Assembly (NCBI GenBank): GCA_010405405.1 | Contig: MU004230.1 | Span: 1,881,744 to 1,945,743 of the forward strand | Reading direction: 5' to 3' | Length of the DNA: 64,000 nt | Origin: Microthyrium microscopicum | Lineage: Eukaryota > Ascomycota > Dothideomycetes > Microthyriales > Microthyriaceae | Shown: positions 1 to 64,000 of the stretch, piece by piece | Layout of the letters: every line of letters begins with the position of its first letter | Position numbering within the stretch: the stretch's first letter is position 1 | Program-made: the position numbers and the translations under genes | Notes under the pieces: generated by a model | Seen by the model: only the letters and a program-made list of their open reading frames with translations | Databases searched by the model: none | Told to the model about the DNA's origin: nothing

Positions 1-494
1 TGACAGACTATCAACGGAAATGGCGTTGCGACGTTACTATAGAAGGGAAGTGACGCCCTAATGCGGCACCGCGAGCACATCTTCGTGCAGGAAGTATGCT
101 GCCAGCCAGCCATACGTAGATGTCCCTTCAGGATATAATAGTTCTGACGATATATGCAGTATCCCGATATTGTGGGGTACAATTGCGGCTCCGAATTCAA
201 AAGGATCAATGGAAAGGTGCACGAAGAACGCTCTTACCAGATAGGGCAATGTGAGATATAGACCACGAGAGCAATTGCCCAAACGAAACACTGGACGTTT
301 GAGCCCTCGAGATAGCGATGTTGCTGCTGTCACAGTGCTGACCAGATGGCTCATGCGTACTAACCCGTGGTAATGAGCCTCCAATGTTTATATGCTCTTG
401 GCTCCTTTGCTACTTCATCTCCTATTCTCCAAACTCCTACTTTCCAATGTATTAACAGATCCAACACCAAACCCGATCAAGAACAACGCCTACG
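1..494. other. intergenic, no gene recognised
   Basis: No conserved gene could be supported here. A minus-strand open frame of 108 codons (58-384) has no recognisable domain and no convincing start context. The last 100 bp or so is the promoter and leader of the permease that starts at 495. Confidence 0.4.
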
Positions 495-3138
495 ATGGGA
501 AGAAATGAAGCTGATACTGGCTTGGCAGTCAGCCACGAGAAGGTGTCAACAGCTACCAAATTGGGCATATCAGCAGAGTCTTTCCAGCGTCGAGTGGTTG
601 TGGAAGGGGACGATCAACTGAACCATACTATCAAGAAGCGACATTTACAGATGATAGCGATTGGTGGCTCAATTGGATCTGGGTTATTTGTTGGATCAGG
701 TGGCGCTTTATCCAAGGGTGGACCTGCTTCCCTTGTACTTGGCTTCGCCATCATTGGTGTTTTGCTCTTCAACGTTGGTCCGTTCAATGTCTACCAAAGC
801 TGGCATCTTCCCATTGAGTATGATGTTTGCCATCTAGTAACGTTTTACATCGACTGTTCACCTTCCCATCGAGTGCGCAAAAGATCGAGCATCTTATCAC
901 ACTGGACGCGAAAGAAAACACTTGATGATGAATCGTTATAGATAGTAGACATCGCATTTAATGGAAGGGCAAGTTCTAATATAGATATGGGACTGTGCTA
1001 AACCCCATTCTAGTCTACGCTCTGGGCGAGATGGCGGTCTTGTTTCCCGTTGCCGGCAGTTTTTATACATATTCAGTACGATTCATTGACCCAGCTTGGG
1101 GCTTTGCTATGGGCTGGAACTATGTTTTTCAATGGTAAGATATCCCAAAGAACTCGATGGCTCCCATAGGATGTGATGGGATCTCATCACGAAATACTGA
1201 CAAAGATCTAGGGCGATCGTACTTCCCTTAGAACTGACCGTGGCTGCTCTAACTGTCGGCTTCTGGGGTACCAACGTCAACGTTGGAGTCTGGATCACAG
1301 TGTTCTTGGTGATTATAGTCGCTCTCAACGTGTTCGGTGTCCTTGGCTACGCTGAAGGAGAATTTTGGGCCTCAATTCTCAAACTCAGTGCAGTGGTCAT
1401 CTTCTTGGTTATCGCAACCGTTCTTGTATCTGGAGGAGCACCGCCTAACAATATGGGGAGATTCTGTTCTACGAATCCTAATATCACAAGCTGTTACCGA
1501 GAATACTGGGGCACCAGGAATTGGGTCAATCCAGGGCCATTCCGGAACGGCTTCCAAGGATTCTGCTCGGTCTTTGTCACTGCAGCTTTCGCCTACTCTG
1601 GAACAGAACTGGTAAGTTTTCCCCCAAATAATTATCTCATCTTCTTGGCGGAAAACCAATCCTGGAGTTCAGAGCTGAATGCTACGATATGTTATGGTAG
1701 CCATCGAATGCTATTGGAGCATCGAATACGTGACATTGTCGAACTAAACCGCGAAAAGTAAGACTGTTATGGTTTTTCCTCAACAGACCGCAACAAGATG
1801 TAATCTGATAAACTCGTTGGCTACCATGACACTCGATGGCTATCACATGATGCTAATCAAGAATGCTAATCAACATATTCCAGGTTGGACTCGCGGCGTC
1901 GGAATCAAAAAATCCAGCAAAATATCTGCCTGGCGCAGTCAAGCAAGTATTTTGGCGCATCATCCTATTCTATGTTCTTGCTCTTTTCTTTATCGGTTTG
2001 CTGGTTCGATCAGATGACGATCGGCTACTTGGTAGCGGAGGACTTATCGACGTCAATTCTTCTCCATTCGTCATCGTCGCGGTCAACGCAGGTCTGAAGG
2101 GCTTTGATTCGTTTATCAACGTGATCATATTGATCTCTGTTGTTTCGATAGGCATGTCAGGTGTATACGGCGGGTAATACTCCCTTGTGTTGAACCACAT
2201 ATCTGGAAGACACCTGATGGAAACGAAAATTACCATATTTCCCATCGCACTCCATGGCTACCATAGAATGCATTCTTAATCGAGTGCTATGGTTCCCACC
2301 GAATGCGATGGGTACTTACGGTTCGGGTCTATTCAGGCATGTAGGCTCTAATCGTGATCTTTATACTGACAAATTCCAGATCTCGTTGTCTGACTGCTCT
2401 TGCTGATCAGGGTTTCGCTCCAAAGCTATTTTCCTATGTCGACAAAGCAGGTCGACCTCTTCCTGCAACGGCTTTAATTCTAGCATTTGGCCTGTTAGCC
2501 TATGTCAACATAGCAGCTGCAGGTTCAGTCATCTTCGACTGGCTTTTGGCACTTAGTGGCCTCGCCACCCTCTTCACCTGGGGATCGATCTGCTGGGCTC
2601 ACATCCGTTTCCGAAAGGCTTGGAAGCTACAAGGTCATACTCTTGATGAGATTCCCTTCAGAGCTGCCTGGGGTGTCTACGGATCGTGGCTTGGCCTCAT
2701 CGTGATATTTTTCGTCCTCCTTGCTCAGGTATGTCAATCCCACAGTATACCCCTGATAAAGCAGAGTCGATGGCGGGCATCGGCATTGATGTGGCCAGGG
2801 CATTTATTTTGCTACTTGTTGAATTTGTCTGGATCTTTCGCCCTGAGACTAACTGATCGTAGTTCTACGTCGCTATTTCTCCAATCGTACTGCCAGGAAA
2901 ACCATCTCTGGCACCTCAAGAGCGAGCTCAAAGCTTCTTCAAGGCTTACTTAGCGCTTCCAGTAGTATTGCTATTCTACGTCTGTGGTTCGCTATGGAAA
3001 GGATCTCGCATAATGCGTGCTTCAGACATTGACATAGACACTGGTCGGAGAGTGGTTGACTGGGAAGTCATTAACAAAGAACGGCAACGTATAGCCAGTA
3101 TGGGCTTTGGGAAAAGACTATATCACAAGCTCTTCTAA
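495..3138 (+). CDS. amino acid permease (APC/YAT family), six exons
   Basis: Predicted plasma-membrane amino acid/proton symporter of 572 aa. Exons by splice sites and phase are 495-777, 1014-1134, 1212-1611, 1884-2173, 2380-2728 and 2863-3138, and all phases close. The N-terminus is soluble; the first span carries the family signature IAIGGSIGSGLFVGSGGAL, followed by VVYALGEMAVLFPV, SFYTYSVRFIDPAWGFAMGW and the SESKNPAKYLPGAVKQVFWR loop. About twelve hydrophobic spans and a soluble tail follow, which is the usual size and layout of fungal YAT permeases. Substrate cannot be assigned. The introns are odd: 236, 77, 272, 206 and 134 bp, each with inverted repeats or motifs related to a MITE found elsewhere in this window. 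The first donor, GTCCGT, is non-canonical after GT, but only this donor restores the conserved FNVVYALGEM. The exons show no stop or frameshift, so the gene looks functional. Confidence 0.88.
778..1013. repeat. permease intron 1 with imperfect inverted repeat
   Basis: The 236-bp intron holds two arms, 806-842 and 934-969, that are imperfect reverse complements over about 36 bp. A further short motif, cttcccatcgagtgcgc, lies in the loop. The arms share a cccat..gag core with the inverted repeats in the other introns of the same gene. Confidence 0.6.
1135..1211. repeat. permease intron 2 containing a MITE-identical 14-mer
   Basis: This 77-bp intron contains cgatggctcccata at 1155-1168. The identical 14-mer occurs in the MITE copy at 39062-39075. 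A weak stem, gatatccca/tgggatctc, flanks it. Confidence 0.55.
1612..1883. repeat. permease intron 3 with inverted repeat
   Basis: The 272-bp intron (donor GTAAGT, acceptor TTCCAG) carries an imperfect inverted repeat, about 1690-1722 against 1818-1850, built on the shared tagccatcga core. Relation to the MITE is weaker than for introns 2, 4 and 5. Confidence 0.5.
2174..2379. repeat. permease intron 4 with a MITE-half-like inverted repeat
   Basis: The 206-bp intron has arms 2232-2271 and 2281-2321 that pair over about 40 bp. The block 2241-2312 aligns along its length to the left half of the MITE at 54830-54890. Both carry ggctacca, a TTAAT/AATTAA centre, a gtgctatgg/gcgctttga segment and ttccca.cg in the same order. 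Confidence 0.6.
2729..2862. repeat. permease intron 5 with a MITE terminus-like end
   Basis: Positions 2787-2821 match the right terminal repeat of the MITE at about 54977-55013. Both begin ttgatg, share catttattttgc and end in gttg. The left half of the intron shows no clear MITE match, so this would be a decayed or internally deleted copy. Confidence 0.55.
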
Positions 3139-3387
3139 AGCGGCTAGAAAAAGCGGCTAGAAGATAATCAAACCAATACTATTATAGGTCTCAAGCTAAA
3201 ACTGTCAAGATTTTGTCTCTAGTATCTTGAATCCAAGAAAATATTAGATGTGAAACAAGCAGTTTCTTATAATTAAGGTAAGTTGATCCAGTAAACTTCC
3301 AAAAGCTTTCTAATCAACTATTTCCATGCGAGAATCTCAGATTGCAGTGACTGGAAGTGTTAGTGTATGAATGCGATGGAGAATTGT

Positions 3388-4269
3388 CTATCTTGTGGCT
3401 GCTAGCACAGATCGTAACGCACAGGGGAATCTTACCGCATACCAAGCATCTTCCGTTGCCGCCCATTGCTCTGCAGCACGCATTGCCTGTCCAATTTCCT
3501 CCTCAGAGATTCCAGCATCCAGCCAGCTCTGGCGCACAGGGTCTCCCTCCTTCAATTGCCCAGTGACTCGCCAAGCGAGGAACTGTCGAGTTTGCTTCCC
3601 AGCAAACACCCTCGCTCCGGCGCCAATTTCGACTTTACCTCCATCAACATCGTAGCCAACACTGCGAAGAAGTGCCGGCATGATCGTTCCCGTAGGATCT
3701 GCTGGAGGAGCGCCTTTAGCCAGCGCTTTGCGCGCATTCAGTGCCCATAAGCGATCAAGGTCGAAACTTTGTGGGTAAAAGTGATGGGCCACTCCATCCC
3801 GCGAAGCAAAGACTCCTCCTGTCTTCAGTACTCGTCGTAGTTCCTTCAAAGCTTGGCGTGGGAGGTCTGGTGGTGGGATATGTCCAAATAGCTGGGAGCA
3901 AAACACAACGTCAAAAGTGTCGTCAGGAAAGGAGAGCCCTTCCAGGACATTGCCTAGCTCGAAAGTGACAGAACCAGGTCCTTCAGTAGGGATTTCCGCA
4001 TCAGCAGCTAACGTCTTTGCCTTCTGGAGAACATCCTCTGAGATGTCAATGCCGATTATTGTGCCAGCGCTAGCGTGTTTGACCAGTCCTATGGTGATGG
4101 AGCCCGGCCCACAACCAACATCGAGAATATGGTCCGTCTTTTTGATATGTGGTAAGAGAAAGGCGGCATCTTGTTCCGCCTTACGAACTTCGTGAGTTGC
4201 AGTAGTGTATTTTGAGTGGCCTTGTGTATAACTGTGCTGCCCACCATCTGCACTATTCATGGTTGCCAT
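3388..4269 (-). CDS. class I SAM-dependent methyltransferase (UbiE/COQ5-like)
   Basis: Predicted SAM-dependent methyltransferase of 293 aa; the substrate is unknown. SAM motif I is ILDVGCGPGS at residues 48-57, the acidic ribose-binding residue follows in IIGIDIS, and post-motif segments are DDTFDVVFCSQLFGHIP and LRRVLKTGGVFASRDG. The start at 4269 is the first Met before conserved sequence. The 3' end is uncertain: after EDAWYA the sequence reads GTAAGA in frame near position 3440, which looks like a donor, so the last residues may come from another exon below 3388. A TATATATAA stretch lies about 120 bp upstream (4391-4399). The gene is co-oriented with the transcription factor at 4652-6875 but is not in an operon-like arrangement. 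Confidence 0.8.
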   Translation of the reverse strand: MATMNSADGGQHSYTQGHSKYTTATHEVRKAEQDAAFLLPHIKKTDHILDVGCGPGSITIGLVKHASAGTIIGIDISEDVLQKAKTLAADAEIPTEGPGSVTFELGNVLEGLSFPDDTFDVVFCSQLFGHIPPPDLPRQALKELRRVLKTGGVFASRDGVAHHFYPQSFDLDRLWALNARKALAKGAPPADPTGTIMPALLRSVGYDVDGGKVEIGAGARVFAGKQTRQFLAWRVTGQLKEGDPVRQSWLDAGISEEEIGQAMRAAEQWAATEDAWYAVRFPCALRSVLAATR

Positions 4270-4651
4270 GATATCTTGAAACTCAGTGTGTTGCTTTTCC
4301 TTTGTCTAAATCTCTGAAGAGTACAAGATGTACCAAGGATATACTTTGAGTTGCTGCCTAGAAAGACCAAGCGCAGCGGTTTACCTGCTACTATATATAA
4401 ATTGCCTATCCTCGTCAGCCTCGTCAGCCTTGTCAGCCTTATAGATCTCCCAGCTCTTCAACATGTGAATTGGCGCAAATTACTCAGGTAGCCAGATTCC
4501 ACTCCTTTATATTGCGTGAAATAGAATGATCACCTTTTCTAAGATCACATATGACTGCTAGCTTTGTACATGCTGAATTATATTTATACTTGATGCGGAT
4601 GTTTCTGGCCCAATTCCTTTGTTGAACGGCAAAGGCAGTACGGCTAGCAAC
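4270..4651. promoter_or_regulatory. upstream region of the methyltransferase, with TATA-like box and a 9-bp repeat
   Basis: This stretch is the 5' region of the methyltransferase and the 3' region of the transcription factor, both on the minus strand. It contains a TATATATAA at 4391-4399 and three direct copies of a tcgtcagcc-type 9-mer at 4411-4440. No gene is visible. Confidence 0.4.
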
Positions 4652-6875
4652 CTAGCTTGTCTCAGCAATAGGTTCAAAGATGCCCCAACTATTGTTCATA
4701 TCTAAGTCAAGATCCCCCCAGAATCCTTCTATTGGAAATGCATTGGTGTCAGCACTAAATGTACCATCCGCCAGAGCACTAGCACTGGAGGCAGTGTCAT
4801 CAAATGTGAAAGATGTAGTAGAATCTTGCAGTAACGCTTTATTTTGAAGTAAATTAGCCAGTTTTCCAATACGGGATTGAATAGCACGTATGGCTGATTG
4901 CTTACCTGTGCTCCTGCTAGAAGCAACCACGGTTGCTGCTTCTGTCTCCTCTCCACGAAGAACTAAATCGGCCATGGGACTAGATGCAAATTTGTTGCGT
5001 ACACGTAAAGCAATATCAATTGAGCCATCGGCATCTCTGAAAATCCTGTCGTTTTGCCAAAGCTTTTCTGCCAAAGTACCTCCTCTATCTCCAGAATCCC
5101 CCTTCTGGACAGAGCAGGATTTGAGAAACTCTACCAATTTGAGATAGAGTCCAGCGCCATATTCTTGGTCTTCAAGAGTCAAAAGCGAGCCTCTGACAAG
5201 TCGCAAGATATGTGAGCCACCCATCAAGATCGCGAGGGTGACGAAGCAGGGACAAGCATCGCTAGGAGCACATGGAGTTTCCTGATCCAGAACGAGTTCA
5301 AGTAGCCTGGTAGCGGAGCTAAAGATAGACTGACATGACTTGACGTTCGAAGTTTCCGGTGATTTGAAGAAATGCATGGCAGTGACTTCGTGTCGAGCCA
5401 CGGCGATATATATTAAGTCGCTTGCTGTTGCAAACGTAAGCATTCCAGATAGCTCTGTATGATAGACATGCACCTACATGATATTAATCCAGACTCGATA
5501 CGGTCGATCTGACTATTTAGTCTTTCTAGAACCAGGTCCAAGGCGTGTTCGTCCTGCAAGGTCATTGTCTGTAAATTAAGAGCGACAAATGCTTTCTGAG
5601 CTCTTATGATGATGCTAGAAAGCTTGAATTGCAACTGTAATGTCGGTGCTAGCTCTGCTAGAGCATCCTTGAATCTGGGCTGCTCATTATATGCTTCAAG
5701 AGACATGAGAGCTGGCTGGCCAGAGTTTGTACATATGCTAAAGGACAAGAGGTTAGTACAATTCTCGTCTCTGAAAGATAAGAAAATTCGTACCGTTGGT
5801 AAACAATGACAGCGTAAGCCCATAGTTTCGTGCCCTCTAGACCTAGTCCGGAGGTTCCATCAAGGTGTGCCGTATGTAATCCACATTGCATCGCCATGTG
5901 AATAATGGTCCCACCGAGAGCGAACTGGGAAGTCCGATGAAACGTATTGGATGGAAAAGGCCACGTGAGGAACAGAATCAAGGCTTTGACCAAGTCTATA
6001 GGGATTACCTTTGGATTCATTGACACCATGACTTGGCTGGTGACTAGAGGGGAGAGCGATTGTACTAGAGTTGGGTGCTTTTCGTAGCCACGGGATCCTA
6101 GAGACAATACGACCCAGAAGAGGAGTGTTGAACGCTCATATAATTTGTCTGCTGACATTGAAGAGTCGAGCACGGGGAGTTGAGGATGGAATTTCTGATG
6201 ATATCTGTTATAAGAATTAACATATTCCATCTCGGGAACTGTTTGATGCAATCACAAAACGAGTGGCGTCAAAGAGTCTTCATCGAAGAATGCCAGAATA
6301 AGGAATAGCTCCATACCGTATGAAGCAATCATCGATAATTGTTGCAGTGACTTCAATGCCATTTATTGTTCTGGATTGAGTGGTTCGCTTGGTAGCTGCG
6401 GGATCGATGCATGGAACTGTTTATCCGGATATTCTAATTATTCAATGACCATTGGAGAGAGACAGCAAGATGTTCGCAGCCGCACAAGCACTAAATGGTA
6501 CTTACGTGGCTGGCTGGGTGTGATAGATTGTAGTTCGCGCTGTAGAGCGACGGTCTGCTTCTCAAGTTCCTCAATTCTTCTAGAGTACAGTCACAAATGT
6601 TAGAAAGTGGTCTCAATCACCAGATCCGAAGCACCGACTTTCGTTTGTGTACTCGTTCAAATGGTGTCGAGAACATGCAGGAGATATTCAAACGAGCGCA
6701 GCGAGTACACGGAGCTGAGCCATCATTGGATTCCACCACGCATCGCATCTAGCAATTGGATTTGAGGTAAGTGGAAGTTCTGCAGGTTTTCCTTATGATG
6801 GCCAACCTTTTGCTGTCTACATTCTACACACGCCTTCTTTCTACGGCCACCCCCTTTCTCTGCCAAAGTGTCCAT
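4652..6875 (-). CDS. Zn2Cys6 transcription factor, seven exons
   Basis: Predicted nuclear DNA-binding regulator of 600 aa, resembling Leu3-type fungal regulators. Exons from the start are 6807-6875, 6639-6748, 6506-6579, 6317-6416, 5794-6204, 5502-5737 and 4652-5454, and phases close throughout. The binuclear zinc cluster is C-x2-C-x6-C (ACVECRQQKMRC) then CTRCARLNISC. An intron splits the cluster between the second and third cysteines. A short coiled coil follows (RIEELEKQTVALQREL), then a middle homology region starting at IDDCFIRYHQKFHPQLPVLD and LLFWVVLSLGSR. The sixth intron (5455-5501) would be only 47 bp and is the least certain splice; the exon 2 donor GTCGGT is also non-canonical beyond GT but keeps frame. 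Target genes cannot be told from sequence. Confidence 0.8.
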
Positions 6876-7724
6876 CAGTCACGACTTCTGGGAGAGGTGT
6901 AGTGCGAATTGGAGTAAAAGACTGTAGAAATCGCTTCAGAGGCAAGCTATCTCATCTCTTTAAGAAGATTATGAGGTTGCTGCCTAGAAGTCTAACAGAA
7001 TATTCGACATTGCATTCAATTGATGTCGTATATTGAATCACGTGGAAGCCGATCTATTTATAGAAAGTGCCAGTACTCCGCAGCATGTTTCGTCTTGGAC
7101 CGGTAGGATAATTTCAATCGACATATTTTACTGACGAACAGGTACATCGAAATGTACTGCATAACCTTCGATAGATGAGACGTTATCCTGATTCCTGCAC
7201 GAGGATCTGGCTGTTGACGCACAGCGGGGCCATCGGAATTATAGGATTCTGATCCACTGTACTGTACGGTAAGAGCGGCAAAGACAAGGTGCAGTGCTGC
7301 GCCTCCCAATAATGTCGCACGGAGCGCTCAGAATGCGCCTCTCGTATTGTGTAAGCCAGTGATGGAGCAGTATTTCACTTAGTAAGTCTTTGTTTCGTGC
7401 GGCGATCTGTTGCACTGTGCGGCGAGGCTAGATTTAGGTGAGAGGCACGGTAGAATCCCAAACGGCTGACGACACTTTTTGGCCTATCGAACTGTCTTGT
7501 TGGTGGTGTTGGTGGTGGTGGAGCCTGGCGTTTGGGCTGTCTGGTAACCTCCTTTATCTGAGTACGTCTGCCTACCACCACCTTCATCCTTCATCCCACT
7601 TCCTTCAAACTTCCTCTTTCACGGGGATTTTATACTATCTTCTTCTTCTTTTAAGCCCTGTAGTACCTTTCAATACTTGCACTCTCTTTTCGTAGCATTT
7701 CCTTACTATCATACAACCACCATC
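6876..7724. promoter_or_regulatory. divergent intergenic region between the transcription factor and the membrane protein gene
   Basis: About 850 bp lie between two divergently transcribed genes. The part next to the + strand gene (about 7575-7720) is pyrimidine-rich on the + strand, with a ttcttcttctt run, typical of fungal promoters and leaders. No coding signal was recognised. Confidence 0.4.
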
Positions 7725-8945
7725 ATGCAGGGCGCCATCGCAAGCCATCTCGTCAAGAGAGGCGTCAGCTTTGCCTCCAAGTGCTTGAAGCACAAGCAGG
7801 ATGGACACAACCAAGCTGCCAATGTAGACAAATGGATCCAAATTCAGAACACACCATCTCCAGCACAGGATATGGCCCAACGCTTCAAGACTCCCGGTGC
7901 TGTCATCACTCTTGGACTTACGGCCCTTGTCTTCATCATCCTTGGTGCTGCTCTCGAGTACTCCATTCGATTCGTCGCTACCAACTTAGCCATTGTCGAA
8001 AACACCGAAGACTCTGGCCGCATTGCTCTCACTAGCAACGAACCCGATGCCCCTCTGAGCAAGACTGCTCTGCTCGACGATTTCGATGGCGAAGAGCAAA
8101 AGCTACCAATTGGTGAATTCGTCCCCAGCAAGCCCATTACAAGCAAGCTTCGAACAACTTTCAAGCACCTTCACTCTGTTGGTGGTTTCCGATCTCGATT
8201 CCGTGGACTAGGAATGGCTATATTTTACCAGCTTGCCCTCATTGTCTTCACTGCCCTCTTCAACGTATTCTTCGCCGCCCTGGGCCCAGTTGGTATGTGG
8301 ATGGCTTCTACCGCGGCCGCTGTTGTATCTTGCAACATCCACGCTGCCTGGACGCACGCCACTATTGCTGCACCATCTAGCAAGTCATTCTTCCAACGCT
8401 TCCTTGCCCGCAAAGTTGCCTGCCAAATGATCATGCCAACTCTCCGCCTTCAGACCACTATTGGTTTGATGCATGCTTCAGTTGTTGGATCTGGCTATCT
8501 AGCCGTTGCCGCTTTCAACGCAAGCAAGGCACCACATTGGGTTTCCGCCAACCTTGCCTTCCTTCCCGTAGCCACTGGCATTCTCACTGGACTCCTCCTT
8601 GTTATTCCATCATACATTGCGCTTATCCGCACTGAGGCTTCCCTCATGCCAGAAGACATGACTGCCATCGTACCATTTGACCGCACCTTTGGCGGCCGTA
8701 TGCTCGTTCAGTCCGATACTTGCGGACGCCGTTATTTCCAAACCTGCACCGTTCGTGGTGCTTGGACCTTGTTCAGCCGTGACACCTATAAGCGTGTCCT
8801 CAAGATGCAAGTTCGCTTCGTCGCCATTATCTTTGCCTTGACCGTGGTCTTTACCGGTATCTTCATGACCGAGGCTTACGTCATTTCTGGTGGCAAGGAG
8901 GAGTTGAACAAGCTTTGGGTGCAATTCCAGGCTACTCGTCAGTAA
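7725..8945 (+). CDS. conserved fungal multi-pass membrane protein, function unknown
   Basis: Single-exon gene of 406 aa. The start is the ATG at 7725 (context catcATGc); the frame opens further upstream only from a non-ATG codon. A soluble N-terminus of about 55 residues precedes a first span (GAVITLGLTALVFIILGAAL). Further hydrophobic segments include AIFYQLALIVFTALFNVFFA, MWMASTAAAVVSCNIHAA, VATGILTGLLLVIPSYIAL and FVAIIFALTVVFTGIFM. An acidic loop (LLDDFDGEEQK) lies between the first and second. The RTEASLMPED and PFDRTFGG segments look conserved in character, but I cannot assign a family. Codon use is C-ending and strongly biased, suggesting good expression. Confidence 0.8.
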   Translation: MQGAIASHLVKRGVSFASKCLKHKQDGHNQAANVDKWIQIQNTPSPAQDMAQRFKTPGAVITLGLTALVFIILGAALEYSIRFVATNLAIVENTEDSGRIALTSNEPDAPLSKTALLDDFDGEEQKLPIGEFVPSKPITSKLRTTFKHLHSVGGFRSRFRGLGMAIFYQLALIVFTALFNVFFAALGPVGMWMASTAAAVVSCNIHAAWTHATIAAPSSKSFFQRFLARKVACQMIMPTLRLQTTIGLMHASVVGSGYLAVAAFNASKAPHWVSANLAFLPVATGILTGLLLVIPSYIALIRTEASLMPEDMTAIVPFDRTFGGRMLVQSDTCGRRYFQTCTVRGAWTLFSRDTYKRVLKMQVRFVAIIFALTVVFTGIFMTEAYVISGGKEELNKLWVQFQATRQ

Positions 8946-10866
<1,921 letters not shown>

Positions 10867-11142
10867 GTTGAGCTCGACAACTGTATCCTTGCTTTGAATT
10901 ATTTGCATTGCGAAAGGTTGGGATTCCATAGATAGAAAATCCCAATACCAGATATTATATGAACATTACCGCATCTCATCTCTTTTTAGTAGCACTTTTG
11001 GAAGGTAGAAAAGGGAAGCAAACCTTCCAAGAGATCATCGACCATCTTATTCCTAGAGGTACTATAAACATCACTAGAGTACGCCAGCGCAGACACATTG
11101 ACATGGTAACAGTTAATCCTCCATCCGCCATTGAATAGGAGA

Positions 11143-12456
11143 TCAATCTCCCGTGATATCATCCGGTAGCTGTTCTATAGCATCCTCAAGCAGGCCCATA
11201 AGTTCATCCACGTCAGGTCTTTCCGAAGGTTCCACGCTCAAACATTTTCTTACAATATCCTTGACTGGAGCGCTAACACCATCTTCTTTGGGTGCCTCTT
11301 CCGCTGCGACTTTTTGCTGTCTGCCATGACTTTGCGCTTGCAGTTGCTCGTCTGGAAATCTCCAATCTCCGCCGAGCACGCACAGACTTAGACTGCCACC
11401 TGTCTCATCGCTGCGTGCTTCAAAGGGCGATTTACCCACAAGGCACGCATATAGCGTACAGCCGACGGACCAAATGTCGACCTTTGTGTCGATCGTGGTG
11501 TCGGATTTGACATCAAATAGCTCAGGTGCACGGTATGGCATGGTGCTGTGCTCAGCAGCTTCATCCTGAACGGCGATAGCTTGCGAGCGGGATGTTATGG
11601 GTGTTGGCGAGGGCGCGATAGATCCAAGATCCATAAGAATGGGAGTTAGCCCATCATCATCGATCATAATGTTCCCTGTAAGCATGATTAGCCAAAAGCT
11701 TTGCATTAGAAATGTGTGGGTATTACCAGGCTTGATATCCCGATGCGCATACGCCCTCTGCTGCCCAACTCTCATGCCCTCCTGCGACCTCGTAACTTCC
11801 GAATCCATAAGCGGCTGCTCTACATCCTCATCCTCATGTCTCTCCTCGGCCGCGCTCCTATCCGCCCTGGCCGCTTGCTCTCTGACTTGCCTGGCACTCT
11901 GCGCACTCTGCGGGGCGCCACCCACTTTGTACTGATGCATCGCCTTGAGCGCGCGACACACGCCCACCATCAACTTCATCAGTCTTTTCTCTGGGAACTT
12001 TGTATGGTTCACGAGATTCGCATTGATGACATCTTGCAGGTTGCCGCGCCGGTAGTATGGCAGCAGCACATAGACTGTTTTCGCGCCGGGGTCATTCTTG
12101 TCGCTGGCAACACTGTGGTCGATGCTGGGTATTATGTTTGGATTGGGGGTGAACAGCTTGTAAGCTTCGACTTCTTTGAGGGCGTGGGAGACGGATTCTT
12201 GGCCGAAGGGGCAGCGGATCTTTTTGAGGGCGTAGAGGGCGTGCGTGGATGTGTCTTCAACGAGGTAGACGTAGGAGAAGCCGCCCTGGGTGGATCGTTA
12301 GTGAAGAGGGAGTGGATGGTGGGTGGTGGTACTGACTTCGCCGAGTAGGCGGAGGATCTTGAAGCTCCGGCTGTTGATGCGGAGCTGGGGGGAGCTTGGG
12401 AAGCAGACGAGACAGCTGGATATGGAGTAGAATACGTCTAGTAGTACCGACGCCAT
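11143..12456 (-). CDS. ENV7: Ser/Thr protein kinase, Env7/STK16 (NAK) family
   Basis: Membrane-associated protein kinase of 403 aa; yeast Env7 acts at the vacuole and human STK16 at the Golgi. Exons from the start are 12337-12456, 11727-12285 and 11143-11675. The N-terminus carries cysteines in SISSCLVCF, fitting the palmitoylated N-terminus known in this family. Kinase motifs are a glycine loop GEGGFSYVYLV, the ATP-binding Lys at 61 (YALKKI), HRDIKPGN at 221-228, DLGS at 242-245 in place of DFG (usual for the STK16 group), APE in PYRAPELF and DIWSVGCTLY. A poorly conserved acidic insert of about 55 residues (around RHEDEDVEQ) sits just before the catalytic loop. It is divergently arranged with the UEV gene over a shared region of about 500 bp. 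Confidence 0.88.
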
Positions 12457-12953
12457 CGCGAGATTTGGTTTGGCAGAGCGTAATAGAGGAATCGAGGAAA
12501 GTAAGCAGACACTTGTTCGGAGCTTCAATGAAAACGAGCGATTCCGCTCTAAGTGGTCACAGCTGGTGTTGAGTTGGACTTGAGGTTTTGGCTAGCCGAG
12601 CAAGCAGTGTTCCTGGATGTAGAGCGTCGGAGGCGATGACAATCCTATAAGCCCATGCGAATGAAGTCAAGAGGATATAATAAGAGGCGGTAGGTCAAAC
12701 TCCAAGTTGGTGAAGCAATTCAGCATCAGCATGGCTGGGGGCCAAGGAACGATTGGGATGCACTGCCTGCACTCAATGTTGCCCCTTGGCCTTCGTTGAC
12801 CATCAACCTCATTTCGTAGCATATATCCGGATTGTAGGAGTGTCGCAACGGATATAATCGATAAACAGCAGATTTATAAGATTGACTATTCAGTAAGCGG
12901 ATTGGACGCTGGAAAAGACTGCTATAGTCACGGACTTGAGCCATTGACACGAG
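12457..12953. promoter_or_regulatory. shared divergent promoter region
   Basis: The 497 bp between the start codons of the kinase (-) and the UEV protein gene (+) hold no coding signal. Both promoters must lie here. Confidence 0.45.
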
Positions 12954-13948
12954 ATGCCGTCCAAGCTATCATCACTGAACAAGCAGAACCTCCTGCTTGA
13001 ATTGTACGTCTTGGCTACTTGTATAATGGTGATCTATTTCTTGCTAAACTACTGTTAGTGCCAGTCTTCAGCACGCGTGTCCAGAAGGCGTCTTTGTAAC
13101 CATAACGCCAGGCAACCCAACATTATGGGCAGGAGTTCTTTTTGCTCGCAAAGGTAATGTGAAAGCAAGGCGTCTACATAGTATTCATGGATTGATCATT
13201 ATCAGGTCCATACATGCCGTCTATTCTGCGATTTCAAATCTCATTTCCCGCCCAATTTCCATCTCAGCCTCCACTGGTCACCTTCTCCTCAGAGATCTTC
13301 CACCCCTTACTCACACCTCTAAGCACTTATACATACACTACCAGTGCCACTGATACGGAGACCGTGAGCGCATCTGACCAGGAAAGGCTTCCCCCAGGCG
13401 GCTTTAGTCTTCGGCATGGATTCCCTCAATGGTTCAAACAGGCACGTGAATCATCTGGAGCCAAATCTCCTACTGGCCTTATCACTGGAAGCTCAGCCGC
13501 ATCTACTGTAACAGTCTACGAAATTCTTGAATACCTTAAGCTCGCTTTCAACGAGGAGTCCTTCTTGGACTCAATTCCTCTTGAAGCGGCGGCCAACCCC
13601 GGCGCATATCACGCATGGAACGCCCATCAGGCCCGCAAATCTAGTCGAGCCGTCTCGCCCCAGTCCGGTCCATCTAGCAAACGAAGTAGCGGTATTGAGA
13701 ATATGTCAGGGACCTTGAGTGGTGACAATGAATCTGCTGCTGCTACCAACAGAGGACGTAAGCCGGGCCAATGGAACTGGGAGGGTGTATGGGAGGATCG
13801 CGTAAAAAGAGGAATACAGTCCACCGTCGCAGAACAGGTTCTATTCGGAAGCTCGAGCGCGGCGGATGAACTCATCAGATTCTCCAGTCTGGATCCGGAT
13901 CAGCTTGGTGCTATTCTACAGGAGATGGGGAAGGACCGGGCAATATGA
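12954..13948 (+). CDS. UBC-like (UEV) protein, AKTIP/FTS-like
   Basis: Predicted catalytically inactive E2-fold protein of 295 aa. Exons are 12954-13003, 13059-13153 and 13206-13948 (introns 55 and 52 bp). The UBC core is visible as LWAGVLFARKGPYMPSILRF, ISFPAQFPSQPPLVTF and IFHPLLTPLSTYTY. In a true E2 the last segment would read HPN and lead to the active Cys; neither is present, so conjugation activity is unlikely. The C-terminal half holds a low-complexity Ser-rich stretch and a final helix. Fungal members of this group include the FtsA partner of HookA and FhipA, which couples early endosomes to dynein. The assignment to that complex rests on family resemblance only. Confidence 0.75.
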
Positions 13949-14306
13949 TCACGAGCTTCAAGACCATCAAATTCTACTTAGAAAGCGCTCGGCTCAGTCG
14001 ACTGAATTTGTGCAAGGTGTAGTGTATGCTTCAGCCCATCGCACTTGACAAGGTGGCCATCTGAGGCGATGGAGGAAAGCATGCTCCAAGTGCATCTTGT
14101 TAACGTGGCGATCCTGCCTACCTGAGTAGAAACCCATCAACAATCACTACTCCAAAGATGAACAACATGGCATCCTCAAACTATCAGATATCCATCAACG
14201 TCCCGGAGACCAGTTTGTTTATCGGATCTTTGCATTTTAGAGTAACTCGCCCGATATGTTTATGTCTTGGGGCAGTATATCATCCGGACAATTGGCGGCT
14301 CCCACC
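13949..14306. other. intergenic region, promoter of the vWA-like gene
   Basis: No gene is supported. In-frame ATGs at 14256 and 14262 could extend the next gene, but the ATG at 14307 has the stronger context. Confidence 0.35.
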
Positions 14307-17300
14307 ATGTCGCGCTCCAAGAAGCCATCTGCTTCCCCTTTGAGAATCCGCAAAACTAGGGAGAATCTCAACGCTCCCAACCAAGTGGGGCCTTCCAAAA
14401 GCAGAAAGACTTTCACCAAAAAAGAAAATGAATCGTCACACTCAATATTCTCCATCCCGCCTCTTTATTCTGCACCTCTTCCACCACTCTATACACCAAG
14501 CGAAAACTCATCCTCTGTGACCATCACCAAAGCCAAGAGCACAATGTGAGATCGCCTCTATTCCTTATGAGCTGAGCTAACTAGTTATCCAGGGACGGAT
14601 TTGCCGTTGGATTCATGACCGCCGCCAGCCGCGATGCTGCTGAGAAAAGAGCTCGCTACAAACCTGCGGCCGAGCCTGCTGCTCGACCACAATCAGAACC
14701 CGCTGTTCAGCGCTCGATGTCGGATGGCCAACAGAAGGATGAAAGCCTCCGTCGTCGAGTAGTCACACAAGTCAAAGCTAAATTGCGCAAGCCGAGCAAG
14801 AAGGTATGTCAAGTCTTCGCTCACCCTAACCTGGTTACCAAGGAGACGCTGCTACTGTCCCTCTCGGCTCTAGCAATGCTTACTATTCCTCCTTGCACCT
14901 CCATAACGACGGCTTCAGAGGCATATTTTAGCTAACAATAATAGGACCATATTGATAAGACCTCAGAATCTCTATTACCGGAACCGCAATCCCCAGCACC
15001 GGTCCAAGAATCACAGTCTGACGTGCCTGTCCACGAACGTCAACCTGAAGCACCGGTCCAACTACATTCAGTTGCTTCTGACTGGGCCACCATCGCAAGC
15101 ACTACAGATTCACGCGGTGCAGTGGAAGACTCTATCGTTGCTTCCAGCCAATATTCTATGGATGAGTCCGTTGGCAGTAGCATCCTCGATCTGCGACATG
15201 TCTCTTATGACAGCATGACGGCTGCTCCAGATATCGCCAACGTCTTACAGAATCGAAAGCCCAGAACTTCCGTGGCAATTAGCGACGAAGCTTTTCCATC
15301 ACACTCTGATTCTTCCCACAACAGTATGCATCCTAGTGCATTTAGCAGCGATGCTTTGTCCGGTCAGGCGCAAACAACTGCTCATACGAGCATTTTTGAT
15401 TCTCCATCGCGTCGAATGGGTGGATATGAGTCTCAAGCACACCCCTCAGCTTCCTATGAGCCTCCTACACTGACACTGAGCGCTTCTCTTTCTGTCTCTG
15501 CAGACATGGAGTCTTTAGAATCTTCACACGAAAACCGAAATGCTTAGTTGGCAATTCAAATTCGTGGTGAAGTGAAGAATCAGTCGGAAGATGAGAAATC
15601 TTCCCAGGTTGTTCCCTTTAACGCTCCTAGCTTAGCAGTGGCTATTGTTCTGGACAACTCGTACGTCCTCCCCTGTTTAATCCATCAATATACTAATGAT
15701 TGATAGTGCATTCGCATCTCCAATTTTCCTGCAGCAGGCAACTGAGCAAATCTTGAGAATCGCAAGTCTTCTACGCGGTCGTGCCGATCAATTTGGAATT
15801 TATGCCACTGTTACTGCTGGAGATGGAAACTCTTTGATGGAGCATGAGGTGTGCCCGCTGGGCACTCCCGCGCTTGGCCCCATTCGCCGTGAGCTTCATG
15901 CTCTTAGTTGTCTGGATGTTTCGAGTCGTCACTATCCTAAGATAGGTGGTGCTGTTACACAAGCGTCTGACGCTCTGCGAGAGCTAGACTTTGCTCAACT
16001 CCATGAGACGCGAATTGCCAAGCGTGCCATAATAGTTATTGCTCCTCACTCTGTGGATTTTCAAGATGATGTCAGAGAGCTAGAAGGTGTTCAGCTTCAC
16101 TATTTGTCCCCTGGTATTATACCAAGTCGGTCAAAGTGTTCAAGTGCTTACAGATGGTTCATCAATTCGCCCTTTGCTCAAGGACGTCAGAAAGACGACA
16201 TCCAGAGCGATGCTGAGTGGAACAAGACCTTGGGTGCACTATTGTCGTCCGCTCGTCATGCTTCGAAATTGGGAGCGATTCAGAACGTCAATATCGAGCT
16301 CATTCCAGGCCCTGAGACGAAAATCATTGACAAGATTAGTGATCAGTCGCTCGATTGCCTGCTTCCCGGGCAGAGTATTACTCTTCTGGTCAACCTAGAA
16401 GTCGAATCGCTTCAGGAGTATGATGGTGGTCAGCCAGGACCCAAGAAGGCTCCCGGCCACGGCTTTACCATGTCCCGTGCTATCAACGACTTGGAAGTCA
16501 TGCTCGAGAAGGTCCTTCGCGAGCTCATTACCGTGAAGGTAACTTATCAGCACTCGCATTTCCATGGTCACACTATGAACATGGAGGAAACAACATGGAT
16601 TCGGCGTCCCGCTCGCACTTCACCAGAGTATGGTCCAAGGTAAGCTGCCGTGAATATACTCACTTTCGGGAACGTATGAACTAATCTATTGCAGTCGACG
16701 GTTCTCGCAGATGCTCAGTTCTACTCACCAAGCTCTAGCTGTGAGTCTTGCTTCCAAGCCACAAGCTTCCGAGAGCATTGCATCCCTTCAATTGTATTCT
16801 TCACATCTCATGGGCCTCGATGAAGGACTACTTGACCTCCTACATGATGAGTTGTGGTTTCAGCACAATGCAGACAGCACACAGTCTTTAGTGTCTCGAT
16901 TCGAGCGGCAATCCCTCTCTTACAATGGAAGCATGCTCCGCAAGCGTTCCCAGCTCGATGTTAGCAAGCTTCGAGGAAACTCCTTCCAAAGCATGGGAAA
17001 TTCTAGCCTCGAATTGCGCCGCTCTCGACTCGGTGATGGCACAAGAGGCACCATGCGATCGCCACTATTTCCTCCAGCTCCGACCTCTACGCCCTTGAGC
17101 CCACAATTTCCACACCGTCGCGAATTCAGCAGCCAGTCTGTTGACAGCAATGGCGAAGACCCAGCTCGCATGATCTGGCGCAATTTGCGACAAATGAGCA
17201 GAGGCAACGGCCCCGATACACCCCTTGAAGAAGACGAAGATCGCTTTGAAGAGCCGTGGATGAAAGAGAAGGTGGAAAAGGTGAAGCAGGAGGCTTTGCG

Positions 17301-17394
17301 TAACCGTCGAAGTATTGGTCAGGATACCTTGCGCAGCATGGCACGCTCGACTTTTGAGCGAGATGAATCAATGCCCAACATGCCTTTTGAGTAA
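14307..17394 (+). CDS. large vWA-like fungal protein with an in-frame TAG or unusual intron
   Basis: Predicted protein of about 914 aa. Exons are 14307-14545, 14593-14803, 14945-15660 (holding a stop, see below), 15707-16639 and 16695-17394. The first 330 residues are low-complexity and Ser/Pro-rich. A von Willebrand A-like segment follows: SLAVAIVLDNSAFASPIFLQ with a partial DxS metal site, the LLRGRADQFGIYAT helix and strand, and ETRIAKRAIIVIAP. Beta-rich and helical segments come next, then a charged tail (WMKEKVEKVKQEALRNRRS). The start at 14307 has the context cccaccATGtcg. In the third exon a TAG at 15545-15547 interrupts the frame. Removing 15494-15547 as a 54-bp intron (weak donor GTCTCT, acceptor CTTAG) keeps phase exactly. 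Otherwise the gene carries a nonsense change. Intron 14804-14944 is 141 bp and its limits are less sure. Confidence 0.65.
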
Positions 17395-18903
17395 GAAGTT
17401 CGAGATTCCACTCCATGTCAGCGAGAAGATTAATGTCAGCAAAAACTCATTGTCAACAAAAACAACATTGTTCGCGGAAAGATGAATGTCAGCGGAAAAA
17501 TTGATGCCAACGAAAAGACAGTGTCACCGATCAAACGAATGTCAGCGATGGATTAGTTAGACAATTGTAGTCAGGTTTGAAAAGGTCATTACTACCCCTT
17601 CTGGATATGGGGGTTGGGATGCATGGCTCTTACTCTAGAGTAGAGTATGTCGTCTCAACCAGAATTAAATCATTGTTGCATATTCCTCTAGGCCCATGCT
17701 ATAGCCATATCCGTCTAGCATTGTTATTGTCGAAATATCTTGCCTTTCTAAGGCGACCACGTACAGTATGTATCTTTGCTTGAGCTCAGCGACCTTCATG
17801 CCACGCCGATTTCAAGTTGAGGATACTACTAGCATGTATAATCGATACCCCACTGGATAACTCGATCCACCTCTGCGATGCAATGCACCCTTTGGAGCTG
17901 AAGTGGTAGATCTGATTCAGTCTTCAGTCTTGCAGAACGGCTGCAGAGTACTTTGCCATGGCCCACGAAGAGGAAGAATATGCGTCTATCCAGCGTGCCA
18001 TATTCATCAGGCAATAACAATTTCGGAATATTCAATTAGCTGAGTCAAATGGACGTGGCAGTATGTGCATATGTAAATCCAATCAGATTGTGGAGCTAAT
18101 GCAATACGGGCTCTTGACTGTATTTTTAGCTGCACGACAACGGCCTTGGTGGAGTGCCGAAACGGTGGCGTCCATCTCCCCATCTGAACCTGATATCGGC
18201 ATTGCGGCAATATTTCAACCCCTTGAGGCTGGAATTATTTCTAACAAAAGTCACAATGTAGAGCAGTGGTTCAAGTGTCATTGAGATCGTACACGTAAAG
18301 TGAAACACGGCAGGAGATGACCATCGATGATCTTGCCAGTGTTCGAATTGAAGATATCAATAGGTATGCTTTTGACTTCATCAAAAGAGCAAGGCTAGGA
18401 TCGCAAAATGGACGCTACTGCTCCTTCTGCAGATTGCAGCTATCACGCTCGACCGAAATACGAACAATTCCGCAAAGATATTGTGCCTTGCCTGCGAGAT
18501 ATCGTATGGTGGGAGTTTAGTCCGAACCTGGCTATGCTAGATTCGTCTTTTTCAACTATCAGAGGCTCCAACCACCTGCACAACGCCAACAACCCGCCAG
18601 TCAGATGGCGATCTGGGTCTAAATGTCCTTGCCTTGGAGGAAGTCGACTTGAATATGCGTACCGCCTCCACCATGATAAACTTATGCCGGTGTCTTGCCC
18701 GTTCACGCCTGGACTGGACCCTGCAGGCTGAATCAAAAGTCACTGGTATTCCATGTGGAGCTAGATAATCTACAGAAAACTATGGTCGTCTTCTTTTCTC
18801 ACTAGCAAATGTTTTGCTGGTTGGCGATTGACAGCAGGAATACAGCAATTCACGAATAAGTACGGTGCAATAATAACAAGAGTAACTTCAACGTCAACCG
18901 ACC
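17395..18903. other. intergenic region of 1.5 kb
   Basis: No gene could be supported. A degenerate 18-bp tandem repeat lies right after the vWA-like gene (17417-17554). Open frames around 18317-18731 on both strands are short and match nothing I recognise. The last few hundred bases are the promoter of the DUF3433 gene. Confidence 0.4.
17417..17554 (+). repeat. degenerate 18-bp minisatellite, about eight units
   Basis: Units begin gtcagcg or close variants and run 17-18 bp, ending in -aat, -att or -gat. Starts fall at about 17417, 17435, 17452, 17470, 17488, 17506, 17523 and 17541. The array begins 20 bp past the stop of the vWA-like gene, so it lies in its 3' UTR. Most units are a multiple of three long. 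Confidence 0.7.
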
Positions 18904-21900
18904 ATGCAGCAACACTTCGTGCAACGGAAGTCTCTTCCGCAAGAGCATCAGAGGTTGTCTCTTATTGAAGAGCGGGCTGGATCTCCTGAGGTAGTGGATC
19001 AAACTGCGCCTATGATGAACAATAGATACTCTCAAAGAAGGGGCTCCAGGCATACAACAAGTACAGGAAGTGGCATATCTACGCTCACTACAACACCAGA
19101 AGGTTCAAATACACCAAATACGCGACCAATAAGTCAATATTATGATCTTCCACCGATACTTCCACCAGTCGATTTCCACAATGGTCGCGCATCTGGAGGA
19201 ATTCAGCGGCCAGTCTCTCCAGAATTCGCGGATATCGAAGTGTTGAATCCTCCACCCCCAATTATAGATCCCGCATATTCGCATCGTAGATCTACTTCTG
19301 GAGGCAACCATAACCATCGATCATGGCAATCTTACAACTCCATTCCCTTGTCTGGGCGAGGCAGCCCCAACAATGGACGAGGGTCACCCTACACTGGAAG
19401 AGGAACGTCGATAACTGGCTCAGGCACACCAGTAAGAGATGGCAGCCCCGGGACGGACCGTGGATCAAGAGTATCAAGCAACATCAACGTGTCTGTCAGT
19501 GTCTCCTCTCATACCCAGCTGGTCAACACAACAGGGTCAGAAAAGCGAAAGATGCACCCGCTTTCGCGGAAGATATCGCGCCCATTTTCAAGGGGCAGAC
19601 TCTCAGGAAGTCGTGGCCGACTTTCGCTTCGTGGATCTGAAGCTGGGCATTCCAAGAAGCTTTGGACTCCTTGGTCGCTTCATATTATTCTGCTTGGTCT
19701 CATAATGTGTTTTCTGGTGGCTACGATTGCAGTTCTTGAGGTAATCAACCACAAGTCACAAAAACAAAGTGGATTCGCTACGGACAAAAGCAAGCCATAC
19801 CTTTGGACATTTATACCACCGGCTAGTATGTATCCAAAATGTTACTCGTAGACTTCTGTCGCTAACTTGAACTGCAGTTTTCACGCTTTTGCTCATTGCA
19901 TGGAACAGAGTAGAATATCGAACGAAGCAACTCATTCCCTGGAAGTACATGTACAAAGGCTCTACCCACGCAGATTCTAGCGTTCTCCTGGATTACGTTT
20001 CTCCGCTCAATATAACAGCGCTTTGGAGAGCTGTTGGAATGGGCCATCTTCCAATTACTCTTGTAGTAGCTGGCAACCTGTTGATCAAGTTACTGATCAT
20101 AGCCTCAACCTTTTTATGGGGTTTGAAATACGTCCAGGCTCAAGTCCAATCATCTGGTTCCTCGGGCTTGACCACAGCCAACTTGTTTGATGCAAGCAGA
20201 TTTTCATCAGGGTCAGTCGGCGGATTACCAGCCATGAATGCTCTATCCTCCTTGGCTATCGGCACGAATTACCCTGGTGTGAGCAATACAGACTACGCTG
20301 CATACCAATCAATAAGAGCGGACGGGACATACGGATCCATTTCGTCAACAGTCGATACGTTCCCGCCAAGTCTTAGTTGTCAGCAGGTTTCGCTCGGGGC
20401 AGTCAAGGATAATACAGATTCTTCATGTTCTGATCAGACATGTGCAGAAACAACATCCATTCAAGTTCTCAATGGCTGCCAGTCCAATTACACGATATCG
20501 ATACCAGGCTCGAGCAATACCCAAGGCATTCAGCGATTTGGACTTGTAGTACTAATCGATTGTTCAAGCGCTTCCAGTACCTTGGGAATCTTCACTGGAT
20601 ATTTGAGTCGCGAGACAAATGTTACATCAAAGCTGATCAACAGCACGTCTATCATCTGCTCACCAACATATCAGGTTGGCAAAGCGGCCATCACTTTGAA
20701 CTCAGCTGGTTCCCTTACTGCGTACACACCCAGCACTTCTACCTCGGCGCTCACTGGTCTCAACTCCGGGGCATTTCTCAAGGGTGTCTACAACTCTGCG
20801 TTGCTCGGGAACTTTCCTTCACCAGCCCAGCTATCAACCACTTCGAGTACCTCTTCTCAGTTGAGCTGGCCCAAATCACTTGGCAGCTTTACAGCAGCAG
20901 GACTAGCTCCCTTTTTGGTTCTTGCCGGCTACAGCTCACCAACGGCAAATTTCGAAACTGTTGGGGATCTCCAGTCTGCGTCAGTCAAGGCCCATAATAT
21001 GCTAGCTGCACATGTGGCAGCAAAGTATCTGCAAGTAGCGTCAACCAAAGCAACAACTGGAACTGTTACACAGTTTTCTGCCAGGGTTATAGCCGACCAA
21101 GTCGCTGTCAGAATCATAGATGTCGTTGTTCTTCTACTGATACTGATTGTAGCTGTTATAGCATTTGAACGGCCGACCAAAGTCACTTCAAGAGATACCA
21201 GCACAATCGGTGGTCTAGCGACTGTCTTGGCTCAAAGCCCAGAAACCGTTTCCATATTTCGTGGCACAGTCAATCTCTCCCAAAAGCAGCTACGCAATCG
21301 GATCGGATCTCGAAACTTTACATGCGGTGTTCAAGAAAGTAGCCCTCCAGCATATACCATTCGGTCTACGGCCAGTGATCAAGAAGCTTCAATTACTGGG
21401 AGCTTTGAACCAGCAACTTTCGGAGCGCCGAAAGTTTGGTGGGATCCTCTTAAGGACTGGTATCGTATTGCTGTGATAATTGTTGGGTTCCTCTTCATCA
21501 TGGCTCTCGAATTCATGAGTCAATCATCACGTAAACATGGTGGTTTTGGTCAACTTGGAACCTCAGGCGGTGTTCCTGCTATTGCGATATGCTTTCCTGC
21601 CTTTTTCCTAACTATACTCGGTGGCATTTTTGGCCTCATCGATCATTACACTCGTATTCTACAGCCATATCGCCAGCTCAAGACGAATCCAAGCACTGCT
21701 CCGCAAAGTATCTTCGTCAACTACCTTTCTCGGCCGGCTCTCGTGGCAATCTGGGACGCAATCATGCGAAAGCATATCGCAGTTATTCTTACAGCTTGTG
21801 TGTCGATAATAGCACCATTTCTCGTCATTGTCGTCGGCTCCTTGTTTGTAAATCAGCCTATGCAAGCCTCCTCCTCGGTCACAGGAATTAAGCTCCAGAC

Positions 21901-23182
21901 CATTTTCGACGCATCCAAAATTCCGAGTTTCAATCAAAGTGCTATTCCAATCATTTCCAATCTTCCGAACAACCGCTCGACATCTCCAGCCTGGACCTAT
22001 GACACATATGCCATTGATCAAATCGCACTTCCCTCTGGCTTTGCCCCAAGTGCTGATGGTACAAGCTCGTCCACTGGGCCGTTTTCTACGATGAACATCG
22101 TAGTTCCAGCGCTACAAGCACATCTCAACTGCACCCCTGCGTCTTCCTCAGATGTTCTTATCACAGTCACTCCGCCCAACTTTGGCACAACTGGAGTCCA
22201 GCGAATCATTTCTGTTCCAGTCCCAACTGGTTGTGGTACTCCATGTTCAAACGAAACTTTCTCGAGTACTTGCGATGGAAAGACACGCTGGGAAGGAGCT
22301 TCAACGACGCAAATGTTCACCGACTTTGCATCATTGGCCGCAGTAGGAGGTCTTACCTTTGCGAATGTTGCCGATATGGGAACCAACTCTACGTCCTGTC
22401 CGCGCTTCAATTTACTATGGGGCAAGAACTCGGCCGACGGTACATTACTCGAAGACTTTACAGTATACAACTGCTATCCATATACCAACAGTCTCTCGGT
22501 CAATGCCACGATTCAAGTTCCCGGCTACACCGTCACAAGTGCCTCACCATCCAGCAACAGCAATACATCTGTCTTTACAGATTCTCCAAAAGCCATCATA
22601 AACCCTAACACGATGTTCCCCAAATACAGCTCAAGCAGCATAGCACCTTGGTTTGGTGCTATCATTGACTCCGGTGATATCGCATCATCCGATCTCACGA
22701 CCACAACTAGCAGTCAAAAGATCATTTCCGCGATGGACGCCATGTACGGTCGCGTAACAGCACAAAACTTTAACTTGAACCGCCGATCCACAGCAAGCTC
22801 AAACGAAGCACAACTGAATGGCACCATTTCAAGTGCGTACGGAATGCGTCTGACGCAAGACACCACAATCACAAGAGTCCTAGAGGTAATGATTGCAATA
22901 ATGATCATTCTCACAGGAGCCTCTTTTGCTTTCATGGACGGACGAAAGCTCGTCCCAAACAATCCATGTAGTATTGCCGGAATGGCGTCTCTCATTGCAG
23001 ACTCTGAATTGGTAAAGTCAGAACTGGTTCCACCAGGTAGCGAATGGCTTAGCGATAGGGAACTTCGAAGACAAGGCGTATTTGAAGGATATATGTTTAG
23101 TATGGGCATGTGGGGACATGCAGTGGAAAAATCAGAGAGTGTGTTTGGTATCAATATTGGCCAGGCTGAGAAAGTGGACTGA
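18904..23182 (+). CDS. DUF3433-type large fungal membrane protein
   Basis: Predicted multi-pass membrane protein of 1408 aa, function unknown. Exons are 18904-19825 and 19878-23182, joined by a 52-bp intron in phase. The first 255 or so residues are cytosolic-looking, Ser/Gly-rich, with a GRGSPNNGRGSPYTGRGTS-type imperfect repeat. The membrane part has a duplicated layout: spans near LHIILLGLIMCFLVATIAVL, TFIPPAIFTLLLIAW and LLIKLLIIASTFLWGL; a long extracytoplasmic region rich in N-x-S/T sites and cysteines; spans AVRIIDVVVLLLILIVAVI, WYRIAVIIVGFLFIMALEF, ICFPAFFLTILGGIFGLI and HIAVILTACVSIIAPFLVI; a second extracytoplasmic region; and a final span EVMIAIMIILTGASFAFM. This repeated pattern is typical of the fungal DUF3433 family. 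Confidence 0.85.
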
Positions 23183-23519
23183 TGTAATGTTTAAAGATTA
23201 ACGACTATTTAATTTCTTTTCTATTTTGTCTTTCCATACTACGTTCTAAAGAGTACAATATGATACCTGATTCAAGCCTGACTTGTCTACGTCAATGAAT
23301 ATTTACATATTTTTGGATATTATACACAATTTGGTCTATAATTTAACCTATTACTCAAAGCAACTGCTACCCAATCGCTTGAGAGAATTTATGCCTGTGA
23401 TTATTCGCGAAGATCTGGGTTTCATTGAGTTCCTGCTTCCTCCCGTGCATCATACTCTATCAACAAACCGTTCACTCTATTGCAGGCCACTTTCTATAAT
23501 ACTCTGAGACTCTTAGACC
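23183..23519. other. intergenic, AT-rich
   Basis: The 3' region of the DUF3433 gene and the promoter of the ankyrin-like gene; nothing further seen. Confidence 0.35.
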
Positions 23520-24182
23520 ATGGATCTACAGAATCAGCAATCCACCCAACGCACCTCTCTCAGATATGACGCCGCCCTAAGAGCCTGTCGAGACGGTGAT
23601 CTCTCCACAGTCCAAAAACTTATCAACGAAGCTCAGCTTTTCAAGGATCCCAAATCTCTGCGCAAAGCCTGCGAAAACGGAACATGGGGAACGGGAGTCA
23701 AGAGCAGCAATGTCGCAAATGATAACGAATCGGCTTACGATACCACCGACTCGATACGCTTGCATACTATGCTTCAGACCGCAACTACTAGAAGTCATAC
23801 ACGCATTGTCGTCTATTTACTGGATCAGTTCCCGGCTCGTGGATTGCACATTGCGGAGTGGGAGGTTGTGGTAAATGCCTTGGGAAGTGGCAGTATGGAG
23901 ATGCTGACACCATTTCTGGCCGTGGATCCGGATATTGTGCACTGGGTAGACGATCGACTGGGTGGGACGGTGTTTGGCGTCATCAATCGCTTGGTGGAGG
24001 AGTGGGAGAAGAAGAAGGCTCTATTTGAGCTACTGGTTGATCATGGCGCGGATCTAAATATGCTCTGGAGAGGGAGCAGCGTCCTGGACGAGGCACTCGA
24101 TGAAGACTGTCAAGATACCATTGAGTGGATGATTGCACATGGAGCAAAGCGGAGCTATGATATGGGCACAGTAGAGTCATAA
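23520..24182 (+). CDS. small ankyrin-repeat-like protein
   Basis: Single-exon gene of 220 aa starting at the ATG in accATGg. Helix-turn-helix units of ankyrin type are recognisable: LRYDAALRACRDGDLSTVQKLINE near residues 14-37, a central HTMLQTATTRSHTRIVVYLLDQ unit and ALFELLVDHGADLNMLWRGSSVLDEAL near the C-terminus, followed by DTIEWMIAHGAKRSY. The repeats are degenerate. Such proteins act as protein-binding scaffolds; no partner can be inferred. It converges with the Dsc2 gene, with about 90 bp between the stop codons. Confidence 0.7.
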   Translation: MDLQNQQSTQRTSLRYDAALRACRDGDLSTVQKLINEAQLFKDPKSLRKACENGTWGTGVKSSNVANDNESAYDTTDSIRLHTMLQTATTRSHTRIVVYLLDQFPARGLHIAEWEVVVNALGSGSMEMLTPFLAVDPDIVHWVDDRLGGTVFGVINRLVEEWEKKKALFELLVDHGADLNMLWRGSSVLDEALDEDCQDTIEWMIAHGAKRSYDMGTVES

Positions 24183-24274
24183 TCGCAGTGTGTAGGAGGC
24201 CTGCTCGTATCCCTGAAGGATAAATCTAATAGTCATACACGTGTGGGCACTTCCACAACCTCATATCATACAGT

Positions 24275-25091
24275 TCAAGGTCTTCGTGCCCTGGGACTTT
24301 CAACACCCGTCGCAATAGCTTCTTCCGTTTCCTCCATGCGCCGGCGCAAAGCTTCAACTCTTCTCGCATCTCTTCTGCTTCCTTGGCCAACCAGCCATCC
24401 TGGCACTCGCCAACTTGTGCCTGGAAGTATTTCGCTGCGGTACGCATTTCCAATTAACCAGCCTACAGCTGCCGGTAGAATTGCAGATGGGAACTGACTT
24501 AGCGCCAGCTGAAGGGGCAGGAAATAATTCGTTGACTTTGAGGACAACGTTATGGTCGCTGATGGAATTTGAGGAGGGTCTGGTGTTGGTGATGCAGTCC
24601 CAATTCGGTAGGTGTACATGGATGGAATAGCAGCTTGATACTGAGCGAGTATTGCGAATATCAAAGGAGTAGGTCCAGCGGGAAGATAGTTCAGGCGGCC
24701 AAAGGTCAATGGACGTAGTATGGCGAGGAGAAATGGTGGGAGAAGTAGCGAGAACGGTAGTGCGAGTAGTAAGAAGGACTGGAAGAAGTCAGTGAATCGC
24801 ATCTGGTACAATAGAATGTATACTCACAGCAAACTTCCTGCTCCCCCAGAGTCTCTCAATCACACGTAGATGGTAGAAAGTCATGGCAGCGAAGAGGACT
24901 TCTGTGGAATTGGTGTAGCAAGTCTGCCAGACAAGCAAGCGCCAGAACTGGCCCCATTGAGAGATCTGGGGTACGATCTGTAGGTAGAAGTAGTACTTGG
25001 TATCTGTTACGGATGCGAGGACTGAAGCTACAACAACCCAGAACACCAAGAGTTGTGAGACTGGTGCATTTGTAAAGCCTGAGGTCTGCAT
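24275..25091 (-). CDS. DSC2: DSC E3 ubiquitin ligase subunit 2 (rhomboid-like, UBAC2 family)
   Basis: Predicted Golgi/ER membrane subunit of the DSC ligase, which in fungi activates SREBP. Exons from the start are 24828-25091 and 24275-24778, giving 255 aa. The N-terminal rhomboid-like part reads SQWGQFWRLLVWQTCYTNSTEVLFAAMTFYHLRVIERLWGSRKFA, then hydrophobic spans including SFLLLALPFSLLLPPFLLA and GPTPLIFAILAQYQAAIP, and a last TM-like segment PSAILPAAVGWLIGNAYRSE. Rhomboid catalytic Ser/His are not apparent, as known for this pseudoprotease group. The C-terminus is a charged helix (RRVEALRRRMEETEEAI). I see no UBA domain in any frame before the neighbouring gene. The Met at 25091 precedes a typical N-terminus. 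Confidence 0.8.
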
Positions 25092-25881
25092 GGCGATTGA
25101 TTGATACCGGGGAGAGTTGTCGTAGATATTAAGGCGACTGGAGTCACATAGTTCAAGAAGCGATCACGGATTGACTCCGCTAGATAGAGCTTGAAGGTGT
25201 AGCAGTGAAGATGCCACAAAGCTTCATGAGCTCCAACGACCCATCGCAAAGGACAAATTGTAGCAGATTCCCGATGGCTTGGTTCCTTGTTGGTGTAAGT
25301 TAAAATGCAAGGGGCCATTGGCAGTTTAGTCATGAACCACTACCAATGTCTTGCGACTTTTTGTTTTGTTTCGAGGTACGGTACTTACTACTACTAACAC
25401 ATATAGTAGATACTTATTGTCTAACTCGCCTATTTCATGCTCAATCGGAGTAGCATTAGCTGCGAATGTATCTGAATATATCTGACATGCCCAAAAGTCT
25501 AAGCTGCGAGTCTACAGTCGATCCATATAACACCAGCTCGATTTCCAAATGCCCACCAGCTGCCCCTTTGAGTTTTAAGGCTATCCTCTGTTCTTGGTCA
25601 TAAGTCGGGCGTCAATTTCGATTATATACTCAATTCTGACGACAGTCATCACCTGGAACACACTGGCATCAAGACTCCCGGTGCAACTTCTGAAATACTG
25701 CAATTCTCAGGTAATGTGTCCGCTTCAAGGGGTTTTCAAATCCGCCATAGAAAGATAAAAGTAGTGACAGAGTAATGATGAGGTTTGTGTAAATATCTAC
25801 ATGTCCATGCCGTAATATCCCGCTCTATAACTAATACACATACATATCATCCAATGTACAAGATACAATAATACTACATAT
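25092..25881. other. intergenic region
   Basis: Promoter of the Dsc2 gene (-) and 3' region of the mS35 gene (-). No coding signal or RNA gene was recognised in these 790 bp. Confidence 0.4.
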
Positions 25882-28054
25882 CTACACCACAATTTCCCTC
25901 GCGGCCTCAGCAGCCTTTGCCGCCTCCTTTCTCTGCGCCATTGCCACGGCCTTCTTCACATATATGTCGCGTCTCGTCGCCCGTCGTGCTTTGCGATCCA
26001 AAACAGTCATCATTTTATCCACATTCTCACGAGCACCAGACCGGATGGCCAACATTTCTCGCTCCCGCTCTGTGAATCGCGCTGGCTCCATCACTGCCAT
26101 TTGCTCTCGCTCTACGTGTTCCGCCTTCTCTGCCTCAGCTGCCCGCTGCTCGGGACCGCCGGGGATGTACAAACGGCCGTCTATCGGCGGTTGAACATCA
26201 GCCAATTCGCGGTGGACTGCGCGTCGCTGAGCCAACTCAGAGGCACGATCAGGGGTAAGTTTCCATTCTTCGGGAAATTCATGGAATGGTTTGGCGTTGT
26301 GGTGGCGGAAGTCGAATGGGACGTCCTCAAAGGTGTCGGTGGGATCTCGAGCGTGGGTGAGTAGTTGTTCGACCAGATCGCCCAGGTAACGCTTGTTCTG
26401 TGCGGCTGTGTCAAAAGATTCACAGCTGATTTTGATGATGTCGGTAGAAGGATTATAGCGAGCACCAGCAAGCTTGATAAGTTTGGAACGTTGAATAGAT
26501 GTTAGGTCCGGGACCTTGCTTGGGGAAAAGTCGACTACTACTTTTGACTCCGAGGGGTGCTTTTCTCCCATGTAGGTCGTGTAGCGGAAGCGTAGGAGTT
26601 GTTCTGCGGCGGGTGGTGTGAAAGGTTTGGCCAGTTCTAAATCGATTAGCATTATTCATAATAGAACCATTGCATCAGTTTGACTTACTGCTAAGAAGAG
26701 GCAACTCCCAAACCATGTAACGGGCATATTGTCTAATCTCTTGTTTGAGATGTAGTTCTTGATGACCTTTCCTGGGTAGATCATCGTTCTTGAATACTTC
26801 GTCGGGACCAAGCTCTTCGTCATCTTCATAGTTCCAGAAGCCAGGAACCATTCTCTCTGGCTTTGGCTCTCTATCGGCTACAGACTCTGACTTGAAAAAC
26901 TCTGCTCCAAAATGCCGGTCGTTCTCCCAAACCCTGAGCAGAATCTTTCGTGTCGCGGGATCAACTCCAGCGAGGATCTTGAAAAATACTCTGAGATCTC
27001 TCTCTGGACCGCGGCCTGGTTTGCCTTGTGAGACTGTTCTTAAACCACCGTCGCCTTCCCACCCGAGCCGTTTCCATAACTCATAAAGACTCCCTTCTTT
27101 GTCAATCATATGCCAGAGGAATTTGTCTTCAATGATATGTTGAATTTTTGGAGTAGAGCTCGCATCCGGAGGCATTAAATCGACTTCTTGAAGCATCTTC
27201 TCCATCTGTGTTCGAACACTGGGTTCCAGGTCCATGAGCATATCGTGTATCTGATCCCGTTGTTTTTCCTTCTTGATCTCTTCTGGTGTCATGCCTTCTA
27301 GACGACGATATTCTTTAAAAATAGCAGACTCAATTTCCTCGTCATCCTTCCCCTCGAGCCCCATATCTTTGATCATAGCCTGGTCTTGCTCTGTGACTTC
27401 AGCCTGACCAGACTCCAGCTTCTCTCGACTAAGACCAAGCTTCTCGAGTAGTGGGTCAAGAACTGTCGGATCCTCTCCAGCCTTTTCAACCACTTCTGCA
27501 AGCTCATCATAGCCTTCGAGTTGCTTCTCCAAATTTGCAATCTTTTCAAGTGATTCTCTCATGAGCTTCTGATCCTTGGGCGATTGTTTGTCTTGGCGCA
27601 TGAATTTCATGGCACCATCGATATCACCGCTTTCTACTAGATGCTGCACGTAGTCTTCAATCATTGTTTGAGTCTCTCGAGCAGTCAATGGTCTTCCTAG
27701 CCGATTGGTTTCTTCTTGCATTGCAGCGGCGAGCATTTCATCCTCTACTATGAGATCTTCATTCTTGGTTGTTGTCGATGTGAGCTCTTGGGAGTTCGAT
27801 GTGTTGGCTTCAGGCGTCTTCGATTCAGGTTCTTGGGGTTTATCGATATTGGGTTCGGGTGATTTGGAGTCTGATGGATTGGAGCTAGACGTTTTCGCGT
27901 CATTGTCGTCCTGCCATCGCGAAGGAGTTGTCGCGAACGATCGAAGCGGCGCTTGTGAAGGTTGGATTCGGCGAATCGGTTGTAATGAAGCGCATGATTT
28001 CCTCGGGCACACTGACCTTGATCGGAAGAGTAACCTCCGCACTGCGAGTGCCAT
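25882..28054 (-). CDS. RSM24: mitochondrial small ribosomal subunit protein mS35 (Rsm24)
   Basis: Structural protein of the mitochondrial 37S ribosomal subunit, predicted 706 aa. Exons are 26689-28054 and 25882-26636. The 52-bp intron (donor GTAAGT, acceptor ATTTAG) joins MVWELPLLS to KLAKPFTPP in frame. The N-terminus (MALAVRRLLFRSRSVCPRKS, then RSFATTPSRW) is a good mitochondrial presequence. The ATG at 28054 is preferred, because the frame runs upstream only to a non-ATG codon. The Rsm24 core is in the C-terminal third: RFRYTTYMGEKHPSESKVVV, IKLAGARYNPSTDIIKISCE and NKRYLGDLVEQLL, DPTDTFEDVPFDFRHH. A long acidic, Lys/Glu-rich middle is fungal-specific. It shares a 382-bp divergent promoter with the Alg13 gene. 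Confidence 0.88.
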
Positions 28055-28436
28055 TGGACGTGTGTTGATGTTGAACAGACAATGCAATGGTCTGGGAAAA
28101 AAGTTGAAGTTCGGATCTTGATGCCTTAGGCAGCATTTAGCTCCTTGCTGACATAATAGCTACACTGGCGTTTTGTTACATTAGCGTCTTCAAGCATTCA
28201 GCCAATCATAGGCTAAGTACGCCGCAGCTACCCGACCTCTATCATTTTGATCTACCAACATCAACAACTTCATGCGCCAACTCATTCTGGCATATCTCCA
28301 GAGCAGTCCGTAAATCATGATAAACAGGCCTTTCAGATATCGTATGTAGCCGGATACTACTAATCCTATTCTCAAGTCTTCAACCAGGCTAACAAACTCT
28401 ATTTAGCTGTGTATTAGGACAACACCATCAATACCC
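28055..28436. promoter_or_regulatory. divergent promoter region of RSM24 and ALG13
   Basis: The 382 bp between the two start codons carry no coding signal. Both genes are housekeeping. Confidence 0.4.
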
Positions 28437-29229
28437 ATGGACAATCCACCAAAACCCCAAAAGCTCTGCTTCGTAACCGTAGGCGCCACAGTATCCTTCA
28501 ACGCGCTCATACAAGCAGTCATAAGCCCTGCATTCATCCAAGCACTCCTCAACGAATCCTACACCGAAGTCCGCGTGCAATACGGCAAAGACGGCTACGA
28601 AGCATTCGTCAACGCCGTCAACCATGTGCGCGCAATGAACGGGGACCGTCTACCAGCTGGCCTTGCCATCAGCGGGTTTGATCTTGCGATCACAGCGCGA
28701 GAGTTGACGAAAGAGCTGGTCAAGACGCAAAGCAAAGGACAGAGCCGTGCGCAAGGAGCTTGCATTTCGCACGCCGGTAAGCTCCACCAGAACCTTAAAG
28801 CTCTATAGCGTTATAGAGCTATGCTAATTGAGGCGCAAACAGGCACAGGATCGCTGTTGGACGGTATGACCTACGGTGTACCGGTAGTGCTCGTGCCCAA
28901 TCCAACGCTCGCGAACAATCACCAGGAGCAGTTGGCGAAACATTTTGCCAAACGGCATTATTGTATCCATGGACATGTCAAGTAAGCACCGATCCCACGA
29001 AGCATTTTCCCACATGTTCTGCAATCAAGAATGCTGATATAAGCCAACTAGTAACTTGCTGCCCGTTGTCCGAGAGATTGAAGACTGGCGAACGGAAATG
29101 AACAAGCCGATGCGAGAGCAGTGGAAAGACGACGAGCCACGGCCTGAGAAACGCTATAAGATGGATCCAATTCTGACGCTTCTACACGATCATATGGATG
29201 CTGAAATGGGGTTTGCCCAGGTGGAGTAG
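28437..29229 (+). CDS. ALG13: UDP-GlcNAc transferase catalytic subunit Alg13
   Basis: With Alg14, Alg13 adds the second GlcNAc to the dolichol-linked oligosaccharide on the cytosolic face of the ER. Exons are 28437-28776, 28843-28981 and 29052-29229, giving 218 aa. Motifs of the GT28 C-terminal fold are CFVTVGATVSFNALIQAV, VRVQYGKDG, GFDLA and the UDP-GlcNAc-binding segment ACISHAGTGSLLDGMTYGVP with VVLVPNPTLANNHQEQLAKHF. The start in ccATGgac is the only good one. Intron 1 (28777-28842) contains a perfect 9-bp hairpin, agctctata/tatagagct. The C-terminus ends in a charged helix (LTLLHDHMDAEMGFAQVE). Confidence 0.93.
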
Positions 29230-30985
29230 AGGGAGAGACGCTCGCCTAAGCAAAGGGAAGTAGCTATTTACCTGGAAATCCGGGGAGGACAGCCATGGGA
29301 GATGGATGTCAAGACAAAAATGAATGACCAACAGTTAGACGACTAGCCAGTTTAGCCTCTGACAAGGTACAAGTACAGTTACGATGAAATCTGGGGTATC
29401 CAAACGAAGCACTACTTTAGCAAGTATAGCTGGTTCCGCGTCATTAGTTTCGAGTTCGCGGAACGCGGGTTTGTTACAGGCATCAAGTTCTGGAAACCCC
29501 CAGATCCGTCATCCCGCAACGTCAAGTAAACGCGATCCGAATAAACTTTCATGAGTCTCAAAAGGCCGAGTCACCCGACCAACGTTCACGACCCAGATGA
29601 TCGGACGCATGATGGAGAAAGTTAGAAATGTAATGGAAACAAAAAGTATTTTGTTGCCTTTTGTGATTTCGTTGTCTATCGAAACTTGCCCAAATGAAAT
29701 AACGTTGAACCTCCCAAGAAGAAACCCATTGGTCCCCATGAAAAAACGCCCAGCCAAGAAGGTTGCTTTGCGTATGAAGAAAATCGCTCAATATGTATCT
29801 TTGTTGCCATCAATCTTCCATTTCCCAAGAATTGGCAGGCAGGGCATGTATTGTCAAAGTCCAGGATGTTTTTGGCAGAAAGCTCAATTCGGTATCGCAA
29901 AACACGTTCAGATATCCCATAGATTAAAAGCAAAAAGTAATGAAGAGAGGGTCGAACAATATCAATTTGTATCCCACCAACGCCTTGCAGTAAACACCAG
30001 AGAAAAAGCCCCCCAACCAGGTAAGAACGCCTTGCAAAAATGTGGACACAAAAAGTCAAAAACATGCCAGATCCGAAAATGTGAGTTGAAGAGCTTTGCC
30101 ATGCATCCCGTTTGTTGCCCTGCCCATCCATCCGAGGGATAAGAAGAATTGAAAACCCTGCCATCTCGCAACTTTTTTTGTCCCCGTAGCCTTCCCCCAT
30201 CCGAGATCCGTGGAAGAGGAACACACTCGTATCAAAAGGTTTCTTGGAGAAAAATCGTTTCAATCATCTCGTGATCGCGTCTGTGCCATACTTCGTTCGG
30301 CCGTCGACAATGAGCCAAGAAGTAAGAAAAAAGAAAGCGAGCATACAACACCTGTGGAAAACGCAAAACAAAGACACAGGATCCACGCCATCCCGGTGCA
30401 ACAGATAAACGCAAACATTTTCAAATAAGACAAGAAAGCCATCCATACACACGTGAACACTCACTGCGTAGAAGAGTAGCTGAAGATACAAAGCTTAGGG
30501 ACAAATGTCCATGAAGAGGAAAAAAGGGGAGAGTTTGAAGAATGAACATGAAGTTTTTGAATGGAAAATGCAATCCCCAGTCTATAACCAATACACCGTT
30601 TGAAAACTCATGAATAGAAAGAAATTGCCATGCCGCTCTTGCTTCAAACACACTTTCAGCCTCAAAGATATGTTCCGACAGCAGTGGTTAGGCTTTTCAG
30701 CTTCCCCTCTTCTTTGCAGTGACCTTTTCCCCAAGCCACTCGATGATGTGAATATTGGGTGACCCCATAGTTAAAACAACAGACAAGAACTGAAATCTTT
30801 ACAACTCCAGGATAGATTTTTGATGGGACTCCACCCGAATTTCGCACCACGCCAGAATAAAAAGGGTAGTTGTATTAATGTCGTATCCCAAGCCCATGGT
30901 CAATTGACGGGTTGTCAATGACTGGATTGGCGGATACTGACTGGACCCGACTTTCGACTTGGTCACTTAATTCGGGTGCTAACCC
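29230..30985. other. long intergenic/3' region with overlapping open frames on both strands
   Basis: The 1.76 kb downstream of both the Alg13 gene (+) and the CBM21 gene (-) have no recognisable gene. An open frame of 181 codons (+, 29597-30142) overlaps one of 195 codons (-, 29676-30263). Neither resembles a known protein and both have poor starts. A long 3' UTR of the CBM21 gene or a non-coding transcript is possible. Confidence 0.35.
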
Positions 30986-33205
30986 CTAGCATAGCGCACT
31001 CTGAACCGAGAGACCTTGATGTGGAAATTCTTCGTATGCAGATGAATGACTGAGTGCTGGAGATGGGGCGCGGAACGGATTCAAGCGCGGACTGTTGATG
31101 GCTTTGAGACCCGGGCTAGGAGTCCGGTTGGTAGGTCGAGGTTCGGGTGTATGTACTGGTTGAGGATGAAGCTTGACCTTTGGTGAAGGTGGTGAATTGC
31201 TAGCTGAGGATCCTGCACTGGAGGTATTACTGTCCGAGCTGTCATCCAGAGCCCCATCAATCTGCTGCATTGTCAATTGTTTCGCGCCTTCTTCTTTTGG
31301 GGTAGGTGATGTGACGGCCGTGTTATTGCCATCAGATCCAAAGTAGCAAAACTTTTGAATCAAGTCCCTGTATTCCTCGGACCCAAGGGTTGGACGAGCT
31401 CCGCCAATGGCGGCGGCCACAGGTTGTACTGCGGGTGCAGGTGGTGCTACGGGTGCGACAACTGGTGCTGCGACGGGTGCAACAACACGCTGCGGTCGAG
31501 GTGGTGGGGTTTGTTTAGGCGTGATAGAAATTCCGCTCAAGTCTCCAAGGGCATTTTGAGCCGTTGTCAACGCAGCATGCAGAGAACTGTTGAAGTCATA
31601 GCGAGTTGAAAGTCGGTTGCTGGACGAATGCTGTAGAGAATGGTCTTGGAAGGTATGACCTTTCTTACGGTCTGCCCCAGTTCGACCACGGAATGGAGAT
31701 TCGAATTGCGTGGAGAATTCATCGTCGCTGCTTCCCATTGGAAAGGATCGAGGTCGCGGAATTGTGTTCTTGGAACTATGTCGGCTGCGTGGTATTCCAA
31801 CTGGTGGTGTGCTTAGAGGAGTAGATCCCACAGTCTTGCTGACACGCGGTGCTGGCATTTTTGGTGCTGGCAGCTTTCGGCTAAAGTCGATCTGGAAGTT
31901 GGCACCACCATTGTTGTCCCAGTGCTCTTGTCCACCCGAGTTGTATCGAACACAGAGATAGAGTGTCTTATTCTGCAGATTTGCCTGTTCCGAGAGCTTT
32001 ATGGTAAACTTGAAACGATCATAGCCATCATGGTGCTGTGTGAAGCGAATGTCAGTCCATTCTGCAATCACTTCTGATGTGGTTCTCCAGTAATCAAAAG
32101 TGAATCTTGCAACGATGAACTTCTCAAACGCGATGTTTGCAACTGCGCAGATACCTTCCAGGCTCTTGAAATCCTTGGAAAGGGTCAATTGCTCAACACG
32201 CACGGGCATGCATTGCCGCTCATGAGAATTTCTGGCGTCCTTGGAATCAAAGTTGGTTTTGATTTCCCATTCGATAGGACGCGACTTTCGAGGCATTTCT
32301 AGACCGAATGGGTAGTCCGACTCGCTGTCATAAGTTTCCACCGGAGAAGAGTCTGCACTGACAGCGGAAGGCTTGTCAACCTGAAGGAAGTGACGGACTT
32401 GTTCGATGTTTTCGTTGAAGTGAACTGCCTTTGGATAGGTTGGTGTGCCTGGGGCACTTAGCGGTCGTCTTTTATGAGAGGAATCTCGTAGAGCAGGTCT
32501 AACGAGTTCGCCAGATTTCTTTCGAATCAGTTGAACCCGTCTTCGTTCCAACGCAGCCTCATCGTCACTATCGATGGGTGAAGAGTTGTCTGAAGCAATG
32601 GCCATTTGATCTTGTGGAGGATAAAGCATATCGCTACTCGATCGAGAATGTGAGATTTTCCGTTGCTCTTGTGATAGAGGCGGTGGAGTAGCGGTTTCAA
32701 TATAGAGACCCAAAGGTGTCTGCTTGGGAGCCAGGGGAACATTGCCATCTTCTCTTCTCGTGGGAGACTGTCTTCGCTGCATTGACAGGTTGCCACTGCT
32801 CTTTAGCGTTTGTGCCAAAACAGCAATTTGTCTGGAACGACCACGATCTTCGTCATCTTCGGAGCTGCCCGCTTCTATTGGGGATGCAGTTAGACCAGTA
32901 GACAAAAGAGGTTTGAAGCTTGTGATTGGTAATGAGGGTCTACCAGCTATAACCGTAGAATTGCCATCAGAAAAAGATGGCATTGATGGGTTGCCATGTG
33001 TGTTGGAAGCCTGAACGACTGGCTGTTGATCGGCAAATGATGGACCGCGGCGATGCTTGTGGAGATAAGTGGCTGACTTTGAGCGAGGAAGCTCTTGTCG
33101 GACCGGTTTCGTCGAAGGTGAGGAGGATTTGTCGTATGAATGATTGCGGGTGATAGAAGGACTAGATGTTGCTGGGGAGCGTGGAGTCGGTGGGGTGTAA
33201 GGCAT
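30986..33205 (-). CDS. glycogen-targeting PP1 regulatory subunit (CBM21; Gac1/Pig-like)
   Basis: Predicted regulatory subunit that brings protein phosphatase 1 to glycogen and glycogen synthase. Single exon of 739 aa from the ATG at 33205; the frame extends upstream only to a non-ATG codon. A long Ser/Pro-rich N-terminus leads to the PP1-docking RVxF-type motif KAVHF at about residues 259-263. The CBM21 domain covers about 310-445, with VRVEQLTLSKDFKSLEGICA, ARFTFDYWRTTSEVIAEW and the carbohydrate-binding block LYLCVRYNSGGQEHWDNNGG. The C-terminal part is Pro/Ala-rich and disordered. Order and spacing of RVxF and CBM21 match fungal Gac1/Pig proteins. Confidence 0.88.
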   Translation of the reverse strand: MPYTPPTPRSPATSSPSITRNHSYDKSSSPSTKPVRQELPRSKSATYLHKHRRGPSFADQQPVVQASNTHGNPSMPSFSDGNSTVIAGRPSLPITSFKPLLSTGLTASPIEAGSSEDDEDRGRSRQIAVLAQTLKSSGNLSMQRRQSPTRREDGNVPLAPKQTPLGLYIETATPPPLSQEQRKISHSRSSSDMLYPPQDQMAIASDNSSPIDSDDEAALERRRVQLIRKKSGELVRPALRDSSHKRRPLSAPGTPTYPKAVHFNENIEQVRHFLQVDKPSAVSADSSPVETYDSESDYPFGLEMPRKSRPIEWEIKTNFDSKDARNSHERQCMPVRVEQLTLSKDFKSLEGICAVANIAFEKFIVARFTFDYWRTTSEVIAEWTDIRFTQHHDGYDRFKFTIKLSEQANLQNKTLYLCVRYNSGGQEHWDNNGGANFQIDFSRKLPAPKMPAPRVSKTVGSTPLSTPPVGIPRSRHSSKNTIPRPRSFPMGSSDDEFSTQFESPFRGRTGADRKKGHTFQDHSLQHSSSNRLSTRYDFNSSLHAALTTAQNALGDLSGISITPKQTPPPRPQRVVAPVAAPVVAPVAPPAPAVQPVAAAIGGARPTLGSEEYRDLIQKFCYFGSDGNNTAVTSPTPKEEGAKQLTMQQIDGALDDSSDSNTSSAGSSASNSPPSPKVKLHPQPVHTPEPRPTNRTPSPGLKAINSPRLNPFRAPSPALSHSSAYEEFPHQGLSVQSALC

Positions 33206-34555
33206 TTTCCTCAACGAGGATGAGTGGGCAGTGTAGTCGATGAGGAGGAAATGACAAGAATGGGGGAATTAAGTAGTTCAGGATCTCATATGTAGGGAAG
33301 AGTCTGCACGAGCCTAGGACTGTTTAGCAAACGATTTGGGAGACGGCGAGCATGCAAAGGTTGCAGAGAGGTGGAAGCAGCGAACCAGATATCAGAGGTT
33401 GAAGGTCAGAGGACACTGCTTTGGAACACAATTGGAATTATGGGTAGTGAAGTTATAGGATAATAGGCGTGTGTAGGCAGTATGTGACCAAGCGAAGGGT
33501 ATGCAAAAAGATTTGTGCTAGATCCAAGTGGGAGGCCACGGAATCCACAATAACGAGACGATAGGAGAGCAATTGAGAGCGGAGATAGCAGATAGGGCAG
33601 TGAAAGCGAAAGGTCAACTGGTTCAGGCCTGCTTGTGATATCGTGAAGTGATGATATAATTTGGCAGCAGGCCCGAAGCGGTTGATAGCTGGTGGTGGTT
33701 GACAGATAATCGCCTTGCTGACTGATCACTATGTGACTGGTTCTTGCCTAGTCTTTTGTGCTCAAATTCTCAATGCGGCAAGAGCGAGTCTCGTGAGATG
33801 GGTATCAGGCTTGTATATTGCCAATGTGGGCAGGAAGTGCTCTGACAATGGGCTTGTTGCGGCAGGCACGCTGCAGGTGGTGGGAAGGAATGGATGATTT
33901 TGACGAGACAGGTAAAACGAGAAGATGGTAACAAAGAACAATAGCAAGGGAATGTGGTGTTTCTTACTTTGATGACGCTCTGGGAGGCAGGCAGCTCTTT
34001 TTTCTTTGTTCAGTGGTGGGCGATAAGGCCTCGAGAAATCCAAACAAAGACCAAGCAGTTCCGAACAAAGGATAGACCGCGAGGATGACGATATGGATGG
34101 GCAGAGGCAAGTCTCCAGTGAAGAATGAGTTCCTGCTTGCGATAATATATGTTTACTGCTTCGTGATCGAGAGGCAGAGATGTTTGGGAGGAGGAGGATA
34201 CAGGCGGAGGAGGGCGGGAGCTGTGGAAGGGAAGGAAGAGATGGTGTAGGAATCGGTGGTTGATGAATATTATCAGACTGTTCCCACACTTGGCTGCACT
34301 TGCCTTAGTTTGCAAGAAGACTAGCATAGACACTAGCACTGTGCACGGCTAGGCCTTTTGATACAGGCGCCGTCACTGGCCAGTGCAGCCGCTAGTCTAG
34401 GATAGTGGCAGGCATTTGCAGGCATTGTGGGCGAAAAATCAGAGCCAGGGCTTGAACCATTCAACACCATCCCGGATTATACAGGTTTCGTGTGCCCAGC
34501 CAAAAGCCCACCACTTCCAACTCTTAACTTAAGCAGCCCAGCATCATCACACACT
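33206..34555. promoter_or_regulatory. upstream region of the CBM21 gene
   Basis: About 1.35 kb 5' of the CBM21 gene up to the foldback element. No coding signal was recognised. The size fits a long promoter or a long 5' leader. Confidence 0.35.
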
Positions 34556-35539
34556 CAGAAGAAGTTTCCACTGACCCCTTCCTAAAGCCCCCCCTGCCAG
34601 AGGCCCCCCTTAAGCCTCTCCGCCACTCCTGCCGTTAGCACACACTAAGTTAAAAAGTGCCTTAGTGCCGCCACCAAATCTAATAATTGGCTAAGTATAG
34701 AAGCTAGGACACTTTGGCAAAACAAGGAAATTTGAGTATAAACCTAAGGCACTAGCGGCCCTTAAGGGACGCGTCTAGATACCAAACAAACCTGAAAATT
34801 AACGATAGCGACGTTAACAAAGCGCGTGCGCGTGAAGTAAGTATATGTAGGAGTAGGGAGCACTAGGGGATAGGATCTACGTAGGAATAGGTATAGGAAT
34901 AGGTAGGGAAATAGGCGTAGGAATAAGAGCTCAAAAGACGTAATTAAAGGTGTTAAAGATATTAAAGATATTAAAGATATTAAGCTACTAAAACACGTCT
35001 TAATTAAGATTTAAAGGGAGTAAAAGTGCTAAGCCTTGCCAAGCCTCTCTATAATTAGCTAAAATTACTTATTAATAAGATAGATTAGATTAGATTGCTA
35101 AGGCTTAGCACTAGTCCTTTACTAGAAGACGTATTTTAGTAGCTTAATATCTTTAACATCTTTAATATCTTCAACACCTTTAATTACGTCTTTTAAGCTC
35201 TTATTCCTGTGCCTATTCCTCTACCTATTCCTGTGCCTATTCCTATATAGATCCTATCCCCTAGTGCTCCCTACCCCTATATATACCTACTTTACGCACG
35301 CGCGCGCGCTTTGCTATCTTATAGTTTTTAAGTATTTTAGCTTTAAACGCGTCTTTTAAAGGGCTACCAACCCTTGCCTTAGGTTTGTTAGGCAATTCTG
35401 TCTTAAGCTTAGACCTATCATTAAATTGGGTGGCGGCGCTACCTGATTTAGTAACAGGTCTAAGCTCAAGCTAGTGGAGGGTAAAGGGGGGCCTCTGGCA
35501 GGGGGGGCCTAAGTAAGGGGTCAGTGGAAACTTCTTTTG
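34556..35539. mobile_element. 984-bp foldback element with long terminal inverted repeats, MULE-like
   Basis: The ends read cagaagaagtttcc and, on the other strand, caaaagaagtttcc. Pairing continues through tgacccctt and ccccccctgccagaggcc, then an acgcgtct/gacgcgtt block, a GCGC-rich block, several cctattcct-type blocks and gacgtaattaaaggtgtt, almost to the centre. The unpaired middle is only about 50-60 bp (near 35040-35097). A perfect 9-bp duplication, tcacacact, flanks it at 34547-34555 and 35540-35548. Nine-base duplications and very long inverted repeats fit a non-autonomous Mutator-like element; the family is inferred. No ORF is present. Confidence 0.85.
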
Positions 35540-35548
35540 TCACACACT

Positions 35549-37924
35549 TCAAGTTCCCGCCTTAACCACTCCCCTCCAGTCTGTCAACTCTGTCCTCCAG
35601 TAAAGCCACAGCCCACAGGCCAAGCTCCCAGGCCCGTCTGCACCATGGACAGGCATTGAGCAGGTCCACCCTGCCGAACGGGGATCACCGTTGAAAGGGC
35701 GAGCATGCAGAAAGCAACCGCCCACTTTACAGACCCACTGCTCTCTCGCGTTCACAATCTTGGTGTCGTTACCTGTTACGCATTGGCGGCAACCTTTTTC
35801 TTCGCCATGCCATGCCAATTTCTGTAAAAGTCTCTTTGGCCACCGCCGTCTTGACAATCGTCGTACACCACTGGTGAAAATCTTTTATACACCATCATTT
35901 CGACGCGTCCGACATTGATGCTGTGTGCCCTGTTCGGTCTTCATATCCGTTGCGAAAAACTTTTCAATGCTCGCTGCAACCATGGCGAAACTTTGATGTG
36001 AAGCTTGCCACGCCACCACCAATCTTTTGCCGCTCACTACTTGTCTGGTAGGTCTACTAAGTGGCCTTGCTCAAGGACCCTACTTACTTTACGAAACCCC
36101 ATTTCAATTCTAAACTTATACACATGATCCGATAAGGAAAGCATATCCAGAACTCGACTCAACTGATTGTAGGCCGTCTTGTCAATTTCTCAAGGAGTCA
36201 AGAACCATTCTTCCTTCTTTATCTCCATGGGCCATGGCAGATCAATTACTTTACCTGGTATCCTACATTTGATAACACCACCATAGTGGCAGCCAGGACT
36301 CAGGAACCAGGGACCTAGCAAGCTTATTACCTTTACGAACCACTAACAAGACCCTTTGTGCAGAGCTCTTTTCTTCTTCTCTCCCCGTAGACGCGATGAG
36401 GAAACAGCGTGCGACTTCAAAGCCTGTGTAATGCTGCGAATGCTTCTGAGACTGGCTGTTACAACATGCCACTGCATATACAATAATATTGTCCCAAAAG
36501 CCTCCTCGCACGTTGCCAACTTGCCATGTCTTAAACTAGAGGCTGAACTAATACTATACTGATTATTCTGTACCTTACCTTTGAAGTTTTAATACCCTGG
36601 AAATGGATCAATGGTGATTTTGACCCTCGACATGCCAAATGGTGAGTACTGCATAGTCGCCCTACCGTAATCAATTCTACGGTTATCGAGCCAAACTTGG
36701 CAGGTCCTAGTTTCTACTATACATTTGCACTGATTGTTATATAAGATATACAAAAGTATTTCAGCAAGCAAGTCCAGTAATGACCAATGTATTGTTTCGC
36801 CAGCCATGAACTACTGTAGATATCACCATCTACACAACTATCACAAAGCTGAAGATGAAACCGTCAAAAAACCAGCAAACGTGGGACCCGCCAGGCATTT
36901 GCAGCCTTGTTCAATGCTCCTACGCCAGCCTCCAGGCGGCAACAAAGCCCCGCCATCAAATCTCCCGCCTGTAAGATTGCGCGTCTGTTTGATCTTGATC
37001 TTGGGAAAACTCTTGCTTGGTATACAAAAAATTATCGTATCGCTATCATGCTATCATCTATCACCAGCAATGAAACAAACAGCTTCCTTGGATATCCGCG
37101 GAGTCCTTGTACACGCGGCTGGTAGATATAATACTTACTGTAATTATTACTCCTAGGAGAGTAGACTAATCAAGGGCAGCAGAGTGGTTAGGACTTGTAA
37201 TCGTTCAAGGTTTGCTTATCTATGCCGCAATGCCGCTAGGATAAACAACACCGTTTTTGTAAAATCTGCTTTCAGCCCTCGTTCTTTTCTTGATAGTGTT
37301 GCGAGTCTAATATATCACACTCTCCCAAGGGTGATAAGTAACTGTACGATATCACCATTGCAATTTTGTTCTTGGTAGACGGACAGTGTCACGTAAGACG
37401 AGAGTTGAAAATGTTGTGATGTGCCACTTTGGAAAGTCAGTCGGCGGATGCACGCCATGCCGCTTTATGAGCGACGCGCGAGCTAAAATAACAGGATCCG
37501 TTCACGAGTTGAACCTCCATAGCGTGGATGGTTTGCGGCCAATTGACCAATGAAGTCAAAGATATGACAGCCCCTCATCAGCCATAGATTATTGCGTGCA
37601 GAGCACAAATTCATGTGAATGAGGTGATTATCAATTTGAATATAACGAACTTAAAGCATCGAAGACGTAAATGCATAAGAGAATTATGACATTGTGTAGA
37701 TGCCATTTACAAATGCTTGCATTGAAGGTCTACATGGTAGTAGGAAGCAACTGGGAGCAAGGAAGTATCAAGACTCAAAAAGCTACGCAATTCACTAAAC
37801 CTGTTCGGTACCAGGACTTCCAGGCTCAGCACCAAGCAATAAACCTTTGTCTTTTTTGGATTGACAAATGCATATCTAAGCGCCAGCTCTGGTGTTAAGG
37901 AAGATATAATCAGGATTATACTTT
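35549..37924. other. gene-poor region, left part
   Basis: No gene is supported in these 2.4 kb. Short open frames on both strands match nothing recognisable. A tRNA-like motif near 37170-37210 was examined and rejected. Confidence 0.35.
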
Positions 37925-38430
37925 CTACCAGGCTGTCGGAGCGATAGAAGGCCACTTTTCTCCCGCAGTCTGCTCAAGCTCACTGATCAAATTACGGGCC
38001 GCCGTGCCGTAGAAATCTGTATGATCAGGCTGATCTTTCCAGGTGTAGAGAAGGCGATTACTTGACATCGTCTTCTGACTACAAACCACAGAGACTTTGG
38101 TTCCACGGTAATCGCTAGTAGTAGTTGCAAAACTCCATTTTACTCTGGGGCAGTTAGCGGCTCTTTTTGTATGGATAGAGCTCCATTTCCATATTAACGG
38201 GCCGGCAAGCTGTTTACATCCGAGCACTTGCACAGAAACCTACCAACCAATATAAAAAAGGTGTATCTTGAATTGACACGAGCCGCTCTAACACTTACCA
38301 TACAGCCCGGAAAAATAACACGCATCACAGCTATCCCAATATCGGTAGCTATGGTAGCCATAGACGTGTTCACGTGTACTTGTAAACAATTCTTAAAGGA
38401 TGCTGCTACGATAATCCTTGATCGGATCAT
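37925..38430 (-). CDS. possible small two-exon gene, function unknown
   Basis: Two exons, 38299-38430 and 37925-38239, can be joined through a 59-bp intron with donor GTAAGT and acceptor GGTAG. They keep frame and give 148 aa. The second exon has a protein-like composition (WKWSSIHTKRAANCPRVKW, then LISELEQTAGEKWPSIAP) and a few cysteines. I do not recognise a family, and the N-terminus is not a clear signal peptide. The gene stands alone in a gene-poor tract, so it may be a decayed or spurious model. Confidence 0.3.
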
Positions 38431-41400
38431 GGATGTGTAGCAAAGTTAGAGTAGGAACCGTAATTCAGAATCCCATGCTGCTTATTCGGTTTTTGTTTGC
38501 TTTAAAGCCGGCCCAGGTTGTAATTAACTTCCATCTACCCCTCATCAAAAGGTCCTTTGACAATCCATACGACAGCATGAGCAGATTCAATAATGTGTTC
38601 GTACTTTTGCGTATGAGTGAGAAAGCCGATGCCGGATGGGAGACCCTTAGATTGAAATCAGGTACCATCTGCCGAGAAGATATAAGTGAGGCACATTACT
38701 CACGAGATAGAGTCATATTTGTTGGAACATAAAACCGATCTTTCGATGATCGAGATCTTGAATCCTTCTATGCCGGTGCCGAGCGCTAAAGAGCGAGGTA
38801 TACCGGGTACTACGTTGTAGGTGCAGCAATTTAATGTACCCCGTTGCCGGCATTCCGTAGAAAAGGAACCAAGTTTCAGTGTCACAGACTCACAGTAATA
38901 TGGAATATTGCTCTATACTTGTTAAAGAAATGGTATCAACAGAGTTTGGTAAAGCTTAAACATTGAAGCAAAATTCAAGGGTGTTTTGTGATTACTGCAT
39001 TGATGTTGCAAGTTCCCCGACCAAGGGGTTGACAAAATAAATGGCGGGTTCCTAGCGAGTGCGATGGCTCCCATACAAGACGATCGATCATCAAGTGCTT
39101 TATTTACCACCGACCGCGTTCAGACTTGGGCAGTTTATCGAAAGCGATGGGAAATATAACACCTTTTAATTAGCAGCGTTCGTGGGAGCCATCGACGCTG
39201 ATGGGAGAACGACAATTATTTTGTCATGCGGTTGCCCGACAATACTCTACGCTTTCGGAGGTTTCAGACCATGATTTCGCTCGCATCAAGATTTTGAGAA
39301 TAAAGATCATGAGAATGATGATATGCCGGCAATGAATTATGGCTCATACCACGAGAAGTGACAACAATCACACCGAGTGCTATACGGAGGAGCTCCTGCC
39401 GAGACCATTGTAGAAGGAACAAAAGTAGCTTCGATCAACTAAATCAACTCGGCTGCGCACAAATTGAACATAAATCTACTTGTACAGATGCACCGTTCTG
39501 AATGATCAAGTAGTGGTTGAAATCATGACGGCGTGTTGTTACAATATCCAATCGGTAACTTAAAGGTAGCCGCACCCCCGGAATGACAGCATGGGAGACA
39601 CGAAGTTTTCAGATGGCAATTTTGTTTTCCCATTGGAACACCGACCTTGATCAATCGATGACGTAGATCCTTGGCGGGGTTTCCGAGGCTCTCACGCTCG
39701 CTCTTTCGAAAGCTCAAAGTATTTTCTGGCAAAAATACTAACTAGACTTATATGAGAACTAGAAAGGAGCCAAGATAATCAGGAACGAGAAGACGGGTAG
39801 ATGATAGATCTCAGGGTCCTTTCCACCCATCTCAACGGTTATCTACACACCCATTATACTTTTCATAGTAACAAAAGATGCCGATCTGAGTGCACATCCC
39901 GATGCTCCACCAGCAAGAAGTCAGCAAGCGAACATAAGGGCTTTGGCCAGTGGCGGCGCAGACCCAGCAGTTCGCCAAGAAAAGACCGTGCACCATCTAC
40001 AAACTCTCTAAATCCTCCACGCGCATGCGACGCTAATGCGCGCCAGACGGTCCGTGCTCTTGTTATATGGCGAGGTTTTGGTCAAATTCGTGCAGATTTG
40101 ATATGCGCAAGCGCCTCTTCACCGACTTCTGAAAGAAACCTTTCCGATCCCCACGCTCATTTGCGATGCTCTCAATTATCTCGTCCAGTCGTCGAATATA
40201 AACGACCTATTCATCCAATCACTAAACAAGCTCACGATGGCTTTTTTGCATTTCTTCAAGCTCAACCCCAGAAGAGCCTCAGTCTTTCGACCACGGACCT
40301 GTAGCTCTATTCAGCTAAAGCTTCCAGATCACCTATCAGTTAGACCCAAAAGGCACAGCTGCCATCGAAAGATGGGGCAATAATCCAGGGGAATTGAGAT
40401 CTTGTGCCTGCCCAGGTTTTTCTCAACTCCTCCACTCTCATCACATCGTGGTTGAATTGTAGCTGAAGGTTGCACACCCAAGTACGCCACTGATGAGCCG
40501 GTTATCGCGGATTTATATTGCGATTGGTCCAAGTGGAAACCGTTGAAAGTTCCAATACCCGCCACAAACAATGTTTTCTTTCTGCAAACGGGTCGCTAAT
40601 TTACTCCCAATAAATTAGCGAACGCTTCTACCTGCCAGGAACGGTACTTTGCATCATTTTCCTCAAGTCAGAAAATTGTCTTCGTTTCATTGCTCATCAT
40701 TGGAGTATTATTGCATTCGAATCACAGCTGAAAAATAAATCAAAATGATTCGAATTGCTTCTTTATCAGTTCGTGGCAAAGCTGTTCCTTGAACAAATTG
40801 TTAGCTCTTGCATTTACAGCTGTGGCTTGTACTTCTGTATGCATAATAATCTACAAAGCGTCTATTTCTTCAGGGTGATACCGTATCTTATATCTCTGGG
40901 TATAATTCTGTACGCTGTGCAATCAAAGGCGGACATAGCATGCACTGAACCAGTGTAGTAAAATGCATATCAATACCGCATATGATGAGACTTACCTGTC
41001 TTTTAATATCTGATACCCTCCCATCTTGAGCCGCTAAATAAATCCTCGTCGATCTTACATTACAGCTCCAAAAACACCACCACATCTTGCACGTGTGGTC
41101 CTGATTGGCCTGTTCGAGCCTCTTATATGTTCAGTCAACTACGTACTGTTCAAATGGTACGTAAACTACTGAATACCTCTAACTACCAGAGGATCACTGA
41201 GCTGGCCCGTCTGGTATAAGCAGTCTTGATTAGTATACTAGTCGAACAAGGTGGTTTGACATCTCACCACCGGCTCTACCGGAACAGCTTTTGATCACAG
41301 CATACAGTTATGAGATGATATTGCCGCGCACACCATGATTGCAAATCTTCATGGATCAATGTAAACATGGTATTGCCTAGCAATTACTGACATTTACAAT

Positions 41401-43252
41401 GGAGAAAAAAAATGTAAGGATTCAGGGTCCACTTGAAGATCCAAGACCAGCGTTAAGTCTTTAGCTGTGCAAGGTGTTGCAACACCATGCTGTTTCCAAA
41501 GCAGTTCATTCCACACTCGATGCTAACCCATGCTATATAACTGCTGGGGCATAGATTTTCATGCTTGACATCCAAATCTAAGTCGAGCCGCTTGAGTCAA
41601 AGCACTAATCGGCGGTGTGTTTTCTCCTATCAAACACCCCCTCTTAACGTTCGATCTGTCGCAAGGAAGAAAAGTACGCACTGAACACTAAGCAATATAT
41701 CTTTGATTTGATAACCCCTCACACCCCACTCGGAAGCTATGGCCTTGTTAGGAAATGTGTCAATTGTATATTTCTGAGCACACTTTGGCATTCAATGGCG
41801 ATGTATGGATGTGAAATGCAAATGTGCCAACCTTACACATTTGTTGATCCGGAGAGGACTCCGTGATAAGAACACTGCAGTCTACTGCAGCAAGCCTTGT
41901 TATAAAAGCGCTTTGAATCGGCTTCTTGTACGCCCTGACTGGGAATCTCGGAAACAGGGCTCTTATCTTCTCAAAGTAACGCAAAATAGACCCTTTAAAT
42001 CCGTATATTTGGTGTTTTATACCACCATGACTTGGAAGCTTCAAAGCACCACCTATTTACCATTATAAGAGCTGTCAGAATTGAAATAGCGCATGATTGG
42101 AGAGCTCAAAAAAAGTCAAAAATATCTGCACTGCACCCCATACTGCTACCTAACCTTAGCGAGTGGAGTTTTGATACAGATTAAGTGCTGGTTCCAGCTC
42201 TTGTCAAGCTAGAGTCAGTGGCATGCGGCCATCGGCGTACGCCACCACGCACTCCAACAAGCAGACGTGCCATTCAAATCGAGTCTAACACTCTCCTGCC
42301 ATCCAGTGCTGTCAAGAATCTACGACATGAAGACACATTCAGGGTTCACATAACTTACATAGTATCTTTTGCCCCTCACCAAGCTGCAGATCAGTGCTGT
42401 ACGTTCCCTTTAAGGCAGAGGTCCATCGCCATACTAGTGATTGTGGATATATGCAGCATATATGGTGTGGTAGCAAAAAACCTTACAACTTGATAATTAA
42501 AAGCACCAGGGACCCTGATCGACAGGTATGAAAGCATATCATAGAGATAGTGGCCGCTCGGTCCGCACACGGTACCTTTTCAAACTTGCGAGACAACAAG
42601 GGCGATCTGGGTGTGGTAGGGTCCTTAGGAAGCGTAAACTCGTTATCAGTGAGGTCGTTTGGTTGCGACCAATCGAACAGTGTTGATATTGGCCAAGGGT
42701 CGTACCGTAGTGCTGGCGGGCGAAATTGATAAGGGGATTGGCAGTGCCAATGCAGTAAGGCTGCGGGCTGGGTGTGCAAGGCTGGGGATCTTGGAGGCTA
42801 TCTTACCTATTCCAGTCGGTGCCGATGGTATTGTGAGAAGGTCTATGAGTTCTTTCTCCTATACCGGAGCTTTTGTCTAAAGGTGTTTGGTTCCGTTCAA
42901 AGATAATGGACATAAGATATGTTAATGTCAGTAGTCGTAGGAGCAAGTAGATTACACTTGATCTTTGAAGCAACCAGACCCAATAGGAACGAACAGTTAC
43001 CTTTCAAACGCTATAGGTAGTAAGTGAAGCCATTGGCTTTGGAACTATACAAATACATGGCATCGTCAGTTCAGAGATACACACTTTTGGACCCTTTACA
43101 CGTCAAATCTTTAGAGAGTTCTGTAGGTAGCATTGGAGCCCTTGCATAGTGGAGAATAATAGAACTCCACTCTCACCGCCTAGACCGTGTCTTAGGCTAG
43201 AATGCAAATTTTTTCCTACCTCTCAAACATTTATGGCCTACGAATCCCTTAA
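38431..43252. other. gene-poor region, right part
   Basis: No gene is supported. The stretch contains the MITE copy at 39022-39234 and ends at the TTAA that borders the nested transposon. A 167-codon open frame at 39801-40304 (+) is Ser/Arg-rich, has no domain and is probably chance. Confidence 0.35.
39022..39234. mobile_element. MITE copy A, 213 bp
   Basis: Terminal inverted repeats begin caaggggttgacaaaataa and, at the other end, read caaccgcatgacaaaataa on the opposite strand. The element is flanked by cccgac on both sides (39016-39021 and 39235-39240). Read on the minus strand it aligns along its whole length to copy B at 54801-55013, which is also exactly 213 bp. It has no coding capacity. 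Confidence 0.85.
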
Positions 43253-44961
43253 CCTACATCGACGTTGTGGCGTGCCGCTAGTAATCCCTAGATCTACCGT
43301 TCTAATTTAAAAGCGGTTACTACTACCAAAATTTTGTAGGGTATAGCTAAAGGGCTATTATCTAAAGGGGCTTAATAATTATTATGAAGTACAGCATAAA
43401 TTATTACATATAAATTTAATTCTTAGTATTAGTATTACTAAATTTATAAATACTCTATAATCTTTTTCTCTAGATTAATATAATCCCCTTCTATTACTAC
43501 TAAATAATTTAGTTAGTTTTTATCTAATATAGTAATAAATTATATACTTATAATGCTTATAATATAGCCTAAAATAATGTTTATAAAGTAGAACTATATC
43601 TAGATATTTAATATAATGCCTAGTAGTAGTAAAAATATATCTATTTAGATAACTATTAGCTTATTACTAATAGTAATAGAAACATCTTCCTCTTCTACTA
43701 CCTAAAGTAAAAGGAATAAGAGTATATTAACTTATAGTGAGTTAAATAATAGGTAATTTAGATTTAGGATAAATGTTAACTTAAGCTCAGTAGTATCTTA
43801 TCTAGTTAACTTTAATTTTATAACTAAAATTAATGTATTTCTTACTAAATTCAATGCTATAGTCTTTAATTAGACCTTATATATATAAATTCTAAGCTAG
43901 AATTAATTAAAATTGTCTTATATTTAATAGATATTATTAATAATACTAATTCTAATTATTAGTATAGTTAAGTTATATCTTAAGCTCTACCTACTAAGCT
44001 ATAATGTAAGCATTTCTAATAGTTACATTAAGATTAAAAAACTATAGAGGAAACTATATTCTATTATTTAAAATAAATATATATTAGTATAGAATTTTAA
44101 GAGCTTTTTAACAGTACTATTTTTAAGAAATAATATTAAGATTTAAAGTCTATAAAAACTCTAATAGCGTTTTTAGTTTACTTACTTTAGTGGTAGACTA
44201 TATAGTAAGCTTAATGTTAGTCCGTAATATTAACTCTACCTATATAGAAATTATAATCTATAGCTACTATAGGCTATTTGAGATATTTATAAGATTTAGA
44301 ACCCTAAAGATAATTAATATTCTCTTTCTTATACTTTATTATCTTCTTTAGGATTATAGGTTTAGTTCAAATAGCTTTTTTAGTAATTCTAACACTATAA
44401 GATATAGTTAGGAAGTATATAAGAATATAATCTCGCTATACTAGAGATAGTATATCTTAAATAACTAACTTGTTAGTCTCTCTTTAAGGCTATTTATTAT
44501 TCTTCTTATTAAAAAAAGTATACTCTTTAGGGTATTCTTTCTAATTAGTATAAGTAGTACCTACTATAGTAATTCTATACTACTATAGGGCATTAAATAG
44601 GTATATAGACGTAAAGAAGTTATTATAAAAGATAATAAAGTTGTTTTGCTAAAGAGAAAGAGATAAGTATAATTAGATTACTACCTAAGCTATAAGGCTT
44701 AATTTAGTAAAGAATATAGGTATATCTCTAGGTGAACTCTAGCTTAACCTATAGGTAAGAATATTAATATTCTCTCTAGTTAATTAAAGAGATTTAGAGC
44801 GTGTAGTATAAAGCAGGTTGTAGACGTATCTATAATTATATAAAGTAAGTATTTTAAATCCTTTTAGGATTAGTTTACCCTTAATATAAATCGTGTTGCC
44901 TAATCTACCTATATATTTTACTATTATCTTATTAATTAAGATATAGGTCAACGGCGTAATA

Positions 44962-45190
44962 TGTAAGGATCTAATAGGCACGTAATTAAGCAAAGAGTAG
45001 ATAATATTTAACGATCTAGCGTACGAAGAGAGAGAGAGAGGTAGAGTAGAATCTATACTAAGGGAAGAAGAGGATAATGCTTGGAAGATCCTTAGGGACG
45101 CTAGTTCTAATTAGGACTAGCGCTGCTAGATCTTTGTGTAAGATCTAGCTTAATACTAAAGCTATTATGCTTTAGCAAGGAATCCTTATA
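44962..45190 (-). repeat. gypsy 3' LTR
   Basis: 229 bp, beginning tgtaaggatcta and ending aggaatccttata on the + strand, with short inverted ends. It matches the LTR at 52513-52741 over its full length, with differences mainly of the C/T and G/A type. Confidence 0.88.
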
Positions 45191-45242
45191 TTACTCCTTC
45201 TTCTAAAACTAGCGCTCTAAGTTACGTTCTAATCTATGCTAT

Positions 45243-45305
45243 TTTATTCTAGGCTAGGCTAGGCTAGTCTAGTTTAGTCTAGTCTAGTCTAATCTAATCT
45301 GCTCT
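45243..45305. repeat. ctagg/ctagt short tandem repeat
   Basis: A run of 5-bp units of the form ctag(g/t) and variants lies inside the gypsy element close to its 3' LTR. Ordinary low-complexity sequence. Confidence 0.6.
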
Positions 45306-48300
45306 ATATTTAATAAAATGCTATTTGCGCTCTTTTGCTATTCTACTATTCTCTAGCTTGCTAAGGTAACTGTCTAGGTATTAATAAACCTAGATATCCT
45401 TAGAATACTTTAGTTTATAGCGCTAATAAGGCGCTAATAGTAGCGTAATATAAATAAATAAATAAATACTTTTATTCCTCTAACTAGTTATCTAGTAAAC
45501 TATTACTATCATAGTTAGTAGAGTTAGATATATTAGGTCTAATAATAGGTAGTAACTACTTAGGGTTAGGGCTAGGCTTTGTAAGATTGTATTTATAGAA
45601 GTCGTAGATTAGGTTCGCTACGTTCTTAAGGTCTTTTTATAGTTACTATAAAGGTATATCGTAATTTATCTATTTTATAAGGTATTCTAACTTCTTACAG
45701 GTGTCCTTTTTATAGTGGCTATTAAGGATTTTATTAACTTACTACTCTTCTTCTTCTTATACTTTACTTACTACTACTAGTAGAGGGTTATATTAACGTA
45801 GAAGTTCTATATTGTTTATAATAGTATATAGTAGCTAAATGTAAAATATAAGGTATATCTTTATATACTTTAGTAGGTTAAGTTTAAATATAATAGCGTT
45901 AAGCTTCTTTAGGATATAGAATAGTTCTACGCTTTTATTATTAAGAGTTTTAAACGCGCGTATTATATAGTAGTTTTAAATATCTAGACGTACCTAGTCT
46001 TTAGGTTAAAGATCTAGTGCTACATATTAGTGCTTATTAGCTTATTTAGCTTATTATACTTATACCTATATTAGCTATTCTATAAGATAATTATATATAT
46101 TTTTATAGCCTTCCTATATCTTATTAGCGTCTTTTTATTCTTATTAAGCTAAAGAGGAGGAGTATTAGTACGGTGCTAGTGCTTAGTAAGCTAATTTAAG
46201 TCTAAATTTAGGGAGGAAGTTATATTAGATCTTAAAGAGAGTAAAGCTTATCATTATATTAATAGCAAAGTTAATAGTAAACTTTATAAATAGTAGTAAC
46301 TAGACTTAGTTATCCTAATTTTAGTTAATAAAAGTATAAAGATATTACTTAAGTATTAATATTAAGATTTCTATAATTCTATTAGTTTATAAGTACTATA
46401 TAGTACTTAGCTATAGTACTATACTTACTTAATTATATAATTATTTCTAAAACGCTAAAGTAAACTATAATCCTCTATCTAATAAGATTATATTTAGCTA
46501 TCCTATTAATTTCTAGACTTAATTTATAAATATAAGAACTATTATTTCTATAGAGAGGTTAGGTAGGGGGACAAAGCGTCATTAGTAGGTATATTAGTCT
46601 ATAATAATTATAACGTAACGAAAAGTAATACCTAAATAGATATATTAAGATAGAGAGATAGTAAAGTTAATTAAGATATCTAACTATGCTTACTTTAGTA
46701 AAGGGAAAGACTAAAGAAGTTCTTACTTCTTTTAGTAGATTAGTTTAGTAAAGATATATTTATATTTTAAGATGTACTTCTTTATATTTTGTAATATATA
46801 TAGCTACTAGTAATTTTGCTAGAGCTAGTAATAAGTAGTTATTAAGCCTTTATAATCTATAACTTTATAGTAGTAGGTATATATTATAGCGTGATAATAA
46901 AGCTTGTCTTTAGATATTAGAATACGTTAGTAATAAAGGACTAGACCCTTTACTAAGATTATATAGTTACTAAGCTTAATGTCTTATTATTCTAGGATGC
47001 TAAAAGGAAGATATAATAATCCTTCTTGCTTAGTATAGTAAATAGTATTTAGCAACGCATCGTCTTTACCTACTTCTATTATTTCTATTAGAAACTAATT
47101 GACGTTAAAATTTAGGGATTTGTTAAGCTCTAAGAAGTTGCCCTTAGGCGCGTTCTTAGGCTGGTTTTTATTACTAAGGTTTACTATTATAGGGTTCTTT
47201 AATAACTCTTTTGTTTTGGTAGGAAAATCTAACTTATTTGTAATAATAGTAGTAATCTATATAAGAGATAACGTAATAGGTTTAACTAGTAGGCGTGCTA
47301 TCTTAATTATATACGTAGTATTAAATTAGTAGAGAAAAAGTAGAGAGTATACTTAGTGCTAAATATATAAATTATTATTATTCTAGGGGAGATCTTAAGA
47401 GTACTAAGTTAGTATATTTGCTTTTTTATTAGCTAGTCTAGGATAATATATAATCTTAAAGTAGAACTATAATAGAAATTCTGCTTAGCGTGCTTAATAG
47501 TGTAAAAGCTTTTTAGTAATTATAAACGTCTATAGATTTTGATAGTTAAAGAATACTTTAATAAGATTGTTAGTAGAGAATAGCTCTAGTTCTTATTTCT
47601 TAAAAGCGTATATAATTATAAGAAGCTTTTTGTTATAAATATTATAGTTATACTTAGCTAGAGATATCTTCTTTAATAGGAACGCTATAGGATATAGATC
47701 TTTATTATTATTTTTTTAAGATAATACTTCTACGTATACTTAGTTTAACGTGTTAGTTTTAAGCTAGGTTTCCTTAGTATAGTTAAAGTGTTTTAGAATA
47801 GGTGCTATTATAAACGCCTTTTTTAGTTTATTAAATGCTTAGTCTTTAGGACCTTTAATATCTTATAGGAAGATAGTTACGATGTCCTTCTTTATTAAAG
47901 CTATAAGAGGTATAGCAATTTCTAAGTATCCTTATATAAAATAATAATAGAAGTTAGTAAAACTTAGGAAAGCTTAGATATCTTTTATATATAATAGTTA
48001 TTTCTATTCTAGTACTAATTCTACCTTTATTAGATCTATCTTAATACTTTTTATAGTAATAATTAGCTCTAGATATTTTACTTTTATAGTAGTAAACTTT
48101 AATTTATAGATATTAAGATATAGACTAGCTTTTTCTAGTTTGTTAAGTACTAAGTATATATAAGTTATATGTTCTTTATATATCTTACTAAAAATAAGAA
48201 TGTCGTCTATATAGACTATAGTAAAGTTGTTAAGATACTCTATTAGTATATAGTTAATATATACTTAAAAGGTACTTAGAGTGCTTATTAACCTAAAGAG

Positions 48301-51300
48301 TATAATAATAAACTTATAGAGACTATATTATATAAAGAAGGCTATTTTGTGCTTATCCTTAGGTTTAATTTATATCCGCTCGTAGGCTATAATGACGTTA
48401 AATTTATTATAGTATTGTACTTAATATAGCTTTGCTAAAGTATTAGAAAGTAATAGTAGTATGTTTTTGTTTTTATAAGAGATTTTATTAAGACCTTAAT
48501 AATTAATATAGACTTAAATACTTTTACTAGGTTTATATACGTATAATATTAGTACTATAAAGTATAATTTAGAAAGGCGTATAAAGCCTTTCTCTAATAG
48601 ACTTTCTAGATACTATTTAATAATAATATTCTATTTTAGGTTTATGCTAGTATTATATTATTTAGGTATAGTAACGTTTAGTATAAAATTAATAGAATAA
48701 TTAAAACTTAGGTAGTAGGGTAGTAATTTATTTACTTTTTATAGGTTAAAGACTTTAAGATAGTAGTAAAACTCTTTTAGGATTATCTTATAAAGTTCTT
48801 TGTAAGTAAGATAAGGTTGTTTATACTTTTCTTACTACTTCTTAAAGTCGTGCTTTAAGATAGCGAATAGGTTAATCACTACGTTATTTATAAAGAAGAT
48901 TAGGTTTAATATTCTTAAAAGATTAAATAGTTTTAGTTCTTTTATTAAAGGGCTCTTTAGTAAAGGGCTATCTAGTAGCTTCTTTTCTTTAGGCTTAGTA
49001 AAGTTCTTAGGATAGAGAACTTCTACTTTCTATCCTTTTTATTTTACTAATATTATTATAATACGTATAAATATAACTACTACTTTTTTATCTTTAAGAA
49101 GTTTTATAACGAAATTATATTAACTATAAGTATTAACTTTAATAGGGCGGTGTATTAAAATATAGTTATAAAAGTAATAATAAGAGTTAAATATAATAGT
49201 CTTTTCTTTTCCTCTTAGGTATACTTTATAAAGTTAGATCTAAGGGTTACTAAGAATAAGGTTATAAGTAGCTACCTTTATAATGAAGTAATATATTTAT
49301 TTAATATAACTTTTAATGCGTATAGTAACTAGTATAGCTTTATTGATTTTAATAATAGTTTTCTTATTTATAAGCTTTACTAAGCGTAGTTAATTAAGCT
49401 ATATTTTTGATATATTATGCTATTTAATAAAGTAAGTATAGATAATTCTAAGTGCGTTACTACTAGTATTAATTAGAATGTTATATTTCTTAAAGGCGTT
49501 AGCCTTTAGAATTAATATGTCTTTAACTATTGTCTATTATAGCCTTATAAAAGGTATATAGTTAACGTTATTTAGTAGTAGCTATTCTGAATTAATTACT
49601 ATTATGAATAGTTAAATAATATAATATACTTCTAGTAGTGGATTTAGGTTAGCTTGCTAAGCTTCTAGCTTTTAAATCCTATTTTAAATTTAGCCTAACT
49701 TATGCTTTTTTTACTAATTATATACTTCTTGTAGATTTAGCTCTTTCTTGCGTTAGTAAGGTAGAGCATTTAGTTTAAATACTTGCGTAAGTACGTATTA
49801 AGTATTTCTACTTATAAAGCGTTCGTAATAGTAGTAAGTATTGCTAAGACCTTTAGTTAGATTTCGTTATTTATTAAGTGAGTCTTTTATTTATAGGGAG
49901 CATCCTTTTGTTTTAAAGTGTAACCTTTCTTACTATACTTAGGGCATTTATTTTATGCTTATAAGGCTAGAAAGATATTATTAGAGCGGCGTAGACGTTT
50001 ATTACTATTCTAATTATTGTTATTATAGGCGCCTCTATTCTAGTTCTCTAAATTGTTAGTTAAGTTATTATTGTTAGCGCTATTACTATTAGAGTTATTA
50101 GTATTAGAATTATTATCGTTATTTTACTTTAGGAAGTTTAGGTCTTACTTTACGTCGTATAGATATATATAGAGTTTTGGGTAGGTTTTAATATTACGTC
50201 TTATTAAAAGATAAATAAATTATCTTAGAAGAAGTAAGCGTAGTTTTATAACTTTATTGTAATCCTCTAGATCTGTATCTTTAGTCTTCTCTAAAAAGTA
50301 GCTTAAGAATTTTATTAGGTTTTTTATAGTCTTTATCTTAGTATCTGCTAAATAGAGCTATTACTTTGTAATATTATATTTATTAATTACTTTGTTATAA
50401 GTATCTAGGTCTTTTTATATATTATTAATAGTAAGGTAAGGGCTTATAGAGTTGTAGCCTAAGTGACGTAATATTAAAGACTATGCTAGATTATTTAGGT
50501 TATTGTAGATAAACTAAATCTTCTTTTTATTAGTTAGGTAAAACTAAGTATCTTCTTCTAGAACGTTTAATACCTAATCTTTCTATTAGTAGTATTTATT
50601 TTTATCCTTACTATTATATTATTTAACTATATAATGAGATTAGCTAATATGTAGAGTAGTATTATTTAAGGGGTTAGACTCTACTTTTAAGAAAGGTAAT
50701 ATAAAACGCGTTTGTATTAGATTAGGTTAAGTAGCTATAAGTTAATATAGTATAATATTAAGTAATTTAGCGTCTTCTTTATCTCCTAAGCGTATAAAAG
50801 CTAGTATATTATAAGGTTTTATAAAGGTTAGAAGATTCTATATCTACTACTTTATAGTATAAAGATATTAAGTAAGGGATTCGTTTTTAATATTAAGATT
50901 TATAATAGTAGTATTCTAAAGTTGTATTTGCTTACAATATTCTTAGAGTCGTTTTATATAATATACTAACTTTACTTCTATAGAAGTAGTATAGTTTTCT
51001 ATTGCTTAGATATTATGCTATAATTAATAATAATTAGAGGTAAGTTTATAGTAATTAATTATACTAATCTAAAGTTCTTTAACTTTTAAGAAGAGCTTAT
51101 CTACTTCTGTCTTATAGTTAACTATAGAGCCTTTTAGGTTATTTACCTTATTTATAAGATTTTAGATCTCTTCTAAGGACTTAGTATTTTGGATATTGCT
51201 CTTTTGTAATTTATTATAGTAAAATTAGTAGCGTACTACTATAGCTTAGTTTATAGCTAAAGTAGCGTAAAGCTAATTAAATAAGAGCTAAGGGTCTTTT

Positions 51301-52512
51301 TAAGTAATTTCTTGCTTTAGCTCTTAAGCGTTATAAATTAGATAGTAATCTTTAAATACCCTAGTAGTAGGATTAGGTTCTTAATAATAGAATAGTAATA
51401 ATAGGTTTAAGGGACCTTTTAGTATAGCTACCTTTAGATCTTTATAGGCTTATATTTAAAGAGAGCCTTAGAAGACTTAGAAGAATATAATACGTACTGT
51501 ATTATTAACTATTAGGTAGTTGTTTTAGAAAGCTAGAGGAACCTCTTTACAACTATTATTCTTAAGCTATATGTCTTATAACTAGACTAATATAGTAAGA
51601 TAGATTCCTTTAAATATCTTTTCTTCTTTTATATTTTGTATATTCTTATAGAAAGCTAAAGAGGTTACTAGAGTAACTAGTTCTACTAAGAGTATAGTAA
51701 ATACTATAGTTTTAATTAGTTATAAGAGTTTACTACTAGGCGTATACTAAATAGGTAATAGGATTAGCTTCTAGTTTACTTATCCTTAGGTTAATAAATT
51801 AAAGAGTAAGAGGTTATTATCTTTATTAGAATTAATATAAGATAGCTAGCGCTTACTCTTTTCTTATTAAGAAGTCTAAATAGTAGCTTAAGTAGATTCT
51901 TACGTATTTACTACTATTTTCTTTATAAATAAGCCTTTAGGACCTTAATCCTAATAGTGGCTAATAACTAATGTATAGTAGCTATAAGAGGGGCCTAGAA
52001 CTATGTTATCTTAGCGTTCTAGAGATACGAACTATGATTAAGAGCAAGTAGTCACGTTAAGGCTTAGAGGCGTTAAGGGAAGAAACTCTTTAAGAGGGTT
52101 TATAGTTTCGTTAGGTAGTTACGTAGGGGTAATAACGAGTAATAATAATTAGATAATTTCTTAATTACTAGGGATAGATAGTTGATAGATTAAGGGTAAT
52201 TAGAATGTAGATTAGTAATATAGAGAGAGGTAGAAGGGCAAAGGTTCTATATAGCTAAGTAGAGGGGTTCTAAGAGCTTAGACTACTATAAAATCTAAGT
52301 GTTTATATTAAACACCTTATAAAGACAATTAATTAGTGTTTTAGAAAGTAGTAAAAATATACTACCTAATCGTATTAAGGAGTTTATAAGTAAGAACGCG
52401 CGTAAGCTATCTCTTAAGTATAAGTTTTAAAATCTAGGAGCGCTAATCCCTAAGGATAAATACGTAAATAATTTTAAAGTTAATTTTTAGTTTTAATAGG
52501 TATGCTAGATTA

Positions 52513-52741
52513 TGTAAGGATCTAATGAGCACGTAATTAAGCAAAGGGTAGATAATATTTAACGATTTAGCGTATAAAGGAAGAGAGAGAAGTAGAGTAG
52601 AATTTACGCTAAGGAAAGAAAAGAGTAATGCTTAGAAGATCCTTAGGGACGCTAGTCTTAATTAGGACTAGCGCCGCTAGATCTTTATATAAGATCTAGC
52701 TTAATACTAAAGCCATTATGCTTTAGCAAGGAATCCTTATA
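52513..52741 (-). repeat. gypsy 5' LTR
   Basis: 229-bp copy of the left LTR. It is followed by the second taata duplication at 52742-52746. In the element's own orientation this is the upstream, promoter-bearing LTR. Confidence 0.88.
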
Positions 52742-54005
52742 TAATATAAAGCTTAAAGCGTATTTATAGAGTAGAGGATAAGGATTTAATTTTAGTAAAA
52801 ATAGGCTTTTTTTAATAGGTCTATAATAGCGTAGGCGATAGTAATATTATTAAAGTTCTAGTAGTAGTATCTATAATAGGAATAGTAGATATATAAAGAT
52901 ATCTTTTAATATACTAAAACTTACGCTATAAAAGGAACTAGCTAATAGAATAATAGGGATTAACTTTATCTTAAAGCTATAGGTTATCTATATTACTAAT
53001 TCTATAAGTACTTAAATAGATGTAGATTCTATAGAATATTTTAATCTTATTAATACTAATTAATATAGGAATGCTTTCTTTAGGTGTAGTATAGTAGTAT
53101 AATTAATAATTAAGGGTATTCTTATAAATAATTTTAAAGTCCTCTTGTTTCTAAAATAGGCTAAAGAATAGTAATAGCATATTAAATCTTATTATATAGT
53201 CGTTAGGGCTAATAGGTATTAAGTACGCAACTAAAGGTACTATATTATAGAATCTAGCACCTAATTCTATAATATTTTAAGAAGGAATAGTTGCTATTAG
53301 ATTAAAGAAGTCTATAGGTAGGTTAATTAATATTTTAATATAATTTAGTAATAGTAATAAGACGTAGTACTTACTAGGATATTTATAGATTACTACTTTT
53401 AACTTATTGTTACCTTTATAGCGCGCGTTAAGTAAGTTACAATGTTTAGGATCTCTATAATTAGGCTTGTAGGTATAAAAGAAGTTAAGATTAGCGTTAT
53501 CTAATAGTACTAATAGTTTATTTAATTCGTCCTTTTTAGGATCTAAAAAGGTATCTATTATATTCTTCTAATCTTAAGTAATAACCTTAAAGTCTCTATC
53601 TTCTAATTAGTCTTTAGCCTAAGTTTTTATAATATCTAGAAGATTTAGTAATTTTAGTATAATTAGCTAGTAGTAGAAGTATAAAGGGAAGATCTAGGCT
53701 AAATGTAGGCTATAGAATAGGATCTAGAAGGTTAAGATCTTAAAAAATAGGCGGATTTAGTTACTAAAGTACTATAATACTAAAACTTATCTAAAATATT
53801 TAATATTCTATATCCTATATCTCTAAGATAAGACCTATCTAATAAATATAAATTTATATAGGGCAAGATATTAGGGGTTAAGAACTAATTAAAAGACGCC
53901 TTAGATTTAAAGTTTATAATTCTCTCGTAACTCTACTAATTAGGCCCTTTTAGGTAAGGAACCCACATACTACTATAACGTCAATTTCTAGTGCGGATAG
54001 GTTAA

Positions 54006-55435
54006 GGGATAATGAGCTGCTAAGCTGCAAGTAGATATAATCAATTGAGTAATAGGAGTGCTGATCTGGGGAAGAACTAGAAGAGGTGGATATGGTTCTT
54101 CTCATGGATTCGAATAACTTCAAGGATGATTGTGGAGGAGAGGAAAATCCACATGAATTAAACGAACTCGTTAATAATTGACCACGCCACTGATGTGGAT
54201 CGTTGATTTCGATGCCTACCTAACCTATCATGCCCATCCAGTATAACAATCGAGAAAATGTACCTACCAAGAAATTCAAGGTGCTTGGCGGAGCTAGATT
54301 AACCCAGGGATAATAAGGTATGTTGTGCATCATGGAAACTTTATACTGAGTGAATCATACGAGAATGGATTGACTTTTCATTAAGTCTCCTGGAGTCCTG
54401 ACCACTAGGTGAGACTGATTTGTTGCATAGCATGATATGATTGAACTAGAAGAAACAGTTGTTCTAGAAGAAATGTACTACCAATAATGGATTGAATATA
54501 TCTTCTGTGCGGTAGGCTGGCTGTAGAATGATGTATGTAAATTGGATTGGTTCCCAGCGAAGCGGGGTCAGTTGGCAAAGCGTTGTAGTTCACGCTTTTC
54601 ACATGCAGATATTCCACATGAGAGATAATCAATGCGGCGGTTAGTGGTTGTCGGAAGAAGGAGCGTGGCCAATCGACTTTGGAATGTCAAACGATGGAAA
54701 CGATCAACGAATTTAGGATGATGGATCGATATGACGTTGGAGAAATCGAGACTCTATGGCCCAACAAAAATACTTCTTGCATTTGTGATCTGATCTCCGC
54801 CAACGGCATGGCAAAATAAATGGCGTACTCCCATCAATTCTGATGGCTACCACCAGCGCTGCTAATTAAAAGGCGCTTTGATTCCCATCGTATCTGATAA
54901 ATGCTCCCAATCTGAACGCCCTTTTTGGCAAATAAAGCACTCGATAACAAACCGTAGCCTCTGGGCGCCATCAGAGTTGATGGGAGTACGCCATTTATTT
55001 TGCCATGCCGTTGTCCGCGTCCCAGAATTTGTTCATATCTTGATATCAACGTATGTGACTAATAGCTTATGTGATGAGCTAGTGTGTATTGATGCCTGAC
55101 AATTTACATATGTACGAAGCTCATCGCACCCCTGCCATTTGACTTTGGCCAGAGCTCATGACTTCTATCACCGCAGAGGCATGAACAGAAGTTGACGAGC
55201 TCGACATATTGACCTTGGACGTGTACAGAGCCGTCGCGTAACTCCAATCTACTTCATAAATCGCAAAAGACACATCAGGTTCTATCATAGCATAACCTCC
55301 ATAATTACACCTGGTCATTTCCGCTCTCTCCGCTTTATCTCACGGCGTCAGAGGATTCTTAATCTCACAATCTCGTGTTGCGACACTTCTCTCTTCTCTC
55401 CCCTCCTCCTCATTTCAATATCGTCCACAGACCCC
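54006..55435. other. intergenic region with MITE copy B
   Basis: Normal base composition resumes here after the nested transposon. Apart from the MITE at 54801-55013 no feature was found. The last few hundred bases are the promoter of the BolA gene. Confidence 0.4.
54801..55013. mobile_element. MITE copy B, 213 bp, well preserved
   Basis: Terminal inverted repeats of about 48 bp start caacggcatggcaaaataa and pair almost perfectly with the other end, with one mismatch before the GATGGC block. A 5-bp duplication, tccgc, flanks it (54796-54800 and 55014-55018). There is no ORF. The near-identical termini suggest a younger insertion than copy A. Confidence 0.92.
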
Positions 55436-55995
55436 ATGCCTCCTTCAAGAGCTCTCGCTAGGGTTTGCCTTCGCTCTTCGCCCAACTTCTCTTCTCGATC
55501 CTTCCACCCATCGCTTCTATTACGAATACGGTTACATCCACTATCGATCGCTTCGCCCCGCCTCTCATTAACCGCGTACAATGGGAGATGTGCAGGAAAC
55601 TTGATGCACGACATTCGAAGAGCGTACTCGAGCGCCGCAGTTCAGGGTGTAGACCCTGTCAAGCCCCCGGATTTCCTGGATGAGAAGGAGCTGGCCATCT
55701 TTGACCAGCTCAAAGAGGAGCTAAACCCTACAGAACTTGAAGTAGGTGAATTGTTGATCCTTTGACTAGGGAAGAAAGCACTCGCATATGGGCCTTGAAG
55801 TGGTTGGATGTTATGCTGATCATATTGCAGGTTCAAGATGTTAGTGGTGGCTGCGGAAGTATGTATGCCGTCGCAGTCACGTCAGAGAAGTTTCGAGGTC
55901 TACCGATGATCAAACAGCATCGGCTGGTCAATGAGATTCTCAAGGAGAAAATAAAGGATTGGCACGGAATGCAACTGAGGACAAAGGTGCCTTGA
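55436..55995 (+). CDS. BOL3: mitochondrial BolA-like protein (Bol3/BOLA3 type)
   Basis: BolA proteins of this type act with Nfu1/glutaredoxin in delivering 4Fe-4S clusters inside mitochondria. Exons are 55436-55741 and 55831-55995 (intron 89 bp, donor GTAGGT, acceptor TTGCAG), giving 156 aa. The N-terminus is rich in Arg and Ser with no acidic residue (MPPSRALARVCLRSSPNFSS), a likely transit peptide. The BolA fold follows: LNPTELEVQDVSGGCGSMYA, VTSEKFRGLPMIKQHRLVNE and ILKEKIKDWHGMQLRT. The Cys in GGCGSMY and the His in KQHRLVN are the expected cluster ligands of this subgroup. Confidence 0.9.
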
Positions 55996-56633
55996 GTATG
56001 GGTATAGAACCGAGCTAACCTGGACCGTTAAGTACGACAAATTGAGCTGCCACATGTTGTAGCAGTATGATATGATAAACTGTAGATTATCGTAAAAAGA
56101 GCTTTGGTATCATAATTGCCCAGTTCTGACAAACATGTAGGAAAGTATAATAACAAGTAAAGACATAAAACGTGCATACGGCAACATCATTTTCGCCTTC
56201 TACTTACTGCATGATCATACTATATATGAAATAATCGCTTCTGCAGAATCAGCCCTCAGAAAACTGGTCTAAACAATCTCCCTTTCCTTCTTGGTCTCTT
56301 GCTGTAGGGACTTTCATTACTCCAACACACGCGTAAAAAGATCTTGCGACCCGGTGTTATTTTGAAAGCGCTAGCAATCGCACCTGCACCGATAACATGG
56401 TATTATCAGGGCTCCAGGCCCAAATACTCAGCGCGCCAGTAAAGCAGTTGAGCCTTCCTTGATAAGTGACTGCTCTTAGATGTTGAGGTATAATGTTCGC
56501 GGATGTTGGCCTCAAGCGCGCGTCTAACATAAATATGCATCATCGCCCTTAACTTTCCATCGCGTTCGCGTCGTTCTTATACCTCTACACCTTACGCCCA
56601 ACTTCACAACAATCATCTCCAACGTCTTTCATC
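55996..56633. promoter_or_regulatory. intergenic region, promoter of the SAP-domain gene
   Basis: Contains the 3' region of the BolA gene and the promoter of the next gene. Pyrimidine-rich stretches occur before the start (about 56575-56633). No other feature was seen. Confidence 0.4.
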
Positions 56634-58442
56634 ATGGCTGACTACAATAAAATGACCGTTGCGAACCTCCGCGTTCTACTCAAAGATCGCGGAATACCCC
56701 AAACCGGCCTGGCGCGCAAGGCGCAAATTGTCGCAAAGTTGGAGGAAGTCGATGCTGCAAGCAATGCTGCTGTTGAAGATCCCGTTGACGATGGCAACAC
56801 TGCTGAACCAGAACAGGCGGAAGAGCCTCCCGCTCCAACTCAGCCAGCGGCTCCTACAGAATTGTCGCCAAAACCGTCGCCAGAACCAGTGCCAGAACCA
56901 GCGCTTTCCGCACCATCCCCACCACCACAGAAGAGTCCGTCGCCTACAATAGAAGCAGTAGCTCCTCCACAAGTCCCAGAGTCAGAACCTACTGAGACTA
57001 CATCATCTGTACCACCTCCTACATTTCAATCGCAATCATCTCCATCACAATCAAAGGCTCCAAGTCTTAACCTTTCAGCCTCACAAACCCCCGTTCCATC
57101 GAAAGAGGCGCCTTCTACACAAGCAACATCTGAGGCAATGCTACCCCCATCGACCGCAGACACCACTATGACGTCGCAGGTAGATACTGATGTGGACGAG
57201 CGTAAAAAGCGAAAGAGACGTAGCGGCTCACCTTCAGTTGACACACAAGATATTGCCTTGAAGAAAGCCAAATATCTCGCCGAAGATGTTCATCTCAAAG
57301 AAGACGACGAGGCAGCCAAGCCAAAGGAGGAGAAGAACGATATCTCAATGCCAGATGCGCCAAAGATAGAAGCGGGCCATGATGAACCTGAGAATTTGGC
57401 CAAGGTAGAGCCACAAGCACCACTGAAAGAGGGCGATGTTCCTGTGAAACGACAGTCACCTGCTCACGAGCGAAGACCTGCCAAGGAATCAAGATATCAA
57501 CAGCTACTACCAGTTGAGAAAGGGGAACAAGGCTCTGTCCCACCCACTCCCATTGATGACTTGCCAACTCCTCCGCCAGCAATCCACCATGCAACCCGCG
57601 CACTGTATATTCGCGATCTAATGCGGCCTTTGCAGCCTTCTGCGTTGAAGAATCACTTGGCCTCATTGACGGGAACATCAGACGATACTTCGATTGAGAC
57701 TCTACATGTCGATTCCATACGGTCCCATGCTTTTGTTGTGGTCTCAACAACCAATGGTGCAGCTCGTATTCGTGCAGGTATGCATAATCAAATCTGGCCC
57801 AAGGAGCGAGATAGGAAGCAACTATGGGTGGATTATATACCCGAAGCAAAGGTCCAAGAATGGATCGACACAGAAACCAATTCGGGTGGTGGTTCGCGCC
57901 TGAGCAATAAGAAATGGGAGGTGGAATATCGTTCTCGCGACGGCGAGATGGTTGCTGAGCTTGTTGAAGCCGGCTCTGGTGCACCTTCTAGACCTCCGCC
58001 AGCTAGACCGGAATCTCGTCAGTGGGAAGTCGAAGATCGCCGACCCTCCTATTCACGCGAGGATCGTCAACCATCCATCAGTCGGGCGCCTACAGCCCCG
58101 AAGTTTCCTCAACCAAAAGAAGCAGAAAAGTCGTTTGTGGCACTTGATAAGCTGTTCAAATCTACCACCGCAAAGCCGATGCTCTACTTCAAGCCCGTTG
58201 ATACAGACTTGGCTGATAAGCGACTGGACGAGCTCGATGACTTGACTGCCCGAAAGTGGAGCGATAAAGACTGGCGGGAAGACGAGCAACACTATCGATA
58301 TTCTTTCGAAGGAGATAAGCTGGTGAGTGGAGGTCTACATAGAGCTCAAGGTGCTCAAGCTCGCTTGGCTGATGGACGAAATGCTGGTCATCGTCCGCCT
58401 CGCTTCAACAATGGCCCTCGTGGTGGAGGATGGCGGCGATGA
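56634..58442 (+). CDS. SAP-domain, Acinus-like RNA-binding protein
   Basis: Single-exon gene of 602 aa starting at atcATGgct. An N-terminal SAP domain (MTVANLRVLLKDRGIPQTGLARKAQIVAKLEE, about 7-38) is the DNA/RNA-binding motif. A long Pro/Ser/Glu-rich region with a basic block (DERKKRKRRSGS) follows. An RRM-like domain covers about 322-410 (TRALYIRDLMRPLQPSALKNHL, SHAFVVVSTTNGAARIRAGMH, WVDYIP). Near the C-terminus, LDKLFKSTTAKPMLYFKPV matches the RNPS1-SAP18-binding type motif of Acinus. The end is RGG-like (RFNNGPRGGGWRR). A nuclear role in splicing-associated complexes is inferred from family. The proline tracts create long open frames on the other strand, which are shadows. Confidence 0.85.
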   Translation: MADYNKMTVANLRVLLKDRGIPQTGLARKAQIVAKLEEVDAASNAAVEDPVDDGNTAEPEQAEEPPAPTQPAAPTELSPKPSPEPVPEPALSAPSPPPQKSPSPTIEAVAPPQVPESEPTETTSSVPPPTFQSQSSPSQSKAPSLNLSASQTPVPSKEAPSTQATSEAMLPPSTADTTMTSQVDTDVDERKKRKRRSGSPSVDTQDIALKKAKYLAEDVHLKEDDEAAKPKEEKNDISMPDAPKIEAGHDEPENLAKVEPQAPLKEGDVPVKRQSPAHERRPAKESRYQQLLPVEKGEQGSVPPTPIDDLPTPPPAIHHATRALYIRDLMRPLQPSALKNHLASLTGTSDDTSIETLHVDSIRSHAFVVVSTTNGAARIRAGMHNQIWPKERDRKQLWVDYIPEAKVQEWIDTETNSGGGSRLSNKKWEVEYRSRDGEMVAELVEAGSGAPSRPPPARPESRQWEVEDRRPSYSREDRQPSISRAPTAPKFPQPKEAEKSFVALDKLFKSTTAKPMLYFKPVDTDLADKRLDELDDLTARKWSDKDWREDEQHYRYSFEGDKLVSGGLHRAQGAQARLADGRNAGHRPPRFNNGPRGGGWRR

Positions 58443-58870
58443 TTGTCTGTTGTAATCTGTCTGAGTATTCCCATCGGTGGCAGTTTGATGGTTCATGTTC
58501 GGGCGTCAAAAATGTTCCGCATAGCATGGTTATGATATCAAGAACTGGAGTTCCCAGTGGTGGAACCAATGGAAAGCTGGCTTCAAATGTATCTAGCTTA
58601 GCCAAGTGAAGAACAAATAGTTACTCTCGAATAAATATGAAGGTCGTATTTGTCTGCTGATGTTGTACATTCTTTGGATATCAAAATCACAAGTCAGGTA
58701 ATTCCGGGGAATATTTCCGAGCTAAAGCAAGCGACTAGTACTTCCTAGCGCTGAGAATTAGTTTAAAAATAAAACGTAGTTTGACTTGGCAAGGCTGAGA
58801 GATACCGTAGGAAATCAGTGAATTGAGCAACGTGAATTTGTGGAGGGAGAGGGCGTTTGATGGCGTTTTT
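58443..58870. other. 3' region of the SAP-domain gene
   Basis: Normal-composition sequence leading to the repeat block that starts near 58.87-58.93 kb. No gene was recognised. Confidence 0.35.
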
Positions 58871-60107
58871 AGTGAGGTTCCTGTAGAAACGCCCCTAGTA
58901 GTAATTTACTACTAATCCATTTTTATAACTATAAACCCTGTAATCCTGTTCAACTTCATATTATCTTAAATAAGGAATTCCAATATTAAAACAGGCATAT
59001 TTAAAGCTTAAGATATTAAGAACTAGACGATATAGAATTATATATAGGTATATAAATTAAAGCGCTCTTTTTGATATTAATATTACTTAGTCGTTACTAA
59101 TAATTTTCTTAACTCTACTAGATTTGCTATAGGTTAAGAATACTGCCTAATTTAACGCTAAACGACCAATATTATAAGTCTTATTACTAATAGAATATTG
59201 CTATTAGATGTCCTATCTTAACATTTTAAGTAGGTTCTAGAGTGGGATCGTAGGCCTATTTAGGAAGCTATTAATGCTAGTCTTTAAGTATCTATTTTAG
59301 TAACCTAAGAGCATCCTACTATATAAAATAGGTAGGATTTAACTCTTTAAGTTTGCTATAGGATTCAATTTAGGGGGGGGCATTGGATAGCAGTATTAGA
59401 TACTAATTCTAAAGGGGAAGAGGTTATAGATTTAGAGGGAGAACAGGCTAAGGTATAATAAATAGCTAAGATATCTATAGCGGTATAAGAATAGGTAAAT
59501 TTTATAGTAGGACGTCTATCATCCCTATGAAGGACGTTATAAATCTATTATCTTCGTCTAAATTAATATTAGTAGCGTTATCTTTAATATTAACATCTTT
59601 AGTATCTCTAGTATTAACTTTAGATGTTAGAATCTTATCTTCATTATAATATTCCTTACCGTTATTATTACTAACATTAGATACGTATACTTTAGGATTA
59701 TTAACCTTCTCTTAAAGATCGTCCTATTTAGCGATAGTATCTTTAATAGATTCTAGCTTTACTAAATACTAGTTTAAAAGGTCTAGTAGTTGTAGTAAAT
59801 CTTTAATACTAATGTTATAATGCTTATTAGTAATAGTAGTATTTAACTAATTATTTAATCCTATAGCAATAAAGGAGCGCCTAATAACTTTAGTATTATA
59901 AGTATATATTTAATTCTACGCCTATTCTATAATATACGTTATAAATATGCAATATTAAGATATTATCTATTCTAGAGGCTCTATAGATTTTATATTAAGG
60001 AAGTCTTTAAAGCATTCCTATTAGTAGAATGTAGGGGCCTATATATCTTACAATTCCTTAACTATTTGTTTAAAGAGCTTGTTTATGCTAATATTAAGTA
60101 GTTAGAT
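58871..60107. repeat. AT-rich, RIP-decayed repeat of unknown family
   Basis: From about 58.9 kb the composition changes abruptly to TA-rich sequence poor in CpA and TpG, full of stops in all frames. It is the target into which the copia element at 60108 inserted. I could not place it in a family. Confidence 0.55.
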
Positions 60108-60433
60108 TGTAAGAACAGGAATACAAGTAGCGCCATTATAAAGGTATAGAAAGGATATAATTAGACTAGTATTAACTAGCATGTTATATTATATACTAAA
60201 TAATCGTGTATAGAATCTCTAAAGCCTCTAGAATTAGGGGGAATTCTAGGGCATTAAATACACCTAAGGGAATAAAGATTATCTTAGCCTTTGTTAGTAA
60301 TCTTTAAAGATCTAATAAAGATCTTTAATTAGATTACAAAGATCTTTAATTAGATAACAAAGACTATAAAGAACTAATAGCCAAATAGGTTAGTTCTGAA
60401 AGAATACTAGTATTAAATCTAGTTATTCTTACA
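60108..60433 (-). repeat. copia 3' LTR
   Basis: 326 bp with inverted ends tgtaagaa...ttcttaca. A purine tract (aagggagcg on the minus strand) abuts its right end at 60434-60442, as expected for a 3' LTR of a minus-strand element. The left flank, tagat (60103-60107), would be one copy of the target duplication; its partner is outside the window. Confidence 0.82.
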
Positions 60434-61496
60434 CGCTCCCTTAATATTTATTCCATTAGAATTTAATTTATTTAAGGTGTTTTTCAACTATAGTTAGACC
60501 TACTAACTATATTTTCTTATAATCTAGTATTTTAGATTATATTATAACTAATAATATAGTTATATTTTAACTTTTCTAATAAGTTAATTTAGTAAGTAGA
60601 TTTCTTACTTTTTTTATTATTTCTAGCTTTTTAGCTATTATTTATCTTCCAACTCCTAGATTAGGTGCTAGGTAATTAAATATAATAGAATTTAATCCTT
60701 TAGTAAATATATCTGCTAGCTAATTCTTAGTATTAATATAATTTAATACTACTATTTTATTTTGTACGTTTTCTCTTACAAAGTAATATTATATATCTAT
60801 ATATTTAGATCTAGCGTGGTGTTCTAGATTATTAGCTAGTTCTATAGTAGATTTACTATCTATAAATATATTAACAGATTTATATTTAATTACGTTAATT
60901 TCATTAAGTAATTCTTTTAGAAACATTAGTTCTTTAACTATTTCTTTTAAAGCAATATATTCTACTTCGCAGCTAGATAATACTACAGATTTCTGTAGTT
61001 TACTAAACCAACTAATTACGTTATTTCCTAATTTAAATACGTAACCAGTAGTAGATCGTCTAGAATCTAAATCACCCCCCCAATCTAAGTCTAAGAATCC
61101 TATTAGTTCTATATTAGATTAAGTTATTTTACACTAGTTACTAGCTATATAAACTAGTTTATAATCTTTAGTGTAATTTAGATATTTCCACACTTTATCT
61201 AATAATTTAAAGTATTCTTCTAAGGAATTAGCCATAAATCTAGCGCAAAAACTAACAGAATATGCTATATCTAGCCTTGTTTTAGTAGTTAAATAAATCA
61301 GCGCTCCTACCTATTGCTAGTATAGTTTTAGATTAATTAAATTAATATTTTTATCGCTATTTTTTCTACTTTTAACACCTAGTTCTACAAGTATAGAACA
61401 GGGCTTTAAATCCTCTTTATTAAACCATTTAATAATATTATTTAAATATTTTTCTTAGCTTAATTCTAGTATTCTTCTAGATCTATCTCTTTTAAT

Positions 61497-61700
61497 TTAA
61501 ATTCCTAAGAATATATTTACATCGCCTAAATTAGTTACTTTTAGGTCTAAACGTAATTCAGTATAAAGATTATTAATATCTTTTAAACTTAGGCTAAATA
61601 CTAATATATCGTCCACGTAAACAAGAATTATAATATTAGACTCCACATTCTTATATAAGCACAGCGAGATTAATTTAAATCCATACTTATTTAATACCAT
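61497..61700 (-). pseudogene. copia reverse transcriptase fragment
   Basis: Longest intact stretch of the RT region, 67 codons. It contains YVDDILVFS, the copia form of the catalytic YxDD box, and the conserved LGDVNIFLGI. It is bounded by stop codons from RIP. Confidence 0.88.
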
Positions 61701-62912
61701 AGTTAGATAATTAAGCCATAGTCTAGAAGACTATTTTAAGCCATATAGTACTTTATTTAGCTTACATACTTTATTTTTAGTATTTTCTATTATAAATCCA
61801 ATTAGTTATTCTAGATAAATATCTTTATCTATTTCAGCGTGAATAAATACGTTTTTAATATCCCATTACTATATTTCTAGATCTAGTAAATTACTTATAG
61901 AAAATAACATTCTATAAGCTTCTACTCTACACGTAGATATAAAGGTTTCATCGTAATCTAAACCTAGTTCTTATATAAATCCTTTTACTACCCATCTAGC
62001 TTTATATTTAACTAGATTATTAAGAGCGTCTATTTTAATTTTATACACCCAGCGGCCTCTAAGAACCTTTAAATCTATAGAATTATCTACTAAATTCCAG
62101 GTCTTTTATAGTTCTAATTCGTCTACTTCAGCTTTCATAGCTTCTAACCATTTATTTTTATCTAAGCTTTTAATAGCTTAATTATATATTTTAGGTTCTT
62201 TATTTAGCAGATTACTTTCTATTATAATAAATACGTTATCTTCTTCTAAATTAGCTAAATCCAGGGTTATATTATTATTAATAGCAAGTTTATTAATTAT
62301 AATGCTAGCTGTTTTAACTTAATTTTCTAAGTTATCTATTTTAATAACGTCAATTTAATCAATATTATTTTCTACTACTTTATTCTTTATAATAAAATCT
62401 ATTAGCTCCTTCTTTTTATAGTTTTCTATATCGTAAAGTTCTTATTTATAGTATTTATTTTCAAATATAACTAAATCTCTAACCCATTGAGTAGATTTAG
62501 ATTTAATATCATAGATTTTAAATATATTAGTACCTAGGCCAACTAGAATTCCAAGTTTCGCCTTAGAATCTAGCTTTTTTAAACCTATACTTTTATCTTT
62601 ATATAAAACTATAGATCCAAAGATCTTTAATTAATCTAATTTTAGTTTTATATTATATTTACACTCATAGGGTATCTTATTATCTAGGCTACTATTTAGC
62701 GTTCTATTATAAATATAAACAGCTATTAGAGCAGCTTCTCCCCAAAAGGTTTTAGGTAGATTACTCTCTTTTAACATTATATTTATTTTAGCAACAATTA
62801 TATAGTTATAAATTTCTATTATACCATTTTGTTCGTATATATAAAGAGTACTATATTCTTATCTAACGCCTTCCTCTTTTAGAAAGTTATTAAGCTTTCT
62901 ATTTTTAAATTC

Positions 62913-63329
62913 TCAACCTTCGTCAGATTTAAAAACAATTAATCTTCGTTTATTATTACTATTATTATAATAGTATTCATTTTTAACTAAACGTTTTATT
63001 TCTACTATATTAGGATATATTTCATCCTTAGTACGTAGTAGACGTATTTCTAGATATCTAGTAGCAACGTCTATAGCTAGTAGAATATAACAAAAACCAT
63101 TAAAAGTAGTTAGATTTATAGGGCCACATAAATCAGCTACTATCTTATCTAAGAAGTATTTTGGTTTCTCTATTATATCTTTATTTTTACGATTAGTTAT
63201 TTTACTTTTAATACATATATCGCATTTACTAGAATCAAATTTACCTAGATTTGTAACAGCTATTAATTTAGCTTTATATAATAGATATAATTTTCTACTA
63301 GAAGCATATCCTAGTCTTTTATACCACAC
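62913..63329 (-). pseudogene. copia integrase fragment
   Basis: 138-codon open stretch with a degenerate HHCC zinc finger (both His codons changed to Tyr, CDIC cysteines kept) followed by the first part of the DDE integrase core (KIVADLCGPI...LLAIDVATRY). The frame is broken on both sides. Confidence 0.85.
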
Positions 63330-64000
63330 TAAGGCAGATAGCGTTACTAGCTTTTTAGCTTTCTTTTTATTATTATTACTTATAATAGAAGTAGCTATTC
63401 TAGAAATAAAACAGTTCTCTACATCTAATTTAAGTAGGTATAAGTTATTAACTTTAAGAGCTATTATAATAAGCTTTTTATCTTTATAAATTAGAGCTAT
63501 ATTATCTTTAAATTCTATAGTAAAATTAGAAGATAACTTACTTATAGAAATTAAATTAACGCCTAGATCAAGACAATATAAACAGTCTTTTAATTTAAAT
63601 AATATTCCACTAAGTCTAACTACTATATCTCCAATTCCAGTAGCTATAATAGTGCCTACCTTACCCCAATTAATAGGAATATTACATAGTTTAAAACAAT
63701 GAAACCATGTCTTATCTACTATTAAATAAGAACTAGCCCCTAAATCTAATATAAAATTAGTAGGTTTACTTATAGTAGAAAGTAATAATACGTACGCTTA
63801 TTCTTCAGTATCTAAGTAATCTATAACATCTTCGTAAGCGCCTAGTATCTCAGGCTAAACAGTATTAGATTCTTCGCTTTTAGTACTTTTATTATCTAGA
63901 TCTAGATCAAAGTCTAGCTCTATTAGTAAATCTAGGTTAGAACTAGTAGTAACTAGTACCTAGTCTTCTATTCTAGCTCAAACGAGCTTAGTAGATTTAG

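Follow-up and report, generated by a model that had tools for sequence, protein, structure and literature searches.

We have analyzed the five predicted introns of an amino-acid permease gene in a 64,000-nucleotide stretch of the Microthyrium microscopicum genome (this whole stretch is referred to as the window), together with related sequences in the rest of the genome. Genome searches covered 36.9 Mb in 20 contigs. A superfamily of 213-bp MITEs with terminal inverted repeats (TIRs) has probably been a source of introns in this genome, in two ways. In one of these a single MITE inserted in a gene would provide most or all of an intron, as in permease intron 1 and in a 203-bp intron of a second gene, at locus L052. 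In the other, half a MITE, taken from its terminus inwards, would have become the hairpin core of a composite introner-like element (ILE). The composite element would then have spread to many genes, giving intron 4 of the permease and probably intron 3.

The coordinates of these features are presented in Table 1. After in silico splicing of its six exons, the permease gene (window 495-3138) has an intact ORF of 572 amino acids, and the product matches the AA_permease domain with an E-value of 3.6e-142. The intron lengths of this rebuilt gene model are exactly those given by a first-pass annotation made from the window sequence. All five lengths are 2 modulo 3, and introns 1 to 5 contain 3, 1, 3, 5 and 0 in-frame stops, respectively. 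A search of viral_contigs with a piece of the permease found no match. Elsewhere in the window, AT-rich blocks at 44001-54000 and 60000-64000 have 23-28% GC and strong RIP-like dinucleotide marks; in the 44-54 kb block TpA/ApT is 1.72 and (CpA+TpG)/(ApC+GpT) is 0.22. Together with the ILEs, these marks fit a filamentous ascomycete. A large inverted repeat at 34556-35539, partly of low complexity, consists of 180-nt arms (90% complementary) within 63-nt arms.

Table 1. Positions of the permease exons and predicted introns, the MITEs of the window and the predicted introns of the second gene.
Feature	Located in	Positions	Strand	Length and remarks
Permease exons	window	495-777, 1014-1134, 1212-1611, 1884-2173, 2380-2728, 2863-3138	+	
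Permease intron 1	window	778-1013	+	236 bp; putative decayed MITE A over about 781-994
Permease intron 2	window	1135-1211	+	77 bp; MITE/ILE-like fragment at 1136-1180
Permease intron 3	window	1612-1883	+	272 bp; probably rearranged ILE
Permease intron 4	window	2174-2379	+	206 bp; ILE end to end; half-MITE core about 2211-2323
Permease intron 5	window	2729-2862	+	134 bp; putative decayed MITE end, about 2741-2821
MITE subfamily A copy	window	39022-39234	+	213 bp; CCCGAC on each flank
MITE subfamily B copy	window	54801-55013	-	213 bp; TCCGC on each flank
ILE intron	L052	1408-1634	-	
MITE intron	L052	902-1104	-	203 bp, GTAAGA...TCTCAG; 50.4 bits to MITE B

The two MITEs of the window represent two related 213-bp subfamilies, A and B, which have terminal inverted repeats and no coding capacity. 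A first look at the genome gave 165 candidates for MITE A and 219 for MITE B. A 20-mer from the MITE B terminus occurs 96 + 90 times in the genome with at most 2 mismatches, and its reversed control does not occur. Target duplications were counted in 43 distinct copies with unambiguous ends: an exact duplication of 5 bp is present in 20 of them and one of 6 bp in 13, and the remaining 10 have none. The element is self-complementary over nearly its whole length, and the MITE B hairpin folds with a z-score of -12.9. The termini, CAAGG/CAACG, would presumably fit the hAT superfamily. Membership of that superfamily is defined by a hAT transposase in the autonomous partner and by 8-bp target duplications, whereas those of the MITEs in this genome are 5-6 bp. 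Most copies lie outside coding sequence, as frames over rejoined insertion points have a median of 19 codons, compared with 30 at random nearby points. Two of 67 joins gave open frames of at least 60 codons (L068 and L075), and these were dropped since the frames did not look protein-like on reading.

When introns 1, 3 and 5 were used as single queries in genome searches they matched only themselves (the queries for introns 3 and 5 were misplaced by a single base at one end or at both), and profiles were therefore needed. Profiles were built from 29 copies of MITE A, 28 copies of MITE B and the 17 full ILE copies among the hits in 30 loci, omitting the MITEs of the window (L001 and L063), a partial MITE (L022) and intron 4 (L031). 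At E-values up to 10, the ILE profile matched introns 2, 3 and 4 and the two MITEs in the 64-kb window and nothing else; the MITE A and B profiles matched only the two MITEs and introns 1, 2, 4 and 5. The best window scores of introns 1 to 5 were 28.4, 19.3, 19.2, 149.4 and 12.0 bits, and the chance maxima in 200 windows shuffled in 2-kb blocks were 9.5 (ILE), 9.5 (MITE A) and 14.0 bits (MITE B). The weakest match is that of intron 5, whose window score 1 of 200 shuffled windows also reached. Scored alone, the introns gave 28.3 (MITE A), 18.0 (ILE), 19.2 (ILE), 149.4 (ILE) and 11.7 bits (MITE B), and each had a score in at least one of the three models that none of 1000 shuffles of the same intron reached. 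The ILE model did no better on introns 1 and 5 than on their own shuffles, the MITE B model found no match in introns 2 and 3, and the MITE A model gave 2.3 bits on intron 3, a score reached by 8 of 1000 shuffles.

The first-pass annotation had proposed that a single MITE family supplied or invaded these introns, and had named alignment scores no better than those of shuffled introns as evidence that would count against this. The MITE similarity of the introns lies above both shuffled windows and the introns' own shuffles. Common ancestry of the permease introns with the TIR MITE of the window is favoured by these tests and by the second gene at L052. The part of the proposal that does not stand is a single family acting in a single way: there are two related subfamilies, a dispersed ILE family includes intron 4 and probably intron 3, and intron 1 resembles a nearly whole MITE.

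Judged by its sequence, intron 1 is a decayed MITE from nearly one end to the other. The MITE A profile matches it at 798-970, over profile positions 25-196 of 213. Global alignment to the whole MITE gives 124/203 and 127/200 identical bases in the two orientations (61-63% identity), which score alike because the MITE is self-complementary. The intron RNA is predicted to fold into a single hairpin of 212 nt at 782-993, close to the length of the MITE, and the ends of this hairpin agree with the MITE ends that had been extrapolated beforehand (781-994). About 3 nt on the donor side and 19 nt on the acceptor side lie outside the MITE. The donor, GTCCGT, is weak, and none better that keeps the conserved protein was seen by eye. 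No target duplication was recognised by eye at the ends of this MITE, which at 61-63% identity are ambiguous by a few bases.

The other introns contain shorter matches. Introns 2 and 5 appear to hold MITE-like fragments, of either the ILE or the MITE kind. The fragment in intron 2 scores 19.3 bits with the ILE profile and 10.5 bits with the MITE A profile, and a 14-mer reported earlier as common to this intron and MITE A (39062-39075) is indeed present. Intron 5 matches the MITE B profile at 2759-2814 (12.0 bits) with 72% identity over 53 nt, in keeping with its earlier description as resembling a MITE terminus. Intron 3 has two matches to the ILE core, at 1689-1726 on the - strand and 1807-1858 on the + strand (19.2 and 18.9 bits), and its 5' end, GTAAGTTTTCCCC, is ILE-like by eye; it is probably a rearranged ILE. 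The inverted repeats that had been reported in introns 1, 3 and 4 correspond to folds with z-scores of -4.6, -4.3 and -4.3, and there is no excess of folding in introns 2 and 5 (z 0.2 and 1.7).

The second gene, on the - strand of L052, has UNC-93 and MFS matches, and its frame of 536 codons opens once two predicted introns, an ILE and the 203-bp intron, are removed. The 203-bp intron aligns with the MITE from end to end and is a second case beside permease intron 1. Its two ends fall short of the extrapolated MITE ends by 3 and 6 nt, and it is identical to MITE A (reverse complement) at 139/186 positions and to MITE B at 140/201. Since the true join is no more open than one of the two shifted joins, the frame by itself does not settle the matter. 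The match to UNC-93 (residues 76-437 of 508) spans the joint at about residue 421. Loci L074, L027 and L046 were considered as further MITE introns; they are weaker candidates and were not counted.

Intron 4 is an ILE and a member of a dispersed family. A genome search with this intron (the query was placed one base too far to the right) found at least 39 other places with E-values from 1e-26 to 7e-12, the best 40 of 61 candidates having been scored. The 32-mer core occurs 33 times in the genome with at most 3 mismatches, and the reversed control not at all. The common plan, about 220 bp long, begins with GTAAGATTTCCCCGTG at the 5' end and continues with a palindromic core, a second hairpin, TACTAAC and CAG. 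The ~37-bp 5' arm includes the donor, the middle ~112 bp correspond to a half-MITE, and the ~73-bp 3' arm contains the second hairpin, branch site and acceptor; ILEs thus bring their own donor and acceptor. Intron 4 matches the ILE profile end to end, and its core bears out an earlier remark that it resembles half of the MITE. GT and AG are found near the extrapolated ends in a set of 43 distinct full copies that includes intron 4; a G precedes the donor in 37 and follows the acceptor in 27. The insertion sites are AG|G, in open frames. At the boundaries of these 43 copies there is no excess of target duplications (the best offset lies elsewhere, p 0.04), and the end arms are by eye not inverted repeats of each other. 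When the ILE is removed, the frame is longer than that at either shifted join in 18 of 26 rows; in 11 rows it extends for 60 codons or more on each side. Two of the 8 rows that fail this frame test are one place in overlapping loci.

The fold of intron 4 was not equalled by any of 200 shuffles. RNAalifold found no consensus structure in an alignment of 28 ILE copies, and the pairs of the core hairpin do not covary in these copies, with pairing at 81.9% compared with 82.2% for shuffled partners. Because of these two results, an RNA function or a maintained hairpin in the resident copies is not supported; the core hairpin may have mattered in the founder ILE. A search for ILE arms without the core found no contiguous match to the joined arms among the best 40 of 44 candidates, which were scored. 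A 145-bp ILE in a paralogue of the permease (L116, C7:383550-383725) lacks exactly the core hairpin, positions 52-128, and we read this as a deletion.

ILEs also tend to cluster. Two or more ILE hits are found in 9 of 29 ILE loci of about 3 kb (L032, L035, L040, L041, L051, L054, L055, L059 and L060), and ILE loci have 16 extra ILE hits in about 87 kb, compared with 9 such hits for MITE loci in about 180 kb; a number of these hits are one place counted again or pieces of one ILE. A permease gene with several ILE or MITE introns fits this clustering. At L060:1205-1638 and L107:52-469 two ILEs are joined head to tail exactly at AG|GT, with no exon between them.

Paralogues of the permease were compared within the same genome, with intron offsets estimated by eye. 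Two uninterrupted matches, over residues 130-570 and 60-131, show that the closest paralogue has no introns at permease sites 1, 3, 4 and 5; near site 2, about 15 nt away, it carries an intron of 49 nt. In two other paralogues, introns are found at distances of about 11 and 21 nt from sites 1 and 3, and the core-less ILE of the C7 paralogue lies some 10-20 nt from site 4. By eye, these introns are near the permease positions and not at them.

The core of the ILE is homologous to half a MITE, from the terminus inwards. With the MITE A profile all 17 ILEs score 8.9-28.5 bits, while 850 shuffled ILEs reach at most 3.9. Conversely, 39 of 57 MITE copies reach 10 bits with the ILE profile, and 1140 shuffled MITEs at most 3.6. 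The MITE B profile matches 11 of the 17 ILEs, 10 of them above all shuffles. In the best ILE-MITE pair (the MITE of L074), ILE positions 39-150 correspond to MITE positions 212-101. A tree of half-units contains three groups: MITE left halves, MITE right halves, and 67 of 68 ILE cores together with intron 4. The one remaining core groups with the MITEs and may be a MITE itself. When the tree is rooted at its midpoint, intron 1 is placed on the side of the MITEs (support 0.95). The tree does not place the ILE cores inside a MITE group and gives no order of origin.

MITEs have target duplications, whereas ILEs lack them and are inserted at AG|G, and therefore the two have probably spread in different ways. 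We infer that transposition carried MITE sequence into introns, in intron 1 and at L052 directly, and that the predicted introns are spliced as modelled. The composite ILE would have entered AG|G sites, leaving no target duplications; its spread would most likely have been RNA-based, for example through reverse splicing, and would not have used the MITE transposase. The resemblance could in principle have arisen without common descent, if both elements merely had a short palindromic motif, CCCATCG...CGATGGG, in common. This motif is a near-palindrome and by eye is repeated inside both elements, but the matches are collinear over 70 to 210 bp and far above dinucleotide shuffles, and the 64-kb window has no other matches; convergence is very improbable.

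Two other histories accept the homology. Ordinary introns may have been older and later enlarged by MITE or ILE insertion. Insertion into an existing element does occur, for the ILE at L016:1383-1803 contains a MITE B copy (1504-1716) with the duplication AGCGC. The MITE part leaves about 53 nt of intron 5 and about 35 nt of intron 2 uncovered, and a short intron may have been there first in the case of intron 5 and perhaps of intron 2; for these two, an existing intron that was invaded is as plausible as an intron that arose from a MITE. However, the few nucleotides outside the MITE in intron 1, and almost none in the L052 intron, are too little for a pre-existing intron, given the minimum size of introns, and ILEs carry their own donor and acceptor. 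As a general account we consider such secondary invasion unlikely. It is less likely still that the direction was the reverse, with the ILE core arising first and becoming a MITE by inverted duplication and acquisition of mobility through a transposase. The self-complementary MITE is what inverted duplication of a half-unit would produce, and the order is left unresolved by the half-unit tree, but the genome has introns that are as long as a MITE and contain both of its halves (intron 1 and L052), and the ILE half begins at the MITE terminus, which is defined by the transposase. MITE copies reach 94-98% identity (best 40 of each subfamily scored) and ILE copies at most 91%, over partial matches among those scored, a difference that says only which moved last. 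We retain the direction from MITE to intron as the more probable one.

The ILEs described here resemble those of other Dothideomycetes (van der Burgt 2012, via PMC4457414 and PMC3443670), as far as the available parts of these sources describe them: they have their own splice sites, occur in unrelated genes, have a stable predicted fold and no target duplication, and are inserted near intron positions of relatives (here paralogues). According to PMC4457414, ILEs have been gained close to places where other species have introns, and an RNA intermediate was proposed in PMC3443670. The known Dothideomycetes ILEs are described there as not canonical transposable elements, whereas the core found here has a homologue in the same genome, a TIR MITE that makes target duplications. 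In the part of PMC9860276 available, introners of algae and other protists are, as is proposed here, introns from non-autonomous DNA transposons; TSDs, TIRs or both are reported in 59.2% of 130 introner families, the ascomycete families being an outlier with none. Those introners have TSDs and/or TIRs as introns, whereas here these marks are found on the MITEs, and the ILEs have no TSD and only half the element. The symmetrical stwintrons of Hypoxylaceae (PMC8469720) are likewise ascomycete introns that proliferate, carry long inverted repeats and lack target duplications, and reverse splicing is favoured for such elements in that source. They differ in being nested twin introns of another fungal class, and the accessible portion of the source mentions no related MITE. 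A link between an ascomycete introner and a MITE was not found in the accessible parts of the open-licence literature, which is weak evidence of novelty.

The origin of new spliceosomal introns is an open question, and outside the ascomycetes most introner families bear the marks of DNA transposons. A MITE that makes target duplications, introns of MITE length and a half-MITE introner in one genome would supply both the donor and intermediate stages, and their coexistence makes the question testable by comparison of near relatives. It is quite possible, if somewhat short of probable, that ascomycete introners in general are domesticated pieces of DNA transposons, in which introns made of MITEs were followed by a half-MITE composite, spread by the transposase gave way to spread by the spliceosome, and the TIR and TSD were lost. 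If this is true, the missing TIR/TSD signature of ascomycete introners would reflect loss and not a separate origin.
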